A stretch of 64,000 nucleotides of DNA, from positions 459,565-523,564 of the forward strand of contig JAPZUA010000001.1 in NCBI GenBank assembly GCA_027532905.1, written 5' to 3'. How positions within the stretch are numbered: the stretch's first letter is position 1; every line of letters starts with the position of its first letter. Below, one piece after another: positions 1 through 64,000 of this stretch. The notes beneath the pieces were generated by a model, which had not been told where the DNA came from, made no database searches, and saw only the letters and a list, made by a program, of their open reading frames with translations. The stretch is from Magnetospirillum sp. (lineage in GTDB: Bacteria; Pseudomonadota; Alphaproteobacteria; CACIAM-22H2). The position numbers and the translations under genes are program-made.

Positions 1-996
1 CCAGGCCGCGAAGAGTTTGGCGGCGGCGGCGTTCTTCGCTGCCTTGGGCACGATCAGCGATTCGAACGCACCCGACCACCAGGGCCGGTCGAGGCTGCGC
101 AGTGGGAAGGGCACGCACGAGATGTGGTCCGCGATCGCCGGGTTCTCGTTGTTGACGTTGACGATGGCGCGGCCCGTGTACATGCACGTCGCCGACGTGC
201 CCTGGACATACGCGTTCAGCACGTCCGAAAAATCGTAGCGGTTGACGCCCGGCGGCATGAAGGGATGCATCTCCTTCAGGAACTCGAGTACCGCCACGGT
301 CGCGTCGGAATTGAAGACGACCGAATTGTCGGGCGCGATGATGCGCCCGCCCGCCTGGTACACGAGCGTCCAGGTGATGCTGTTGGTCATCGCGGTTTTG
401 CCGTACGGCATGGACGCGCCGTATTTGTCGCCCTTGGTGAGCCTGCGCGCGACGTTGACGAGCTGATCCCAGGTCTGCGGCGGGGCCAACCCCGCTTCGC
501 CGAGCAGATCCTTGCGGTACCAGAGGAGCGACACGCAGTTGTTCGAAGCGGGTACGGCGAAATAGGAGCCCTTGTCCTTGAACAGATTCTGGGCAGCCGG
601 CTCGATATCCGCCTCGCCGAGGGCGCGCACGACGTCGTCGACCGGCTGCAGCAGCCCCTGGCCGTACAGCGACACGGCGTTCTCGGAGGTGATCTGCATC
701 ACGAGATCGGGCACGTCGCCGCCCGCATAGGCGGCGGCAAGCTTGGGCCACAGATCGGTCTGCGAGACCGGCAGCACTTCGACCTTGATGTTGCGATTGA
801 CAGCCTCGAAGCCCTTGACCATGGCTTCGTAGGCTTTCATCTGCAGCGGTGCGCGCTGCAGCGTCATGGCGCGCAGCGTGACGGGCGCCTGGGCTTCGGC
901 TTCGGGGATGCGCCCGGCAAGCGACAGGGCAGCGGCAGCCCCCGCGGCCTTCAAGAGGGACCGGCGGTTGGGCGAAGCGATATCTTTTGCAGGCAT
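1..996 (-). CDS. ABC transporter substrate-binding protein (sugar type), 3' end cut by window edge
   Basis: The reading frame is open from ATG at 996 to the window edge, so the C-terminus is missing. The start MPAKDIASPNRRSLLKAAG carries a twin-arginine (Tat) motif, then an Ala-rich hydrophobic stretch ending near AEAQA. The mature part reads as a family-1 extracellular solute-binding protein: VKGFEAVNRNIKVEV, DLWPKLAAAYAGGDVPDLV, LLWYRKDLLGEAGL and PPQTWDQL are typical of sugar/polyol binding proteins. It would deliver a carbohydrate-like ligand to an inner-membrane ABC permease, presumably encoded beyond the left edge. The ligand cannot be told from sequence. Family assignment is confident; the Tat prediction is moderate. 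Confidence 0.85.
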   Translation of the reverse strand, partial: MPAKDIASPNRRSLLKAAGAAAALSLAGRIPEAEAQAPVTLRAMTLQRAPLQMKAYEAMVKGFEAVNRNIKVEVLPVSQTDLWPKLAAAYAGGDVPDLVMQITSENAVSLYGQGLLQPVDDVVRALGEADIEPAAQNLFKDKGSYFAVPASNNCVSLLWYRKDLLGEAGLAPPQTWDQLVNVARRLTKGDKYGASMPYGKTAMTNSITWTLVYQAGGRIIAPDNSVVFNSDATVAVLEFLKEMHPFMPPGVNRYDFSDVLNAYVQGTSATCMYTGRAIVNVNNENPAIADHISCVPFPLRSLDRPWWSGAFESLIVPKAAKNAAAAKLFAAW

Positions 997-1092
997 CGGC
1001 GCTCTCCATTTCCCAGAGGATCGACAGAGACGGCACGCCATTCGGCGCACCGGTCGGCACCTTTTGCAAGGCGATACTGTGGAATGTTGAGC

Positions 1093-1154
1093 AAAAAATG
1101 TGCCGGACCCGGCCCTGCCCCCCGCGTCAGCGGGCGCAAGACCTTGTCCGGCAC
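1093..1154 (-). terminator. Large intrinsic terminator downstream of ftsH
   Basis: Two 9-base arms, GTGCCGGAC (1100-1108) and GTCCGGCAC (1146-1154), enclose a second small hairpin, CCCGC-GTCA-GCGGG (1121-1134). Read on the minus strand the outer stem is followed by A and then six Ts. This fits a Rho-independent terminator for the ftsH operon, which ends at 1191. The long 37-base enclosed segment is unusual for a terminator. Confidence 0.6.
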
Positions 1155-1190
1155 CTAATACAATTCAATAAACCTGCGGAAACGACGCGC

Positions 1191-3125
1191 TCAAGCGCCC
1201 GGCTGCGGCTGCGGATCGAAGCCGCCGGCCGGCTTGGGACCGCCCGAGGACGGCACCGAGCCGCGCCGCCCGCCGGGCTTGGTCGAGGGCGGCGGATCGT
1301 CGGCGGTCGGGCGCACGATGGGCTCGCCGCGCAACAGCGCGTTGACCTCGTCGCCCGACAGCGTCTCGAACTCGAGCAGCGCTTTGGCGAGCTTGTGCAG
1401 ATCGTCCATGCGGCTGCCGAGCAGTTCGCGCGCGCGCACTTCGGCCGTTTCGATGATGCGGCGCACTTCCGAATCGATCGTCTCGGCCGTGGCTTCGGAC
1501 ATGTTCTGCGTCTGCGTGACCGAATGGCCCAGGAACACTTCCTGCTCGTTGGCCGAGTAACGCACGCGGCCGAGTTTTTCGGACATGCCGAATTCGGTCA
1601 CCATGCGCTTGGCCATGTTGGTGGCCATCTGGATGTCGCCCGACGCACCGGTCGTGACGTTTTCGGCCCCGAAGATAAGTTCTTCGGCCGTGCGCCCGCC
1701 GAACGCCATCACGAGCTTGGCTTCGATCTCGCGCTTGGACGTGGAGAGCTTGTCGCGCTCGGGCAGCATCATGGTGAGGCCCAAAGCGCGGCCGCGCGGA
1801 ATGATCGTGACCTTGTGCAACGGATCGTTGCCGGGCACCCAGATCGACAAGAGTGCATGCCCCGCCTCGTGATAGGCGGTCAGCTCCTTTTCCTTCTCGG
1901 TCATGACCATCGAGCGCCGCTCGGTGCCCATCATGACCTTGTCCTTGGCGTCTTCGAGCTCGGCCATCGTGACCACGCGCTTGCCGCGACGGGCCGCGAG
2001 CAGCGCAGCTTCGTTGATGAGGTTGGCGAGATCCGCCCCTGAGAAGCCCGGCGTGCCGCGCGCGATGACCTTGGCGTCCACGTCCGGCGCCATCGGCACT
2101 TTGCGCAAGTGCACGCGCAGGATCTTTTCGCGACCCAGCACGTCCGGATTCGGCACCACGACCTGGCGGTCGAAGCGACCCGGACGCAGCAAGGCCGGAT
2201 CGAGCACGTCGGGCCGGTTGGTGGCCGCGATCAGGATCACGCCCTCGTTTGCTTCGAAACCGTCCATTTCGACGAGCAGCTGGTTGAGCGTCTGCTCGCG
2301 CTCGTCGTTGCCGCCGCCGAGGCCGGCACCGCGATGGCGGCCGACCGCGTCGATTTCGTCGATGAAGATCAAGCAGGGTGCGTTTTTCTTGCCCTGCTCG
2401 AACATGTCGCGCACGCGGCTTGCGCCCACGCCGACGAACATTTCGACGAAGTCGGAGCCCGAGATGGTGAAAAACGGCACATTGGCTTCGCCCGCGATCG
2501 CGCGCGCCAGCAGCGTCTTGCCGGTACCCGGCGGGCCCACAAGCAGCACGCCCTTCGGGATCTTGCCGCCGAGACGCTGGAACTTCTGCGGATCGCGCAG
2601 GAACTCGACGATCTCCTCGAGCTCGCCCTTGGCTTCGTCGATGCCCGCAACGTCGTCGAACGTCACGCGGCCGACTTTTTCGGTGAGCAGGCGCGCCTTC
2701 GATTTGCCGAAGCCCATCGCACGGCCGCCGCCGCCCTGCATCTGGCGCATGAAGAAGACCCAGAGCCCGATCATGACCAGGAACGGCGCCCACGACACGA
2801 GGATCTGCAGCAACGGATGCATCGGCTCTTCGAGCGGTGCGGCCGAGAACGACACGGTGTTTTTCTGCAGGCGCTCGACGAGCGTGGGATCGTTGGGCGC
2901 GTAGGTCACGAAGCTGCGCCCGTCGGGCTGCAGATGGCCGCGCACCTGCGGGCCCGAGATCGTGACGTCGCGCACCTGCTGGCGATCGACGAGGTTGAGG
3001 AATTCCGAATACTGGATCTGAGTCGCCCCGCCGCGCGGGCTCGAGCCCTGGAACAGATTGAACAGCGCCACCAGCAGCAAGCCGATGATGACCCAGAGTG
3101 CGAGATTCTTGCCGAGATTGTTCAA
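1191..3125 (-). CDS. ftsH: ATP-dependent zinc metalloprotease FtsH
   Basis: FtsH is a membrane-bound AAA+ protease that extracts and degrades membrane and regulatory proteins. I choose a TTG start at 3125 ([18 protein letters not shown], 644 aa). AAGGGG lies 7 bases upstream, the TTG overlaps the tilS stop as TTGA, and it puts the first membrane helix at the N-terminus. The in-frame ATG at 3197 would add 24 unlikely residues inside tilS. Visible features: two membrane helices flanking a periplasmic domain, Walker A GPPGTGKT, Walker [13 protein letters not shown], the second region of homology [19 protein letters not shown], and the zinc site HEAGH. The tail is Pro/Gly-rich and ends PQPQPGA. 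Last gene of the tol-pal/tilS block. Confidence 0.97.
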
Positions 3126-4456
3126 CTTTTTGCCCCTTCGAGAGGTCGCTGGGGCCCCGGTCTGCCCAGGCCGCCCGCTACGAAAGCAGGGCCGCATAAA
3201 GCGTGCCGAGGCCAGAAACGAACAGCCACGGTATCAAGCCGATGGCCCTCGCGTCCATAAGAGAGGTGGGGGACGGCAAGCACCCCGTCAAGGTCTCGGA
3301 GCGCCGGCAGGCAACTGCGCGCGGCTGCAGGCACCGATTTTGCGGCTGCTGCGCGTAGTTTGCGCGGCAATTGCGCCCAGCCATGCGCGCCAAGAGCACC
3401 GATCTCAAGTCCTGCTGCAGTGCACGCAGCAGAAAATCGCCCGTCCCAGAATACCGTCTTCCCCGGTTCGAGCGGCAGCGATGCTTGGCACGCACGCGGT
3501 TCGCGCGCAACCAGCAAGCGTCCGTCGGGCTCGATGCGCAGACGACAATGGCCAAGCGTGCGCCCGCTTCTTCCCGGAGCCGCCGTTGCAAGTTCCTCCC
3601 ACACGGCGGCAAGTGCCGCGGGTGCGGGCGCGTAATCGTCGCCGCCGATGCACAGGATCGCGCGCGCCAACACGGCTTGCGTAAGCGCGGCATCGGCTTC
3701 GCGCAGCGCCGCACGGTCGAGCCACACGAAGCCGCCCGGTGCGACCGCCGCGGACCGTGCCGCCAAGCGCGCAAGATCGCGTTCGTGCTGCAAGCGCGTG
3801 CGGCTCGCAGCGTCGGAAAATTCGGGAAGCGATCCCGCCAGACGCAACCGCGCGCGCGTATAGCGCGGATCGCGGTTGGTCGGATCTTCGAGCCACGCGA
3901 GCCCGCGCGCCCGGCACAGCGCCAGCAGATATTCGTGCGCGCAACCAAGCAGGGGGCGCAAGATCCGCACGCCACGATCGGCGACGATCGCCGACATGCC
4001 GGCAAGCCCAAGCGGTCCCGATTTGCGCGCCGCCCGCATCGCGACCGTCTCGCGCTGGTCGTCGGCATGGTGGGCGAGCAGCAGATGGATCGCCCCCAAA
4101 CGCCGACACGCTGCGACCAGCAGATCGCGCCGTGCGGCACGGGCGGCCTGCGGCACGCCGTGCGCGGGCTTGGGCCCGGTCCACACAAGCGCTTCGAACG
4201 CGAGCCCGAGGGCAGCCGCGCGCGCGGCCAATTCCTGCGCCTGTGCGGCCGATTCCGTACGCAAGCCGTGGTCGACATGCAAGGCGACCACGCGCCCGCC
4301 GTGGGCGCGCGCAAAGCGGTCGGCAAGGCTCAGAAGGGCCGTGGAATCGCCGCCGCCGGACCAGCCGATTGCGAGCAAGGGGGCTGCTTCGAACGGCCCC
4401 AGGGCCGCGAGGGCCGCGTCGAACGAAGTTTGGTCGAGCGTGGCGCCTAGCTGCAC
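3122..4456 (-). CDS. tilS: tRNA(Ile)-lysidine synthetase TilS
   Basis: TilS converts C34 of the CAU anticodon of tRNA-Ile2 to lysidine with ATP and lysine. The PP-loop [10 protein letters not shown] is intact, followed by [11 protein letters not shown] and [10 protein letters not shown], both characteristic of TilS. The open frame runs further upstream, but homology begins near [14 protein letters not shown] therefore pick GTG at 4456 (444 aa), which overlaps the last codons of cpoB and suggests translational coupling. No strong ribosome site is visible, so the exact start is uncertain. The 3' end overlaps the TTG start of ftsH by 4 bases, the usual tilS-ftsH arrangement. A probable substrate tRNA is encoded at 50316-50388. 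Confidence 0.93.
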
Positions 4457-5433
4457 TGCAAGCGCGTGCGCTCGCGCGTGGCGGCAATCTTGATCGATTG
4501 CGTGGCGTTGGGATAGCGCCGGTCGAGCTCGCCCAACGTGCCGCACGCATCCTGCTTGCGGTTGAGCTGGCCCAGCGACTGCCCGAGCCGCAGCAGCGCA
4601 TCGGGTGCCTTGGCGTTCTGCGGGAAGCGGCGGAATTGCTCGGCGAAAGCGCCGGCGGCGTTCGTCCAGTCGCGCCGCGCATAGAAGGTTTCGCCAAGCC
4701 AATACTGCGCATCGCCCGCGAGGCGATGGCTGCCGTTTGCCGTCACGAAGCTGCGCAGCGCCTGCTCGGCACCGCCGAAATCGCCGCGATCCTGCACCGC
4801 CTGCTGATAGAGGCCATAGGCGAATTCGTACTGCGTTTCTGGCGGCCCCGATGGCAACTGCACGGCCGCAGCGGCAGGTGCTGCCGCCGCCTGTGCCGGT
4901 TGCGGGGCCGCGGCGGGCGAGCCGGGGGTCAGCACAATGCGCTGCTGGCCCGGTGCGACGGCAGGAGCGGCGGGTGAAGCTGCGGGGGCTTGGGCGGCGG
5001 CGGGCGAAGCGGGTGCGGCCGCACCGGGCTGCTCGAGCTTGTTCAGGCGGAAATCGACGTCGCCGACGAGCTTGTCGAGACGTTGCGTCGCCTGCGCCAC
5101 GCGATTCAGAGCTTCTTCGAGGCGGCCGGTCAGATCGCGCATCTGGCCTTCGAGGGCCGAGATCCGCACTTCCGTCTGCTCGACGAAGCCCGAGGAAGGC
5201 TGCACGCCGGTGTTGGGCGACATCACGGGCGGGGAATTGGCGGCCGGAACGCCGCCTGTGGTGCCGCGCGCGAGATTGCGCTGCATCACGTCCATGTCGC
5301 GCTGCAGGCGATCCATGCGCTCGATCAGCGCGCGCGTGTCCTGGCCCGATTGGGCGTGGAGGGAAGGTGCGGGTGCTGTCAGCAGGGCGACGGCAAGGGC
5401 CGCACCCAGGAAGCGGAAGCTCAACATGCGCAA
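4447..5433 (-). CDS. cpoB: Tol-Pal system protein CpoB (YbgF)
   Basis: Periplasmic coordinator of peptidoglycan synthesis with Tol-mediated outer-membrane constriction. The 328-residue protein has a signal peptide (MRMLSFRFLGAALAVALLTA, cleavage near LHAQ) and an N-terminal coiled coil with heptads around LIERMDRLQRDMDVMQRNL and a second helix ending in DVDFRLNKLE. An Ala/Pro-rich linker of about 60 residues follows. The C-terminal TPR domain starts at YEFAYGLYQQAVQDRGDFGGAEQAL and includes DAQYWLGETFYARRDW, typical of YbgF. Encoded between pal and tilS. ATG at 5433 is used; ATG at 5427 is an alternative. Confidence 0.94.
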   Translation of the reverse strand: MRMLSFRFLGAALAVALLTAPAPSLHAQSGQDTRALIERMDRLQRDMDVMQRNLARGTTGGVPAANSPPVMSPNTGVQPSSGFVEQTEVRISALEGQMRDLTGRLEEALNRVAQATQRLDKLVGDVDFRLNKLEQPGAAAPASPAAAQAPAASPAAPAVAPGQQRIVLTPGSPAAAPQPAQAAAAPAAAAVQLPSGPPETQYEFAYGLYQQAVQDRGDFGGAEQALRSFVTANGSHRLAGDAQYWLGETFYARRDWTNAAGAFAEQFRRFPQNAKAPDALLRLGQSLGQLNRKQDACGTLGELDRRYPNATQSIKIAATRERTRLQCS

Positions 5434-5515
5434 GTCCCCGGAGTCGTGACGATAGGCGATTCTAGAGCGAGCGGCGGGCGAAAGAAAGCAGCCCCGCCGC
5501 CCGCCCGCGAAAAGC

Positions 5516-6067
5516 TCAATTGACCAGCATCACCGCGCGGCGATTCTGCGCCCACGCCTGCTCGGTCGAGCCGAGCACGGTCGGGCGTTCCTTGCCGAAC
5601 GACACGGTCGAGAGCCGGCGCGCTTCGATGCCCTGCGAGATCAGGAAATTGCGCGCAGCCGCCGCCCGGCGTTCGCCGAGGGCGAGGTTGTATTCGCGCG
5701 TCCCGCGCTCGTCGGCATGGCCTTCGATCGTGGCGGCCACGGTCGGGTTCTGGCGCAACCAGCCCGCCCAGCCTTCGACCGTGCGGCGCGCGTCGGTGCG
5801 CAGATCCGAGCGGTCGGAATCGAAGAAGATGCGGTCGCCGACGCGCTGGGCGAGATCTTCCTGGCTGCCGGGGCGCACGCCGCCGACATTGCCGGCATTG
5901 GCCGAGCCCACACCCGCACTGCCCACCGCAGGTGCATTAGCCACGGCCGGCACGCCGCCGCCCGATCCGCCCACGCCACCCGTGTTGGTGCCGGTCGTGT
6001 CGCACGCGCCCAACAGGGCGAGAGAAGCCGCAGCCGCCAGCAATTTGCCGCGCATGGAAATGGTCAT
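5516..6067 (-). CDS. pal: Peptidoglycan-associated lipoprotein Pal, second copy
   Basis: OmpA-type outer-membrane lipoprotein of the Tol-Pal complex, 183 aa. I use ATG at 6067, which has GGAGGA 9 bases upstream; the longer open frame is rejected. The lipobox LLGAC follows the hydrophobic core, then a Gly/Ala/Asn-rich linker. The OmpA domain has FFDSDRSDLRTDARRTV, the peptidoglycan-loop motif IEGHADERGTREYNLALG and the conserved ERRAAAARNFL. It is very close, in DNA as well as protein, to the pal copy at 6794-7303 (shared HADERGTREYN, QGIEARR and GKERP blocks), so the two are tandem duplicates. Either could serve as the TolB partner; this copy is nearer cpoB. Confidence 0.93.
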   Translation of the reverse strand: MTISMRGKLLAAAASLALLGACDTTGTNTGGVGGSGGGVPAVANAPAVGSAGVGSANAGNVGGVRPGSQEDLAQRVGDRIFFDSDRSDLRTDARRTVEGWAGWLRQNPTVAATIEGHADERGTREYNLALGERRAAAARNFLISQGIEARRLSTVSFGKERPTVLGSTEQAWAQNRRAVMLVN

Positions 6068-6238
6068 GGTCTTTGGTCCTCCGGGAAATGGCGCACGCCT
6101 TGTGCCGTGCGAATCGGGCGCGTTGCAATACCGAAGCACGCAAAAACGCACGGGGAGTCCGCAAGGTGGCGGACGTCTGCGTCGGCACGATGGCCTTTTT
6201 GCGGCTATTTCGCGGCCGAAAGCCTTATTCAGCGCACC

Positions 6239-6667
6239 CTATTCGACGCGCAGCACGACCCGACGCAAGAGCGCCGAGGCGCGCAATTCGCCCTCGAGCG
6301 GCGGTGCATTCTCCTGGCCGTAGGACAAGGCCGTGATGCGCGACAAGGCAACCCCGGCATCGGTCAAAAACGCCTGTACGGCCGCCGCGCGGCGCACGCC
6401 AAGGGCAAGATTGTAGTCGGGCGAGCCGACGAGATCGGTATGGCCCTCGACGACGATGCGCGCGTCCGGTGCGGCGTTGAGATGCGCCACCGCCTGGCCC
6501 AGCGTATCGCGTGCCACTTGCGTGATCGCCGCACTGTCCGGCTCGAAAAATACCAGATAGGCGCGTGCACCCGGCGGCGTTGCGGGCGGGCCTGCTGATT
6601 GGGTCGCCGTGCAGGCCGCCATTACGGCAGCGATCACGGCCAGGGCGCAGAGACGCAAGATTCGCAT
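6239..6667 (-). CDS. OmpA-family lipoprotein between the two pal genes
   Basis: 142-residue lipoprotein from ATG 6667, with signal MRILRLCALAVIAAVMAAC ending in a lipobox. The OmpA/MotB-type peptidoglycan-binding domain has YLVFFEPDSAAITQVARDTL, VVEGHTDLVGSPDYNLALGVRRA and LSYGQENAP. It uses GHTDLVGS where the two Pal copies have GHADERGT, so it is more diverged and more like free-standing OmpA lipoproteins. Being encoded inside the tol-pal block suggests an envelope-anchoring role, but its partner is unknown. A terminator hairpin lies upstream at 6708-6743, so it may be expressed below the level of pal. Confidence 0.88.
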   Translation of the reverse strand: MRILRLCALAVIAAVMAACTATQSAGPPATPPGARAYLVFFEPDSAAITQVARDTLGQAVAHLNAAPDARIVVEGHTDLVGSPDYNLALGVRRAAAVQAFLTDAGVALSRITALSYGQENAPPLEGELRASALLRRVVLRVE

Positions 6668-6707
6668 GGTCGGGATCCGCCAGGAAGACGAAGAAGAGAA
6701 ACGGGCA

Positions 6708-6743
6708 CAAAAACGCCCGCCCGGGCGCAAACCCGGACGGGCG
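6708..6743 (-). terminator. Intrinsic terminator inside the tol-pal block, after pal copy 1
   Basis: Arms CGCCCGCCCGGG (6714-6725) and CCCGGACGGGCG (6732-6743) pair with one mismatch around a 6-base loop. On the minus strand the stem is followed by TTTTTGTG. It sits between the pal copy ending at 6794 and the OmpA lipoprotein starting at 6667. It would end or attenuate tolB-pal transcription before the two extra lipoproteins, cpoB, tilS and ftsH. Confidence 0.7.
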
Positions 6744-6793
6744 CTTGTATCGACAATCTAAGCTTACCCGGGACGAAACCGTCCCGAGGCGGC

Positions 6794-7303
6794 TTAGTTG
6801 ACCTGCATCACGCCGCGGCGGTTCTGCGACCAGGCCGCTTCGTTCGAGCCGAGGACCGCGGGGCGTTCCTTGCCGTACGAGATCGTCGCCACGCGACGGG
6901 CTTCGATGCCCTGCGAGACGAGGAAGTTGCGGGCCGCCGTCGCACGGCGTTCGCCGAGGGCGATGTTGTATTCACGCGTGCCGCGCTCGTCGGCATGGCC
7001 TTCGATCGTCACGGTGACCTGCGGGTACTGGCGCAGCCAGGCAGCCCAACGCTCGACCGTACGGCGCGCTTCGGGGCGCAGTTCCGACTTGTCGTAGTCG
7101 TAGAAGACGCGGTCGCCGACATTCTGGACCAGATCTTCCTGCGAACCGGGGCGCGGGCCCGGGCGCGTCGCCGGTGCCGGAGCGGCGGCGGCGGGGGCCG
7201 CAGCAGCACCGGTGCTGCCGGTGGCGGCTTGGTTCTGCGGGGCGGTCTCGCACGCTGCGAGCAGAACAACTGCCGCGAGCGTGCCAATCAGCTTGAAGCG
7301 CAT
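6794..7303 (-). CDS. pal: Peptidoglycan-associated lipoprotein Pal, tolB-proximal copy
   Basis: 169-residue lipoprotein anchoring the outer membrane to peptidoglycan and binding TolB. Start ATG 7303 has GAGGAG about 10 bases upstream. Signal MRFKLIGTLAAVVLLAAC gives a clean lipobox, followed by an Ala/Pro linker. The OmpA domain carries VFYDYDKSELRPEARRTVERW, IEGHADERGTREYN and ALGERRATAARNFL, with the conserved C-terminal NRRGVMQVN. It is in the canonical place after tolB but separated from it by a 294-base gap with its own predicted promoter (7563-7591). A tandem copy lies at 5516-6067. Confidence 0.95.
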   Translation of the reverse strand: MRFKLIGTLAAVVLLAACETAPQNQAATGSTGAAAAPAAAAPAPATRPGPRPGSQEDLVQNVGDRVFYDYDKSELRPEARRTVERWAAWLRQYPQVTVTIEGHADERGTREYNIALGERRATAARNFLVSQGIEARRVATISYGKERPAVLGSNEAAWSQNRRGVMQVN

Positions 7304-7562
7304 CTTAAAGGAACTCCTCTTTCTTCCCTGAACCCCGCGCCGTCTCTACGACGGGGGCAACTTTGGACGGTGGTCGTCGGAGCGGAAACCGTCCCGACGG
7401 TGGCAATCATCGATGCCGACAACGGACCCTTGTGGCGCTTCGAGCGTTGCGTGTCTCGCGTCTATCGCAAAAACCATCGCAGGTCGATGGTCGTTTGCGC
7501 ATAGCTGCGGTGCAGCATCGCCCGCTTCGGATTTCGGAACCGGTCACGGCAAAACCGCGTGC

Positions 7563-7591
7563 AATATAGAAGCGCGAGCACGGGGAATCAA
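7563..7591 (-). promoter_or_regulatory. Sigma-70 promoter candidate for pal; the rest of the 7304-7597 gap is a long 5' leader
   Basis: On the minus strand, TTGATT (7586-7591) and TATATT (7563-7568) are separated by exactly 17 bases. Transcription would start near 7556, giving a leader of about 250 bases before the pal start at 7303. I see no gene in that leader, which contains several short GC-rich inverted repeats around the CGGTGG/CCGTCC motifs. It allows high pal expression independent of tolQRAB. Confidence 0.5.
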
Positions 7592-7597
7592 GCACTG

Positions 7598-8974
7598 TCA
7601 AGGCAGTAGCGGCGACCAGGCGGGGTCGGACCCATCGGCCGGCGTGAGGATCTCCCGCTCATTGTAACCCGTTAAATCAATTGAGAAAAGTCGTGCTCCA
7701 CCCCCTGCCCCACGGGCGTCGCTGGGACCCTGGCGAAAATACATCACTACGCGCCCATTCGGCGCCCAGGTCGGTCCTTCGACCAAAAAGGCGCGCGTGA
7801 GCAGCCGTTCGTCCTGCCCGTTGGGGCGCATGACGCCGATGTAGAATTCGCCCTCGGTTTGCTTCGTGAAGGCGATCAGATCGCCGCGCGGCGACCAGAC
7901 GGGCGTGGAATAGCGCCCGGTGCCGAAGCTGATGCGCTGCACGTTGTCGCCGCCGGCCGTCATCGTATACAATTGCTGCGTGCCGCCGCGATCGGAGTTG
8001 AAAACGATCTGGCGCGCGTCCGGCGAATAGGATGGCGACGTGTTGATCGACGGATGCTGCGTGATGCGCGCCTGCTGGCGCGTGCGCAGATCGAGCGTGT
8101 AGACGTCCGTGTTGCCCTGGGCCGACATCGACATCACCACGCGGTTGCCGTCCGGCGAAAAGCGCGGCGCGAACGTCATGCCCGGGAAGTCGCCCACCAC
8201 TTCGCGCTGGCCCGTGTCGATATTGTAGAGATAGACGCGCGGGCGCACGATGTTGGGATTGTTGGGCTGCGGCACGTAGGCAAGATACGTGATCTCCTGC
8301 GCCGTCGGCGAAAAGCGCGGCGTGAGAACGAGCTCACGGCCGTCGGTGAGGAACCGGTGGTTGGCGCCGTCCTGGTCCATGATGGCCAGGCGCTTCACGC
8401 GCCGCTGCTGCGGCCCCGATTCCGACACGTAGACGATGCGCGTGTCGAAATAGCCATCCTCGCCCGTCACGCGCTTGTAGACCGCGTCCGACACGATGTG
8501 CGCGATGCGGCGCCAATTGGCCGCCACAGTCGTGTAGACGCGGCCCTCCATCTGGCTTTCGGCGAACACATCCCACAGCCGGTATTCGACGCGCAAACGC
8601 CCGTCGCGCTGCGTCTCGACGCTGCCTTGCACAAGCAACGCGGCATTGATGCCGCGCCAATCGGGAAAGCGCGGGGCCGCACTGCGCATCTGCGCGGGCG
8701 TTTGGATATAGGCGCGTGGATCGATCGGGCGGAACAGACCCGAGCGGTCGAGATTGGCGGCAATGACCTTGGCCACCTCCGAACCCGTCGCCGCATCCGG
8801 CCCTTCGCCGAAGAATGGCGAGATCGCGGTGGGGACGGGATCGACACGTCCGCGCGTGATGTCGATTCGCACTTGGGCGGCCGCCGGAACGGCCGGTGCG
8901 AGAGCCGCCGCCGCAAGCCCGCCGAAAACGGCGCGGCGCGAGAGAGGGGGGAGAATTCGGTCGATTTTGGCCAT
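7598..8974 (-). CDS. tolB: Tol-Pal system beta-propeller protein TolB
   Basis: Periplasmic TolB links TolA to Pal. The 458-residue protein has the TolB N-terminal domain and a C-terminal six-bladed propeller with repeats such as [53 protein letters not shown] and [16 protein letters not shown]. The signal peptide begins [19 protein letters not shown]. The adjacent arginines before the hydrophobic core resemble a Tat motif, whereas E. coli TolB is a Sec substrate. Encoded after tolA with a 63-base gap. Confidence 0.96.
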
Positions 8975-9037
8975 CGGGCGATTTCCAGACTGTTGCAGCG
9001 GAAGCTTGAAACGATAAAGCCTAAAACGATTCGGGGT

Positions 9038-10039
9038 TCAGCGTCTTTGGCCGAGCATTTCGGCCGCGCGGAAAGCGAGCGTGAGATTGCCGTTCAGCAT
9101 CTGCTGGGCGTTGTTGGCGGGCATCGGCAAGGGTGAGGCGCGCAAAACCGCCCGCCGTGCCCCCTCGGCAAAAGCTTGGCGGAATGCGTTGTCTTCGCCG
9201 GTCGTGCGCTCGATGCGCACGTCCGAGACGGTGCCGTCGGCCGCGAGCCACACGCGCAGCTCGACCCCGAACGTTTCCACACCGCGCGCACCCGCATCGA
9301 TGTTCCAGTACTGCGACACGCGCTGACGGATCGCGTCCTGGTCGGTCATCGACAAAGGCAGCAGCGGATTGTTGGGCGCGTTCGATGCGCGCACCGCTGC
9401 CTGCTGCTGGGTGGGTGCAGGTGTTTGGGCTGGCGTGCTCTGTGCGGGTGCCGGGCGCGGGCGCGTCAAATCGCGCAGCACATTGTCGAGATCGAAATTC
9501 TGCTGCGGGCGCGCTTGCGGCGCTGCCGGTGCGGGCGGGCGCGGGGCCGGGGCCGGCGGCGCTGGCACAGGCGGCGGCGGTGCGGGGGCAGGCGTGGGTG
9601 CCGGTGCCGGCTCCGGACGCGGCGCTGGCGTGGGTACCGGCGGCGGCGGTGCAGGTGGGGCCGGAACAGGCGGTGCCGGCGGCGGCGGCGGTGCGGGCGG
9701 CGGCGGGGGGGGTGGCGGCGGCGGTGTGGGGCGCGGCACAGGCGGCGTGGGGGCCGGCGGTGTCGGTGTGGGTGCGGGCGGCGCTTCGACCTTCGGCGGC
9801 TCGGGGCGCGGCGGTTCCGGGCGCGGCGGTGGGGCGTTCGTGATCGCCGCGATCGGCAGCACCTCGAACACCAGCGGCCGTTCTTCGACCGGCAATTCGC
9901 GCGTCAGCAGATTGGGGATGCCGAACACCGCCATTGCGAAAATCGCCGCATGCAGCGCCGCCGACGCCGCAAGCCCGCGCCCCATGCCGAATGGCTCGGG
10001 TGCGGGCTCGTCGAATGCGGCAGCGGCTTGTGCGATCAT
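9038..10039 (-). CDS. tolA: TolA/TonB-type energy-transducing protein
   Basis: 333 residues. One membrane helix near the N-terminus (LAASAALHAAIFAMAVFGI) is followed by an extreme Pro-rich region, about residues 70-190, made of runs of P with A, T, V, R and E. The folded C-terminal domain begins near DQDAIRQRVSQYWNIDAGA, with GVELRVWLAADGTVSDVRIE, AFAEGARRAVLRASPLPMP and LTLAFRAAEM. By position after tolQ-tolR this is TolA, bridging the inner membrane to TolB. The Pro-rich spacer replaces the long Ala/Lys helix of enterobacterial TolA, as in many alphaproteobacteria. Confidence 0.92.
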   Translation of the reverse strand: MIAQAAAAFDEPAPEPFGMGRGLAASAALHAAIFAMAVFGIPNLLTRELPVEERPLVFEVLPIAAITNAPPPRPEPPRPEPPKVEAPPAPTPTPPAPTPPVPRPTPPPPPPPPPPAPPPPPAPPVPAPPAPPPPVPTPAPRPEPAPAPTPAPAPPPPVPAPPAPAPRPPAPAAPQARPQQNFDLDNVLRDLTRPRPAPAQSTPAQTPAPTQQQAAVRASNAPNNPLLPLSMTDQDAIRQRVSQYWNIDAGARGVETFGVELRVWLAADGTVSDVRIERTTGEDNAFRQAFAEGARRAVLRASPLPMPANNAQQMLNGNLTLAFRAAEMLGQRR

Positions 10040-10052
10040 CGCAAGCGATCCG

Positions 10053-10514
10053 TCAGCGGCGGGCGGGCGGCGTTGCCCCGCGCGGCACTTCGGCGACGAG
10101 TGCCACCTTCGTGTAGCCGGCCGCCGCCACCGCCCCCATCACTTCGAGCACGCGGCCGTAATTGATGGCCTTGTCGCCGCGCACGAAGATGCGCGCCTCG
10201 GTGTTGTTGTTGGTGATGGCGCGCAAGCGCGCCACCAGCGCGTCCAATTCGAGCTCGGTGTCCATGAGATAGACCTTGCCGTTCGAATTGACGCTCACCA
10301 CCAGCGGCTCGTCTTGGCCCGCCGCGCGTGCGGCTTGCGTCTGCGGCAGATCGACCGGCACGGTCGAGGTCAGCAGCGGGGCCGTGATCATGAAGATCAC
10401 GAGCAACACGAGCATCACGTCGACGAAGGGTGTGACGTTGATTTCGGCGACCATGCGCGATTGGCGCCGCCCGCCTGTCCCGCGCCTGCCGCCTTGCATC
10501 AAGGGTCCGGCCAT
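10053..10514 (-). CDS. tolR: Tol-Pal system protein TolR
   Basis: ExbD/TolR-family proton-channel subunit, 153 aa. The single helix VTPFVDVMLVLLVIFMITAP contains the essential Asp that carries protons. The periplasmic domain has LDALVARLRAITNNNTEARIFVRGD and INYGRVLEVMGAVAAAGY, matching the family. It works with TolQ to energise TolA. It starts 3 bases after the tolQ stop and ends 13 bases before the tolA start. Confidence 0.96.
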   Translation of the reverse strand: MAGPLMQGGRRGTGGRRQSRMVAEINVTPFVDVMLVLLVIFMITAPLLTSTVPVDLPQTQAARAAGQDEPLVVSVNSNGKVYLMDTELELDALVARLRAITNNNTEARIFVRGDKAINYGRVLEVMGAVAAAGYTKVALVAEVPRGATPPARR

Positions 10515-10517
10515 GGT

Positions 10518-11243
10518 TCAGCTCTTTTCTTCGAGCTGGCGCGACAGGATCGCGCCGAACTCGGACGAGAACGTGTCGAGCCGCCCGGCATAGCGGTTGA
10601 GCTCGGTCGAAATCTTGTTGTAGGCGATGACCGCCGGAATGGCCGCGATGAGGCCCAAGGCGGTCGCGAACAATGCTTCGGCAAGGCCCGGTGCGACCGA
10701 AGCGATCGACGTGTTCTTGGTCACGCCGATTGCGTGGAACGAGCGCATGATGCCCCACACCGTGCCGAACAGCCCGATGAAGGGCGCGGTCGAGCCGACG
10801 GACGCGAGGAACGTCATTTGTTTTTCGAGCCGGTCCATCTCGCGCGACAAGGTGACGGCCATCACGCGCTCGATGCGCGCCTGCAGGGATGCGCGCATCT
10901 GGCCCGCCGCGACGAGCCCCTTGGCGGCCGTGCGGCGCCATTCGCGCATTGCGGCTCCGAACATCGCGGTCATCGGATCGGACGGCTGGGCGCCGACGCG
11001 GTCGTAGAGATCTTCGAGCGAACCGCCGGACCAGAACTGGTCTTCGAACTGGTTGGCCGCCGCCTGCAGCTTGCGCAAGCGCAGCCACTTGTCGATCACG
11101 ATCGCCCAAGTCCAGAACGAGGCGAGCACCAGCACCAGAATGACGAACTGCCCGACCAGATCGGCATGCAGGAACAGCGCCCACGGCGTGAATTCCGGCA
11201 TGCCGCCGCCGGCCAAGGCTGTCGTTTCGACGGTACGATCCAT
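10518..11243 (-). CDS. tolQ: Tol-Pal system protein TolQ
   Basis: MotA/TolQ/ExbB proton-channel protein, 241 aa from ATG 11243 with GAAGGAAG 8 bases upstream; the frame runs further but that part overlaps ybgC. The first helix is LVGQFVILVLVLASFWTWAI. The pore helices include MTFLASVGSTAPFIGLFGTV and GLAEALFATALGLIAAIPAV, the family hallmarks. It forms the 5:2 motor with TolR for outer-membrane constriction at division. Confidence 0.97.
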   Translation of the reverse strand: MDRTVETTALAGGGMPEFTPWALFLHADLVGQFVILVLVLASFWTWAIVIDKWLRLRKLQAAANQFEDQFWSGGSLEDLYDRVGAQPSDPMTAMFGAAMREWRRTAAKGLVAAGQMRASLQARIERVMAVTLSREMDRLEKQMTFLASVGSTAPFIGLFGTVWGIMRSFHAIGVTKNTSIASVAPGLAEALFATALGLIAAIPAVIAYNKISTELNRYAGRLDTFSSEFGAILSRQLEEKS

Positions 11244-11283
11244 AATGCAGTCTTCCTTCGCGTGAATGACGTTGGCTTTTGTC

Positions 11284-11712
11284 TCAATCTTTCGTGACGA
11301 TAATGTGGCGTGCGAGGGCTTCGCGCACGTCGGCCGGGAAACGCGCAGGCTTACCGTCGGCCAGACGCAGGCATGCCAGACGCACGCGGATTTCTGCAAG
11401 AGCGGTACCATCGCCGGCGCGGCGGACGATCTGGTCGGCCGTGGCCGATGCCCCGCCCATCTGCACGACAGTCGTTTCGACGACAAGCGCGTCGTCGAGC
11501 TTGGCGGGGGCCACATACTCGACCGCGACCGACTTGACCGCGAACGCAACACCGTCGCGGCGAGCGACGTCGTGCTGCACAATGCCGGCGGCGCGCAATA
11601 TCTCGGTGCGCGCGCGCTCGGCGAATTTGAGATAGTTGGCGTAGTAAACGATGCCTGCGGCGTCGGTGTCTTCGTAATAGACGCGGAGCTCGAAGCGATG
11701 GGCGGCGGTCAT
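11284..11712 (-). CDS. ybgC: Tol-Pal-associated acyl-CoA thioesterase YbgC
   Basis: 142-residue hotdog-fold thioesterase from ATG 11712, which overlaps the ruvB stop as ATGA. The catalytic motif [20 protein letters not shown] (D, H/N-type active-site loop) is characteristic of YbgC. Encoded immediately before tolQ, its standard place. It hydrolyses short or medium acyl-CoA or acyl-ACP in the cytoplasm and is thought to be linked to phospholipid metabolism at the division site. Confidence 0.94.
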
Positions 11713-12785
11713 GGCGCTGCCTCGTCGTCGTCGCTGGCGGCCGGGTTCGCGAAATCGAGCTGCACTTGGGCACCCGCCGGCGGCGTGAGGCCCAGATGGC
11801 GCCAGCCTTTCTCGCCGAGCACGCGGCCGCGCGGCGTGCGCAGCAACAGCCCTTCTTGCATGAGGTACGGCTCGATCACTTCTTCGATCGTATCGCGCTG
11901 TTCGGCCAAAGCGGCAGCGAGAGTCTCCACACCCACCGGCCCGCCACCGTAATTTTCGGCCAGCCCCCGCATATAGCGCCGGTCCATCGCATCGAGGCCG
12001 AGCGCGTCGACCTCGAGCTTGGCAAGAGCTGCATCCGCTGCCGCGCGGTCGATGGTCTTCAAGCCCGCCACGGCGGCAAAATCGCGCACGCGGCGCAACA
12101 GGCGGCCCGCGATACGCGGGGTACCCCGGCAGCGTTTGGCGATTTCGCGGGCACCATCGGGGGCGAGGCTGCACCCCAGAACGCCTGCCGCGCGTTTGAC
12201 GATCGCCTCGAGCTCGTCGGGCGTATAAAAAACGAGCCGCAGCGGAATGCCGAAGCGGTCGCGCAAGGGCGTGGTCACGAGGCCCGCACGCGTCGTCGCC
12301 CCCACGAGCGTGAAGGGCGGCAGGTCGATACGCACCGAGCGTGCGGCCGGGCCCTCGCCGATGATGAGGTCGAGCTGGAAATCCTCCATCGCCGGATAGA
12401 GGATTTCTTCGACCGCGGGTGCGAGGCGATGGATTTCGTCGATGAACAGAACGTCGCGCGGCTGCAGGTTGGTGAGCAACGCCGCAAGATCGCCTGCGCG
12501 CGCGATAACCGGGCCAGAGGTAGCGCGAAAGCCCGTGCCCAGTTCCTTGGCGACAATTTGCGCAAGCGTCGTCTTGCCCAAACCCGGCGGCCCGTGCAGC
12601 AGCACATGGTCGAGCGCTTCGCCGCGCCCGCGTGCCGCTTCCACGAACACGCGCAGATTTTCGCGCACCTGGCGCTGGCCGACGAACTCGTCGAGCGACA
12701 GCGGCCGGATTTTCTGTTCGGGCGCGTCGTCGGGCAGACTTTCTCGACTTACTTCGCGCGGCTGTTCCTCGGGCGACTTTTTCAT
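11709..12785 (-). CDS. ruvB: Holliday junction branch-migration helicase RuvB
   Basis: Hexameric AAA+ motor of the RuvABC resolvasome, 358 aa. Walker [11 protein letters not shown], Walker [12 protein letters not shown], sensor GATTRAGL, the beta-hairpin region [17 protein letters not shown] and the C-terminal winged helix ending EKGWRHLGL are all present. The start overlaps the ruvA stop and the stop overlaps the ybgC start, both by 4 bases. The N-terminal 20 residues and acidic C-terminal tail (ASDDDEAAP) look unstructured. Confidence 0.98.
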
Positions 12786-13405
12786 TGCCCGAGTTCCTGC
12801 AAGCCCGCCGGGATCAGCGCTTGCACGCTCGCCCCTGCCCCCAATTTCTTGACGGCCTTATTGACGGCCGCGACCGCTTCGGCGCGCTTGTAGCCGAGAT
12901 TGACGAGGGCCGAGACCGCATCGGCCGCGGCTTCGCTTGCAGGGGCCGCACCGGCCAAGACGGCGGCACCGCCGGCTTTCGAAGCCGCGATCGCAAGCCC
13001 GAGGGCCGAGACTTTGTCTTTGAGCTCGCTTGCGATGCGCATGGCGAGTTTGGGGCCCACACCGTCGGCACGCGTGAGCGTCCCCTTGTCGTCGGCCAAA
13101 ATCGCCGCAGCGATTTCGCCGGGTGCCAACGCCGACAACAGCGCCAACGCGGCTTTGGGGCCGACACCCTGCACGCTCGTGAGCAGGCGATAGCAATCGC
13201 GCTCCTCGGCGGCCGTGAAGCCGAACAATTCGAACGCGTCTTCGCGAATGCTGGTTTCGATGAGCAGCGTGCAGGCCTCGCCCGCCCCCGGCAAAGCTGC
13301 CAGCGTGCGCGAAGAAGCGCGCACGAGATAGCCCACACCACCCACATCAATCACGCAGCTCTCGCGGTTGATTTCGTCTACGCGGCCTTTGAGCTTGGCG
13401 ATCAT
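12782..13405 (-). CDS. ruvA: Holliday junction DNA-binding protein RuvA
   Basis: 207-residue RuvA, which holds the four-way junction for RuvB. The N-terminal OB domain starts [20 protein letters not shown]. Helix-hairpin-helix motifs occur at [20 protein letters not shown] and [19 protein letters not shown]. Domain III, which contacts RuvB, is at the C-terminus ([19 protein letters not shown]). Translationally coupled to ruvC and ruvB by 4-base overlaps. Confidence 0.97.
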
Positions 13406-13938
13406 CGCGCACCTACCCCGCCAGCACCGGCCATGACTGTACCCTTGGCCCAGGCATTGCGGCTGGCGGCGTGGTGCGCGTGACAGATCGCGATGGCGAG
13501 TGCGTCGGCCGCATCAGGCCCGGCGAATTCCACGCCCGGCAGCAGGCGAGACACCATCATCTGGATCTGCGCCTTGTCGGCATGGCCTGCCCCTACGACC
13601 GCCTTTTTGACGGCGTTGGCCGCGTATTCGGCAACAAGAAGACCGCAGCGTGCGGGCGCCAGCAATGCAATGCCGCGCGCTTGCCCAAGCTTGAGCGCGG
13701 ACGCGGGATTGGCATTGACGAAGGTTTCTTCGACGGCCGCTTCGGCGGGCTGCCAGCGCTCGATCGCGGCAAGGAGGCCGTCGTAAAGGCTTGCGAGGCG
13801 CTGCGCCATCGGCTGGTCGCCGTCGCTCTGCACGCGTCCGTTGGCGACGTGGCTCAAACGGTTGCCCTCGACCGCGATCACGCCCCAGCCGGTGGTGCGC
13901 AGACCCGGATCGATGCCGATGAGCCGCATCTGCGGCAT
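13402..13938 (-). CDS. ruvC: Crossover junction endodeoxyribonuclease RuvC
   Basis: 178-residue resolvase with an RNase H-like fold. The first catalytic Asp is in [15 protein letters not shown], the second acidic residue in [20 protein letters not shown], and the C-terminal acidic pair in [17 protein letters not shown]. It cuts Holliday junctions held by RuvAB. Encoded one base after yebC and overlapping ruvA. Confidence 0.97.
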
Positions 13939-13939
13939 C

Positions 13940-14689
13940 TCACGCCGACAATTTGGCGAGCACGGCGTCGGCGACTTCGAAATTCGCCGTCACCGTCTGC
14001 ACGTCGTCGTTGTCTTCGAGCGCTTCGATGAGATCGAGCACGGCGCGTGCCCCCTCTTCGTCGAGCGGTACGGTCACGTTCGGCTTGAAGACGAGGGCGG
14101 CACGCTTGGGCTCGCCGAATTTGGCTTCGAGAGCCGCACGCACAGGTCCGAAATTCTCCACGCTCGTCGTCACGACATGGGCTTCGGCATCGCTTTCGAC
14201 GTCGTCGGCCCCGGCCTCGAGGGCGGCCTCGAACATGGCGTCGGAAGCCGCCTTGTCGGGTGCGAACGCGATCTGGCCCACGCGCGCGAAATTGAAGGCG
14301 ACCGAATTTGTCTCGCCCAATGCCCCGCCGTTTTTGGAGAGGATCGTGCGGATGTCGGGTGCTGTGCGGTTGCGGTTTTCGGTCAGCGCTTCGATGATGA
14401 GTGCGACCCCATTGGGGCCGTAGGCCTCGTAGCGCACTTCTTCGTAGACCACGCCGTCTTCGCCGCCCGAGCCGCGCTTGATGGCGCGGTCGACCGTGTC
14501 CTTCGGCATGTTGTTTTCGCGCGCGAGAATGACGGCGGCGCGCAAGCGCGGATTGGCGGCGGGGTCGGGCAGGCCCGTGCGCGCGGCAATGGTGATTTCG
14601 CGGATGATTTTGGTGAAGATTTTGCCCCGCTTGGCATCCTGCTTGCCTTTGCGGTGCATGATGTTTTTGAACTGGGAATGACCTGCCAT
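13940..14689 (-). CDS. yebC: YebC/PmpR-family protein (TACO1-type)
   Basis: 249-residue YebC. The N-terminus [20 protein letters not shown] and the [19 protein letters not shown] segment are the family signatures. Members act as transcription regulators or as ribosome-associated factors easing polyproline translation. The latter would be apt beside the very Pro-rich TolA, but that is inference. First gene of the ruv-tol block; a 147-base divergent gap separates it from the DUF302 gene. Confidence 0.95.
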
Positions 14690-14836
14690 GGTGATAAATC
14701 CCGAAAGTCGCCGAAACCGAATCGGCTAGATATACGGAAACTCCGGCAAAACCTATACCAAATCTGGCTGGGCGTCACGGTTTGTTCTCGGTCGCTGCGA
14801 TTTGCGCGTATCTTGGCGCAGCCTCGAAACGAACCG

Positions 14837-15292
14837 ATGGGAACCATGCGCCTTTTTCTCGCAGCTCTACTTTTTGTCGGCGTCGCCGCCCATGCCCACG
14901 CCGAGACCGTGCGCGCGGCGTCGACGCACGATTTCGAGACAACCATCGCCCGGCTCGAAGCCGCCGTGGCAGCCAACGGGTTGTTTCTGGTCGCGACCGC
15001 GAGCGCCTCGCGCGCGGCGGCGGGCCAGGGTATTGCCATTCCCGGCAATGCGGTGCTGCTCGTTTTCAACAATGCGTTCGCGCGGCGCATGCTGGCGGCG
15101 AGCGTGGAAGCCGGCATCGAAGCGCCGTTGCGCATCTATGTGACGCAGGGTGCCGATGGCCGCATTGCCGTCGCTTGGCCCCGGCCCGCGTCGGTGTTCG
15201 CGCCCTACAAAAGCGCTGCGCTCGATGCGATGGCCGCCGAGCTCGATGCGCTCTTCGAGCGCATCGTCGCCGACGCCGTGGAGATGAAATAG
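14837..15292 (+). CDS. DUF302-like secreted protein
   Basis: 151 residues from ATG 14837 (or ATG 14846). It has a Sec signal peptide, MRLFLAALLFVGVAAHAHA, cleaved before ETV. The mature part, THDFETTIARLEAAVAANGL and the central IAIPGNAVLLVFNNAFARRM, matches the general pattern of DUF302 proteins, which fold as small alpha/beta domains of unknown function. It lies 4 bases before the YeeE/YedE transporter and is probably cotranscribed. Function unknown; the family call is moderate. Confidence 0.7.
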   Translation: MGTMRLFLAALLFVGVAAHAHAETVRAASTHDFETTIARLEAAVAANGLFLVATASASRAAAGQGIAIPGNAVLLVFNNAFARRMLAASVEAGIEAPLRIYVTQGADGRIAVAWPRPASVFAPYKSAALDAMAAELDALFERIVADAVEMK

Positions 15293-15296
15293 AGAA

Positions 15297-16298
15297 ATGG
15301 ATATCACCCCGCTGGCACTGGTGGCGCTCGGGGCCGGGCTCGGCTTCTGCCTGATCGGCGGCCGCATCGGGTTTGCCGGTCCCTATCGCCGCTTGCTCGA
15401 AGCGGGCAACGCCGACGGAGTTCGCGCGCAATTGGTGTTTTTGGGCGCCAGCATTGCGCTGCATGCGCTTGCCTTCGGCCCTGGCGGCTATAGCGGCGGC
15501 TTCGTGGCACCGGCCGGCCTTGCGGTCGTCGTCGGCGCCTTCGTGTTCGGCATCGGCATGCAGATGGCCAATGGCTGCGGCTCGGGCACGTTGGCGGCCC
15601 TGGGGGCGGGCAGTCTGCGCATGCGCGCCGTGTTGCCGACCTTTGTGGCCGGCGCATTTGCGGGCTCGCTCGCAGCCCCGTTCTGGTCCGATCTGCCGGC
15701 ATTTGCCGCGGTGTCGCTGGGCGAAATCTGGGGTTGGGGACCTGCCGCGTTTTTTCAGCTCGTACTTGTGGCAGCCATTTGGTTTGCACTGCCCGGCGCC
15801 AGACGCGTAAGCGCGCGCCCGGCGACGGCGGCATTGGCCTTGGCGGGCTTGAGCGTCCTGTGCCTGCCGCTCGCGGGCCATCCGTGGGGCATTACATCGG
15901 CCTTTGCGCTCGGCGGCGCCAAGATCGCCCAAACGGTCGGCTGGGATGCAAGCGGGTCTGTCGCGTGGTCGCAAGGCTGGATGGCCGAAGCCCTGGCAGC
16001 ACCGCTCTGGCAGGACACGACTTTTCGTCTCGATCTCGGCCTCGTGCTGGGGGCGTTTGCCGCCGCGCGCTGGACAAGCCCGCGCCCAAACTTCGAAAAA
16101 CCCGATGCGCGCGGCTGGATGCTCGCGGCCGTCGGTGGCCTTTTGATGGGCTACGGGGCGCGCATCTCGGGCGGGTGCAATATCGGCGCATTTATCGGCG
16201 GGGTCGTATCGGGCAGCCCGCATGGCTGGCTGTGGATCGCCGCCGCCCTTGCGGGCAGCCGTGTCGGCATCACGCTGACGCCGTCACGACGCAGCTAA
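15297..16298 (+). CDS. YeeE/YedE-family (TsuA-like) sulfur-compound transporter
   Basis: 333-residue polytopic inner-membrane protein. The two pseudo-repeated Cys motifs of the family are present: MQMANGCGSGTLAALGAGS and GARISGGCNIGAFIGG. In TsuA, cysteines at these places relay thiosulfate through the pore. Many hydrophobic segments span the whole length. The substrate is likely thiosulfate or a related sulfur species; none is proven. The 3' end overlaps the convergent ymdB-type gene by 4 bases. Confidence 0.85.
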   Translation: MDITPLALVALGAGLGFCLIGGRIGFAGPYRRLLEAGNADGVRAQLVFLGASIALHALAFGPGGYSGGFVAPAGLAVVVGAFVFGIGMQMANGCGSGTLAALGAGSLRMRAVLPTFVAGAFAGSLAAPFWSDLPAFAAVSLGEIWGWGPAAFFQLVLVAAIWFALPGARRVSARPATAALALAGLSVLCLPLAGHPWGITSAFALGGAKIAQTVGWDASGSVAWSQGWMAEALAAPLWQDTTFRLDLGLVLGAFAAARWTSPRPNFEKPDARGWMLAAVGGLLMGYGARISGGCNIGAFIGGVVSGSPHGWLWIAAALAGSRVGITLTPSRRS

Positions 16299-17107
16299 GG
16301 CATCGCAGGCGCCAGCTTGCCGCCCTGGCGCACGGGTGCCACGCGCGTCGCAAGGCCGGTGTCGGCGATTTCGGCATAGATCGCGCACAAGGTGCCCTCG
16401 CCTTCGGCCGGTGTCAGGCGCTCGCCCGGCAGTTTGCGCACGAAGCGCATCGTCGCCGGTTCCTTCTTCATGCCGATCACGGAATCGTAGTCGCCGCACA
16501 TGCCGGCATCGGTCTGGTAGCCGGTCCCGCCCGTGAGGATCTGCGCGTCGGCCGTCGGCACGTGGCTGTGCGAACCCACCACGAGCGACACGCGCCCGTC
16601 GCAGAAATGGCCGAACGCGTATTTCTCGCTCGAGGCTTCGCCGTGCAGATCGACGAGGATGGCGGCGACACCGTTGGCACCCAGCTTGTGCTTCTCGAGG
16701 GCGGCATCCACGGCCGCGAACGGATCGTCGAGCGGGTCCATGAACAGCCGCGCCATCGCGTTCATCACCACGATCTGCCCGCCCTTGGGCAAGCGATAGA
16801 CGCCCACACCTTTGCCCGGCGTATTTTTGGGGAAATTGATCGGGCGCAGGAGTTTCGGATCGCGGTCGATCGTCAGCATCAATTCGCGCTGGTCCCACAC
16901 ATGGTTGCCGGTGGTGATGCAATCGACACCGGTCGCGTAAAGCTCGGCCGCGATCTTGTCGGTGATGCCGAAACCGCCGGCGGCGTTCTCGGCATTGGCG
17001 ACCACAAAATCGAGATCGAGCTGCTTGCGCAAGGCCGGCACGTAGCGAGCGGCGGCCTCGCGGCCCGAGCGGCCGACAATGTCTCCCAAAAACAGCACGC
17101 GTATCAT
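16295..17107 (-). CDS. YmdB-family metallophosphoesterase (TIGR00282)
   Basis: 270 residues, the normal family length. Metal-binding motifs are visible in order: LFLGDIVGRSGREA, VVANAENAAGGFG, CITTGNHVWDQRE and LVVGSHSHVPTADAQ. Bacterial relatives such as B. subtilis YmdB hydrolyse 2',3'-cyclic nucleotides and influence RNA turnover and biofilm decisions. It starts 7 bases after fthC, so the two are cotranscribed, an arrangement common in alphaproteobacteria. Confidence 0.92.
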   Translation of the reverse strand: MIRVLFLGDIVGRSGREAAARYVPALRKQLDLDFVVANAENAAGGFGITDKIAAELYATGVDCITTGNHVWDQRELMLTIDRDPKLLRPINFPKNTPGKGVGVYRLPKGGQIVVMNAMARLFMDPLDDPFAAVDAALEKHKLGANGVAAILVDLHGEASSEKYAFGHFCDGRVSLVVGSHSHVPTADAQILTGGTGYQTDAGMCGDYDSVIGMKKEPATMRFVRKLPGERLTPAEGEGTLCAIYAEIADTGLATRVAPVRQGGKLAPAMP

Positions 17108-17114
17108 GTCGTCC

Positions 17115-17756
17115 TCAAAAGCCTTTCCAACTCAGCCAATGGTCGGCGCGCGCATCGGCCGCAAGCGGTGCGAAGGCAGCGCGCTCGGTCACAATCCAGT
17201 CGAGCGGCACGTCGTGCGGTGCGCGCGGCACGTTCGGCGTTTCCTGCATTGCATAGCCGATTCCCACCGCCAGCACGCGCCCGCGTTTGCGCAATCCCGC
17301 GAGCGTGCGGTCGTAATAGCCGCCCCCGTAGCCCAAACGATAGCCCTGGCGGTCGAATGCCAAGAGGGGTGCCACGACGATGTCGGGCACGACGGCAGGC
17401 GCATCGCGCGACGGCTCGGCCATGCCGAAGCGATGCGGCACGAGCGGAGCACCCGGCATCCACGCGCGGAACACGAGCGGTGCGGCTTTGGCTTCGACGA
17501 CCGGCAACGCCAGCGCCACACCCTTGGCCGCCAATGCTTCAAGCAGCGGCAACGGATTGATCTCGTCGCCAAAGGCAGAATAGGCGGCCACGACGGCATT
17601 CTGCGGCACCTCGATCTGCGCCAAGAAGCGGTCGCGCACGGCGCGCGCGGCACTCGCAGCCTCGAGCGCGTGCACGCCCGCGCGCAGCTTGCGCATGTGG
17701 TCGCGCAATGCGGCTTTCTCGGGGCTTTGATCAAGCGGCGGCGGGCGGGCGCTCAC
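17115..17756 (-). CDS. fthC: 5-formyltetrahydrofolate cyclo-ligase
   Basis: Recycles 5-formyl-THF to 5,10-methenyl-THF using ATP. Key motifs: MRKLRAGVHALEAASAARAV at the N-terminus, AYSAFGDEINPLPLLEAL, RFGMAEPS, the substrate/ATP site VAPLLAFDRQGYRLGYGGGY and YYDRTLA. I choose GTG at 17756 (213 aa); an earlier in-frame ATG at 17900 would lie inside the structured RNA at 17821-17980. Being just downstream of a 6S RNA candidate mirrors the ssrS-ygfA arrangement of other proteobacteria. Confidence 0.9.
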   Translation of the reverse strand: MSARPPPLDQSPEKAALRDHMRKLRAGVHALEAASAARAVRDRFLAQIEVPQNAVVAAYSAFGDEINPLPLLEALAAKGVALALPVVEAKAAPLVFRAWMPGAPLVPHRFGMAEPSRDAPAVVPDIVVAPLLAFDRQGYRLGYGGGYYDRTLAGLRKRGRVLAVGIGYAMQETPNVPRAPHDVPLDWIVTERAAFAPLAADARADHWLSWKGF

Positions 17757-17778
17757 AGAGGGTTTCCGATCCCGGCAA

Positions 17779-17809
17779 GCCTGAATTGCGAAGAGGCCTG
17801 AATTGCGAA
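17779..17809. repeat. 14-base direct repeat between the 6S RNA candidate and fthC
   Basis: GCCTGAATTGCGAA occurs exactly at 17779-17792 and again at 17796-17809, 17 bases apart. It lies in the spacer between the structured RNA and the fthC start. It may be a small duplication or a processing or regulatory element. Confidence 0.7.
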
Positions 17810-17820
17810 AATGAAAGAGT

Positions 17821-17980
17821 GGACGGAGCCACAGCGGCCGTCGGCGTTGGTTTCCTCCGTGGCCCGCTATAAGCAGGTGGGAACCATATTCCGAAACCAC
17901 GGTTTCGGAAGGAACAGTCCCCTAGGAGTGTGTATCGCCCCGGGGAATACGCATGCCTAACGCACCCCGCAGCCCCGTCC
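17821..17980 (-). ncRNA. ssrS: Candidate 6S RNA (ssrS) upstream of fthC
   Basis: About 160 bases on the minus strand fold as a 6S-like rod. The closing stem pairs 13 of 13 bases between 17968-17980 and 17821-17833; four of these are G-U pairs that would be mismatches on the plus strand, which fixes the strand. The apical end has a perfect inverted repeat, TTCCGAAACC/GGTTTCGGAA (17889-17910), stacked on GGGGAC/GUUCCC. Between the two lies a large, mostly unpaired central region whose 3' side holds a 5-bp hairpin, CCUGC-UUAUA-GCGGG. A sigma-70 promoter places the start exactly at the closing stem. 6S RNA binds the RNA polymerase-sigma70 holoenzyme and tunes transcription in stationary phase. 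Position before the ygfA/fthC homologue supports the call. Confidence 0.75.
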
Positions 17981-17986
17981 GTCTTC

Positions 17987-18015
17987 AACATAGGCCGCTG
18001 CCGCCCCCATAGCAA
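17987..18015 (-). promoter_or_regulatory. Sigma-70 promoter of the 6S RNA candidate
   Basis: On the minus strand, TTGCTA (18010-18015) and TATGTT (17987-17992) are separated by 17 bases. The predicted start, 6 bases beyond the -10 box, is 17980, the first base of the closing stem of the RNA. Confidence 0.65.
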
Positions 18016-18058
18016 CCCGATACGCAAGCGTTGCCATTCGATGCCCGAGCCGCGGTGC

Positions 18059-19489
18059 TCAGAACCCCTTCGGCAGCGTGAGGCTGGCGCGCAAGCCCCC
18101 GCCTGTGCCGTCAAGGCGCGCGGCGTCGGGGCTCGTGCGATTGGCAAGCGTCACGTCGCCGCCTTGCGCGCGCGCGAGATTGCGGGCGATCGCGAGCCCC
18201 AGCCCCGTGCCGCCAGTCGTGCGATTGCGGCTGTCTTCCAGCCGCATGAAGGGTCGGAAAACGTCTTCGAGGCGGTGTTCGGGGATCCCCGGCCCGTCGT
18301 CGTCGATGTCGATACGCACGGAATCGAGCAGATCGACGACCGAGATGCGCGCACGCCCGCCATAGGCGATCGCATTGTCGACGAGATTGCCGACGGCACG
18401 GCGCAACGCGTCGGCGCGTGCCGCGACGACAAGCGGTGCGTGCGGTGCGCAGCGCACATCCTGGTCCATGTCGGCGCGCTCGTCGGCGAGTGTTTGCAGC
18501 AGCGAAGCGAGATCGATGCGGTCGGACGGGCCGGGCGCGTCGTCGATGCGCGCGAATTCGAGCGTCTCGCGCGCGATCGCTTCGAGGGCGTCGATGTCGC
18601 GGCTCAAGGCCGCGCGCAAATCCGGATCTTCGACGCGCTCGACGCGCAGGCGCATGCGCGTGAGCGGCGTGCGCAGATCGTGGCTGATCGCCGCGATCAT
18701 CGTCGTGCGGTCGCCCACGAAGCGGGCCACGCGCCGGCGCATCTCGGCGAAACTGTCGGCGATTACGCGGATCTCGCGGGCGCCCCGGCGCGGCAGCGCC
18801 TCGTCGGCGATCCCGCGCCCGAAGCGCTCGGCCGCGCGCGCCAGCAGCCCCAACGGGGCCGCGATGCGCGCGATCGCCCACCACGCGACGAACGAGGCCA
18901 CGCCCAGCAGCATCAGAAGCCACCCGGCGAGGACTTTGAGGGCCGCATACGACCTTCCGCCGGGCAGGGTGGGCCGCACCACGAGCGCGTCGCCGCCCGC
19001 ATCGACGAAGGTGGCGACGAAAAACGTGACCGTCACCGACACCGGCTCCGTCCGGCTCGCGAGCGGCGGAACGCGTTCGAAGGCCGGCGGCCCGAAAGCG
19101 CGAAAAGTGCGCGGCGGGCCGACCGCGAGTTCGATTTGCTTCCACGCGCGCTTCGAGTGCCCGGCGAGCGCTGCCGTCAGATAGGCGGATTCGGCATCGT
19201 CGGCCTGCGAGGTGACCAGCATCGGCGCGCCGTCGGTCTCGAAAACGAACCAGCGCGCTTCGTTCTGCCGCGCAAGCCACGCGGCACGCTCGGCGCGCGG
19301 CAGCGCCATTGCGCCGTCGGCGAGCGCTGCCAGCCTCTCGGCGAGCCAGTCGGAGTCGAAGGTCTGGACCGTTGGCCGCGCCTGGAGCGCCAACAGGCCG
19401 ACCGAACCGATTTGCACGGCCATCAGCATGCACACCGCGAGCAGCGCCATCTGCGGCCCCAAGCGGCTCGGCCACAGGCGTTTGATCAT
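18059..19489 (-). CDS. Sensor histidine kinase, EnvZ-like
   Basis: 476 residues from ATG 19489, overlapping the response-regulator stop as ATGA. Order: first membrane helix (MALLAVCMLMAVQIGSVGLLAL), a periplasmic domain of about 110 residues, second helix (LAGWLLMLLGVASFVAWWAI), HAMP, the HisKA dimerisation helix with phospho-His in ISHDLRTPLTRMRLRVE, then the ATPase with N box NLVDNAIAYGG, G1 DDDGPGIP, F box VFRPFMRLE and G2 GGTGLGLAIARNLARA. The stimulus is unknown. Its partner is the adjacent OmpR-type regulator. Confidence 0.95.
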   Translation of the reverse strand: MIKRLWPSRLGPQMALLAVCMLMAVQIGSVGLLALQARPTVQTFDSDWLAERLAALADGAMALPRAERAAWLARQNEARWFVFETDGAPMLVTSQADDAESAYLTAALAGHSKRAWKQIELAVGPPRTFRAFGPPAFERVPPLASRTEPVSVTVTFFVATFVDAGGDALVVRPTLPGGRSYAALKVLAGWLLMLLGVASFVAWWAIARIAAPLGLLARAAERFGRGIADEALPRRGAREIRVIADSFAEMRRRVARFVGDRTTMIAAISHDLRTPLTRMRLRVERVEDPDLRAALSRDIDALEAIARETLEFARIDDAPGPSDRIDLASLLQTLADERADMDQDVRCAPHAPLVVAARADALRRAVGNLVDNAIAYGGRARISVVDLLDSVRIDIDDDGPGIPEHRLEDVFRPFMRLEDSRNRTTGGTGLGLAIARNLARAQGGDVTLANRTSPDAARLDGTGGGLRASLTLPKGF

Positions 19490-20220
19490 GGCGCTTCTTC
19501 GGTCGGAACGACCTCGGTTGCGAACACGTAGCCGCCGTTGCGCACCGTGCGGATGAAGCGCGGCTCGTCGGGGAAGGGTTCGATCTTGCGGCGCAGGCGG
19601 CTGATCGACACGTCGATGCTGCGGTCGAACGGGTGGGCCGTGCGGCCGCGCACGAGATCGAGCAGTTGGTCGCGTGACAGCACGCGCTGCGCGCGCTCGG
19701 CCAAAGCGGTCAGCAGATCGAACTCGGTGCCGGTGAGACTCACGAGCGTGCCCTCGGCGTTGCGCAGCTCGCGCCGGATCGGGTCGATCGTCCAGCCGTC
19801 GAAGCGCAACGACTTCACGCGCGGCTTCGGGCTTGCCGGCAGCAATTCGTTGGTGCGGCGCAGGTGTGCCCGCACGCGCGCCACAAGCTCGCGCGGGCTG
19901 AACGGTTTCAAGACATAGTCGTCCGCCCCGAGCTCGAGGCCCACAACGCGGTCGGTTTCGTCGGCGCGCGCCGTCAGCATCACGATCGGCATTTTTGAAA
20001 CGGCGCGCAGCTTGCGGCACAAAGCAAACCCGTCTTCGCCGGGCAGCATCACGTCGAGCACGGCCAGATCGAAGCTCTCGGTCGCAAGCAGGCGCTGCAT
20101 GGCCGCCCCGTCGGCCACGGCCGTCACGCGAAAGCCGCTGTCGCCCAGAAGCTGGCTCGTGAGCCTGCGAATGTCGGCATCGTCGTCGACGATGAGGATG
20201 TGGGATTTGCGTGTCTGCAT
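19486..20220 (-). CDS. OmpR-family response regulator
   Basis: 244 residues. The receiver domain has acidic pocket DDDAD, phospho-acceptor Asp in LAVLDVMLPGEDGFALC, T/S in MLTARA and K in YVLKPFSPREL. The C-terminal winged helix has LTGTEFDLLTALAERAQRVLSRDQLL and SIDVSISRLRRKIEP. It activates or represses sigma-70 promoters on phosphorylation by the downstream kinase. Candidate tandem half-sites lie in its own upstream region (20383-20398). Confidence 0.96.
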   Translation of the reverse strand: MQTRKSHILIVDDDADIRRLTSQLLGDSGFRVTAVADGAAMQRLLATESFDLAVLDVMLPGEDGFALCRKLRAVSKMPIVMLTARADETDRVVGLELGADDYVLKPFSPRELVARVRAHLRRTNELLPASPKPRVKSLRFDGWTIDPIRRELRNAEGTLVSLTGTEFDLLTALAERAQRVLSRDQLLDLVRGRTAHPFDRSIDVSISRLRRKIEPFPDEPRFIRTVRNGGYVFATEVVPTEEAP

Positions 20221-20382
20221 TTTGTCCGGTGCGTATGGCTGCGGGCATTTTAACGCGCCTAGCGGCAGCCTCGGTAGCGGATTGGGACGCGTTCGGGATC
20301 AAGGCTGCTATGCGGCGTGTGGTCGCTGGGGCCGAGCATCGTGCAGCGCATCGCCGCACGCAAAACACGAAGTGTCGCCGCA

Positions 20383-20480
20383 TGTAACGAAATGTAACGG
20401 CTGCACCCGGCAGAAATCGCCGGGTGCGAAAACGCCCCGGCAAGGGCAGCCGATCGGATTGTTTCACGCGTAACGAAACA
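20383..20480. promoter_or_regulatory. Regulatory region between the response regulator and the EF-hand gene (20221-20608)
   Basis: The 388-base divergent gap holds three ordered elements. TGTAAC occurs at 20383-20388 and again at 20393-20398, a 10-base period typical of OmpR-family tandem half-sites. A perfect 9-bp hairpin follows, GCACCCGGC (20403-20411) with GCCGGGTGC (20419-20427). TGTTTC/GAAACA arms (20460-20480) flank a further GTAACGAAA, which repeats the first half-site. No gene or clear -35/-10 pair is seen in the rest of the gap. Confidence 0.45.
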
Positions 20481-20608
20481 TTGCGGCGTAGCCGCGCAAA
20501 CCGACGAAAGCGCCGCACCGCAACACGACGTTACGAGGCATGGCGCGTGAAATGCCCCTGTCCGCACGTTCGGCATTGTGCCGGTCGGCAAAATCACAGG
20601 AGCGGAAA

Positions 20609-21178
20609 ATGGGCAGTTCCATTTCGAGTACGGGTTTCGGCGGCATGCCGTCGGCAGCCCAAATGGCGCAGATGCGCGAGAAGATGTTCAGCAAGGCGGA
20701 CGCCAACAGCGACGGCTCGATCGACAAGACCGAGTTCGCCAAGGGCGCGCCGCAGGGGGCCGACAGCAAAAAAACCGACGAGATGTTTGCCAAGATCGAC
20801 AGCGACGGCAACGGCAAGATCTCGAAGGACGAATCGACGGCGTTCGACAAGAAGATGTCGGCGCAGATGCAGTCGATGATGCTGTCGGTCCAGAGCAGCG
20901 GGTCGGCCGGCGGCCCGCCGGACCTGTCGCAGCTGTTCGAGAAGGCCGACAGCGACAAGGACGGCAAGCTTTCGAAAGCCGAGCTCACATCGGCGGCCGA
21001 GCAGATGCAGTCGCAGTTCAAGACGAGCCTATTGTCGGCGCAGGAAGAGGCGCAGACCAAGACCGGCCGCAGCTCGGAAGCGCCGCCCTTCCCGCGCTTC
21101 TTCGACAGCGGTGCAAGCGCAGCGAGCGGCAGCGACGCCTTCAGCAGCCTCATGATGAAGCAGCTGCAGGCCGTCTGA
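20609..21178 (+). CDS. EF-hand calcium-binding protein
   Basis: 189 residues from ATG 20609, with GGAG 6 bases upstream. At least three canonical EF-hand loops are visible: DANSDGSIDKTE, DSDGNGKISKDE and DSDKDGKLSKAE, each followed by a helix. There is no signal peptide (it starts MGSSISSTGFGG, Ser/Gly-rich), so the location is unclear: cytoplasmic, or exported without a Sec signal. The partner is unknown. Ends before a strong bidirectional terminator. Divergent from the two-component regulator and possibly its target. Confidence 0.85.
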   Translation: MGSSISSTGFGGMPSAAQMAQMREKMFSKADANSDGSIDKTEFAKGAPQGADSKKTDEMFAKIDSDGNGKISKDESTAFDKKMSAQMQSMMLSVQSSGSAGGPPDLSQLFEKADSDKDGKLSKAELTSAAEQMQSQFKTSLLSAQEEAQTKTGRSSEAPPFPRFFDSGASAASGSDAFSSLMMKQLQAV

Positions 21179-21185
21179 ACGGCCA

Positions 21186-21228
21186 CGAAAAAGGCCCTGC
21201 CGAAATCGTCGGCAGGGCCTTCTCTTGG
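21186..21228. terminator. Strong bidirectional intrinsic terminator
   Basis: A perfect 13-bp stem, AAGGCCCTGCCGA (21191-21203) with TCGGCAGGGCCTT (21209-21221), has a 5-base loop. On the plus strand it runs into TTCTCTT and on the minus strand into TTTTTCG. It separates the convergent EF-hand gene and the MHS transporter. Confidence 0.85.
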
Positions 21229-21287
21229 TTGGGCTCTTGGTTAGGACCGGACCAAAGGACCGGCGTTATCTTTTGCCTTCGACGGCC

Positions 21288-22994
21288 TTACTTTTCGCCG
21301 TCGTAGGTGAAGATATCGCGGTCCTTGGTTTCGGGCACGAACAGGAAGCCGATCACGGCGGTGCCCAGCGCCACCACGATCGGATACCAGAGGCCGTAAT
21401 AGATGTCGCCCGTCTGCGCCACCATCGCGAAGGACGTGGCCGGCAGGAGACCGCCGAACCAGCCGTTGCCGATATGGTAGGGCAGCGACATCGAGGTGTA
21501 GCGGATGCGCGTCGGGAACAGCTCCACGAGTGCTGCCGCGATCGGCCCGTACACCATCGTCACGTAGATGACCAGAACGGTCAGGATCATGATGATGGTG
21601 AAAGGCTGGGCGCGGAAGATGTCGAAGAAGCCCGAAACGCGGACGCGGTTGGGGTCGTTGGCAGCCGGATAGCCCGCCGCCGTGATGGCCGCACCGGCCG
21701 CACGGTTGAAGGCTGCCGTCTTGGCGGCGGCTTCCGCCCCCGCCTTCTCCACGTCGAACGATTCGATCGAGACCGAGCCGATATTGATCGTCGTCGTGGA
21801 ACCCGCCGGTGCCGCTTCCGTCGTGTAGGACACGGCGTTGCGGGCGAGGAAGGCCTTGGCGATGTCGCACGAGCTCGTGAATTTGGCCGTACCCGTCGGA
21901 TTGAACTGGAACGAGCAATCCGCCGGATCCGCCTTCACCACCACGGGCGATTCCGTCTGCGCCTTGTAGAGCGTCGGGTCCGCATTGGCGGTGAGCGCCT
22001 TGAACAGCGGGAAGTACGTGACCGCCGCAATGACGCAGCCCGCCAGGATGATCGGCTTGCGGCCGATCTTGTCCGAGAGCGAACCGAACACGATGAAGCC
22101 GCCCGTACCCAGGATGAGCGACCAGGCGATCAGCACGTTGGCCGTGAGCAGGTCGACCTTGAGGATCGATTGCAGGAAGAACAGCGCGTAGAACTGGCCC
22201 GTGTACCACACCACCGCCTGGCCCGCCGTGAGGCCAAGCAGAGCGAGCAGTGCGATCTTGGCGTTCTTCCACTGGCCGAAGGCTTCCGACAGCGGGGCCT
22301 TCGAATGGGTACCCTCTTCCTTCATCTTCTTGAAGGCCGGGCTTTCGTTCATCTGCAGACGGATCCAGACCGAGATCGCGAGCAGGAAGACCGACACGAG
22401 GAACGGAATGCGCCAGCCATAGTCGGCGAAGTCCTTTTCGCCGAGATAGAGGCGGATCGACAGAATCACGAGCAGCGACAGGAGCAGGCCGATCGTGGCC
22501 GTGGTCTGGATGAAGCTGGTGAAATAGCCGCGACGACCGTGCGGGGCGTGCTCGGCCACATACACGGCCGCACCGCCGTATTCGCCGCCGAGTGCCAGGC
22601 CCTGGAGCATGCGCAGCGCGATCAGGATGATCGGGGCCGCAACGCCGATCGTGGCGTAGTTGGGCAGCACGCCGACGAGGAACGTCGAGGCACCCATGAT
22701 CACGATCGTGACGAGGAAGGTGTATTTGCGGCCGACCATGTCGCCGAGGCGGCCGAACACGAGCGCGCCGAAGGGCCGCACGAGGAAGCCCGCCGCGAAG
22801 GCCAACAACGCAAAGATGTTGCGCTGCGCTTCGGGGAAGGCGCTGAAAAACTGCGCGCCGATGAGGGCGGCCAGCGATCCGTAAAGGTAGAAATCGTACC
22901 ATTCGAAAATGGTGCCCAGCGACGAGGCAAGGATGACCTTGCGTTCCTCGGCCGTCATGGGGGCGGCCTTTTGGCCGTAAACTGCGTCGCTCAT
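21288..22994 (-). CDS. MFS transporter of the metabolite:H+ symporter (MHS) type, with a large insertion
   Basis: 568 residues, about 120 more than usual. The N-half has the family motifs SSLGTIFEWYDFYLYGSLAA, GFLVRPFGALVFGRLGDMVG and GLALGGEYGGAAVYVAEHAP, with the second copy SLSDKIGRKPIILAG. The C-half has IAAALVELFPTRIRYTSMSL. Between about residues 335 and 455, before SGFFDIFRAQPFTI, lies an extra mostly soluble segment rich in Ala, Thr and Ser with two Cys. Other MHS members carry osmolytes, dicarboxylates or aromatic acids; no substrate is evident here. A TATAAT box (23046-23051, minus) and the palindrome CGGCA-ATA-TGCCG (23078-23090) lie upstream in the 187-base gap. Confidence 0.9.
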   Translation of the reverse strand: MSDAVYGQKAAPMTAEERKVILASSLGTIFEWYDFYLYGSLAALIGAQFFSAFPEAQRNIFALLAFAAGFLVRPFGALVFGRLGDMVGRKYTFLVTIVIMGASTFLVGVLPNYATIGVAAPIILIALRMLQGLALGGEYGGAAVYVAEHAPHGRRGYFTSFIQTTATIGLLLSLLVILSIRLYLGEKDFADYGWRIPFLVSVFLLAISVWIRLQMNESPAFKKMKEEGTHSKAPLSEAFGQWKNAKIALLALLGLTAGQAVVWYTGQFYALFFLQSILKVDLLTANVLIAWSLILGTGGFIVFGSLSDKIGRKPIILAGCVIAAVTYFPLFKALTANADPTLYKAQTESPVVVKADPADCSFQFNPTGTAKFTSSCDIAKAFLARNAVSYTTEAAPAGSTTTINIGSVSIESFDVEKAGAEAAAKTAAFNRAAGAAITAAGYPAANDPNRVRVSGFFDIFRAQPFTIIMILTVLVIYVTMVYGPIAAALVELFPTRIRYTSMSLPYHIGNGWFGGLLPATSFAMVAQTGDIYYGLWYPIVVALGTAVIGFLFVPETKDRDIFTYDGEK

Positions 22995-23181
22995 CCCGGT
23001 TCCCTTTTCTTCTGGCAGGCCAAATTTTACATGCCTGAACTGCTAATTATAGACTCCCGCAATCTACAGCGGGGATACGGCAATATGCCGATACCATCAG
23101 CGCGGTTCAACATAATTTTCCAGTTGCAGAATGGTAAATAGTCACGCGTGTCGGGCGCGCTTTTCCATTGCGGCGAAGGGT

Positions 23182-24066
23182 TTAGCGCTTCGTAAAGCGC
23201 AATGTATGCCAGCCTTGCTGCGCTATTCGGCCGCAGAAAACCATGCCGTGCAGGCGGTAAACCGCGCGAATCCAGGTATCCTGCTCAGCGAGCAGGCCTG
23301 ACAGAACGAGCGTACCCCCGGGTGCGACGGCGCCCGCAAGGCGGGCTGCAAGCTGCGTGAGCGGGCGTGCCAGAATGTTCGCGAGCACCAGATCGTACCG
23401 CGCTTGCGTGCGCCCGAGCTTCGCGAACCCGGCCGAGGCGCGTACTTCGATACGCGCGGCGAGGCCGTTGCGCCGCACGTTTTCGCGCGCCAGATCGGCC
23501 GAGTCCGGGTCGATGTCGCTTGCGAGCACGCGCGCGGGCCAGGCGCGCGCCGCACCGATCGACAGGATGCCCGAGCCGCAGCCGAGATCGAGCACGCGGT
23601 GGATTTTTTTGCGCTTGGCCCCCCGGCGCTTGGCAAGGTCGGAAATCACGCGCAAGCAGCCCTTGGTTGTGGCGTGTTCGCCCGAGCCGAACGCGATCGA
23701 CGCGTCGAGCGCCACGGGCCACGCCCCCGCCGGAACCGGGCGCTGCACGTGGCTGCCGTAGACGTAGAAGCGCGCGATTTCGAGCGGCGGGAAAGACGCG
23801 CGGTTTTCGGCAAGCCAGTCGCGCTCGGGCAATTCTTCGACAGCGAGCGAAGGCACGCTGCGGCCGAGATCCTTGGCAGCCTTGAAGATCAGCGGCGCCA
23901 AGCGCCCGAGATCGGGCTTTGCGTCGAAAAACGCTTCCACGAGCCACGGCCCGTTGGGCACGGTTTCGAACGCTGTCAGCGCCCCCGCCTCTTCCTCGAT
24001 CGCCTGCACATAGGCCGCTTGCGAAATCGCATCGGCGGGAAACGCCAGGCGCCAGATCGTGCTCAT
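23182..24066 (-). CDS. prmA: Ribosomal protein L11 methyltransferase PrmA
   Basis: 294 residues from ATG 24066, overlapping the helicase stop as ATGA. An N-terminal L11-recognition domain (IWRLAFPADAISQAAYVQAI) precedes a class I SAM methyltransferase with DASIAFGSGEHATTKGCL, RVLDLGCGSGILSIGAA and DLVLANILARPLTQLA, the NxLxxxL/NILA motif diagnostic of PrmA. It trimethylates lysines of L11. Confidence 0.95.
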   Translation of the reverse strand: MSTIWRLAFPADAISQAAYVQAIEEEAGALTAFETVPNGPWLVEAFFDAKPDLGRLAPLIFKAAKDLGRSVPSLAVEELPERDWLAENRASFPPLEIARFYVYGSHVQRPVPAGAWPVALDASIAFGSGEHATTKGCLRVISDLAKRRGAKRKKIHRVLDLGCGSGILSIGAARAWPARVLASDIDPDSADLARENVRRNGLAARIEVRASAGFAKLGRTQARYDLVLANILARPLTQLAARLAGAVAPGGTLVLSGLLAEQDTWIRAVYRLHGMVFCGRIAQQGWHTLRFTKR

Positions 24067-26336
24067 GCTTTCTCCACGAAATTTTCCATCACGTGCTTCA
24101 AGCCCCCATGCTCGAACTCGACTTCGAGCTTGCCGCTTTCGGCCGCCAGCACCTGGCCGTAGCCGAATTTCTGGTGAAACACGCGCATGCCTGCGGCAAG
24201 GCCACCATGGCGGCGCGTGTCGCTCGTCGTCGCACGCCCGTCGATCACGGGCGCGCACCGGTTGCCGTGGGAAAAGCGGCGCACAGGTTCGGCCAATTCG
24301 CCGGCGGCTTGCCCCAGCGCCTGCCCCGCGAATTGCGGCCCGTCGCCCCACAGGCCCGGCTCGCTTGCCACCAACAGCCGCTCGGGCGGCAATTCGGCCA
24401 CGAAGCGCGACGGCACGCTCGATTGCCACATGCCGTGGATGCGCCGGTTGGCGGCGAAACTCACATAGGCGCGGCGGCGCGCGCGCGTTAGGCCGACATG
24501 CGCCAAGCGGCGCTCTTCCTCGAGCCCCGCCTCGCCCTTTTCGTCGAGGGCGCGCGGATGCGGGAACAGCCCCTCCTCCCAACCCGGCAAGAAGACGGCG
24601 CCGAATTCGAGGCCCTTGGCGGCATGCAGCGTCATCAGGCTCGCCATGTCGCCGGGAGCGGCTTCGGCGTTTTCCATGACGAGCGACACGTGCTCGAGAA
24701 ACGCGCCGAGATCGTCGAACTCTTCGAGGGCGGCGACGAGTTCTTTGAGATTCTCGAGCTTGCCGGGCGCTTCGGGCGATTTGTCTTCCTGCCACATGCG
24801 CGTATAGCCGCTTTCGTCGAGCACGGTCGCGGCAAGTTCGGCATGGTTGGCGCGCGGCGCCTGGGCGCGCCAACGCGCGAAATCCTCGACCAGGCGGCGG
24901 ATCGCGTTGCGCGCGGCAGGCTTGAGCTCGTCCGTGCCGACCAGCATTTCGGCTGCCGCCAAGAGCGGCATGGAACGCGCGCGCGCCAAGCGCTGCAGTG
25001 TTTGCACCGTCGCGTCGCCAATGCCGCGGCGCGGCTTGTTGACGATGCGCTCGAAGGCAAGATCGTCGTCGGGCTGCACGATCACGCGCAAATACGCGAT
25101 CGCGTCGCGGATTTCTTCGCGCTCGTAGAAGCGCGGGCCGCCGACCACGCGATACGGGATGCCGAGCGTGATGAAGCGCTCCTCGAATTCGCGCGTCTGA
25201 AAGCCGGCACGCACCAGGACAGCCATGTCGCCGAGCTTTTCGCCCGCGCGCTGCAGGGCTTCGATCTCGTCGGCCACGAAACGCGCTTCCTGCTCGCCGT
25301 CCCACACAGGCCGCACCGAGACAAGCTCGCCGCCGGCCGCCGCCGTCCACAGGGTTTTGCCGAGCCGCGCGCGGTTGTGCGCGATGAGGCCAGAGGCAGC
25401 CGCCAGGATATGTTCGCTCGAGCGGTAATTCTGCTCGAGCCGCACGATCTTGGCGCCCGGAAAATCCTGTTCGAAGCGCAGGATGTTGCCGATTTCAGCA
25501 CCGCGCCAGCCGTAGATCGACTGGTCGTCGTCGCCCACGCAGGCGAGATTGCGCGAGCCTTGGGCCAGAATGCGGAGCCACAAATACTGCGCCACGTTCG
25601 TGTCCTGATATTCGTCGACGAGCAGATAGCGCAGGCGCTTGTGGTATTCGGCCAGGATCTCCGGCTGCTGCTGGAACAAAGTCAAATTGTGCAAAAGCAG
25701 ATCGCCAAAATCGCACGCATTGAGCGTGAGGAGACGGCGCTGGTACATCGCGTAAAGCTCGGCCAAGCGGCCGCCCGCAAGATCGACGACCGCGTCGGCA
25801 TTGGCCTCGGCCCCCAATTTGTCGGGGGCAAGGCCGCGATCCTTCCAGCGCTCGATCGCCGCATGCACGAGGCGCGGCGGCCATTTTTTGTCGTCGATGT
25901 TTTCGGCCTGCAGCAATTGCTTGATGAGCCGAATCTGGTCGTCCTGGTCGAGGATCGTGAAATTGGGCTTGAGGCCGACAAGCTCGGCATGGCGGCGCAG
26001 GATGCGGGCGGCAAGCGCGTGGAACGTGCCGAGCCACATCGCACTTGCCGAATCGCCGACGAGCGCACCGATGCGCGCGCGCATCTCGGCCGCGGCCTTG
26101 TTCGTGAAGGTCACGGCCATGATCTGGTTCGCGAACGCCTTGCGCTGCACGAGCAGATGCACCACGCGCGTGATCAGCACGCGCGTTTTGCCGGTGCCCG
26201 CACCCGCAAGCACCAGGAGCGGCCCTTCGGTCGAGACCACGGCCTCGCGCTGCTGCGGATTGAGGGCGCGCAGATAGGCCGGTTCCCCGGCCGATGCGGG
26301 GGGCGAAGCCGGGAGCGATTCGGGGTGGGAATCCAT
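24063..26336 (-). CDS. uvrD: UvrD/PcrA-type DNA helicase
   Basis: 757-residue superfamily 1A 3'-5' helicase from ATG 26336. Motifs in order: QREAVVSTEGPLLVLAGAGT (Q motif to Walker A GAGTGKT), VTFTNKAAAEMRARI, YLLVDEYQDTN, CVGDDDQSIYGWRGA, RLEQNYRSSEHILAAA, SLMTLHAAKGLEF and VGLTRARRRAYV. The C-terminus, FGYGQVLAAESGKLEVEFEH, is the Tudor-like RNA-polymerase-binding domain of UvrD/PcrA. Roles are nucleotide-excision and mismatch repair and clearing of stalled polymerases. The long upstream extension of the frame overlaps the divergent gene and is not used. Confidence 0.95.
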   Translation of the reverse strand: MDSHPESLPASPPASAGEPAYLRALNPQQREAVVSTEGPLLVLAGAGTGKTRVLITRVVHLLVQRKAFANQIMAVTFTNKAAAEMRARIGALVGDSASAMWLGTFHALAARILRRHAELVGLKPNFTILDQDDQIRLIKQLLQAENIDDKKWPPRLVHAAIERWKDRGLAPDKLGAEANADAVVDLAGGRLAELYAMYQRRLLTLNACDFGDLLLHNLTLFQQQPEILAEYHKRLRYLLVDEYQDTNVAQYLWLRILAQGSRNLACVGDDDQSIYGWRGAEIGNILRFEQDFPGAKIVRLEQNYRSSEHILAAASGLIAHNRARLGKTLWTAAAGGELVSVRPVWDGEQEARFVADEIEALQRAGEKLGDMAVLVRAGFQTREFEERFITLGIPYRVVGGPRFYEREEIRDAIAYLRVIVQPDDDLAFERIVNKPRRGIGDATVQTLQRLARARSMPLLAAAEMLVGTDELKPAARNAIRRLVEDFARWRAQAPRANHAELAATVLDESGYTRMWQEDKSPEAPGKLENLKELVAALEEFDDLGAFLEHVSLVMENAEAAPGDMASLMTLHAAKGLEFGAVFLPGWEEGLFPHPRALDEKGEAGLEEERRLAHVGLTRARRRAYVSFAANRRIHGMWQSSVPSRFVAELPPERLLVASEPGLWGDGPQFAGQALGQAAGELAEPVRRFSHGNRCAPVIDGRATTSDTRRHGGLAAGMRVFHQKFGYGQVLAAESGKLEVEFEHGGLKHVMENFVEKA

Positions 26337-26441
26337 CGTCGGGGTATATAGCACGAACCCCCTTGGCGAAACCGGCCGTGGCATGGAGAATGCTTGCCAA
26401 GGCGGCGGCGTTATCCGACCCCCGACACAAAGGAGACGGCC

Positions 26442-27440
26442 ATGCGTGTTGCACGTTTCGTCTTGGCACTCGCACTTGGTGTTTTTTCGCTCGCAGCGTT
26501 GCCTTGGGCGGCTCAGGCCCAAACGCTCGAAGACGCGCTGGGTGCCGTCTTCCGTCTCAAGACTTTCGTGCCGGCCGAAGCGCGCACGGCCCAGACGCTC
26601 GGCCGCGAGCGCGAAGGTTCGGCGATTTTGATCGACGCCAGCGGGCTCCTGGTGACCGCCGGCTACCTGATGGTCGAAGCTTCGGGCGGCGAGGTGCATC
26701 TGCCCGACGGGCGCGCTGTGCCCGCAACGATCGTCGGATACGACCAGGATAGCGGGCTTGGCCTCTTGCGCATGGCGGAGAGCCCCCGCGGGCTGAAACC
26801 CTTGGCGCTGGGCCGCTCGCGCGACGTGAGCGACCGCGATCCGGTCGCCATCCTCGCCTATGGCGGGCGCGCTTCGGCCGCCCCGGCCGCCGTCGTGTCG
26901 CGGCGCGCGTTTGCAGGCAATTGGGAGTATCTCTTGGACGAGGCGATCTGGACCGCCCCGCCGCATCCGGCTTGGAGCGGGGCCGCCCTCGTGGACGCCG
27001 ACGGGCGCTTGGTCGGCGTGGGCTCGCTCGTGGTCAACAATGCCAGCGGCACGCCCGATCCGATTCCGGGCAATGTGTTCATCCCGATCGATCTACTGCC
27101 GCCTTTGCTGGCCGACCTCATCGTGTCGGGCCAATCGACGGCGCCGGTGCGCCCGTGGCTCGGCATGACCTTGGGCGAATTGGGCGGCGGGCGGCTTGTG
27201 GTGCTGCGCGTGACGCCGCAAGGCCCAGCCGAAGCGGCCGGCATCAAGCGCGGCGACGTTGTGGCCGCCGTCAAAAACGCGCGGCCGGCGACGCTCGAAG
27301 AATTCTACCGCGCTTTATGGGCGCAAGGCCCGGCGGGCACTGTGCTGGAATTCGAACTCGTGCAGGACGGCGCAGTTCGGCGCATGAATGTGCCGTCGGT
27401 CGATCGGCGCAACCATTTGAAGCTGCGCACCACGCTCTAA
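26442..27440 (+). CDS. HtrA-like trypsin-fold/PDZ protein, predicted catalytically dead
   Basis: 332 residues from ATG 26442, with AAGGAG upstream and a Sec signal (MRVARFVLALALGVFSLAAL, cleavage near AQAQ). It has the HtrA layout: trypsin-like domain (about 35-220) and one PDZ domain (about 235-320, RPWLGMTLGEL, AAGIKRGDVVAAV). Two triad positions are lost. The His motif TNxH is VTAGYLM (Tyr75), and the Asp motif is YDQDSGLGLL (Gly105 in place of Asp). Ser179 remains in a degenerate PAWSGAAL instead of GNSGG. The fold is otherwise well kept, so it is probably a periplasmic pseudoprotease used as a chaperone, adaptor or sensor. The calls of fold and of residue loss rest on hand alignment. Confidence 0.8.
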   Translation: MRVARFVLALALGVFSLAALPWAAQAQTLEDALGAVFRLKTFVPAEARTAQTLGREREGSAILIDASGLLVTAGYLMVEASGGEVHLPDGRAVPATIVGYDQDSGLGLLRMAESPRGLKPLALGRSRDVSDRDPVAILAYGGRASAAPAAVVSRRAFAGNWEYLLDEAIWTAPPHPAWSGAALVDADGRLVGVGSLVVNNASGTPDPIPGNVFIPIDLLPPLLADLIVSGQSTAPVRPWLGMTLGELGGGRLVVLRVTPQGPAEAAGIKRGDVVAAVKNARPATLEEFYRALWAQGPAGTVLEFELVQDGAVRRMNVPSVDRRNHLKLRTTL

Positions 27441-27458
27441 CCTTCAGGACTCCAGCCT

Positions 27459-28181
27459 TCAGGCGATGTCGAGATAGCGGCGCTGGAGTTTCGCCGAGGC
27501 GATCCCGAGTACCGCCCAGAACACGGCGGCCGCCGCAAGCGACGCCAACGCAAAACGCTGCGCCAATTCGGCCGTCATCCCGTCTTCGCCCAACGGCCCG
27601 CTTTGGCCCATCAAGGCGACAAGGCCCGTCGCCTCGCCGGGTGCGCCCACCGCGTGCGGCAGCACGAGTGCGAGCAGACCCAACGCCCACAGCCAGCCGC
27701 CGCGCGAAAGCGCCATTAGTGCCACGCCGAGCAACGTCGCCACGGCCGTGCCAATCCACCAGGTTTGGCGTGCGAGGAGGTCGCCTTCGGCCATGCCCGG
27801 CAAAGCAGGGGCAAGCCCCAAAGCGGGGGCCAGCGAGAAAGCCGCAAACCCGGCGGCCCCGAGGCCCAAGCCCAAACGCCAATCGAGTGCGACGCCGCGT
27901 ACCGAGCGCGCCAGCAGCAAGGCGGCGTTGGCCAGCAGCGCAAAACCGACCCCGGCCAAAACGTCGAACAGCACCGACAGGCCGATGCGCGAGACCCCTT
28001 CGGGCGACCAATCATGGGCATGGTCATGCCCGTGCATATCCGCAGCCGGCATCGCCCCGACGACTTCGAAAGTTTCGGCGATCGCGATCAGCGGCCACAC
28101 GCCGACGGCCTGCAAAGCAGCGGCGACGAGCCCGGCGATCGCCCCGGCGACCAGGGCAACCCAGAACAGGCGCGCGATCAT
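27459..28181 (-). CDS. cbtA: CbtA-family cobalt transporter subunit
   Basis: 240 residues from ATG 28181, with about six membrane helices starting MIARLFWVALVAGAIAGLVA. A His-rich loop after the first helices (DMHGHDHAHDW) could bind metal. Further family features are ETFEVVGAMPAADMHG and LWALGLLALVLPHAVGAP. CbtA works with CbtB as a predicted energy-coupled cobalt importer, often under B12 control. Encoded 10 bases after cbtB. Cobalt would feed the B12-dependent MetH encoded nearby. Confidence 0.85.
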   Translation of the reverse strand: MIARLFWVALVAGAIAGLVAAALQAVGVWPLIAIAETFEVVGAMPAADMHGHDHAHDWSPEGVSRIGLSVLFDVLAGVGFALLANAALLLARSVRGVALDWRLGLGLGAAGFAAFSLAPALGLAPALPGMAEGDLLARQTWWIGTAVATLLGVALMALSRGGWLWALGLLALVLPHAVGAPGEATGLVALMGQSGPLGEDGMTAELAQRFALASLAAAAVFWAVLGIASAKLQRRYLDIA

Positions 28182-28191
28182 CGGACCGGCC

Positions 28192-28368
28192 TCAGTGGCA
28201 GGGGAAAGCGAAGCTGTGGCGCGAATCGTGCGCCGCATTGTGGATGACGGAAGCGCCGGCGAAACCGACGCCTGCCAGCACGAAGATGCCGAACAGCAGC
28301 GCCAAAGCGGCGGCCGAGGCGGCCTTGGCCCGGACGGCGGGCTGGACGTAAACGGTCTGCTGGATCAT
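28192..28368 (-). CDS. cbtB: CbtB-family cobalt transporter small subunit
   Basis: 58 residues from ATG 28368 (MIQQTVYVQPAVRAKAA). A single membrane helix, ALALLFGIFVLAGVGFAGAS, is followed by the metal-binding tail HNAAHDSRHSFAFPCH, with four His and a Cys, the CbtB hallmark. Cotranscribed with cbtA. I looked for a cobalamin riboswitch in the 74 bases upstream and found none; there is only an inverted repeat with arms at 28408-28417 and 28432-28440. Confidence 0.85.
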   Translation of the reverse strand: MIQQTVYVQPAVRAKAASAAALALLFGIFVLAGVGFAGASVIHNAAHDSRHSFAFPCH

Positions 28369-28422
28369 CGGCGAATCCCCCCGGCTCGAAATATTCGTTG
28401 AACCTAGCGCGGTTCGGACGCC

Positions 28423-28667
28423 TTGCGCAAGCCGACCGCGCCTCAGTACTTCTTTTCGTCGTGATCGGTGCAGATCTGCGGCGCGTTGCGGCACCAACTG
28501 CGCACGCTGGCCTGTCCGGCATTTTTAACGTCGTCGATGGAACAGGCGGCCAGTGCGGCCGCCACGAGTGCTGCCAGCGCCAGAGATTTGATTTTTCGCT
28601 GCATCGTCAAGGCCCCCCGAAAGCGGGGACACTAACGCTGCGCGTCGGCTTTGCGCAAGCCGACCGC
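28423..28667. repeat. 17-base direct repeat flanking the small lipoprotein gene
   Basis: TTGCGCAAGCCGACCGC occurs exactly at 28423-28439 (intergenic, 3' of the small lipoprotein gene) and at 28651-28667 (inside the thioesterase 3' end). The copies bracket the small gene, which could mean a local duplication or insertion. Confidence 0.6.
28443..28604 (-). CDS. Small putative lipoprotein, 53 residues
   Basis: Short frame from ATG 28604 to TGA 28443. The N-terminus MQRKIKSLALAALVAAALAAC is a textbook lipoprotein signal: two or three basic residues, an Ala/Leu core and LAAC. The mature peptide of about 32 residues starts CSIDDVKNAGQASVRSW and contains two further Cys, seven residues apart, then ends acidic/basic with DHDEKKY. 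No family is recognised. It lies between the thioesterase and cbtB on the same strand, with 27- and 74-base gaps. The coding call rests on the clean lipobox and lack of interruption. Confidence 0.6.
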   Translation of the reverse strand: MQRKIKSLALAALVAAALAACSIDDVKNAGQASVRSWCRNAPQICTDHDEKKY

Positions 28668-29141
28668 CCGCCCGGCCCCTTCGGGGATCGGCAAAGCCGC
28701 ATGGGACGCGGCGAAGCCCGCGATGCGCGCGCGATCGTCGTCGGCAAACGGTATGGCGCGGCGCATGCCGAGATCGACATGCAGCGACAGCATTTCCATG
28801 GTTGCAGCAAGCGTGCCGGTCGTCTTGTGGCGCAGCGTGTGGAAATAATGCAGCCGCTTGTCGCCCGCGCCGAGGATCTGCGTCGCCACACGCACCTCGT
28901 CGCCAAGCGTGAGTTCAGCCAGATACCGCACATGCGCTTCGACGGCGAAGAAGCTGCGTCCGCTGCGCTTGCGCCAGGCAGCCCCGAAATCCATCGCCTC
29001 GAACAGCGCGTCGGTCGCGTTGTCGAACACGAGCACGTAGAAGGCGACGTTCATGTGGCCGTTGTAGTCGATCCATTCGGGGCGGATCGCTTCGGCATGG
29101 CGGTCGTACGGGGCGGCGAAGGCAGTGTTTTTCGTATCCAT
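28632..29141 (-). CDS. Hotdog-fold acyl-CoA thioesterase (4-hydroxybenzoyl-CoA type)
   Basis: 169 residues. The active-site region RPEWIDYNGHMNVAFYVLVF and the following SFFAVEAHVRYLAELTLGDE are typical of the YbgC/FadM-like thioesterase class, as is LGAGDKRLHYFHTLRHKTTG. The substrate is unknown; it may act on carnitine- or choline-related CoA thioesters, as several relatives do, but that is inference. Same strand as the small lipoprotein and cbtBA genes. Confidence 0.85.
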   Translation of the reverse strand: MDTKNTAFAAPYDRHAEAIRPEWIDYNGHMNVAFYVLVFDNATDALFEAMDFGAAWRKRSGRSFFAVEAHVRYLAELTLGDEVRVATQILGAGDKRLHYFHTLRHKTTGTLAATMEMLSLHVDLGMRRAIPFADDDRARIAGFAASHAALPIPEGAGRAVGLRKADAQR

Positions 29142-29208
29142 GGAAGCGAGAATGCGCCCGACCTTGGCGATTGGGCAAGAGCCCGCAAAACCATGCTAAA
29201 GAATTTCC

Positions 29209-30153
29209 ATGACGCCGAACCAAATGCTGAGCTGGGTCAATTCCCGCGCCTCGACCATCCTTGCTTTGTGCCTGTTCGCAGGGATGGTGCTGCCCGATCT
29301 TGCCGCCGCCGCACGCCCCTATCTGCTGCCGGCCGTGACGATCCTGCTTGCCACGGCCATTCTGCGCATGGATTGGCGCACGCTGGCCGAGCCGCTGCGC
29401 GAACCTGTGAAACTGGCGATCCTCGTGGTGCTGCTGATGGTGGGGGTCCCGCTCGCGGCCGTCCCGCTGGCGGCATGGCTGCTGCCCGCCCCGCTCGCGC
29501 TTTCGATCGGGATTTTCGCCACAGCACCCATCCTCGTGTCGATGACGGCCTATGCGCGCATGCTCGGGCTCGATTCGCGCTGGGCGCTCGTGCTGCTCGT
29601 CGGCACCAGCCTTGCTGTACCCTTCACCTTGCCCCCGCTCGCGGCGGCATTGCTGCAGCTGGAAGTCGGCATCAGTGCGAGCGACCTGCTGCTGCGGCTC
29701 GCCGCCCTCGTCGGCGGGGCCTTTGCGGCCGCCTGGATCGTGCGCAAAATCGCGGGCCCCGTGCGCCTGCAGCGCTGGGACAATGCCATCGGCGGGATCG
29801 GCGTTCTGCTGCTCGTCGTCTTCGCGTTCGGGGCCGTCGACGGATTTGCCGAGGCGATTTGGGCCGAGCCCGGCAAGGTCGCACTTTATATGGTCGCCGC
29901 ATTTGCGGCCAATTTCGGCCTTCAGGCTTTGGCGGCAGCCTTGATGCTGCCCTTCGAAAAACCGCTCGGCCTCAAGCGCACCGAAACGCTGACCGCGTGC
30001 TTGGGTGCAGGCAACCGCAATTTCGCCTTGGTGGTGGGGGCGATCGGCGTTGGCAGCGACAGCGACCTCTTCCTCTATTTCACCTGCATGCAGTTCCCGA
30101 TCTACATGACGCCGGCCCTGCTGGGGCCCATCTACCGGCGGGCTTTGCGCTAG
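29209..30153 (+). CDS. Bile acid:sodium symporter (BASS) family transporter
   Basis: 314-residue membrane protein with about ten helices. Two family-type repeats are seen: LFATAPILVSMTAYARMLGL (read with SIGIF before it) and CLGAGNRNFALVVGAIGVG, the second resembling the crossover motif of BASS/ASBT proteins. Bacterial members move organic anions or sulfur metabolites with Na+. The substrate is undefined. Convergent with metH; the genes end 13 bases apart. Confidence 0.82.
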   Translation: MTPNQMLSWVNSRASTILALCLFAGMVLPDLAAAARPYLLPAVTILLATAILRMDWRTLAEPLREPVKLAILVVLLMVGVPLAAVPLAAWLLPAPLALSIGIFATAPILVSMTAYARMLGLDSRWALVLLVGTSLAVPFTLPPLAAALLQLEVGISASDLLLRLAALVGGAFAAAWIVRKIAGPVRLQRWDNAIGGIGVLLLVVFAFGAVDGFAEAIWAEPGKVALYMVAAFAANFGLQALAAALMLPFEKPLGLKRTETLTACLGAGNRNFALVVGAIGVGSDSDLFLYFTCMQFPIYMTPALLGPIYRRALR

Positions 30154-30166
30154 GCGCGCGCAGCCC

Positions 30167-32809
<2,643 letters not shown>

Positions 32810-32810
32810 G

Positions 32811-33863
32811 TCAGAAACTCACCGCTTCCATGCCCGCAAGCCGCAGCCGCGCGCCGAGTTTTGGGATCTTGCGCGGCGGCACGCCCGCCACCGACTTGGC
32901 GATCGCCGCGATATGGCCGGGTGTCGTACCACAGCAGCCGCCAACCACGTTGATCCAGCCATTGCGCGCCCACACGCCCACGAGTTGGCCGGTCATTTCC
33001 GGCGGCTCGTCGTAGGCGCCCATGTCGTTGGGCAAACCCGCATTGGGATAGACGCAGATCAGCGTGTCCGCGCGCCCCTGGATGTCGCCGACGTAAGGAT
33101 AGAGTTCGGTCGCCCCGAACGAGCAATTCATGCCCATGGTGAGCGGCTTTGCGTGGCGCACCGAATTCCAGAACGCTTCGACCGTCTGGCCGGAGAGATT
33201 GCGCCCGGCCATGTCGGTCAGCGTGAATGAGCACATGACCGGAATCTCTTCGCCGCGCGCTTCGCCCGCTTCCGAACACGCCACGAGGGCGGCCTTGGCG
33301 TTCAGCGAGTCGAACACGGTTTCGACCATGATGAAATCCGCCCCGCCGTCGAGCAGCCCGTCGATCTGTTCGCGGTAAATGTCGCGCATCTCGTCGAACG
33401 ACACCGCGCGGTAGCCCGGATTGTTGACGTCCGGGCTGATCGACAGCGTCTTGTTCGTCGGCCCCAAAGCGCCGATCACGAAGAGCGGCTTGTCCGGATT
33501 TTTGGCCATCGCCGCATCGCAGGCTTTGCGGATCACTTGGGCCGCCGCAATGCTGATCTCGCGCGCCTGCGCCTGCAGCCCGTAATCGGCCAAACTGATG
33601 GCGTTGGAGTTGAAGCTGTTGGTGGCGAGAAGATCGGCACCGGCGTCGATGTATTTGTTGCAGATCTCGGCCACGATCTCGGGGCGCGTGAGATTGAGCA
33701 GGTCGTTGTTACCCTTCTGGTCGTGATTGTAGATACGCCCATTGCGGTAGCCCGCCTCGTCGAGCTTGTAGCTCTGGATCATCGAGCCGTAAGGCCCGTC
33801 CTTCACGAGGATGCGTTCGGCCGCGACTTTGCGGAACAACTCGGCTTTTTGCGCGCGTGTCAT
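32811..33863 (-). CDS. Methionine synthase homocysteine-binding subunit (split MetH N-terminus)
   Basis: 350 residues from ATG 33863, a free-standing zinc-dependent homocysteine S-methyltransferase domain. Features: [19 protein letters not shown] at the start, [18 protein letters not shown], and zinc ligands in [14 protein letters not shown] and [16 protein letters not shown]. It supplies the first MetH module, with the rest in the next gene one base downstream, so both are surely cotranslated. The split arrangement is known from several alphaproteobacteria. Confidence 0.95.
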
Positions 33864-33874
33864 GGATGGGTCTT

Positions 33875-34789
33875 TCAAGCCGATTTTGCCGCAAGCGGTG
33901 CTGCGATCTTGGCCGGGCGCAGGCCCAGCACATGGCAGATCGAATAGGCGAGATCGGCGCGGTTGAGCGTGTAGAAATGGAAATTGGTCACGCCGTGCGC
34001 CTGAAGCCGCCGGCACTGCTCGGCCGCGACCATTGCGGCGACAAGGCGGCGCGTTTCGGGATCGGGATCGAGGCCGTCGAACAGGTCGGCAAGCCAGCCG
34101 GGCACCGATGCGCCGCACATTTTCGAGAATTTCTGCACTTGCGCGAAATTCGTCACCGGCAGGATGCCGGGCACGATTTCGTTGCGAATGCCGCGTGCCG
34201 CACAGCGGTCGCGATAGCGCAGATAGACGTCGGTGTCGAAAAAATACTGCGTGATGGCGCGATTGGCACCCGCATCGAACTTGGCCTTGAGATAGTCGAT
34301 GTCGGCCTCGGGCGAGGGCGCATCGGGATGGGATTCGGGATACGCACCCACGGATATGTCGAAATTCGCGATGCGCCGAATGCCGGCCACGAGGTCGTTG
34401 GCATAGGCATAGCCGCCGGGATGCGGCTCGTATTTGGTCTGGCCCGCCTGCGGATCGCCGCGCAAGGCCACGATATGGCGCACGCCCGCCGCCCAGTAAC
34501 TGCGCACGACGTCGTCGATTTCCTCGCGCGTGGCGGCAACGCAGGTGAGATGCGCGGCCGGCGACACGTCGCTTTCCGACGCGATGCGCTTGACGACCGC
34601 ATGCGTGCGCTCGCGCGTCGACCCGCCTGCCCCATAGGTGACCGAAACGAAGCGCGGACCCAGCGGCGCCAAGCGCTCGAACGCGGCCCACAGCTGCTTG
34701 TCCATCTCTTCGTTCTTGGGCGGGAAAAATTCGAAACTAACGGTGATCGCACCAGTCGCGGTTTCGCCGCCGAAAAGCCGTTCGTTCAT
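33875..34789 (-). CDS. metF: 5,10-methylenetetrahydrofolate reductase MetF
   Basis: 304-residue FAD-dependent reductase making methyl-THF for MetH. The active-site Glu lies in SFEFFPPKNEEMDKQ. Other signatures are FVSVTYGAGGSTRERTH, HIVALRGDPQAGQTKYEPHP, ITQYFFDTDVYLRYRDRC and GILPVTNFAQV. The start at ATG 34789 is clear; the longer frame overlaps the regulator gene. It is 23 bases after the ArsR-methyltransferase gene and 11 bases before split metH. Confidence 0.97.
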   Translation of the reverse strand: MNERLFGGETATGAITVSFEFFPPKNEEMDKQLWAAFERLAPLGPRFVSVTYGAGGSTRERTHAVVKRIASESDVSPAAHLTCVAATREEIDDVVRSYWAAGVRHIVALRGDPQAGQTKYEPHPGGYAYANDLVAGIRRIANFDISVGAYPESHPDAPSPEADIDYLKAKFDAGANRAITQYFFDTDVYLRYRDRCAARGIRNEIVPGILPVTNFAQVQKFSKMCGASVPGWLADLFDGLDPDPETRRLVAAMVAAEQCRRLQAHGVTNFHFYTLNRADLAYSICHVLGLRPAKIAAPLAAKSA

Positions 34790-34812
34790 GGGGGGAAGGT
34801 TCCTTCTTCTAT

Positions 34813-35814
34813 TCACGAGGCCAATGAGGTGGGGGCAAGAGAGGTAGGTGCAGCATAAGCGCTTGCCGCCTTGTCGCCCGCCCACAGGCAGACGGTCAAA
34901 GCTTCGCCCGGCAGTTTGACCGGAGCGACGGGGACGAGACCTGCTGCAAGCAGCCAGGCGCGCATGTCGGCATCGGCAAAACCGAGGCGCCGATGCGCGT
35001 TTTCGCTGCGCAGCGCATCGTAGGTGTGGGGTGCGAAATCGACGATCACAAGCCGCCCGCTGGGACGCAGCACGCGCGCGGCTTCGGCCACCACGGCCGC
35101 CGGATCGTCGGCAAAATGCAGCACCTGGTGGATCGTCACCACGTCGAATTCGGGCGCGTCCCAGGCGAGGCGATACATGTCGCCCTGGCGCACATAAACA
35201 TTCGCAAGCCCCGCCTTGGCGATGTTGGCGCGCGCCACGCGCAGCATCTCGTGCGACTGGTCGATGCCCACGCCGCGCGCACCGCGGGCACCCAGCAGCT
35301 CGAGCATGCGCCCCGTGCCCGTGCCGATATCGAGCATGTCGAAGCCCGCGCGCGGCGGCATCAGATCGAGCAGGCGCTGCTCGACCTCGCGGTCGTGCGC
35401 ATGCAGCGAGCGGATGCGGTCCCAGCTTGCGGCATTGGCGTCGAAATACGCGGCCGCGCGGGCGGCCCGCGTCGCGCGCACGGCGTTGAGGCCGTCGCGG
35501 TCGCGCTGCAGCTGCGCATCGTCGGTCGGCAGCAATTCGGCGAGCTTGCGCACGAGTGCGCCGACCGAGCCGTCCGCATGCGTGCCGGCCGCGAGCCGGT
35601 AGAAAACCCAACTGCCCTCGGGCAGCCGGTCGAGCAGGCCTGCGTCGCACAGCAATTTGAGATGGCGCGACACGCGCGGCTGGCTCTGCCCCAGAATCTG
35701 CACCAATTCACTGACCGTAAGCTCACCCTTTGCGCACAGCGCCAACAACCGCAGCCTTGTGGGCTCGGCGGCGGCGCGCAAGGCTTCCAAAACTGTGCTC
35801 AGCGACAGCGACAT
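34813..35814 (-). CDS. ArsR-family regulator fused to a SAM methyltransferase (SahR-like)
   Basis: 333 residues from ATG 35814, with AGGAG upstream. Residues 1-100 form an ArsR winged helix (LEALRAAAEPTRLRLLALCA, SELVQILGQSQPRVSRHLKL, WVFYRLAAG). There are no metal-binding Cys pairs, which argues against a metal sensor. Residues about 125-310 form a class I methyltransferase (DMLDIGTGTGRMLELLG, VYVRQGDMYRLAW, QVLHFADDPAAVVAEAAR). It heads the metF-metH operon. SahR proteins of the ArsR family sense S-adenosylhomocysteine and repress methionine-cycle genes; some carry such a methyltransferase domain. Autoregulation through the palindrome at 35828-35862 is likely. Confidence 0.85.
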   Translation of the reverse strand: MSLSLSTVLEALRAAAEPTRLRLLALCAKGELTVSELVQILGQSQPRVSRHLKLLCDAGLLDRLPEGSWVFYRLAAGTHADGSVGALVRKLAELLPTDDAQLQRDRDGLNAVRATRAARAAAYFDANAASWDRIRSLHAHDREVEQRLLDLMPPRAGFDMLDIGTGTGRMLELLGARGARGVGIDQSHEMLRVARANIAKAGLANVYVRQGDMYRLAWDAPEFDVVTIHQVLHFADDPAAVVAEAARVLRPSGRLVIVDFAPHTYDALRSENAHRRLGFADADMRAWLLAAGLVPVAPVKLPGEALTVCLWAGDKAASAYAAPTSLAPTSLAS

Positions 35815-35827
35815 TCCTACTCCTAAG

Positions 35828-35862
35828 AAACATACATATAACGATATGTTTATATCTTGCAA
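35828..35862 (-). promoter_or_regulatory. Promoter and palindromic operator of the sahR-like/metF/metH operon
   Basis: On the minus strand, TTGCAA (35857-35862) and TATATG (35835-35840) are 16 bases apart. The -10 box is embedded in the perfect inverted repeat ACATAT-AACG-ATATGT (35834-35849), nested in wider AAACATA/TATGTTT arms (35828-35851). This AT-rich palindrome stands out in a GC-rich genome. It is placed so that a bound ArsR-type dimer would block polymerase. Confidence 0.65.
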
Positions 35863-35898
35863 TAGATAAGTCGAGCTGACTTCGATTTAGACCAGATT

Positions 35899-35922
35899 GC
35901 CTGTTGTATCGGCGCAACAGGC
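35899..35922. repeat. Inverted repeat in the 35815-36201 gap
   Basis: GCCTGTTG (35899-35906) and CAACAGGC (35915-35922) form a perfect 8-bp stem with an 8-base loop. No T-run follows on either strand, so it is more likely an operator or leader structure than a terminator. Apart from this and the operator at 35828-35862, I see no gene in the 387-base gap before mlaA. Confidence 0.5.
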
Positions 35923-36201
35923 GGAGGCGGAAGCCTGTGGGGCAATTGTCGGGCTATGGTTTTGGCGCCAGGCCCTATGATAACAATTCGTTCTGCAAGG
36001 CTCGATTCGTACCAAAGGGCGCGGTGTCGGGAGTGCAGAACATGCCGAAAGATCGAGTCTAACGTGGGCAAAGATCCGAAGCTGTTCAGCGTTCGTAAAC
36101 GTATTCGTGCTACCGTCGTTGTCGCTTGGGCGGGGGTCTCGGATCTCTGAAGCGTTTCTGGGTCAATAGTCGCGTCTCGTCTCGAAGGGTTCCCCACTCC
36201 A

Positions 36202-37083
36202 ATGTCGCTCACGTCGAATTTGCGCTTGTCGGATTTCGCTTTGGTGCGTCGTACGTGTCTGACGGCGCTGCTTGCGACCAGCCTCCTTGTCGGCGCTTCG
36301 GCCGCACGCGCCGCCGAGCAATCGGCAACCGCCGTGCAGGTCCAAATCGCGCCGGTCCAAATCGCACAGGCAAACGAAGCGGGCGGCGAAATCTGGGACC
36401 CGATTGAGCCGGTCAACCGCTACTTCTTCGAAGTGAACCGCTTTCTCGACGAAGTGATGCTGAAGCCCGCCGCCGCCTGGTACGGCCTGCTGCCGCAGGG
36501 CGTGCGCACGGGAACCGGCAATTTCCTCGGCAATCTGCGCACACCGTGGACCGTCGCCAATGACGGGCTGCAGGGCCAGGGCGAACGTGCCGGTACGGCC
36601 GTCGCGCGCTTCTTCATCAACACGCTGATCGGCTTTTTCGGCGTCTTCGATCCGGCCAAGGAATTGGGCTTCGCACCGCACGACGAAGACGCGGGCCAGA
36701 CCTTCGGCAGCTGGGGCGTCGAGGACGGCCCCTATCTGATGCTGCCCGTGCTGGGCTCGTCGAACGGCCGCGACCTCGTCGGCTTCGTGGTCGATGCGTT
36801 CCTCGATCCGTTCAATCTGCTCACGCGCGGCACGCGTATCGACTGGGCGCCCTACGCGCGCGCCGGCACCACGGCCGTGCATTATCGCGACGCCAACAAA
36901 CAGCAGATCGAAGATCTGCAGCGCAGCTCGACCGATCTCTACGCGACCGTGCGCCGCGTTTCGGTCGAACGTCGCCGCGCGGAAATCCGCAATGCCGATC
37001 CGGGCTCCAGCCCGCCCTCGCCGCGCATGACCGACGGCGACGTTCCCGGCGTTTCGGGTTCGCGCGCCGACGCAGCGCAGTGA
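36202..37083 (+). CDS. mlaA: MlaA (VacJ)-family phospholipid-trafficking protein, without a lipobox
   Basis: 293 residues. The conserved MlaA core is clear: IWDPIEPVNRYFFEVNRFLD, VRTGTGNFLGNLRTPWTVAN, RFFINTLIGFFGVFDPAKEL, TFGSWGVEDGPYLMLPVLG and DAFLDPFNLL. In E. coli MlaA is a lipoprotein. Here the signal region (LTALLATSLLVGASAARAAE) ends in a signal peptidase I-type site and has no Cys after the hydrophobic core. It probably removes surface-exposed phospholipid with an outer-membrane porin. Followed 23 bases later by mlaC. Confidence 0.93.
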   Translation: MSLTSNLRLSDFALVRRTCLTALLATSLLVGASAARAAEQSATAVQVQIAPVQIAQANEAGGEIWDPIEPVNRYFFEVNRFLDEVMLKPAAAWYGLLPQGVRTGTGNFLGNLRTPWTVANDGLQGQGERAGTAVARFFINTLIGFFGVFDPAKELGFAPHDEDAGQTFGSWGVEDGPYLMLPVLGSSNGRDLVGFVVDAFLDPFNLLTRGTRIDWAPYARAGTTAVHYRDANKQQIEDLQRSSTDLYATVRRVSVERRRAEIRNADPGSSPPSPRMTDGDVPGVSGSRADAAQ

Positions 37084-37106
37084 CGGACGCAAGGGGATAA
37101 CGCGCC

Positions 37107-37739
37107 ATGCTGCGCCGCATCCTTCTGAGCTTCGTCGCCGTGCTCGCACTGGCGTTGGCAGTGCCGTCCGCGCGCGCGCAGAATGCCGTCCCCTCGGCCT
37201 CCCAGTTCATCGACCGGCTGTCGCAGACGGCGATCGAGGGGCTGACCTCCAAAGACATCGACCACGAAGAGCGCAAAGAGCGCTTCCGCAAGATCTTCAC
37301 CGAAGCGTTCGACGTGACCACGATCGGCCGCTTCGCGCTCGGCTCGCCGTGGCGCACGGCGAGCGAATCCGACCGTGCGGAATATCTGAAGGTGTTCGAA
37401 GACTACATCGTGGCGAGCTACGCCACGCGCTTTGCCGATTACGGCGGCGAAAAGATCGTGACCGTGGGATCGCGCCGCGGCGACGACAACGAGGCTTTCG
37501 TGCAGTCGCAGTTCATGCGCACCCAGGGTGCGCCGGTCCGCGTGACGTGGCGCGTGCGCCCGAATGGCGACAACTGGCGCATCATCGACGTGATCATCGA
37601 AGACGTGAGCATGGCGATCACGCAGCGCGACGACTTTTCGGCGACCGTGCAGCGCAACGGCGGCCGCCTGTCGGCGCTGATCGAAGCCTTGCGCGCCAAG
37701 ACCACCGCCCCGGCCGCAGCGCCCGCCGGGCGCAGCTAG
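37107..37739 (+). CDS. mlaC: MlaC-family periplasmic phospholipid-binding protein
   Basis: 210 residues with a Sec signal, MLRRILLSFVAVLALALAVP, cleaved near ARAQ. Family features: ERKERFRKIFTEAFDVTTIG, FALGSPWRTASESDRAEYLK and YIVASYATRFADYGGEKIV. It ferries phospholipid across the periplasm from MlaA to the MlaFEDB complex, which is not in this window. The C-terminal tail is Ala/Pro-rich. Confidence 0.94.
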   Translation: MLRRILLSFVAVLALALAVPSARAQNAVPSASQFIDRLSQTAIEGLTSKDIDHEERKERFRKIFTEAFDVTTIGRFALGSPWRTASESDRAEYLKVFEDYIVASYATRFADYGGEKIVTVGSRRGDDNEAFVQSQFMRTQGAPVRVTWRVRPNGDNWRIIDVIIEDVSMAITQRDDFSATVQRNGGRLSALIEALRAKTTAPAAAPAGRS

Positions 37740-37757
37740 AAACTTCCCTCTTCCCGA

Positions 37758-39440
37758 TCAATCCCGCGTAAGCGGCTTGTATTTGATACGGTGCGGCTGG
37801 TCGGCATCCGCACCAAGGCGCCGCTTCTTGTCGGCTTCGTAATCCTGGTAGTTGCCTTCGAACCAAACGACTTGGCTGTCGCCTTCGAACGACAGGATGT
37901 GCGTGGCGATGCGGTCGAGGAACCAACGGTCGTGGCTGATCACCAGCACGCAGCCCGAATATCCCAGCAACGCGTCTTCGAGGGCGCGCAGCGTATCGAC
38001 GTCGAGATCGTTGGTCGGTTCGTCGAGCAGCAGCACGTTGGAGCCGGCTTTGAGCATCTTGGCGAGCTGCACGCGGTTGCGCTCGCCGCCCGAAAGCTGG
38101 CCGACCTTCTTCTGCTGGTCCGCACCCTTGAAATTGAACGACGCCACGTAGGCGCGGCTCGGCACGTTGCGGCCGCCGATCACGAGAATGTCGTCGCCCT
38201 TCGAGACTTCTTCCCACACGGTTTTGTTGGCGTCGAGATCGTCGCGGCTCTGGTCCACGTAGCCGAACTGCACCGTCTCGCCGACCTCGAGCTTGCCGCT
38301 GTCGGGCTTGTCCTGGCCCACCAGCATGCGGAAAAGCGTCGTTTTGCCGGCCCCGTTGGGCCCGATGATGCCGACAATGCCGCCCGCCGGCAGGCGGAAA
38401 TCGAGCTTGTCGATCAGGAGTTTGTCGCCGAAGCCCTTGCTGAGCTGCTCGGCCACCACGACCGTGTTGCCGAGACGCGGGCCCGGTGCGATCTGGATCT
38501 GCATGCTGTCCGGCGCGCGGTCGCGCTCCTCGGCCACCAGCGCGTCGTAGGCCTGGATGCGCGCCTTGTTCTTGGCTTGGCGCGCGCGCGGGCTCGACTT
38601 GATCCATTCGAGCTCGCGCTCGAGCGTCTTCTGGCGGTTGGTTTCCTGCTTCTCTTCCAGGGCCAGGCGCTTCTGCTTCTGGTCGAGCCACGACGAGTAA
38701 TTGCCTTCCCAAGGGATGCCCTTGCCGCGGTCGAGCTCGAGGATCCAGCCCGCCACGTTGTCGAGAAAGTAGCGGTCGTGCGTAACGGCCACCACGCAGC
38801 CCGGATAATCGTGCAAGAAGCGCTCGAGCCAGCCGACAGATTCGGCGTCGAGATGGTTGGTCGGTTCGTCGAGCAGCAAGAGATCGGGCTTCTGCAGCAG
38901 CAGGCGGCACAAAGCCACGCGTCGGCGCTCGCCGCCCGAAAGCTTGGTCACGGCCGCATCGCCCGGCGGGCAGCGCAGCGCATCCATGGCGATTTCGATC
39001 GTGCGGTTGAGGTCCCAGGCGTCGGCGGCGTCGATCTTCTCCTGCAGCTCGGCCTGCTCGGCCAAAAGCGCATTCATCTCATCGTCGTCGGTCACTTCGC
39101 CCAATTTGTTCGACACGTCTTCGAAGCGGTCGACCATCGATTTCAGCGAGCCCAAACCTTCCATGACGTTTTCGGCCACGGTTTTTTTGGGATCGAGATG
39201 CGGCTCCTGCTCGAGAAGGCCGCACGTCGCCCCTTCGGCCAGGAAATGTTCGCCCGACGTGTCCGGATCGCGCCCCGACATGATCTTGAGCAAGGTCGAT
39301 TTGCCCGACCCGTTGAGGCCCAGCACGCCGATCTTCGCCCCCGGCAGAAAGGACAGCCAAATATCGTCCAGCACCTTTTTCCCGCCCGGATAGACCTTGG
39401 CGAGACGCTTCATCACGTAGACATATTGATAGGCGGCCAT
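37758..39440 (-). CDS. ettA: Energy-dependent translational throttle protein EttA (ABC-F)
   Basis: 560 residues, standard EttA length. Two ATPase domains: Walker [10 protein letters not shown] and GPNGAGKTT; signatures [19 protein letters not shown] and [18 protein letters not shown]; Walker [13 protein letters not shown] and [12 protein letters not shown]. There are no membrane segments. The arm and P-site linker between the domains ([20 protein letters not shown]) are typical. It binds the ribosomal E site and restrains the first elongation step when ATP is low. Convergent with mlaC. Confidence 0.96.
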
Positions 39441-39542
39441 GGCGGGCTGTTCCTCGGGCGGGCGGTGCGGACGTCAAAAAAACTGGCCTCCGAGATAGCA
39501 CACCTCGGGGCCGGATCAAGCTTACGTTCTGTCGGCGCGGGG

Positions 39543-40724
39543 CTAGCGCACCAGGGCGGCGCGCTTGGCCGCATCGGTTTGGAAAGCGGCCAGCGTCTTT
39601 TCGAGATCGGCGCGCGGCACGTCGCGCGTGATGAACACGAATTTCGAGCGCCGATCCGCATCGGGCCAAGCCGGCAGGCGAGCGGGCGGGTGGAACAGGT
39701 GCTGCACGCCGTGCACGACGACGGGCTGCTCTTCGCCCGCCACGTTGACCAACCCCTTCATGCGCAGCAAATCGGCGCCGCGCGACTGGGCAAGACTGCC
39801 AAGCCAGCTCGCCACCACGTCCCAGTCCATCGGTTCGTCGATGGTCAGGCAGTGCGCGCGGATGCGGTCGTCGTGGCGATTGACGTCGTGGTGCGCGTGG
39901 CCGTGCCCATGATCATGGCCGTGGTCATGCGCATGATCGTGCCCATGGTCATGGTCGTGGCCATGATCGTGCCCGTGATGATGGTCGTGTTCCTTCTTGG
40001 CGGCATAGGCTTCTTCCGCCAACCAGCGGCGCACATCGGCCGTCTTGGTTGCGGGATTGTAGAGGCCCGCATCGAACAGAAATGCGGGATCGACCTGGCC
40101 TTGCACGGCCACGATCACCGGGGCTGCCGGGTTGATCGCGGCCAAGCGCAAGCGCAAGGCGGCGACTTTGGCGGGATCGGCAATGTCGGTCTTGGTCAGC
40201 ACGAGCCGGTCGGCAACCGCGACCTGCTTCACGCTTTCGAACTGCGCGTCGAGCTGCGCATCGGCATTGACCGCATCGACCGTGGCGACCACGCCGTCGA
40301 GCCGGTAATAGGCCGCGAGCACCGGATCGTCGATCAGCGTGTGCAGAATGGGGGCGGGATCCGCCAAGCCCGTCGTTTCGATCACGACGCGCACGAATTC
40401 GGGCACTTGGCCGCGCACGCGCTTCAGATAAAGATCGCGCAACGCGACTTCGAGATCGCCGCGCACCGTGCAGCACAGGCAGCCCGAATTCATCTTCACG
40501 AACTGGGTCTGGGCTTCCGGATCGACATGGTTCAGCAACTCGCCCTGCACGAGCAGATCGTCGAGCCCGATTTCGCCAAATTCGTTGATGATCACGGCCG
40601 TCTTGGCCATCGCCGGATGGACCAGCAGCTTCGTCAACAGCGTGGTCTTGCCGCTGCCCAGAAACCCGGTCAGCACCGATATGGGAAGGGGCGTCCAGCC
40701 GCCCGGCGCGGGAGTGTTTTCCAT
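39543..40724 (-). CDS. CobW/COG0523-family metal-chaperone GTPase with a long His tract
   Basis: 393 residues from ATG 40724. G motifs: LTGFLGSGKTTLLTKLL, INEFGEIGLDDLL, VIETTGLADPAPI and LTKTDIAD. The metal-binding motif SGCLCCTVRGDL is intact. A linker at residues 246-279 has 19 His in 34 positions, nearly all alternating H-D/H-G. The C-terminal CobW domain follows (FVFITRDVPRADLEKTLAAF). Such proteins deliver Zn, Co or other metals to enzymes. Which metal is unclear here: no Zur-type site is evident, and cbtAB and B12-dependent MetH are within 12 kb. Divergent from the exonuclease gene. Confidence 0.9.
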   Translation of the reverse strand: MENTPAPGGWTPLPISVLTGFLGSGKTTLLTKLLVHPAMAKTAVIINEFGEIGLDDLLVQGELLNHVDPEAQTQFVKMNSGCLCCTVRGDLEVALRDLYLKRVRGQVPEFVRVVIETTGLADPAPILHTLIDDPVLAAYYRLDGVVATVDAVNADAQLDAQFESVKQVAVADRLVLTKTDIADPAKVAALRLRLAAINPAAPVIVAVQGQVDPAFLFDAGLYNPATKTADVRRWLAEEAYAAKKEHDHHHGHDHGHDHDHGHDHAHDHGHDHGHGHAHHDVNRHDDRIRAHCLTIDEPMDWDVVASWLGSLAQSRGADLLRMKGLVNVAGEEQPVVVHGVQHLFHPPARLPAWPDADRRSKFVFITRDVPRADLEKTLAAFQTDAAKRAALVR

Positions 40725-40813
40725 CGGGCCAAGCGATAGCACCCGGCGGCGACGCGCGGCAAGCCCGGTGCCGCCCTGTCGCCGCGCGCCGATTTTTTGG
40801 CTATAAGGAACGC

Positions 40814-42136
40814 ATGTCGTCGCCGCATCTTCCGGTCGCGCGTTTGCTGCTCGGCTCGGCGCTCGGGCTGGCGCTGTTCGCGGGCCTCTATTGGAGCCTC
40901 GCGCGCGGCGGCCAAGCGCCTGGCCTTGCCGCAGCCTTGCTGTGCGCAGGCCTCGGGCTTGCACTTGCCCTCGCGGTTGCGGCTGCCGCGTTCCGCAAAA
41001 CCATGGCTCTTGCCGCTGCCGAGCGGCGCGCCCTCGCGGCGGAACTGGAAGCCGCACGCGCCGCCGCGAACGCGGGCGACGCGCAAACGCAGCACGACCG
41101 CGCGTGGCTCGAGGCGATCTTGCGCGATCTGAGCGAAGCCGTAATCGTCGCCGACCGCGACCACCGGCTGCTGCTGTTCAACGCGCGCGCCAACGAGCTG
41201 CTGGCCCCGTGCGGGCCGGTGGGCCTGCGGCGCGATTTGCGCCTGCTGGTCGAGATTGCCGATGTCGATGCGGCGTTTGCCGCCGCAAGAACCGGCAACT
41301 GCGCTTCGGCGCAGATTTATCTGGCCGACGGGCGCGGGCCCTTTGCGGCGCGCCTTGCCTGGGTGCGCGATCCGGCGGCCGCAAGCGACGCCTACGTGCT
41401 GACTTTCGGCGCGCGCGATACGGATCAAGACGCGCGTGCCGCGGTGCCGCCGCGGCCCGAGTTTTTCGATTTCGACGCCTTACGCCTGTCGCCGTCCGAC
41501 GCGGACCTCGCCGACCGGCCGCTCGCCGCCCTCGCCTACTGCGTGTTTGATCTCGAAACGACCGGGCTCGACATCGAAAACGACGCGATCGTGTCGGTGG
41601 GGGCCGTGCGCGTGCTCGGCAGCCGCGTGCTGGGCAGCGAGAATTTTTCGACGCTCGTCGATCCGGGCCGGCCGATCCCGCCGGCATCGACCGCGATCCA
41701 CGGCATCGACGACGCGGCCGTGGCCGGTGCCCCCGATGCGCCCGCCGCGATCGCCCAGCTCAAGCGCTTCGCGCACGATGCGGTGCTGGTCGCACACAAT
41801 GCGGCGTTCGATCTGGCGTTCGTGGCGCGGGCGGCCAAAGCGGGCGGATATGCGTTCGACAATCCGCCCTTCGACACGCTGCTCGTGGCGCGCTGGCTGT
41901 TTCCCGATCTTGCCGACCACAGCCTCGAAGGGCTTGCGAATCTGCTCGGCGTCGAAATCGGCCGCCGCCATTCGGCCCTCGACGATGCGCGTGCGACGGC
42001 CGCGATCTTCGCCAAGCTCGTCGATATCTGTCGCCATCGCGGCCTTGCGACCTACGGCGAGCTTGCGGCCGCCTCGAACATGGCGCTCGACATGCGCCTG
42101 GCCGCGCACAATCTCAGCCGAGCAGGCGGCCTGTAA
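40814..42136 (+). CDS. Membrane-anchored PAS-DEDDh exonuclease (DnaQ-like)
   Basis: 440 residues. Two N-terminal membrane helices (about 8-60: LLLGSALGLALFAGLYWSLA, then AALLCAGLGLALALAVAAAA) are followed by a short coiled coil, then a PAS-like domain (EAILRDLSEAVIVADRDHRL, about 100-200). The exonuclease domain (about 240-425) has EXO I FDLETTGLD, EXO II VLVAHNAAFDLAF and EXO III HSALDDARATAAIF, so the DEDDh residues are complete. Being membrane-bound with a sensory domain, it is unlikely to be a replisome proofreader. It more plausibly acts on RNA or nucleotides as part of signalling. It converges on, and overlaps by 23 bases, the DUF294 gene. Similar exonucleases are known beside Na+/solute symporters. 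Confidence 0.88.
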   Translation: MSSPHLPVARLLLGSALGLALFAGLYWSLARGGQAPGLAAALLCAGLGLALALAVAAAAFRKTMALAAAERRALAAELEAARAAANAGDAQTQHDRAWLEAILRDLSEAVIVADRDHRLLLFNARANELLAPCGPVGLRRDLRLLVEIADVDAAFAAARTGNCASAQIYLADGRGPFAARLAWVRDPAAASDAYVLTFGARDTDQDARAAVPPRPEFFDFDALRLSPSDADLADRPLAALAYCVFDLETTGLDIENDAIVSVGAVRVLGSRVLGSENFSTLVDPGRPIPPASTAIHGIDDAAVAGAPDAPAAIAQLKRFAHDAVLVAHNAAFDLAFVARAAKAGGYAFDNPPFDTLLVARWLFPDLADHSLEGLANLLGVEIGRRHSALDDARATAAIFAKLVDICRHRGLATYGELAAASNMALDMRLAAHNLSRAGGL

Positions 42137-43568
42137 TCTCGGCGCGCGTGGCGGCCGCAAACAGGTCGATCGCGTGCAACGCGTCGGCAAGCCGCGTGCG
42201 TTCGGGCTTGGTCAGCTCGCTCGGCCGCACATAGTTGCCGGGCACGCGGCCCGCGCGTGCGGCGGCAAGCTGGCCGCGCAGCAAAAAGAACGTCACGGTC
42301 TCGAAGGCGGCGGCAAGGCCTGCAGCCTCGCCCGGCGCCAAAGCGCCGGCAGCGTCGAGCGCTTCGAGCCGTGCGCGCGTACCCGTCGCAAGCGTTCCGG
42401 CACGCAAGGCACGCAGACGCGCATTGGCAACCAGCGGCATCGTGCCGCTCATCTTCAAGTCGATTTCGCCGGCATGTTCGCCCGAGGCGATCGGTGCCAA
42501 ACGCCCGAACAGGCCGAGGGCCACTTTGAGGCGCCGATCCTCGCCCAGCATCGCGCGCGCGAAGCCCGGATGGCGCTTGAGCGCTGCGGCAACCTGCCCG
42601 CGCAGGCGCACGGCCGGGGCCGGATCGCCGAAGATCGGCTCGAAATCGAAGAAGATATCGGCGGTGAGCAAGGCCGCCGGCGTGCGCCGCTCGATCCATA
42701 GGCCGATCTGCTCGGCCCATTGCGACGCGGTCTTGCGCCACACCGGGTTCGACGACATCACATTGCCCTTGCACAGCTCGAACCCGATCGCGGCCAGGGT
42801 CTGCGAGATGCGCACGGCGAATTCGATGAACCACGCGTCGATCCTGTCGTGCGCATCGTCGGGATAGTCGGCGAGCATCATGCCGTGGTCCTGGTCCGGG
42901 GCGAGGAAGCTTTCGCCGCGCCCGCCCGAGCCCATGATCAGAAACGTGAAGGCGACCGGCGGCGGCCCCAACTCGGCCAGATGCTGCGCCACCACATGGC
43001 GATGCAGGTCGCGGTTGATCTCGGTCACGATGCGCTGGATGTCGGGGGCGGGCAATCCGTCGTCGAGCAGCGCTTGGGCAAGCTCGATCTGGGCGGCTTT
43101 GGCCGTGCGATGGTCGCCCAACGCCGCTTCGAGGCCGCCCAGAATGTCGAGTTCGCGCAGCACGCGCGCACCCGCCGCCGCCAAAGCACCCGCGCGCGCC
43201 ACAAGGCCCAAGGGCTTGCCATCGGCATCGACGACGGGCATATGCCGCCAGCCGCGCCGCCGCAGCCGCCCGAGAATGCGGTAGAGATATTCGTCGGCCG
43301 ACACGGCGACCGGGTCGGGCGTCATGAACTGCGCCACTGGCGCACTTGCCGAGGCCTTGAGCGCCACGCGCGTGACGACGTCGCGCTCGGTGAGCAAGCC
43401 CGCGAGGCGCCCCTGGGCATCGACCGCGAGCAACGCCGACGCATTGGCAGCGGCCAGCGCCTCGAGGGCGGCGGCGATCGGCAGATCGTGCGGCACGACA
43501 GGCACTTCGACGAGCGCGTCGCGCGCGCGCCCCAAAAACAGATCGAGGGCGATAAGCCCTGCCATCAA
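42114..43568 (-). CDS. CBS-pair protein with DUF294 nucleotidyltransferase domain
   Basis: 484 residues. N-terminal CBS pair (residues about 15-135: ASALLAVDAQGRLAGLLTER, then MTPDPVAVSADEYLYRIL and HMPVVDADGKPLGLVARAG), a DUF294 putative nucleotidyltransferase (FTFLIMGSGGRGESFLAPDQ, then DHGMM: the GS...R and DxD residues of a Pol-beta-type active site) and a C-terminal DUF294 substrate-binding domain. The usual N-terminal cyclic-nucleotide-binding domain of this family is absent. The catalytic pattern suggests nucleotide transfer to a protein, as in GlnD relatives. Its ATG overlaps the upstream gene's stop. Confidence 0.88.
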   Translation of the reverse strand: MMAGLIALDLFLGRARDALVEVPVVPHDLPIAAALEALAAANASALLAVDAQGRLAGLLTERDVVTRVALKASASAPVAQFMTPDPVAVSADEYLYRILGRLRRRGWRHMPVVDADGKPLGLVARAGALAAAGARVLRELDILGGLEAALGDHRTAKAAQIELAQALLDDGLPAPDIQRIVTEINRDLHRHVVAQHLAELGPPPVAFTFLIMGSGGRGESFLAPDQDHGMMLADYPDDAHDRIDAWFIEFAVRISQTLAAIGFELCKGNVMSSNPVWRKTASQWAEQIGLWIERRTPAALLTADIFFDFEPIFGDPAPAVRLRGQVAAALKRHPGFARAMLGEDRRLKVALGLFGRLAPIASGEHAGEIDLKMSGTMPLVANARLRALRAGTLATGTRARLEALDAAGALAPGEAAGLAAAFETVTFFLLRGQLAAARAGRVPGNYVRPSELTKPERTRLADALHAIDLFAAATRAEITGRLLG

Positions 43569-44197
43569 CCGCCCAGGGCCGCGCGGGTTTCGGCGCCGCG
43601 CAGCATCGGGCGCAGATCCTGCAGAAACGACAGCATGCCGAATTTCACGGCCCCCGCCACGGCCTGGTAGTCGGCATCGTGCACGCCCGATTTGACCGGC
43701 AACGTTTCGAACATGCGCTTGGACGAACGGATTGCGATTTTCTGCACCGGGCGGGGCGGTTTGGCGATCGCGGCCAGCAGCCGTGCTTCGAACGTAGCGA
43801 TGTCGCCACCCCAGCCCTCGGGGCGGCTCGCCGGTGCCGGATACTGGCCCAGGATATCGCCGTAGACGCGCACGAGCCCGGCATTGAGGCTTGCATCGTC
43901 GACCGCGCCGGGGCTGCGCAATTCGCCCTCAACCACCAGCAGCATGTCGGCCAGAACGGTCACGAAACTTTCCCATCGGCAGACCTGCAAGGCGGCTTGG
44001 AAAGCGTCGTCGTTGAAGGCGGCTTGGCCGTAATGGCCGAGCGAGTTGCGGCAGAACTCGCGCGAAGCGCGCTGGGCCAGCAAAGCAGCCCGCTCGGACA
44101 CGAAAATCTTCAAGGATTCCAAATCCGTGAGCGGTGCCGCACGCCACCTGCGGACGGTATCGGCAATATATTTACGCAAACCCACTGTGAATTCCAT
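43565..44197 (-). CDS. Uncharacterised protein, first gene of the CBS-DUF294 operon
   Basis: 210 residues from ATG 44197 (a TTG 12 bases upstream is possible). No family is recognised. The protein is mainly helical and soluble, with no signal or membrane segment. It begins MEFTVGLRKYIADTVRRW, has LGHYGQAAFNDDAFQAALQV in the middle, and a basic patch, QKIAIRSSKRMFE, before a final helix. It overlaps the DUF294 gene by ATGA, so the two are translationally coupled and probably partners. Divergent from the symporter genes across a 259-base gap. Confidence 0.7.
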   Translation of the reverse strand: MEFTVGLRKYIADTVRRWRAAPLTDLESLKIFVSERAALLAQRASREFCRNSLGHYGQAAFNDDAFQAALQVCRWESFVTVLADMLLVVEGELRSPGAVDDASLNAGLVRVYGDILGQYPAPASRPEGWGGDIATFEARLLAAIAKPPRPVQKIAIRSSKRMFETLPVKSGVHDADYQAVAGAVKFGMLSFLQDLRPMLRGAETRAALGG

Positions 44198-44456
44198 GAG
44201 AATATCCAATGTTTAATGACGCTTGCGAAGATTTCGGCGTCCGTGATACACGCGATGCAGCTTGTAGAACAAGACTCGAAATGCAAGCGCATGTCCGGAG
44301 GATGCCCCCCACCCTTCTCGCTCCAAAACCAAAGCCGCAACCACGTCCGCAATTCGTGCGCACCCCGTCGATCAAGGGGCATCGGTGCGCATAAGGTTGC
44401 GGCAAAAAAACCGGGTGCCGACGCACGGCACGACAACTAAACAGAGAGGTTCCCCC

Positions 44457-44726
44457 ATGGCTGCAAAGCAGCTTTCTCTGGAAGAGGCCAAGGCCCATTG
44501 GGCCAAGACGTCCACGCTGATGTGGACTTCGATGGCGATCTGGTTCTTCCTGAGTTTCGTCGTCCACATCTTCGCGCGCGAACTGAACGCGATCACGATC
44601 CTGGGCTTCCCGCTCGGGTTCTGGTTCGTCGCCCAAGGTTCCATCACCGGCTACGTGATTCTGTGCTTCTGGAGCTCGTCGGCCCAGAACGACATCGATC
44701 GCGAATTCGGCGTCGAAGAAGAATAA
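44457..44726 (+). CDS. DUF4212 symporter small subunit
   Basis: 89 residues from ATG 44457, with AGAGAGG 7 bases upstream. Two membrane helices: LMWTSMAIWFFLSFVVHIFA and LGFPLGFWFVAQGSITGYVI. The tail NDIDREFGVEEE is conserved in the family. It pairs with the large sodium/solute symporter 13 bases downstream, as in VC_2705-type systems. The 44198-44456 gap holds the divergent promoters; I see only a small CTTGT-AGA-ACAAG repeat there and no gene. Confidence 0.92.
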   Translation: MAAKQLSLEEAKAHWAKTSTLMWTSMAIWFFLSFVVHIFARELNAITILGFPLGFWFVAQGSITGYVILCFWSSSAQNDIDREFGVEEE

Positions 44727-44739
44727 GGAGCGCACAGCC

Positions 44740-46590
44740 ATGGCTATGAAAATGGAAGGTGGGTTCCTCAACAACCTGGGGCGGATCTACGCGATCTATA
44801 CCGGTTGCTTCGTGGCGTTCACCGTTTTGATCGGCATTCTCGAATATGCAGGCGTGCCGAACGTCTATCTCGGCTACATGTTCGTCGCAGGCACCCTGAC
44901 CGTCTATGCGGTCATCGGCTTCCTGTCGCGCACCGGCCAGCTCACCGAATACTACGTCGCGGGACGATCCGTTCCGGCCTTCTACAACGGCATGGCGACG
45001 GCGTCCGACTGGATGTCGGCAGCCTCGTTCATCGGCATGGCGGGCACGCTCTATCTTGGGGGCTACGACGCCAACGCCTTCGTCATCGGCTGGACCGGCG
45101 GCTACGTGCTGGTGGCCGTGCTGATGGCGCCGTACTTGCGCAAGTTCGGCCAGTACACGGTTCCCGACTTCTTCGGGGCCCGCTACGGCGGCAATGCCGC
45201 ACGGCTGTTGGCGGTCGTCGTGCTCGTCACGGCGTCGTTCGTGTACATGGTGGCGCAGCTCGTGGGCGTGGGCATCATCGCCTCGCGCTTCCTGGGCCTG
45301 CCCTTCCAGCTCGCTGTCTATGCCGGTCTCGTCGGCATCCTGGTGTGCTCGATGATGGGCGGCATGAAGGCGGTGACCTGGACCCAGGTCGCCCAGTACA
45401 TCATCCTGATCGTCGCGTACCTGATCCCGGTCACGATTCTGTCGGCCGAAGTCACGGGCGTTCCGATCCCGCAGCTGATGTACGGTCAAGCGCTCGAGAA
45501 GGTCGCGGCCCTCGAAAAGAGCCTCGGCATCTTGAACGCGCACACCAACCCGTTCTCGAACGCGCGCGGCGAGTACGAGTTCATGCGCATGGTCAACTTC
45601 TTCGCGTTGGCCTTCTGCTTGATGATCGGGACGGCGTCGTTGCCGCACATCCTGATGCGCTACTTCACCACGCCCACCGTGCGTGAAGCGCGTGCCTCGG
45701 TCGGCTGGTCGATCTTCTTCATCTATCTGCTGTACTTCACGGCGCCGGCCTACGCGGCGTTCGCGAAGCTCGAGGTCTACCAGAACGTGATCGGCCAACC
45801 GATCGCGTCGCTGCCGGCCTGGGTGGCGGAATGGACGCGGATCGGTCTGGTGGCGGTGAACGACGCCAATCGCGACGGCATCGTGCAGCTCGCCGAGTTC
45901 CGCATCCAGGGCGACGCGATCGTGTTGGCAACGCCGGAAATCGCCGGCCTGCCTTACGTGATCGCAGGCTTGGTGGCCGCAGGCGGCCTTGCGGCCGCAC
46001 TCTCGACCGCCGACGGCCTGCTGCTCGCCATGTCGAACGCCATGTCGCACGACGTGTACTACAAGGTTATCGATCCGAAGGCCGAAACGGCCAAGCGGAT
46101 GATGATCTCGCGCGTGCTGCTCGTGGTGCTCGCCTTGCTGGGCGCATGGGTCGCGGGCAGCTTGGGGGCAGACATCCTGTTCCTGGTCGCTTGGGCCTTC
46201 TCCATCGCCGCGTCGGGCCTGTTCGCAGGTCTGGTCCTCGGCGTGTGGTGGAAGGGCACCAACAAGCCGGGCGTGCTGGCTGGCATGATCACAGGCTTCG
46301 GCGTGTGCATGTTCATGCTGCTCGCGTCGGAGTTCTACGGGCCCTGGATGAAGGGTGTGCTGGGCGACAGCACCACTCTCGTGGCCGCACGCGGCCGCCA
46401 GGTGGCGTGGCCGTTCGGTCTGAACTCGATCTCGGTCGGCATCTTCGGCATCCCGGCTTCGTTCTTGGCGACGATCATCGTCTCCAAGCTCACGACGCCG
46501 CCGCCGCAGGAAATGCAGGACTTCATCGACTCGATCCGCATCCCCACGGGTGCGGTGAAGCTCGCGGAAGGCGACGCGCCGGCGCACTAA
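44740..46590 (+). CDS. Sodium:solute symporter, VC_2705/ActP-like large subunit
   Basis: 616-residue SSS-family transporter with about 13 helices. Features: TEYYVAGRSVPAFYNGMATA, SDWMSAASFIGMAGTLYLGG, FLRTGQ-type loop, MRYFTTPTVREARASVGWS and GGLAAALSTADGLLLAMSNA (Na+ site region). A canonical 12-residue EF-hand loop, DANRDGIVQLAE, lies at residues 375-386 in an extramembrane insertion, so calcium sensing or stabilisation is possible. Relatives carry acetate or other short monocarboxylates. Cotranscribed with DUF4212 and ended by a strong terminator. Confidence 0.92.
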   Translation: MAMKMEGGFLNNLGRIYAIYTGCFVAFTVLIGILEYAGVPNVYLGYMFVAGTLTVYAVIGFLSRTGQLTEYYVAGRSVPAFYNGMATASDWMSAASFIGMAGTLYLGGYDANAFVIGWTGGYVLVAVLMAPYLRKFGQYTVPDFFGARYGGNAARLLAVVVLVTASFVYMVAQLVGVGIIASRFLGLPFQLAVYAGLVGILVCSMMGGMKAVTWTQVAQYIILIVAYLIPVTILSAEVTGVPIPQLMYGQALEKVAALEKSLGILNAHTNPFSNARGEYEFMRMVNFFALAFCLMIGTASLPHILMRYFTTPTVREARASVGWSIFFIYLLYFTAPAYAAFAKLEVYQNVIGQPIASLPAWVAEWTRIGLVAVNDANRDGIVQLAEFRIQGDAIVLATPEIAGLPYVIAGLVAAGGLAAALSTADGLLLAMSNAMSHDVYYKVIDPKAETAKRMMISRVLLVVLALLGAWVAGSLGADILFLVAWAFSIAASGLFAGLVLGVWWKGTNKPGVLAGMITGFGVCMFMLLASEFYGPWMKGVLGDSTTLVAARGRQVAWPFGLNSISVGIFGIPASFLATIIVSKLTTPPPQEMQDFIDSIRIPTGAVKLAEGDAPAH

Positions 46591-46626
46591 GCGTCGACGC
46601 ATTGCCGGAAACGGCAAAGAACGGAG

Positions 46627-46659
46627 GGGCGGGATCGCAAGATCCCGCCCTTTCTCTTT
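46627..46659 (+). terminator. Intrinsic terminator after the symporter gene
   Basis: A perfect 10-bp stem, GGGCGGGATC (46627-46636) with GATCCCGCCC (46641-46650), has a GCAA tetraloop and is followed by TTTCTCTTT on the plus strand. Confidence 0.9.
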
Positions 46660-46693
46660 CGGAAATCCGCGAAATCGGGTAGAGCGTTGGCCC

Positions 46694-47020
46694 ATGACGG
46701 GTACCCCCAACTTCGTCTTCGACTATCCGGTCTTCTTTCTGTTCGTGTACGGCATCGCGGTCGTGCAATGGACCTGCATCGGCCGCTTCATGCTCGGCAA
46801 CATCCTGCCGATGGACTCGCGCAACTATATTTGGCGCTGGTTCCGCCTACTGACCGATTGGGTGGTGGCGGCGATGCGCTTCATCACCCCCATTTACGTG
46901 CGCCCGCTGTGGCTGCCGCTGATCGCGTTTTTCTGGCTCGGGCTCTTGCGGCTCGTGGGCTCGTTCGTGCTGTTCAAACTCGGCCTCGCCCCCGTCCTTT
47001 CAACTGCGGGCGGGAGCTAG
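46694..47020 (+). CDS. Small membrane protein, uncharacterised
   Basis: 108 residues with about two to three hydrophobic segments (FDYPVFFLFVYGIAVVQWTC; VRPLWLPLIAFFWLGLLRLV). The central amphipathic stretch WRWFRLLTDWVVAAMRFITP resembles an interfacial helix. No family is recognised. It is followed 3 bases later by another small membrane protein, suggesting an operon. It starts 35 bases after the symporter terminator. Confidence 0.75.
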   Translation: MTGTPNFVFDYPVFFLFVYGIAVVQWTCIGRFMLGNILPMDSRNYIWRWFRLLTDWVVAAMRFITPIYVRPLWLPLIAFFWLGLLRLVGSFVLFKLGLAPVLSTAGGS

Positions 47021-47023
47021 GCC

Positions 47024-47338
47024 ATGGACCCGCGCAATCTGTTTGCGGTCGCACTTGCGGTCAGCCTCGCCAACGGCACCTTGTCGCCGTGGCTGCCCTG
47101 GGTCGCGTTTTTCGTGCCGTTTTTCCTGCCGGAGATCGTGCCGCTGACGCGCGAGACGGTGTTTTACAGCGCGTCGTTCCTGCTTGGCATGAGCACGCTA
47201 CTGGTAGGCGGCGTTGCCGCCGCGCTCTACGAGGGGCTCACCCGCCAGACGGAACCCACCGAACGCGCCATGCAGGTCTGGATCGCGGGCTGCCTGTTCG
47301 TTTCGACCCCCACCGTGCTGCGCCTGCTCGGCCTCTAG
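47024..47338 (+). CDS. Small membrane protein, uncharacterised
   Basis: 104 residues, ATG 47024 preceded by GGAG. Three hydrophobic segments are visible, around LFAVALAVSLANGTLSPWLP, FFVPFFLPEIV, and IAGCLFVSTPTVLRLLGL at the C-terminus. The loop EGLTRQTEPTERAMQ is hydrophilic. Probably a partner of the preceding protein; function unknown. Confidence 0.75.
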   Translation: MDPRNLFAVALAVSLANGTLSPWLPWVAFFVPFFLPEIVPLTRETVFYSASFLLGMSTLLVGGVAAALYEGLTRQTEPTERAMQVWIAGCLFVSTPTVLRLLGL

Positions 47339-47426
47339 CCAAATCCCACCGACTGGCCTAGGCTTAAATCGCGGTATCCGGCTGGGGATCGTCCGAGCCG
47401 TGGCGTCGGGGTCGGGGGGCTCTTTC

Positions 47427-47819
47427 ATGGACGAAATCGAGCGTGTCCGTGCCATGGCGCGGATTTCGGTCGCACGCGGGTGCGGCTTCGGCGCACTGGC
47501 CGTGTCGATGGTCAGTTTCAGCCTGATCGCTTGGCCCATGATGGCCTTCAAACTGGCGGCTATCGGCTGCACGCTTGCCACCGCCATTCTGGTGCTGAAG
47601 GCCGATCGCGTGCGCGGCCGCTCGCACAAGACGACCGAAGTGTGGGGGATGCTGCAGCGCCGCCTCGACGTGCCGGAAACGCACGTGCACCGCGTCGTCA
47701 CCAACGCGCTCTACGACTCGTTCCGCGAATTTGCAGTCTACGCCGCCGCCCTCGCCACGTTGTTCTGGTGCGCAACGCTGCTCACGTGGCTGCTTCAGGC
47801 CCCGCGCACGTTGACGTAG
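47427..47819 (+). CDS. Uncharacterised membrane protein
   Basis: 130 residues from ATG 47427. Two N-terminal hydrophobic segments (GALAVSMVSFSLIAWPMMAF; LAAIGCTLATAILVL), a basic cytoplasmic loop with RGRSHKTTEVWGMLQRRLDV, and a C-terminal helix (AALATLFWCATLLTWLL). No family is recognised. It overlaps the convergent SMP-30 gene by 25 bases. Confidence 0.72.
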   Translation: MDEIERVRAMARISVARGCGFGALAVSMVSFSLIAWPMMAFKLAAIGCTLATAILVLKADRVRGRSHKTTEVWGMLQRRLDVPETHVHRVVTNALYDSFREFAVYAAALATLFWCATLLTWLLQAPRTLT

Positions 47820-48721
47820 AGCGCGTAGAGCGACTGGCTCGCCGCCATGAACAGGCGGTTTTTGGCCGCCCCGCCGAAACACAGATTGGCGCAGCGCTCG
47901 GGCAGATGGATCTGGCCCAGCACCGTGCCGTCGGGGGCGAAGACGCGCACCCCGTTCAAGCCCGGCACCATGCCCCAGCCCGCCCACACATTGCCGTGCA
48001 CGTCGCAGCGAATGCCGTCGGGCGTGCCCGCCTCGCATGCGCCGAAGGGGCGTTTGTTGGCGAGTTTCGTGCCGTCGGCGACCACATCGTAGACATAGAG
48101 ATTGCGCGGCCGCGACGCCGATTCCACGACATAGAGCTTCGTCTCGTCGGGCGAAAAACACAGGCCGTTGGGTCCGTCGATGCCGTCGGCCACGACCGTG
48201 GTGCGGCCGGTCTTGGGATCGAAACGGTAGAACGCCATCGGCGTTTCGCTTGGTGCGGGTTCGCCCTCGTAGTCGCCGAGGATGCCGAACACGGGATCGC
48301 TGAACCAGACCGAGCCGTCGGATTTGACCACGACGTCGTTGGGCGAATTGAGGCGCTTGCCCTCGAACCGGTCGACCAACACAGTGACGCTGCCGTCGTA
48401 TTCGGTGCGCGTCACGCGCCGCGTGCGATGCTCGCACGTGACGAGCCTGCCCTCGCGGTCGCGCGTGTTGCCGTTGGAATTGTCGGAGGGGCTGCGAAAA
48501 GCCGAAACCGCGTTCGTGCCGGCATCGAAGCGCATCATGCGGTTGTTCGGGATGTCGCTCCACACCACGCAATTCTGGTCGCCGAACCAGACCGGCCCTT
48601 CCGACCAGCGCATGCCGGTCGCCACGCGCTCGACAGCGGCATGGAAATGCACGAGCTTGGCAAATCGCGGATCGAGAGCTTCCACGCGCGGATCGGGATA
48701 GGTTTCGCTCTGCTGCCACAT
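47795..48721 (-). CDS. SMP-30/gluconolactonase-family sugar lactonase
   Basis: 308 residues from ATG 48721, with GGAG 7 bases upstream. A six-bladed propeller with metal ligands in GMRWSEGPVWFG (Glu), KRLNSPNDVVVKSDGSVWFS (Asn) and IDGPNGLCFSPDETKLYVVE (Asn/Asp). It hydrolyses aldonolactones in sugar oxidation pathways; the exact lactone is not evident. No signal peptide, so it is cytoplasmic. A 7-bp inverted repeat at 48800-48818 lies upstream. Confidence 0.92.
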   Translation of the reverse strand: MWQQSETYPDPRVEALDPRFAKLVHFHAAVERVATGMRWSEGPVWFGDQNCVVWSDIPNNRMMRFDAGTNAVSAFRSPSDNSNGNTRDREGRLVTCEHRTRRVTRTEYDGSVTVLVDRFEGKRLNSPNDVVVKSDGSVWFSDPVFGILGDYEGEPAPSETPMAFYRFDPKTGRTTVVADGIDGPNGLCFSPDETKLYVVESASRPRNLYVYDVVADGTKLANKRPFGACEAGTPDGIRCDVHGNVWAGWGMVPGLNGVRVFAPDGTVLGQIHLPERCANLCFGGAAKNRLFMAASQSLYALYVNVRGA

Positions 48722-48799
48722 GGCGTTTCTCCGCATTGGTTTTTGGGATTTCCGCCATTGTGGCCGCGTACGGGGCGGTTTTGCAATGCGCACAAGCCT

Positions 48800-48818
48800 G
48801 CTTGAGGCTTTCTCAAGC
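48800..48818. promoter_or_regulatory. Inverted repeat upstream of the lactonase gene
   Basis: GCTTGAG (48800-48806) and CTCAAGC (48812-48818) flank a 5-base centre. It lies 80 bases upstream of the lactonase start, a plausible operator site for a sugar-acid regulator. It has no T-run. Confidence 0.35.
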
Positions 48819-48869
48819 AATCCCACCGCACGCGGGCCGACCTTGCGGCCGCGCGTCGAAAACTTGAGA

Positions 48870-48898
48870 CATTGTTAACCTTTGCAGTTCTCTATAAT
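48870..48898 (+). promoter_or_regulatory. Promoter placing transcription start at the ATG (leaderless mRNA candidate)
   Basis: A perfect TATAAT (48893-48898) overlaps the first in-frame ATG (48897) and ends 7 bases before the second ATG (48906). The -35 box is weak: TTGTTA at 48872-48877 with a 15-base spacer, or CATTGT at 48870-48875 with 17. With the usual 6-7 base distance, transcription would begin at or next to A of ATG 48906. Confidence 0.5.
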
Positions 48899-48905
48899 GG
48901 GCGCC

Positions 48906-49907
48906 ATGTCCCCTTCCGAGTTGCCCTCGACGCAGAAAGACAACCGTCCCGATCCGGCCGCCTTGCTGCGCGGGCCCGATGCGCCGACGCATTTTGCGTT
49001 CGAGCATCTGCTGTTCCAGACCAAAGGGGCGGTCTTCGCGATCGACGAGGCGACCGGCAAGCCCAGCCTTGTCGTGGATCTGGGCGACGTGGTCGCCAAT
49101 ATCGACATCGACACGATCGGGGCGGGCTTTTCGATTCCGGCGTCAAGCCGGGACGCGCAGATGCTCGAACTCGTGCGCCGCGCGCTCGTCCACGTCAAAC
49201 GCATCGCCCCCGGCGATCCGATCCCGTCGGAGATTCTCGACGGCGCTGCCTCGTGGCAGATCGAGCCCCACCATCTGCTGGTCGCCGAGGGGCGCATCAG
49301 CCTGTCGCTGCTCGCCTGGATGGGCGACGGGAAAGGCGAGGCACTGGAACCGTCGGCGCTGGTGAAACTCGCCGAAGACCCGGAGACGAAAGCGCGGCTG
49401 CGCGAAGCCTTCGCCAAGCTTGCCCAGCATATGGGCCTGCCCGCGTCGCGCAAAGGCGAGGTTCTGGGGCGCGTGGCGACGCTCGCCAAGGAACTTGCCT
49501 ACATCGAAGCCCTGCGCGAGCGGCTGGCGCAGATCGAGCGGCTGCGCGCAAAACTGCGCGAACTGCACCGCCAGTATCGCGGCGACCGCAAGACCACCGA
49601 GGAACTCGACCGCACCCTCAAACTCATGGGCCCGCCGCTCCAGCGCTTCGCCCACACCTTCGACGATCTCGACGCCCAGACGGGCGAAACCGCCAACGTG
49701 ATGCCCAACCTGCCCTCCGCCATCGCCTTCATCCGCGCGACGCGCGACGGTCTGCGCGCCGAGTTCATGAAATGGGACGCGATGCTGGAACTCTGGCGCG
49801 ACCTTGCACCGGCGCGCAGCGCCAAAGTCGAACGCGCGGTCGTCTACATCTACCAGTTCGTGGCGCGCACCTATCCCAACGAACAAGCCTGGACGAGGCA
49901 CGCATGA
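48906..49907 (+). CDS. Uncharacterised coiled-coil protein, coupled to a PilZ gene
   Basis: 333 residues from ATG 48906 (or 48897). No named family is recognised. The N-half (about 30-150) is alpha/beta, with HFAFEHLLFQTKGAVFAIDE and VDLGDVVANIDIDTIGAGFS. Then comes a long helical, coiled-coil region (about 165-290) around YIEALRERLAQIERLRAKLR. The C-terminus is also helical (LWRDLAPARSAKVERAVVYI). Its stop overlaps the start of a PilZ protein, so a link to c-di-GMP signalling or motility is plausible but unproven. Confidence 0.75.
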   Translation: MSPSELPSTQKDNRPDPAALLRGPDAPTHFAFEHLLFQTKGAVFAIDEATGKPSLVVDLGDVVANIDIDTIGAGFSIPASSRDAQMLELVRRALVHVKRIAPGDPIPSEILDGAASWQIEPHHLLVAEGRISLSLLAWMGDGKGEALEPSALVKLAEDPETKARLREAFAKLAQHMGLPASRKGEVLGRVATLAKELAYIEALRERLAQIERLRAKLRELHRQYRGDRKTTEELDRTLKLMGPPLQRFAHTFDDLDAQTGETANVMPNLPSAIAFIRATRDGLRAEFMKWDAMLELWRDLAPARSAKVERAVVYIYQFVARTYPNEQAWTRHA

Positions 49908-50269
49908 GCGAAGAATTGAACCGGCGGCGCGAACCGCGCTACGAGGTGGCAAGCGGCGCGCTGACGCCCACGCACGAACCGGGGGCAGGTGCCCATGCGT
50001 GCCTCGACTGGAGCCGCACCGGCTTTCGCGTCGCCGTCGCGGCGCAAGGACGCGAGGCACTCCCCGAAACCGGCGTCGAATTCGATTTCGAACTCGCGAT
50101 CGCCGCCGCCATGGGGCGCATCCGCGTCAAAGGTACGGCGCGCATCGTGCGGCGCACGCCCGAATTCGCCGCCGGCACTTGGACGCTGCGCAACCCGAGC
50201 GGCCCCAATTCCGGCCTCGCCGCCCTCGTGCTCGACGCGTTCATGGAAGCGGGTCCGGGCGAAGCCTGA
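49904..50269 (+). CDS. PilZ-domain protein
   Basis: 121 residues from ATG 49904 (ATGA overlap). It has the c-di-GMP-binding signature in order: an N-terminal RRREPRYEV (RxxxR type) and LDWSRTGFRVAV (D/NxSxxG), with beta strands before and after. It is a single-domain PilZ, so it probably acts as an adaptor on its upstream partner protein. The domain call is by motif only. Confidence 0.7.
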   Translation: MSEELNRRREPRYEVASGALTPTHEPGAGAHACLDWSRTGFRVAVAAQGREALPETGVEFDFELAIAAAMGRIRVKGTARIVRRTPEFAAGTWTLRNPSGPNSGLAALVLDAFMEAGPGEA

Positions 50270-50315
50270 AGGGCTGCAATCGGCCACGCGGCAAGCATCG
50301 CCAAATCGGCACCGG

Positions 50316-50388
50316 TGGGCCCGGCAGGATTCGAACCTGCGACAACACCGTTATGAGCGGCGGGTTCTAACCGCTGAACTACGGGCCC
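50316..50388 (-). tRNA. tRNA with CAU anticodon, probably tRNA-Ile2 (lysidine type)
   Basis: The minus strand folds as a complete cloverleaf: a 7-bp acceptor GGGCCCG/CGGGCCC, D arm with TTCAGCGGTTAGAA, anticodon stem CGCCG/CGGTG around loop CTCATAA (anticodon CAT), and T arm GCAGGTTCGAATCCTGC. Discriminator A; CCA is not encoded (CCG follows). The short D loop and GCTCATAAC context resemble tRNA-Ile2 rather than elongator or initiator Met (the acceptor begins with a normal G-C pair, so not initiator). TilS at 3122-4456 would modify it. Confidence 0.9.
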
Positions 50389-50797
50389 CCAGGATGCGGG
50401 AGCCAAGTTCTAGCCCGACGGGGGGACGGCGCCAAGGGCGCCGAAAAGACTTCAAACAACGTATGCAGGGGAACAATGTTTAACTTTTGTTCTTTAAAGA
50501 TCAAAATATCTATGTTAGGTTAATTTCCATCCGAAGCGTAATTCGGGGCGCTGTTTGACATTGTAAAAAGGGATCGGGCGGGTGCAGGCCAAGGGTGGCC
50601 ATCGCGTCGCGCGGGCGGTCCGGAATTTTTGGAGCGATTCGGTGCGACGGATCGTTTCGAATCAAAGGCTTGATATGAAAACCGTTGCGTCTATGTCGCG
50701 TCCAGGTCGCGTAGGCGTCGCATAGATGTCGCGTCTATGTCGCGCAGAAGTTGTGCACAGGGTCCACGGCCGGGGTTCGCCCGGCCGCGTCCTGGGC
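50389..50797. other. Non-coding gap between the tRNA and rpoD
   Basis: About 410 bases without a convincing gene. It contains a GGCGCC-AAG-GGCGCC hairpin (50428-50442), an AT-rich island (about 50470-50570) unlike the surrounding GC-rich DNA, with a TTGACATTGTAAAAAG stretch reminiscent of alphaproteobacterial rRNA leaders, the 11-base tandem repeat (50688-50742) and a hairpin GGCCGGG/CCCGGCC (50768-50786) just after the rpoD stop. I could not find a partner rRNA gene. Confidence 0.5.
50688..50742. repeat. Five-copy 11-base tandem repeat
   Basis: Consensus CGTCTATGTCG. Units at 50688, 50699, 50710, 50721 and 50732; first and fifth are identical, the others differ at three or four positions. 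The 11-base period is close to one helical turn, so each unit would present the same DNA face. It lies 56 bases beyond the rpoD stop. Confidence 0.8.
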
Positions 50798-52849
50798 TTA
50801 CGTATCGAGGAAGCTGCGCAGCTTGCGCGAGCGGCTCGGGTGCTTGAGCTTGCGCAGGGCCTTGGCTTCGATCTGGCGGATGCGCTCGCGCGTCACGTTG
50901 AACTGCTGGCCCACCTCTTCGAGCGTGTGGTCCGTGTTCATGCCGATGCCGAAGCGCATGCGCAGCACGCGCTCTTCGCGCGGCGTGAGCGTGGCCAGCA
51001 CGCGCGTGGTGGTCTCGCGCAGATTGGCCTGGATCGCGGCATCGACGGGCAGCACGGCGTTTTTGTCCTCGATGAAGTCGCCGAGATGCGAATCCTCCTC
51101 GTCGCCGATCGGCGTTTCGAGGCTGATCGGCTCCTTGGCGATCTTGAGGACCTTGCGCACCTTCTCGAGCGGCATGCCGAGCTTTTCGGCCAATTCCTCG
51201 GGCGTGGGCTCGCGGCCGATCTCGTGCAGGATCTGGCGGCTCGTGCGCACGAGCTTGTTGATCGTCTCGATCATGTGCACGGGGATGCGGATCGTGCGCG
51301 CCTGGTCGGCGATCGAACGCGTGATCGCCTGGCGGATCCACCACGTCGCGTAGGTGCTGAACTTGTAGCCGCGGCGATACTCGAACTTGTCGACCGCCTT
51401 CATGAGGCCGATATTGCCTTCCTGAATGAGGTCGAGGAACTGCAGGCCGCGGTTCGTGTATTTCTTGGCGATCGAAATCACGAGGCGAAGATTGGCCTCG
51501 ACCATTTCCTTCTTGGCGCGCGCTGCTTCGCGCTCGCCCTGCTGGACCTGGCTCACGGTCTTCTTGAATTCGCCGGTCGGCAGGCCCGAACGTTCGGAGA
51601 TTTCCGACACGTCCTTGCGGAGCTGCGCGATCTCGTTTTTGTACTTGGTCGTGTATTTCTTCCAGCCCTTGCCGGTGAGGCGGGCCACACGGCCGAACCA
51701 GCGCGGATCGACTTCCTTGCCCGAATATTTGGACAGGAACTCGTCGCGCTTGATCCCGCTCTCTTCGGCATAGCGCAAGAGGCGGCCTTCGGCCGTCAGC
51801 AGCTTGCGGTTGAGATCGTACAGCTGGCCCATCAGCTGCTCGATGCGCGTGTTGTTCAGATGCACGTCGGCGAGCTGCTCGATCAGGTCTTGCTTGAGCT
51901 TCTGGTAGTGCTTTTCCGAAACGGGGCTGAACTGCTTGCCGGCCAAAAGCGCTTCCATGCGCTTTTCCTGCATGCGGTAGAGGCGCTTGTACACACCCGC
52001 GAGCTTCTCGAGGCGTTCGAGAACTTCGGGCTTCAGCTGCTGCTCGAGGGCCGAGAGCGAAACGTTTTCCTCGCCGCCATCGGCGTCGGCGGCAACGGCC
52101 CCCTCGCCTTCGGCACCTTCGACCGGCTCGGCATCGTCGGTTTCGGCCGGCGGCGGACGCGGGGCTTCGATCACGGCAGGCACGCCGCCGGGGCCCATGG
52201 CGCCGGGGCCTTGGCCGCCGGGGCCGCCGCCGTTGGTGGCGTCGAGATCGATCACGTCGCGCAGCAGCATCTTGCCTTCGACCAGCGCATCGCGCCAATG
52301 CACGACGGCGCGCATCGTGAGCGGGCTCTCGCACAAGGCCGAGATCATCTTCTCGCGGCCGGCCTCGATGCGCTTGGCGATGGCGATTTCGCCTTCGCGG
52401 CTCAACAGTTCGATCGAGCCCATCTCGCGCAGATACATGCGCACGGGATCGTCGGTGCGGCCGATCGAATCGGCATCGACGTTGCCGCGTTTGCCTTCTT
52501 CTTCCTCGTCGGCTTCTTCGCCGCCCACGCGCGCCTGGATCGGCGCCTTGGGGCCGGAATCGGCACCGTCGGCGCCGGCAGCAGCCGCTCCGTCTTCGTC
52601 GTCGGGTTCTTCGTTTTCGACGACGTTGATGCCCTGCTCGCTCAGCAGCGCCAGCGTGTCTTCGATCTGCTCGGACGACACCTGGTCGGGCGGCAGAACG
52701 GCGTTGATTTCGTCGTAGGTCACGTAGCCGCGTTCGCGGCCGCGGGCGATCATCTTCTTGACCAAGGCGGCGGTGGCGTCCATCAGCGGGCCGTCGGGGG
52801 CCTCCTCGCGCGGGGGAGCAGCGGGGACGGGCTTGACCTTGGTCGACAT
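50798..52849 (-). CDS. rpoD: Primary sigma factor RpoD (sigma-70)
   Basis: 683 residues. Region 1.1 at the N-terminus ([20 protein letters not shown]), an acidic non-conserved stretch of Asp/Glu/Ala (about 70-120 and 215-255), region 1.2 [20 protein letters not shown], region 2 with [19 protein letters not shown] and [17 protein letters not shown], region 3 ([19 protein letters not shown]) and region 4 with [20 protein letters not shown]. This is the housekeeping sigma factor, recognising TTGACA/TATAAT promoters like those noted in this window. It follows dnaG with a 78-base gap. Confidence 0.98.
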
Positions 52850-52927
52850 CGAATGGCCTCGCGAGGAAAACGGCGGACGAATACCAACTTAAATCGGCCG
52901 ACAATTCGCCGGGCGGATCAGCCCGCC

Positions 52928-54796
52928 CTAACGGTCGTCGTCGGGGGTCAATTCGGCCACCTGGGCGCGCAGGTGGGCGGCTTGGCCCTCGACCTTGGCG
53001 AGCGTCGCGTCCGACGGGTTGGCGGCCAAAGCGCGCTGGCTCAAGCGCAGCTCTTCTTCCATCCGGCGGCGCGAAAACAGCGCCAACACGTGGCAGAAGC
53101 CGTTCCGTGCCGCTTGCGCAGAAGCAGCCGGATCGGCAAAAGCCCCGTGTTCGTAGAGGGTTGGTTGCGTCAGCCGCGAAGCCTCGTCAGCCATTCCCTG
53201 ACCGGATAAGTGGTCAATCAGAGCGCTTGTGTCAAGCGGAGTCTCGCCAGCCTCGGCCCTCGCATGGGCGGTATGCGCGCAATCGAGCAACGCGGTACGG
53301 ATCCGGTCGAGAGTGCGGTCGCCAAGCTCGATCTGGGCCAGCGTTTCAGCCTCCTCGACCAGCAATTCGGGATGGTTGAGGACGGTGGCCAGCAGCACCT
53401 GGGCCTGGCGGCGCAGCAACAAGCCCACGTCGCCGGTGGCGCGCAGGCCGCTGGTGCTCAAAACCGGACCTGACCCTTGCTGGTTGCGGCGCCAATTCTT
53501 GTCGCGGTTGAAGGGTACGGCCGGCGCCCGACCCAGATTGCGCAAGCGCTTGTAAATCCACTCGCTTTCGTAGGCGCGTTTGACCGTGGGATCGGCGATT
53601 TTGGCCAATCGCTCGCGCAAAGCGCCCTCGAGGGCCGCCCGTTGGTCGGGGCCGGTAACGGACTTGCCGACGATTTCAGCCTGGAAAATCACATCGGCAA
53701 TGCCGAGCGGGCGGGCCAGAAGGGCCGCAAACGCCTCGGCCCCGGTCTGACGGACCAGAGAGTCGGGGTCTTCGCCAGCCGGCAGGGTCGCAAACCGCAG
53801 CGAAAAGCCGGGTTTGAGCAGCGGCAGAGCGATGTCGGCGGCTTTCAGGGCCGCCCGCTGGCCGGCGGCATCGCCGTCGAGGCAGACGGTCGGCTCGGGG
53901 TCGATTTTCCACAGGGCGGCGAGTTGGCCCTCGGTCAGGGCCGTGCCGAGCGGGGCGACCGCCCCGGCAAAACCCGCCTGATGGAGGGCGATAACGTCCA
54001 TATAGCCCTCGGCGACGACGGCCTGTGCCTTCTTGGCGCCGACCGCGAGGCGGGCTTTGTCGAGCGCATAGAGATTGTCGCGTTTATGGAACAGCGGCGT
54101 ATCGCGGCTATTGAGGTATTTGGGCTTGGAATCGTCCATCACGCGGCCGCCGAACGCGATCACGCGCCCGCGCCGGTCCGTGATCGGGAACATCACCCGG
54201 TTGCGGAAAAAGTCGAACGGGGCGCGGCCGTCGTCCGGCGTGCCGGTGAGGCCCGCTTCGGACAATTGGGCCGGTTCGAAGCCCTTGGCCTTCAGCGCCG
54301 CCTGCAGATTGCCCCGCCCGTCGGGGGCGAAGCCTAAGCGAAAGCGTTCGATCGTGTCGTCGGTGAGGCCACGGCCGCGCAGATAGGCAAGGGCTGCTTT
54401 TCCCTCGGGGGCGAACAGCCGTTCCTGGAACCACAGGCACGCCGCCTCGACCGCATCGCCCAGGGTCTTGGCGCGTTCGGCCTGCTGGCGCTCTTGGGGG
54501 CTGAGGCGCGGCACGTCGAGCCCGGCTTCGCCCGCAAGCTTCTCGACCGCCTCCGGGAAAGCCAGATGGTCGATGCGCATCGTGAAGCCGATCACGTCGC
54601 CATGCGCGCCGCAGCCGAAACAATGGAAGAAGTTCTTGTCGTCGTTGACGTAGAAGCTCGCCGATTTTTCGTTGTGGAATGGGCAGCAGGCTTTGTACTC
54701 GCGCCCTGCCTTGGCAAGCTTCACCCGTCGCCCGACGACCGACGACAGCGTCAGCCGGGCGCGCAGTTCTTCCAGAAATGCGGGCGGAAAAGCCAT
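52928..54796 (-). CDS. dnaG: DNA primase DnaG
   Basis: 622 residues. An N-terminal zinc finger (CCPFHNEKSASFYVNDDKNF, then FHCFGC), a primase core, and a TOPRIM domain with VVAEGYMDVIALHQAGF and VCLDGDAAGQRAA providing the acidic catalytic residues. RGLTDDTIERFRLGFAP and VIAFGGRVMDDSKPKYLNS are also conserved. The C-terminal helical part binds DnaB. It synthesises RNA primers at the fork. Between yqeY (12 bases upstream) and rpoD. Confidence 0.98.
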   Translation of the reverse strand: MAFPPAFLEELRARLTLSSVVGRRVKLAKAGREYKACCPFHNEKSASFYVNDDKNFFHCFGCGAHGDVIGFTMRIDHLAFPEAVEKLAGEAGLDVPRLSPQERQQAERAKTLGDAVEAACLWFQERLFAPEGKAALAYLRGRGLTDDTIERFRLGFAPDGRGNLQAALKAKGFEPAQLSEAGLTGTPDDGRAPFDFFRNRVMFPITDRRGRVIAFGGRVMDDSKPKYLNSRDTPLFHKRDNLYALDKARLAVGAKKAQAVVAEGYMDVIALHQAGFAGAVAPLGTALTEGQLAALWKIDPEPTVCLDGDAAGQRAALKAADIALPLLKPGFSLRFATLPAGEDPDSLVRQTGAEAFAALLARPLGIADVIFQAEIVGKSVTGPDQRAALEGALRERLAKIADPTVKRAYESEWIYKRLRNLGRAPAVPFNRDKNWRRNQQGSGPVLSTSGLRATGDVGLLLRRQAQVLLATVLNHPELLVEEAETLAQIELGDRTLDRIRTALLDCAHTAHARAEAGETPLDTSALIDHLSGQGMADEASRLTQPTLYEHGAFADPAASAQAARNGFCHVLALFSRRRMEEELRLSQRALAANPSDATLAKVEGQAAHLRAQVAELTPDDDR

Positions 54797-54808
54797 TCCC
54801 GCCTGCCC

Positions 54809-55270
54809 TTACCCGCCGAGCCGCTTCTTGATTGCCGCCGAGGCGGCGCCGAGGTCCATCTGGCCGGTGTATTTGGCTTTTACGATCGCCATGACCTTGC
54901 CCATGTCTTTGAGGCTGCTTGCCCCGGTCTCGGCGACGGCGGCGTCGATCGCGGCTTCAACGTCGGCTGCCGACATCTGCTGCGGCAGGAAGGTTTCGAG
55001 CACGGCGATCTCGGCGGCCTCGGCTTGCGCCAGTTCCGGGCGCCCGCCTTGATTGTAGAGGGCGATCGAATCGCGGCGGCTGGCGATCATCTTCTGCAGC
55101 ATGGCAAGGATCTCGCCGTCGGCAATGCCATCCATGTTGCCAGTCGCGCGGGCATCGATGTCGCGTTTTTTGAGTTCGGCCATCGCCATGCGGACTGCAC
55201 CCAGGCGCGGCGCGTCCTTGGCCTTCATGGCTTCTTTCATCGCATCGGTGAAGCTTGTGCGCAGCGTCAT
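54809..55270 (-). CDS. yqeY: GatB/YqeY-domain protein
   Basis: 153 residues from ATG 55270, the usual size. Features: AMKAKDAPRLGAVRMAMAEL, ADGEILAMLQKMIASRRDSI, LETFLPQQMSAADVEAAIDA and DMGKVMAIVKAKYTGQMDLG. It resembles the tRNA-binding tail of the GatB amidotransferase subunit but stands alone. The role is unknown, perhaps tRNA-related. Encoded before dnaG-rpoD as in many alphaproteobacteria. Confidence 0.93.
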   Translation of the reverse strand: MTLRTSFTDAMKEAMKAKDAPRLGAVRMAMAELKKRDIDARATGNMDGIADGEILAMLQKMIASRRDSIALYNQGGRPELAQAEAAEIAVLETFLPQQMSAADVEAAIDAAVAETGASSLKDMGKVMAIVKAKYTGQMDLGAASAAIKKRLGG

Positions 55271-55298
55271 CTGAAAAGTCCTTCGCGGAAAAATCGGA

Positions 55299-56384
55299 TC
55301 AGGAATTCGCAAGACCGAAGCCGGTCTTGCGCAGGATTTCTTCGGCGCGTGCCCACACCGCCTCGCGCCACGCGGCATCGCCGGGGGCAAACGCCTCGCG
55401 CATCTGCAGCTTGATGCGGCGCGAATCTTCGCCCGCCAGATCGGCATGGTTGTGCAGCCAATTGTCGGCGCGCACGGCGTCGAGCACGTCGGCAAGTTCG
55501 ATCGTGCCGTACTCGAGCGCAATGGCCGTGAGTTCGGCTTGCGGCAGAAAGCGCACGAAGCCCTCGCCGTTGGTACCGTTCAGCACCGCCGAGGTCGAGG
55601 TGCCGGCGTCGGGCGAGGTCACGTCGGGCCCGTACCATTGCACGGCGCGCTCGAAACCAGGCTGGCCCACCGGCAGCGCCCAGATGAGTTCCCCGTAGCC
55701 GCGCGGCCCCAAGCCGGTGTGGAAATCGACGATCGCCACGTGCTTGGCCCGCGCCAGCCAATCGCGGAACAAGGTCGCGAGCATGCGGTTCGACCAAGTC
55801 GGCGCATGGCCGCCGAAGAAAATACCGTCGGGATGGGTGTACTGGCCGCCCGACACGGCCGCCTGCCACGCCGCTTGGCCATGGCGCTTGGCATAGGCCT
55901 CCAGCTGCTGCTTGGCTGCAGCCTGGGCCGCCAGCGTCCATTCTGGCGGATTAAGGGCGGCTGCCATCGTCTCGTAGCCCGGATTTTCGGGATAGGGGCC
56001 GATATGCGGCACGAAATTGCGGTTGAGATCGACATTGTCTTCGTTGACGCGGCGCAGCCACGCAAAACCGTGCGGATTGATGGCGTGGATATGGAGCTGC
56101 GCCAAGCCCGGCGGCAATTCGCGGACCTCGCCGGTCCGGAACCAGCCGGTCTGAGCACCCGAGCCGCAGAACCCCTCGATCCCGTGGGTCGAGGAGATCG
56201 TCACCAGCACGCGTGCGGCGTCGGCCGGCCCCACCCACACGGCGTCGCAGAAAAGCTGCTCGCCCTGGGGCCCACGCAGCGGATGACGCAGCGTGCGCAG
56301 CCGCGTGGCGTGTGGCTTGGCGGCCTCCAGGAACAGGGCGCGCGCACCGCTGTAGTCGCGCGCAAAAAACGCATTGGCAGACAT
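55299..56384 (-). CDS. DUF2817 protein, M14-like zinc carboxypeptidase fold
   Basis: 361 residues from ATG 56384. Likely metal ligands are in ISSTHGIEGFCGSGAQTGW (HxxE) and VDFHTGLGPRGYGEL (His), with the substrate-site RVNEDNVDLNRNF between them, an arrangement like M14 peptidases. No signal peptide, so cytoplasmic. The substrate is unknown. It lies 28 bases before yqeY, so it may be cotranscribed with the macromolecular-synthesis operon. Confidence 0.85.
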   Translation of the reverse strand: MSANAFFARDYSGARALFLEAAKPHATRLRTLRHPLRGPQGEQLFCDAVWVGPADAARVLVTISSTHGIEGFCGSGAQTGWFRTGEVRELPPGLAQLHIHAINPHGFAWLRRVNEDNVDLNRNFVPHIGPYPENPGYETMAAALNPPEWTLAAQAAAKQQLEAYAKRHGQAAWQAAVSGGQYTHPDGIFFGGHAPTWSNRMLATLFRDWLARAKHVAIVDFHTGLGPRGYGELIWALPVGQPGFERAVQWYGPDVTSPDAGTSTSAVLNGTNGEGFVRFLPQAELTAIALEYGTIELADVLDAVRADNWLHNHADLAGEDSRRIKLQMREAFAPGDAAWREAVWARAEEILRKTGFGLANS

Positions 56385-56507
56385 GGTCGCTCGGGGTCCA
56401 CTTCGCAAAAACGGGCCGTAACTTTGCGCCACGCGGATGCGAAAAGCAAAGGGGCGCAAAACCGGCCCTCTTTACACGAAAGTGCGTTTGACCGCATGCT
56501 TGAGGCC

Positions 56508-57074
56508 ATGAAACGGGTTTTGGCAATTGTTCGCTTCTTCGCCCTAGCCCTGGCGCTGGCGGCGGGCTTCGCCGTCGGCCCGGTCGCGGCGGCCGATGCG
56601 CGCCTCGACCGGCTGTTCGAACGCCTGATCGCAACCCAAGACCCGGCCGACGCTAAAACCATCGAACGCGCGATCTGGCAAATCTGGCTCGACCCCAAGG
56701 ATTCGAGCACACAGTCGCTGCTCGATTTGGCTCTCGTGGCCGAGCAGCGCGGTGACCAGCTCGGCGCGTTTGCACTGTTCGACGCGATCGTCACGCTGAA
56801 GCCGGATTATGCCGAGGGCTGGAACCGTCGGGCGACGATCCTCTACCAGCTCGGCCGGCTCGACGAATCCAAGGCCGACGCTGAAAAAGTCGTGGCACTC
56901 GAGCCGCGGCATTTCGGCGCCCTTTCCGGCCTCGGCCTCATCGCTCAGGCCCGCAACGACGACTTGGCCGCCCTCGAAGCCTTCGAGCGTGCCTTGGCCG
57001 TCAACCCGCACATGCCGCAGATACAAACCGCCGTCGATGCGCTGCGCCGCAAACGGCGCAACGGCGCCATTTAG
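56508..57074 (+). CDS. Secreted TPR protein
   Basis: 188 residues from ATG 56508 (ATG 56496 would add four residues). Sec signal MKRVLAIVRFFALALALAAG, cleavage near VAAAD. At least three TPR motifs follow: LLDLALVAEQRGDQLGAFAL, GWNRRATILYQLGRLDESKA and GLGLIAQARNDDLAALEAFE. A periplasmic protein-interaction module. It is 11 bases before msrP, so it may assist that enzyme, but the link is positional. Confidence 0.85.
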   Translation: MKRVLAIVRFFALALALAAGFAVGPVAAADARLDRLFERLIATQDPADAKTIERAIWQIWLDPKDSSTQSLLDLALVAEQRGDQLGAFALFDAIVTLKPDYAEGWNRRATILYQLGRLDESKADAEKVVALEPRHFGALSGLGLIAQARNDDLAALEAFERALAVNPHMPQIQTAVDALRRKRRNGAI

Positions 57075-57085
57075 GAGATCGCAAA

Positions 57086-58048
57086 ATGCTGATCAAAAGA
57101 ACCCGCGGCTGGGAAATTCCCGAGCGCGAGACGACTTCGGAATCGGCATGGTCGCGCCGCCATGTCTTGTCGGCGGGTGTAGCCGCCGCTGCCGCGACAG
57201 CGCTGCCGGCCCATGCCCAGGCGCCCGCAGGCGGCGAGGATCCAAGTGCCGGGCTCTATCCGGCAATGCGCAACATGCGCTACCGCGTCGACCGCGAGCT
57301 TACGGACGAAAAGATCGCGACGACCTACAACAATTTCTACGAGTTCGGCACCTCGAAGAACATCTGGCAAGCGGCGCAGCGCCTGCCGATTCGCCCGTGG
57401 CAGGTGCAGATCGAAGGCATGGTCGAGCAGCCGCGCACGGTCGATATCGACGATCTGCTGAAAGCCATGAAGCTCGAAGAGCGCGTCTACCGCTTCCGCT
57501 GCGTGGAGGCCTGGGCGATGACCGTGCCGTGGACCGGCTTTCCGCTCGCAAGCCTCGTCGAATGGTGCAAGCCGCTGTCCTCGGCGAAGTACCTGCAGAT
57601 GGAAACCTTCCAGATGCCGACGGTCGCACCCGGCCAGCGCGCAAGCTGGTATCCCTGGCCCTACACGGAGGGCCTCGCACTCGACGAGGCGACAAACGAA
57701 CTCGCCTTCATTGCCACCGGCATCTACGGCAAGCCGATTCCGCGCCAGAACGGGGCGCCGTTGCGGCTCGTTGTGCCTTGGAAATACGGCTTCAAATCGG
57801 TCAAGTCGCTCGTGAAGTTCAAATTCACCGACCAGCGGCCCAAAACCTTCTGGCTCGAACTCGGCGAGCGCGAATACGGCTTCTGGGCCAACGTCAATCC
57901 GCGCGTTGCCCATCCGCGCTGGAGCCAGGCGAGCGAAGAATTGATCGGCAAGGGCGGCCAGCGCGTGCCCTCGCAGCTCTTCAACGGCTACGGCGATTTC
58001 GTGGCGAGCCTCTACGAGAACCGCCAGAACGAACGGCTGTGGGCGTAA
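57086..58048 (+). CDS. msrP: Periplasmic methionine-sulfoxide reductase catalytic subunit MsrP (YedY)
   Basis: 320 residues with GGAG 8 bases upstream. A Tat signal, ESAWSRRHVLSAGVAAAAA, fits export of the folded molybdenum-cofactor enzyme. The Mo-ligand Cys lies in YRFRCVEAWAMTVPWTGFPL. Further motifs are YNNFYEFGTSKNIW and PRQNGAPLRLVVPWKYGFKS. It reduces methionine sulfoxide in envelope proteins damaged by reactive chlorine or oxygen. The heme-binding membrane partner MsrQ is not adjacent. Confidence 0.95.
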   Translation: MLIKRTRGWEIPERETTSESAWSRRHVLSAGVAAAAATALPAHAQAPAGGEDPSAGLYPAMRNMRYRVDRELTDEKIATTYNNFYEFGTSKNIWQAAQRLPIRPWQVQIEGMVEQPRTVDIDDLLKAMKLEERVYRFRCVEAWAMTVPWTGFPLASLVEWCKPLSSAKYLQMETFQMPTVAPGQRASWYPWPYTEGLALDEATNELAFIATGIYGKPIPRQNGAPLRLVVPWKYGFKSVKSLVKFKFTDQRPKTFWLELGEREYGFWANVNPRVAHPRWSQASEELIGKGGQRVPSQLFNGYGDFVASLYENRQNERLWA

Positions 58049-58134
58049 GGCAGCGCCGAAGCCTTCGTCCCGCGCGCAAAGGCCGCACCCGCAAACGCTT
58101 TGCGGGTGCCGGGCACTTGTCGTAAAACCCGGCC

Positions 58135-60057
58135 ATGCCGGATTCCGCACCCAAGGCCCCGCGCCACGCCCTGCCCATCGAAACCTTCGACAACCGGATC
58201 GGCGGCGACGCGCTGTTCCGCGCCATCGGCCATCCGCTGACGCGCCCGCAAGCGCTGGTACTTGTCGCCGAACTCGAAAAAGCGGGCCGCGTGGCGGTCT
58301 ACGATCCGTTCGGCGCGTTCGCCACGCTGAGCGCGCTCTACGATTTTTCGCGCGTTGAAATCGCCGGCCTCTATGGCCGCGACCATCGCCATATCGGCGC
58401 GCAAGTCGGCGGCCGCACCGTGCATTCGATCAAGACGATCGCCGCGGCCAAGGCCGACACGATCCTGGTTGCCGCGTTCGATGCCGATCTGCTGGTGGCG
58501 CAAGCGGCGAGCTTCCTGCCCGCCGACGCAACCGTCAAAACGCTCGACCTGCTGCGCATCCCCGAGCGGTTGCTGACCGATCCCAAGCGCTATCTTTCGA
58601 CCTACAATTTCGTGACCAATCTCGTGCTGTTCCGCGACAGCGACGTGCGCCACACGCGCATGGTCACTGCCAATTATTGGTACGGCTACGGTGCCCGCAA
58701 TGTGCGCGCGTGGCTGCTGCTGCTCGATGCCGACGGCAAGGAAATCGCAAGCTGGGAAGAAGCGCTGCCCGACGCGGTCGCGGGCTTCACGGTCGACAGC
58801 CGCGAGGTGCGCAAGCGCTTCAAGCTCGGCGATTTCGACGGCCAGCTCTTCGTTCACATGGTCGGCATTGCCGGGCACGACGTGCTCAAATACGCGCTCG
58901 ACAGTTTCGGTCCCGAAGAATTGAGCTGCACGCACGACGCCAATCCGTGGCCGGCCGATTTCTACGCCGGCATTCCCGCACCCGCGCCGGGCGAGCGCGT
59001 GCGCGTGTGGGTGCAGAACTGCCAACCCTGCCCGATCCCGGCCGACGGCGTTCGCTTTGCCGCAATGGGCAGCGAAGCCTGGGCGCCGATCGGCGTTTCG
59101 ATTCCTGCCTTCGGCATGCGCGAGATCGACATGGGCGATCTGCTGCCGGCCCTCGCCTGGCCGCAGCAGATCGAAATGGACGCGGGCAAATATGTCGTGC
59201 GGCCGCGCTACGAAGTGATTCGGCCTGGCGGCAAGCGCCATATCGCTCATGCCAATGTCGAGCGCACGGACCTTGGCGGCGATCCCGACATTGCGAGCCT
59301 CGCCACGCATTTCGGCAAGGGCTTCATTCTATCGGCGCCGATTCTGCCACAAGACACGTATACGAGCTTCGCACTGCCCACACCGATGGCGCGCGGCCAG
59401 GCAAGCCTGCCGCTGATCGCGCGCTTCTACGATGCCGACGGCAGTGCTGCGGGCGAGCGCTTCCTCGGCAATCTGCCGCGCAGCCACGCCCACCTCGTCG
59501 ATCTTGGCCAAGCCAAGCTCAAAAGCGGCTACGGCCATGTCGAGCTCAGCTACGATTTCCGCGACGGCGGACTCGGCGACGGCTGGATCCATGGGCTGTT
59601 CCGGTACGCACGCCGCGATGCACCGGCACACGCCGCCGAAACGAGCTTCGGCAGCCACATCTTCAATACCCCGCTCGTGTTCAAAAACGAGCCGCAATCC
59701 TATATCGGCCGCCCCCCGGGCCTGTCGACGCGGCTGTTCCTGCGTCTAGGCAGCGACGGCTTCGAATCGATGTGCCATCTCGTGTATCCGGCCTCGACGC
59801 CGTGGCACGAAAGGTCCGACACGCACCTCGAACTCTACGACGCGGCCGGCACCAAACTTGCGGATGCAAAACTCGCGATCGCGTGCTCGGGCTCGCGTTT
59901 GTGGCGCCCGAGCGAATTCTTCGGCGCGGCCGAACTTGCGCGCGCGGCAGGCGGCGGCTACGTGCTGATCCGCGACCGCACCTGCCGCCTGTTCGGCTAT
60001 CACGGCCTCGTGGCCGCCGACGGACGCTTCTGCCTCGACCATATGTTCGGGTTCTGA
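58135..60057 (+). CDS. Large uncharacterised protein, 640 residues
   Basis: I do not recognise a family. No signal peptide or membrane helix is clear, and the N-terminus MPDSAPKAPRHALPIETFDN looks cytoplasmic. The first 130 residues look alpha/beta with a Rossmann-like rhythm (RVAVYDPFGAFATLSALYDF, IAGLYGRDHRHIGAQVGGRT). The remainder appears beta-rich with repeats of short strands: YGARNVRAWLLLLDADGKEI, GFTVDSREVRKRFKLGDFDG, GYGHVELSYDFRDGGLGDGW. A two-Cys motif, VQNCQPCPIPADG, lies mid-protein. The reading frame is long, intact and typical in codon use, so the gene is real. Confidence 0.75.
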   Translation: MPDSAPKAPRHALPIETFDNRIGGDALFRAIGHPLTRPQALVLVAELEKAGRVAVYDPFGAFATLSALYDFSRVEIAGLYGRDHRHIGAQVGGRTVHSIKTIAAAKADTILVAAFDADLLVAQAASFLPADATVKTLDLLRIPERLLTDPKRYLSTYNFVTNLVLFRDSDVRHTRMVTANYWYGYGARNVRAWLLLLDADGKEIASWEEALPDAVAGFTVDSREVRKRFKLGDFDGQLFVHMVGIAGHDVLKYALDSFGPEELSCTHDANPWPADFYAGIPAPAPGERVRVWVQNCQPCPIPADGVRFAAMGSEAWAPIGVSIPAFGMREIDMGDLLPALAWPQQIEMDAGKYVVRPRYEVIRPGGKRHIAHANVERTDLGGDPDIASLATHFGKGFILSAPILPQDTYTSFALPTPMARGQASLPLIARFYDADGSAAGERFLGNLPRSHAHLVDLGQAKLKSGYGHVELSYDFRDGGLGDGWIHGLFRYARRDAPAHAAETSFGSHIFNTPLVFKNEPQSYIGRPPGLSTRLFLRLGSDGFESMCHLVYPASTPWHERSDTHLELYDAAGTKLADAKLAIACSGSRLWRPSEFFGAAELARAAGGGYVLIRDRTCRLFGYHGLVAADGRFCLDHMFGF

Positions 60058-60077
60058 CGGCCGCTTTCAGGCAGATA

Positions 60078-60102
60078 GTTGACAAACGCAACCATTTTGT
60101 TG
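60078..60102 (+). promoter_or_regulatory. TTGACA box with GTTG/CAAC palindromes before the MarR-GNAT gene
   Basis: TTGACA (60079-60084) is a perfect -35 box. GTTG (60078-60081), CAAC (60089-60092) and GTTG (60099-60102) form two overlapping inverted repeats with 7- and 6-base centres. They sit immediately before the ATG at 60106, a likely site for autoregulation by the MarR domain. No matching -10 box is evident at the right distance. Confidence 0.4.
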
Positions 60103-60105
60103 ACG

Positions 60106-61044
60106 ATGTCACTGATGGTCTCTTCCCACGCCCAAACCGACGCGGTGCGCCGCTTTTCCCGCCTGTTCACGGCAAGGCTCGGCGTGCTGCGCAAAAGCCT
60201 CTACGGCAGCCGTTTTTCGCTGGCCGAGGCGCGCGTGCTCTACGAGCTGGCGACCCGCCCATCGTCGACGGCAGGGGCGATCGCCGCAGATCTCGGCATC
60301 GATCCCGGCTATATGAGCCGCATCTGCAGCGGCCTTGCGCGCGCCAAATTGCTGCGCCGTGCCAAGGTCGCGGGCGACGGACGCCAGCGCCGCCTTGAAC
60401 TGACCAAAAGCGGGGCTGCCGCATTTGCGAAGATCGACACAGCCTCGCGCGCGGAAGTGGCGGCATTGCTGGAGCCGCTTGAAGCGCCCGCACGCCGCAC
60501 GCTCGTCGAAGCACTCGCACAGGCCGAACAAGTTCTCGATCCGCAAGCGACGGCTCGCCCGCGTACCTTCGTGCTGCGCGCACCGCTACCGGGCGATCTC
60601 GGCTGGATCGTGCATCGCCATGGCGCGATCTATGCCGCCGAATACGGGTGGGACGCGCATTTCGAAGCCGACGTTGCCGCGATCGCGACGAACTTCGCGG
60701 CCAAGCAAGACCCCGCCTGCGAGCGCTGCTGGATTGCCGAGAGCGCAGGAGCCATCGTCGGCGCGGTCGTCGTCGTGCGCGAGAACGCAACGACCGCACG
60801 AATGCGGCTGTTCTATCTCGAGGCGGAAGCGCGCGGCCTTGGCTTGGCGCGGCACATGGTGGAAACCCTGCTCGCCTTCGCGCGCCAAGCGGGCTATCGG
60901 CGCCTCGTGCTGTCGACCTATGCGAACCTCACGGCCGCGCGCAAACTCTACGAAAAATTCGGCTTCGTGCGCACGGCGCAGAGCCCCAAGAACCATTACG
61001 GCAAAAAACTCGTCGCCGAAGATTGGGCGCTCGACCTTGCTTAA
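60106..61044 (+). CDS. MarR regulator-GNAT acetyltransferase fusion
   Basis: 312 residues from ATG 60106. Residues about 1-150 are a MarR winged helix (FSLAEARVLYELATRPSSTA, IAADLGIDPGYMSRICSGLA, RAKVAGDGRQRRLELTKSG). Residues about 155-312 are a GNAT domain with LPGDLGWIVHRHGAIYAAEY, CWIAESAGAIVGAVVVVREN, the acetyl-CoA loop LEAEARGLGLARHMVETLL and LVLSTYANLTAARKLYEKFG. Such fusions occur across bacteria and may acetylate a small molecule sensed by the MarR half. The target is unknown. Convergent with the YHS gene (4-base overlap). Confidence 0.9.
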   Translation: MSLMVSSHAQTDAVRRFSRLFTARLGVLRKSLYGSRFSLAEARVLYELATRPSSTAGAIAADLGIDPGYMSRICSGLARAKLLRRAKVAGDGRQRRLELTKSGAAAFAKIDTASRAEVAALLEPLEAPARRTLVEALAQAEQVLDPQATARPRTFVLRAPLPGDLGWIVHRHGAIYAAEYGWDAHFEADVAAIATNFAAKQDPACERCWIAESAGAIVGAVVVVRENATTARMRLFYLEAEARGLGLARHMVETLLAFARQAGYRRLVLSTYANLTAARKLYEKFGFVRTAQSPKNHYGKKLVAEDWALDLA

Positions 61045-61538
61045 TCGACAGAAAGGCCGGGCCAAGCGGCGTCGGCCTTGGCGATAAAGCCCGGCACGTC
61101 TGCCTGCCAGCTGCGCTGGACCGACATCGAATAGTTCAGATAGAGCCGCCCGTCGACGATCGCCCAGGCATTCGGGTCGATCGCGACCTTGTAGCCGCTG
61201 GCCACACCGTAGGCGCAGAACCCGCCATACATCGGCGCGTAGCGCTCGGGTGCTGCGGCAAACAGCGCGCGATTGGCCTCCGACACAAACCGCCAGCGCG
61301 CGCCCTGCCATTCATGGGAATGCGCAACCGCTCCGCGCCGCGGTCGGCCTTCGGCGAAATAGGCGACCGGATCGAAGCCCTGAATCGCGAAGCCGCCCGA
61401 TATGTTGACGGCACCAGCCGGTTTCTGGGCCAGCGACACCGAGCGCAGCCCGAACGCGGCAGCACCCGCCGCGAGGGTCGCGAAGCCGACGAGTGCGGCG
61501 CGCCGTTGCAGCGACATGCGGGGTTTTTGGTTGGTCAT
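61041..61538 (-). CDS. YHS-domain protein with Tat-like signal
   Basis: 165 residues from ATG 61538 (MTNQKPRMSLQRRAALVG). Adjacent arginines precede a hydrophobic stretch, FATLAAGAAAFGLRSVSLA, suggesting Tat export. The YHS region is GGFAIQGFDPVAYFAEGRPR, WRFVSEANRALFAAAPERYA and MYGGFCAYGVASG. YHS proteins often bind metals or sit near copper and oxidative-stress functions, but no specific role can be assigned. Confidence 0.85.
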   Translation of the reverse strand: MTNQKPRMSLQRRAALVGFATLAAGAAAFGLRSVSLAQKPAGAVNISGGFAIQGFDPVAYFAEGRPRRGAVAHSHEWQGARWRFVSEANRALFAAAPERYAPMYGGFCAYGVASGYKVAIDPNAWAIVDGRLYLNYSMSVQRSWQADVPGFIAKADAAWPGLSVD

Positions 61539-61577
61539 GCCAAGCGGTTCGCAACATCCATCGCGAACGTTACGGCA

Positions 61578-61733
61578 CAAAGAAAAACGCCGCTAGGTCA
61601 GAGACCTAGCGGCAAGTTGAACAGGGAGGCATGGCGTCATGAGGGGACGCCAGGATCTGGAAAGACCCCCTTCGGCCCGCAAAGGCCAAAGCCCGCCGAA
61701 AACCGTCGGCACCGTCGATCAATGATCAACGGT
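61578..61733 (-). ncRNA. Candidate small RNA or structured leader with intrinsic terminator
   Basis: The minus strand has TACTAT (-10, 61740-61745), with TTGCCG (61765-61770) as a possible -35 at 19 bases. About 120 bases of structured sequence follow, including GGCGTC-CCCTCAT-GACGCC. It ends in an 11-bp perfect hairpin, GCCGCTAGGTC (61589-61599) with GACCTAGCGGC (61603-61613), followed on the minus strand by GTTTTTCTTTG. There is no convincing frame in it. It could be an independent sRNA or the attenuated leader of the YHS gene, whose start is 40 bases further on. The terminator also serves lysR. Confidence 0.5.
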
Positions 61734-61817
61734 TAAGAGATAGTACGGAAAATGCCTTAAAAAACGGCAAAGATCGCATATGAGGCATGAACTGTTCGCA
61801 TGCCTATGATTTTGCCC

Positions 61818-62717
61818 TCAAAACTGCGATTCCGCGACCTTCTGGACGAGATAGTCGCGGAACACGGCGATGCGTTTGGAGCTGCGCAGCTCCTCGGGAT
61901 ACACGAAATAGGCCTCGTAGGTCGGCCCCTCGAGCTCGGGCAGGATCTGCACGATGGCGCTGCTCTGCTGGGCGACATAGTCGGGGAAGGCCGCGATACC
62001 GATGCCGTTTTCGACCGCGCGCAGAATCGCCGACACATTGTTGACCATCAAAGTCGGCGTGCGCTTCTTGCCGCCGGACGTGCCGACCTCAAGCAGCCAG
62101 TTCACGTTCGGAAACGGCGGGTTGGGATCGTCGCCGTAGACGATCAGGCGATGGCGATCGAGATCGGCGGCCGTCTTGGGCGCGCCATGTTTGGCAAGAT
62201 ACGCTTCCGACGCGAACACGTGCACATGCACCGACAGAAGATGGCGCTGGATCAGATCGGCCTGCCGCGGCGGGTGCATGCGGATGGCGCAGTCCGCCTC
62301 GCGCATGCCGAGATCGAGTTCGCGGTCGTCGACGCGCATGCTGAATTGCATGTCGGGATAGAGCTCGGCGAATTCGCGCAAGCGCGGTGCCAGCCACACC
62401 GAGCCGAACGCGACGGTCGTTGTCACGCGCAGCAGCCCCGAGGGGCGCTCCTTGGTTTCGGCAAGCTGCGCTTCGACCAGCGCCAACTTGTCGAACACGT
62501 CGCGCACCGTGTTGAACAGCAATTCGCCCTGCTCGGTGAGGATGAGGCCGCGCGCATGGCGATGGAACAGCGAGGCACGCACCGATTCTTCGAGCGCCGA
62601 AATCTGGCGGCTCACGGCCGACTGGCTCAGATTGAGCTTTTCGCCCGCATGCGTGAACGAGCCCGCTGCCGCCACTGCATGGAAGATCCGCAGCTTGTCC
62701 CAATCCATCGCCGACAT
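61818..62717 (-). CDS. LysR-family transcriptional regulator
   Basis: 299 residues. N-terminal helix-turn-helix LRIFHAVAAAGSFTHAGEKL, then NLSQSAVSRQISALEESVRA. The effector domain begins LLRVTTTVAFGSVWLAPRLR and includes AVENGIGIAAFPDYVAQQ. It starts 12 bases after trxB and is cotranscribed with it. This trxB-lysR pairing is common in alphaproteobacteria and suggests control of thiol-redox genes. The inducer is unknown. Confidence 0.95.
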   Translation of the reverse strand: MSAMDWDKLRIFHAVAAAGSFTHAGEKLNLSQSAVSRQISALEESVRASLFHRHARGLILTEQGELLFNTVRDVFDKLALVEAQLAETKERPSGLLRVTTTVAFGSVWLAPRLREFAELYPDMQFSMRVDDRELDLGMREADCAIRMHPPRQADLIQRHLLSVHVHVFASEAYLAKHGAPKTAADLDRHRLIVYGDDPNPPFPNVNWLLEVGTSGGKKRTPTLMVNNVSAILRAVENGIGIAAFPDYVAQQSSAIVQILPELEGPTYEAYFVYPEELRSSKRIAVFRDYLVQKVAESQF

Positions 62718-62729
62718 GATCTTGGAATC

Positions 62730-63701
62730 CTACTCGGCTGCAGCCGATTGATGGCCCGCTTCGGCGTGGGCGATGAATTTTTCGGCTTCGAGGGCGGCCA
62801 TGCAGCCCATGCCGGCCGCCGTTACGGCTTGGCGGAAGATCTTGTCCTTCACGTCGCCCGCCGCATAGACGCCGGGAAGGTCCGTCGCGGTCGAATCGGG
62901 CTTCGTCAGAATGTAGCCCTCGGCATCGAGGGCGAGCTGGCCCTTGAAGAGTTCGGTTGCCGGCACGTGGCCGATCGCCACGAACAGCCCGTCCACGGCC
63001 AGCGTGCTGCGCTCGCCCGTGACGAGATTCTTGAGGGCGAGCCCCGTGACGGTGGCAGGCGTGCCCGTACCCAGCACCTCGTCGACCGCCGAGTTCCACA
63101 CGACCTCGATCTTCGGATGCTTGAGCAGGCGCGCCTGCAGCATCTTTTCGGCGCGCAAACTGTCGCGGCGATGGATCAGCGTGACCTTGGCGGCATGGTT
63201 GGTGAGATAGAGCGCTTCTTCGACCGCCGTGTTGCCGCCGCCGACCACGGCGACGTTTTTGCCGCGGAAGAAAAAGCCGTCGCACGTGGCGCAGGCCGAA
63301 ACGCCCGTACCGCGAAATTTGGTTTCCGACTCGAGCCCGAGCCAGCGCGCTTGCGCACCCGTGCAGATCACCAGCGTATCGGCAATGTACGTGTCGCCCG
63401 AGTCGCCGGTCGCAACATAGGGGCGCTTGGAGAGATCGACTTTGACGATGATGTCTTCAAGGATCAGCGTGCCCACATGGGTGCACTGCTTGTACATCTG
63501 CTCCATCAGCCACGGGCCTTGGATGGCCGTCTCGAAACCCGGATAGTTTTCGACGTCGGTCGTGATCGATAATTGACCGCCGGGCTGGATGCCGCGGACC
63601 AGAATGGGTGCGAGATTGGCGCGCGTGGCATAAATCGCCGCCGTGTAGCCCGCAGGCCCAGAACCAAGGATCAGCATTTTGGTGCGATGGGTCTGCGGCA
63701 T
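62730..63701 (-). CDS. trxB: Thioredoxin reductase TrxB
   Basis: 323 residues. FAD site LILGSGPAGYTAAIYATRAN, RGIQPGGQLSITTDVENYPG, the redox-active disulfide SACATCDGFFFRGKNV (CATC), NADPH site VVGGGNTAVEEALYLTNHA and the second FAD motif VYAAGDVKDKIFRQAVTAAG. It reduces thioredoxin with NADPH in the cytoplasm. The final AEAGHQSAAAE tail is short and low-complexity. Confidence 0.97.
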   Translation of the reverse strand: MPQTHRTKMLILGSGPAGYTAAIYATRANLAPILVRGIQPGGQLSITTDVENYPGFETAIQGPWLMEQMYKQCTHVGTLILEDIIVKVDLSKRPYVATGDSGDTYIADTLVICTGAQARWLGLESETKFRGTGVSACATCDGFFFRGKNVAVVGGGNTAVEEALYLTNHAAKVTLIHRRDSLRAEKMLQARLLKHPKIEVVWNSAVDEVLGTGTPATVTGLALKNLVTGERSTLAVDGLFVAIGHVPATELFKGQLALDAEGYILTKPDSTATDLPGVYAAGDVKDKIFRQAVTAAGMGCMAALEAEKFIAHAEAGHQSAAAE

Positions 63702-63783
63702 CGGGCAACCTTTTTGGTTTTTGGCTATGCGTCTGGCGCAAGCCTAGCAGGCATGCCTCAGCGTTGGGAAGCAGGTGCCGGTC

Positions 63784-64000
63784 TTATCCCCAGCCAAATT
63801 TTTGTTGCAGCAGCCGGGCGGCCCGCGCCGTGTCGTCGGGCGGGGCATAGGTCCAATGCTCGAACCGGCCCTCGAATGGGCGCGTGAAGCCCTTTGCCTG
63901 CAGACCCGCCTGGAAGGCGGCAATGCGGCCCGAGCGGCCCTCGAGGGCTGCCACAAACACCGGCTTGCCGGTCGATAGGGCCTCGCTCGTCATCGACACA
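63784..64000 (-). CDS. Uncharacterised protein, cut by the window edge
   Basis: At least 70 residues are visible to the TAA/TGA at 63784; the frame continues past the right edge, so the N-terminus is probably missing (a GTG at 63999 and an ATG at 63993 are possible starts). Visible sequence: GKPVFVAALEGRSGRIAAFQ, then GFTRPFEGRFEHWTYAPPDD and a helical end, TARAARLLQQKFGWG. The GF-xRPF pattern is vaguely like the end of a GNAT domain, but I cannot assign a family. It lies 82 bases upstream of trxB on the same strand. Confidence 0.5.
   Translation of the reverse strand, partial: VSMTSEALSTGKPVFVAALEGRSGRIAAFQAGLQAKGFTRPFEGRFEHWTYAPPDDTARAARLLQQKFGWG

Follow-up and report, generated by a model that had tools for sequence, protein, structure and literature searches.

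Does the minus strand upstream of fthC in this genome encode a 6S RNA, and if so, is the gene intact and alone? The initial annotation, made from the letters of the window (the whole stretch of 64,000 nucleotides analysed here), had proposed a 160-base minus-strand 6S RNA at this place. That claim is upheld in strand, position and anatomy by a full-length match to the Rfam family RF00013, by the fold and by covariation. Judged from its sequence, the minus strand at 17821-17980 is almost certainly a typical 6S (SsrS) RNA gene of the canonical alphaproteobacterial kind, real, intact and single-copy. A 6S RNA before fthC is nothing new; it is the expected gene at the expected place. A reading of the raw sequence alone had found a real 6S RNA, with strand and ends right.

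Identity and fold of the RNA

The Rfam covariance model of RF00013 matches 17822-17978 with 62.1 bits and over its full length (model positions 1-187 of 187), at E-values of 2.7e-11 (local stretch) and 6.8e-10 (whole window). The curated cut-off is 46.4 bits, so the Rfam search that the initial annotation had suggested comes out in its favour. At the 6S locus no Rfam family other than RF00013 exceeds its cut-off; the two other Rfam rows of the local scan are sub-threshold and are placed at 18582-18699. Elsewhere in the window, a tRNA at 50316-50388 is the sole other Rfam family above its cut-off. The gene measures about 160 nt, with exact ends that are predicted; its two outermost G-C pairs, which lie beyond the Rfam range, are the same in all 20 family sequences. 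It resembles the known 6S RNA (SsrS) in length, closing stem, central bubble with 3′ mini-hairpin, apical hairpin and location before fthC (ygfA), and differs in that zapA is not adjacent in this genome. Two relatives of the same RNA family and the same class are sra56 of S. meliloti (excerpts of PMC2245857) and the 6S RNA of R. sphaeroides (Elkina et al. 2017, as cited in excerpts of PMC10406553 and PMC8414754).

When the RNA is read from 17980 to 17821 (160 nt), its first 14 bases (5′ arm, 17967-17980) pair without a break with its last 14 (3′ arm, 17821-17834), and four of these pairs are G-U. Read on the plus strand, these arms give just 6 pairs. The initial annotation had described a 13-of-13 stem whose four G-U pairs fix the strand, and the 14 consecutive pairs on the minus strand against 6 on the plus strand agree with it. 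By itself the closing stem is weak evidence. Of the 3,891,800 placements tested on each strand of the window, 50 (23 on the plus strand and 27 on the minus strand, with overlapping ones counted separately) give 13 pairs out of 13 with a span of 140-200, too many for a stem of this kind to be proof in itself. The whole fold is stronger evidence than the stem alone, since it adds the comparison with shuffled sequences, the full-length RF00013 match and covariation. Positions 17822-17978 fold with -74.4 kcal/mol versus a shuffled mean of -60.8 (z -3.19), and 0 of 200 shuffles fold as low.

The inner parts of the rod, all on the minus strand, were likewise recovered as first described. In the minimum-energy fold the apical hairpin at 17889-17910 runs for nine pairs without interruption. 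That fold and the 20-sequence consensus both contain the mini-hairpin on the 3′ side of the large central bubble (17863-17877, CCUGC with GCGGG). The bubble's 5′ side, at 17923-17936 (RNA positions 43-56 counted from 17978), is single-stranded in the Rfam-derived structure and in the minimum-energy fold, and lies inside an unpaired stretch of the consensus. Within it, an AUA is invariant in 20 of 20 family sequences.

Covariation was assessed in a family of 23 genomes, 21 of which have an RF00013 match; one of these (G019), cut by a contig end, was dropped. The remaining 20 form the rows of the alignments and of the promoter counts. Identical rows were counted once in the covariation tests, which leaves 18 distinct sequences. 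On these, 90.4% of the cells in the Rfam-derived structure are paired (shuffled mean 86.5%), both sides have changed in 32 cells (shuffled mean 10.3) and the covariation score is 0.228 (versus 0.147); 0 of 500 shuffles reach any of the three values. Related sequences can beat shuffles even where there is no structure, and kinship alone can inflate such counts. Two measures are weaker: 8 pairs with both-sided change (reached by 30 of 500 shuffles) and 33 further pair types (reached by 20 of 500). When partners are slid by 1-3 columns, pairing falls to 37-51%. The window's own minimum-energy fold keeps 84.8% of cells in the alignment.

RNAalifold, run on the same alignment, returns 45 pairs, nine with compensatory changes, and the five-pair mini-hairpin on the 3′ side of the bubble. 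The apical hairpin holds most of the compensatory changes, which affect 5 of its 9 pairs. For the inner lower stem the register is uncertain, since just 71.1% of cells keep helix 2 of the Rfam-derived structure and RNAalifold favours a shifted register there. That uncertainty apart, covariation supports the rod with its closing stem, its large central bubble and its apical stem-loop.

Promoter, fthC and proposed mode of action

A sigma-70-type promoter with a 17-base spacer, and a start on the first paired base, had been proposed for this RNA. The sequence agrees, and the promoter core is conserved in the 20 family genomes. On the minus strand, the -35 element TTGCTA (18010-18015) has T and T in 20 of 20 genomes and G in 19 of 20. 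The -10 element TATGTT (17987-17992) has the conserved core CTAnnTT, whose columns C, T, A, T and T are each found in 20 of 20 genomes; three genomes carry one extra base inside this core. In the columns between the two boxes, agreement never goes beyond 15 of 20 genomes. Each locus was turned to the 6S strand for the promoter alignment, and the counts leave aside the loci of ten further genomes of the class. By manual count 8 of the promoter's 12 positions agree with the E. coli consensus, and a promoter scanner that needs 9 of 12 reported none at the 6S locus. The first paired base, 17980, lies downstream of TTGCTA-17-TATGTT, a spacing that would put the start of an RNA with its own promoter at the base of the closing stem.

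Directly downstream on the same strand is fthC (ygfA), for 5-formyltetrahydrofolate cyclo-ligase, at 17115-17756 (PF01812, E 2.9e-35). The neighbourhood of 6S RNA and ygfA/fthC that had been noted at the outset is present, and according to excerpts of PMC9130861 ygfA often adjoins 6S RNA, alphaproteobacteria included. The gap from the 6S RNA to the fthC Pfam match is 104 bases in the window. An upstream fthC start at 17900 had been predicted to cover the RNA wrongly, and this is borne out: in the frame that opens at 17900, the cyclo-ligase domain does not begin until residue 62. A GTG at 17756 yields a complete protein, begins 39 bases before the domain and lies outside the RNA. We propose this GTG as the start of fthC. 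Two points of the annotation need mending: the 6S gene is to be entered, and fthC is to begin beyond the RNA, at GTG 17756 and not at 17900.

The gene ymdB (PF13277) also lies downstream of the 6S RNA, on the same strand as fthC. Between the 6S RNA and fthC, the minus strand carries CGCAATTCAGGC twice, 17 bases apart, at 17779-17807; close relatives L024 and L025 have a single copy. The upstream neighbour, at 18059-19489 on the minus strand, encodes a sensor histidine kinase, with a start at ATG 19489 proposed from translation; the Pfam domains HATPase_c and HisKA are above their cut-offs in 18062-19408. A response regulator gene also lies upstream of the 6S RNA.

Since the RNA sits directly upstream of fthC and on the same strand, it might be a structured 5′ leader or attenuator of that gene rather than a free 6S RNA, and the finding of no intrinsic terminator in 17600-18200 would fit such a transcript. 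We hold this to be very improbable: the full-length match is to 6S RNA and to no other family above its cut-off at the locus. The two readings also need not exclude each other. In E. coli, 6S transcription is reported to read through into ygfA, with Rho-dependent termination before that gene (Chae et al. 2011, as cited in excerpts of PMC10406553).

It might also be asked whether this is a decayed, non-functional copy whose working counterpart lies elsewhere. Its score is below that of some genus members (78.2 bits in two), and the genome searched (4.26 Mb in 13 contigs) is 95.68% complete, so another copy could sit in the missing part. The initial annotation had named a clear 6S RNA elsewhere in the genome as evidence against its own reading, and an RF00013 search at E up to 10 found no second locus. 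The fold and the promoter are intact and are conserved across the family, with compensatory changes. A decayed copy is, in our estimate, even less probable than a leader, and an intact 6S RNA gene is the reading we retain.

6S RNA acts as a promoter mimic that sequesters the housekeeping holoenzyme and is released by synthesis of a product RNA (pRNA), as described in excerpts of PMC10406553 and PMC8414754. We propose that the RNA at this locus would be used in the same way. Minus-strand transcription from the housekeeping-type promoter would start at about 17980, and the RNA would fold into a rod whose large internal bubble imitates an open promoter. It would then bind RNA polymerase with the housekeeping sigma factor and lower its use of DNA promoters as growth slows. 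On recovery, the bubble's 5′ side would serve the polymerase as template for a short pRNA starting near plus-strand position 17934, which would refold the 6S RNA and free the polymerase. Sequence comparison shows that gene, fold and promoter are conserved. It is membership of the RNA family that would lead one to expect the start site, binding of the polymerase, regulation by growth phase, synthesis of a pRNA and any co-transcription with fthC.

Distribution, zapA and the predicted pRNA template

An RF00013 match (E ≤ 0.001) was found in 48 of 61 genomes, this one included, and in 42 it is above the cut-off; this search used stricter filters, by which some weak matches are lost. In the other 13 of the 61 nothing matched; two of these belong to the same genus and are 84% complete. 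A separate set of 17 loci, the nearest relatives and named species chosen from 80 loci around ymdB, was also scanned. In 16 of the 17, which come from named alphaproteobacterial records, RF00013 is at or above its cut-off; L093 has no match at the cut-off. The closest loci by ymdB (97% identical) belong to metagenome-assembled genomes that their depositors labelled Telmatospirillum sp. and Rhodospirillaceae bacterium.

Synteny was scored within limits that we set, 1,500 bases for fthC and 2,500 for zapA, with gaps taken to the edges of the Pfam matches and not to start codons. Within these limits fthC is downstream of the 6S RNA on the same strand in 45 of the 48 genomes; it is out of reach in G019 (where the 6S RNA is at a contig end), G035 and G042. 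Upstream of the 6S RNA, zapA is found in 35 of the 48. The 13 genomes with no zapA in reach comprise nine that have it on another contig, one, G057, in which 50,451 bases separate it from the 6S RNA, and three in which no zapA was matched. In two of the nine (G012 and G017) the 6S RNA is near a contig end. In the present genome zapA is on contig C5 (L031, G000:C5:211907-212128). The 6S RNA is at 477 kb inside the 1.6-Mb contig C1, and a contig end therefore does not explain the separation. Five further members of the genus with a 6S match also have zapA on a contig other than that of the 6S RNA.

The 5′ side of the bubble contains CGAUA, which we take to resemble the E. coli template start at U44. 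On account of this likeness the pRNA is predicted to start at plus-strand position 17934, and its first 16 nt (17934-17949, plus strand), AUCGCCCCGGGGAAUA, would be copied from the 5′ side of the bubble and the lower stem. An A next to this inferred start is present in 20 of 20 family sequences. Excerpts of PMC8414754 describe a conserved A next to the start, and GG at pRNA positions 4/5 in E. coli, A. aeolicus and R. sphaeroides. The predicted pRNA of the window starts AUCGCCCC and, unlike those three, lacks this GG. Counted from the start that we infer, GG at 4/5 is present in 12 of 20 family sequences.

A single base sets the predicted pRNA template apart from the one in the sister branch of the genus, so that the pRNA would begin with AUCGCCCC and not with AUCGGCCCC. 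Absence of the GG and zapA on another contig occur together in six genus genomes (G000, G002, G003, G004, G006 and G008), and the other three genus genomes with a match (G005, G009 and G010) keep the GG and have zapA upstream. The two traits part outside the genus, as G013 lacks the GG yet has zapA 619 bases upstream. Shared descent is for this reason the simplest reading of the parting from zapA and the lack of the GG within the genus. If the one-base change did alter pRNA release, this branch, with its zapA-parted 6S RNA, would possess a retuned 6S recovery switch; we regard this as improbable.

In the window, the histidine kinase gene stands upstream of the 6S RNA where zapA usually sits. 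A related kinase is also upstream of the 6S RNA in L025 and L024, and none is shown in L026, L013 and L014.
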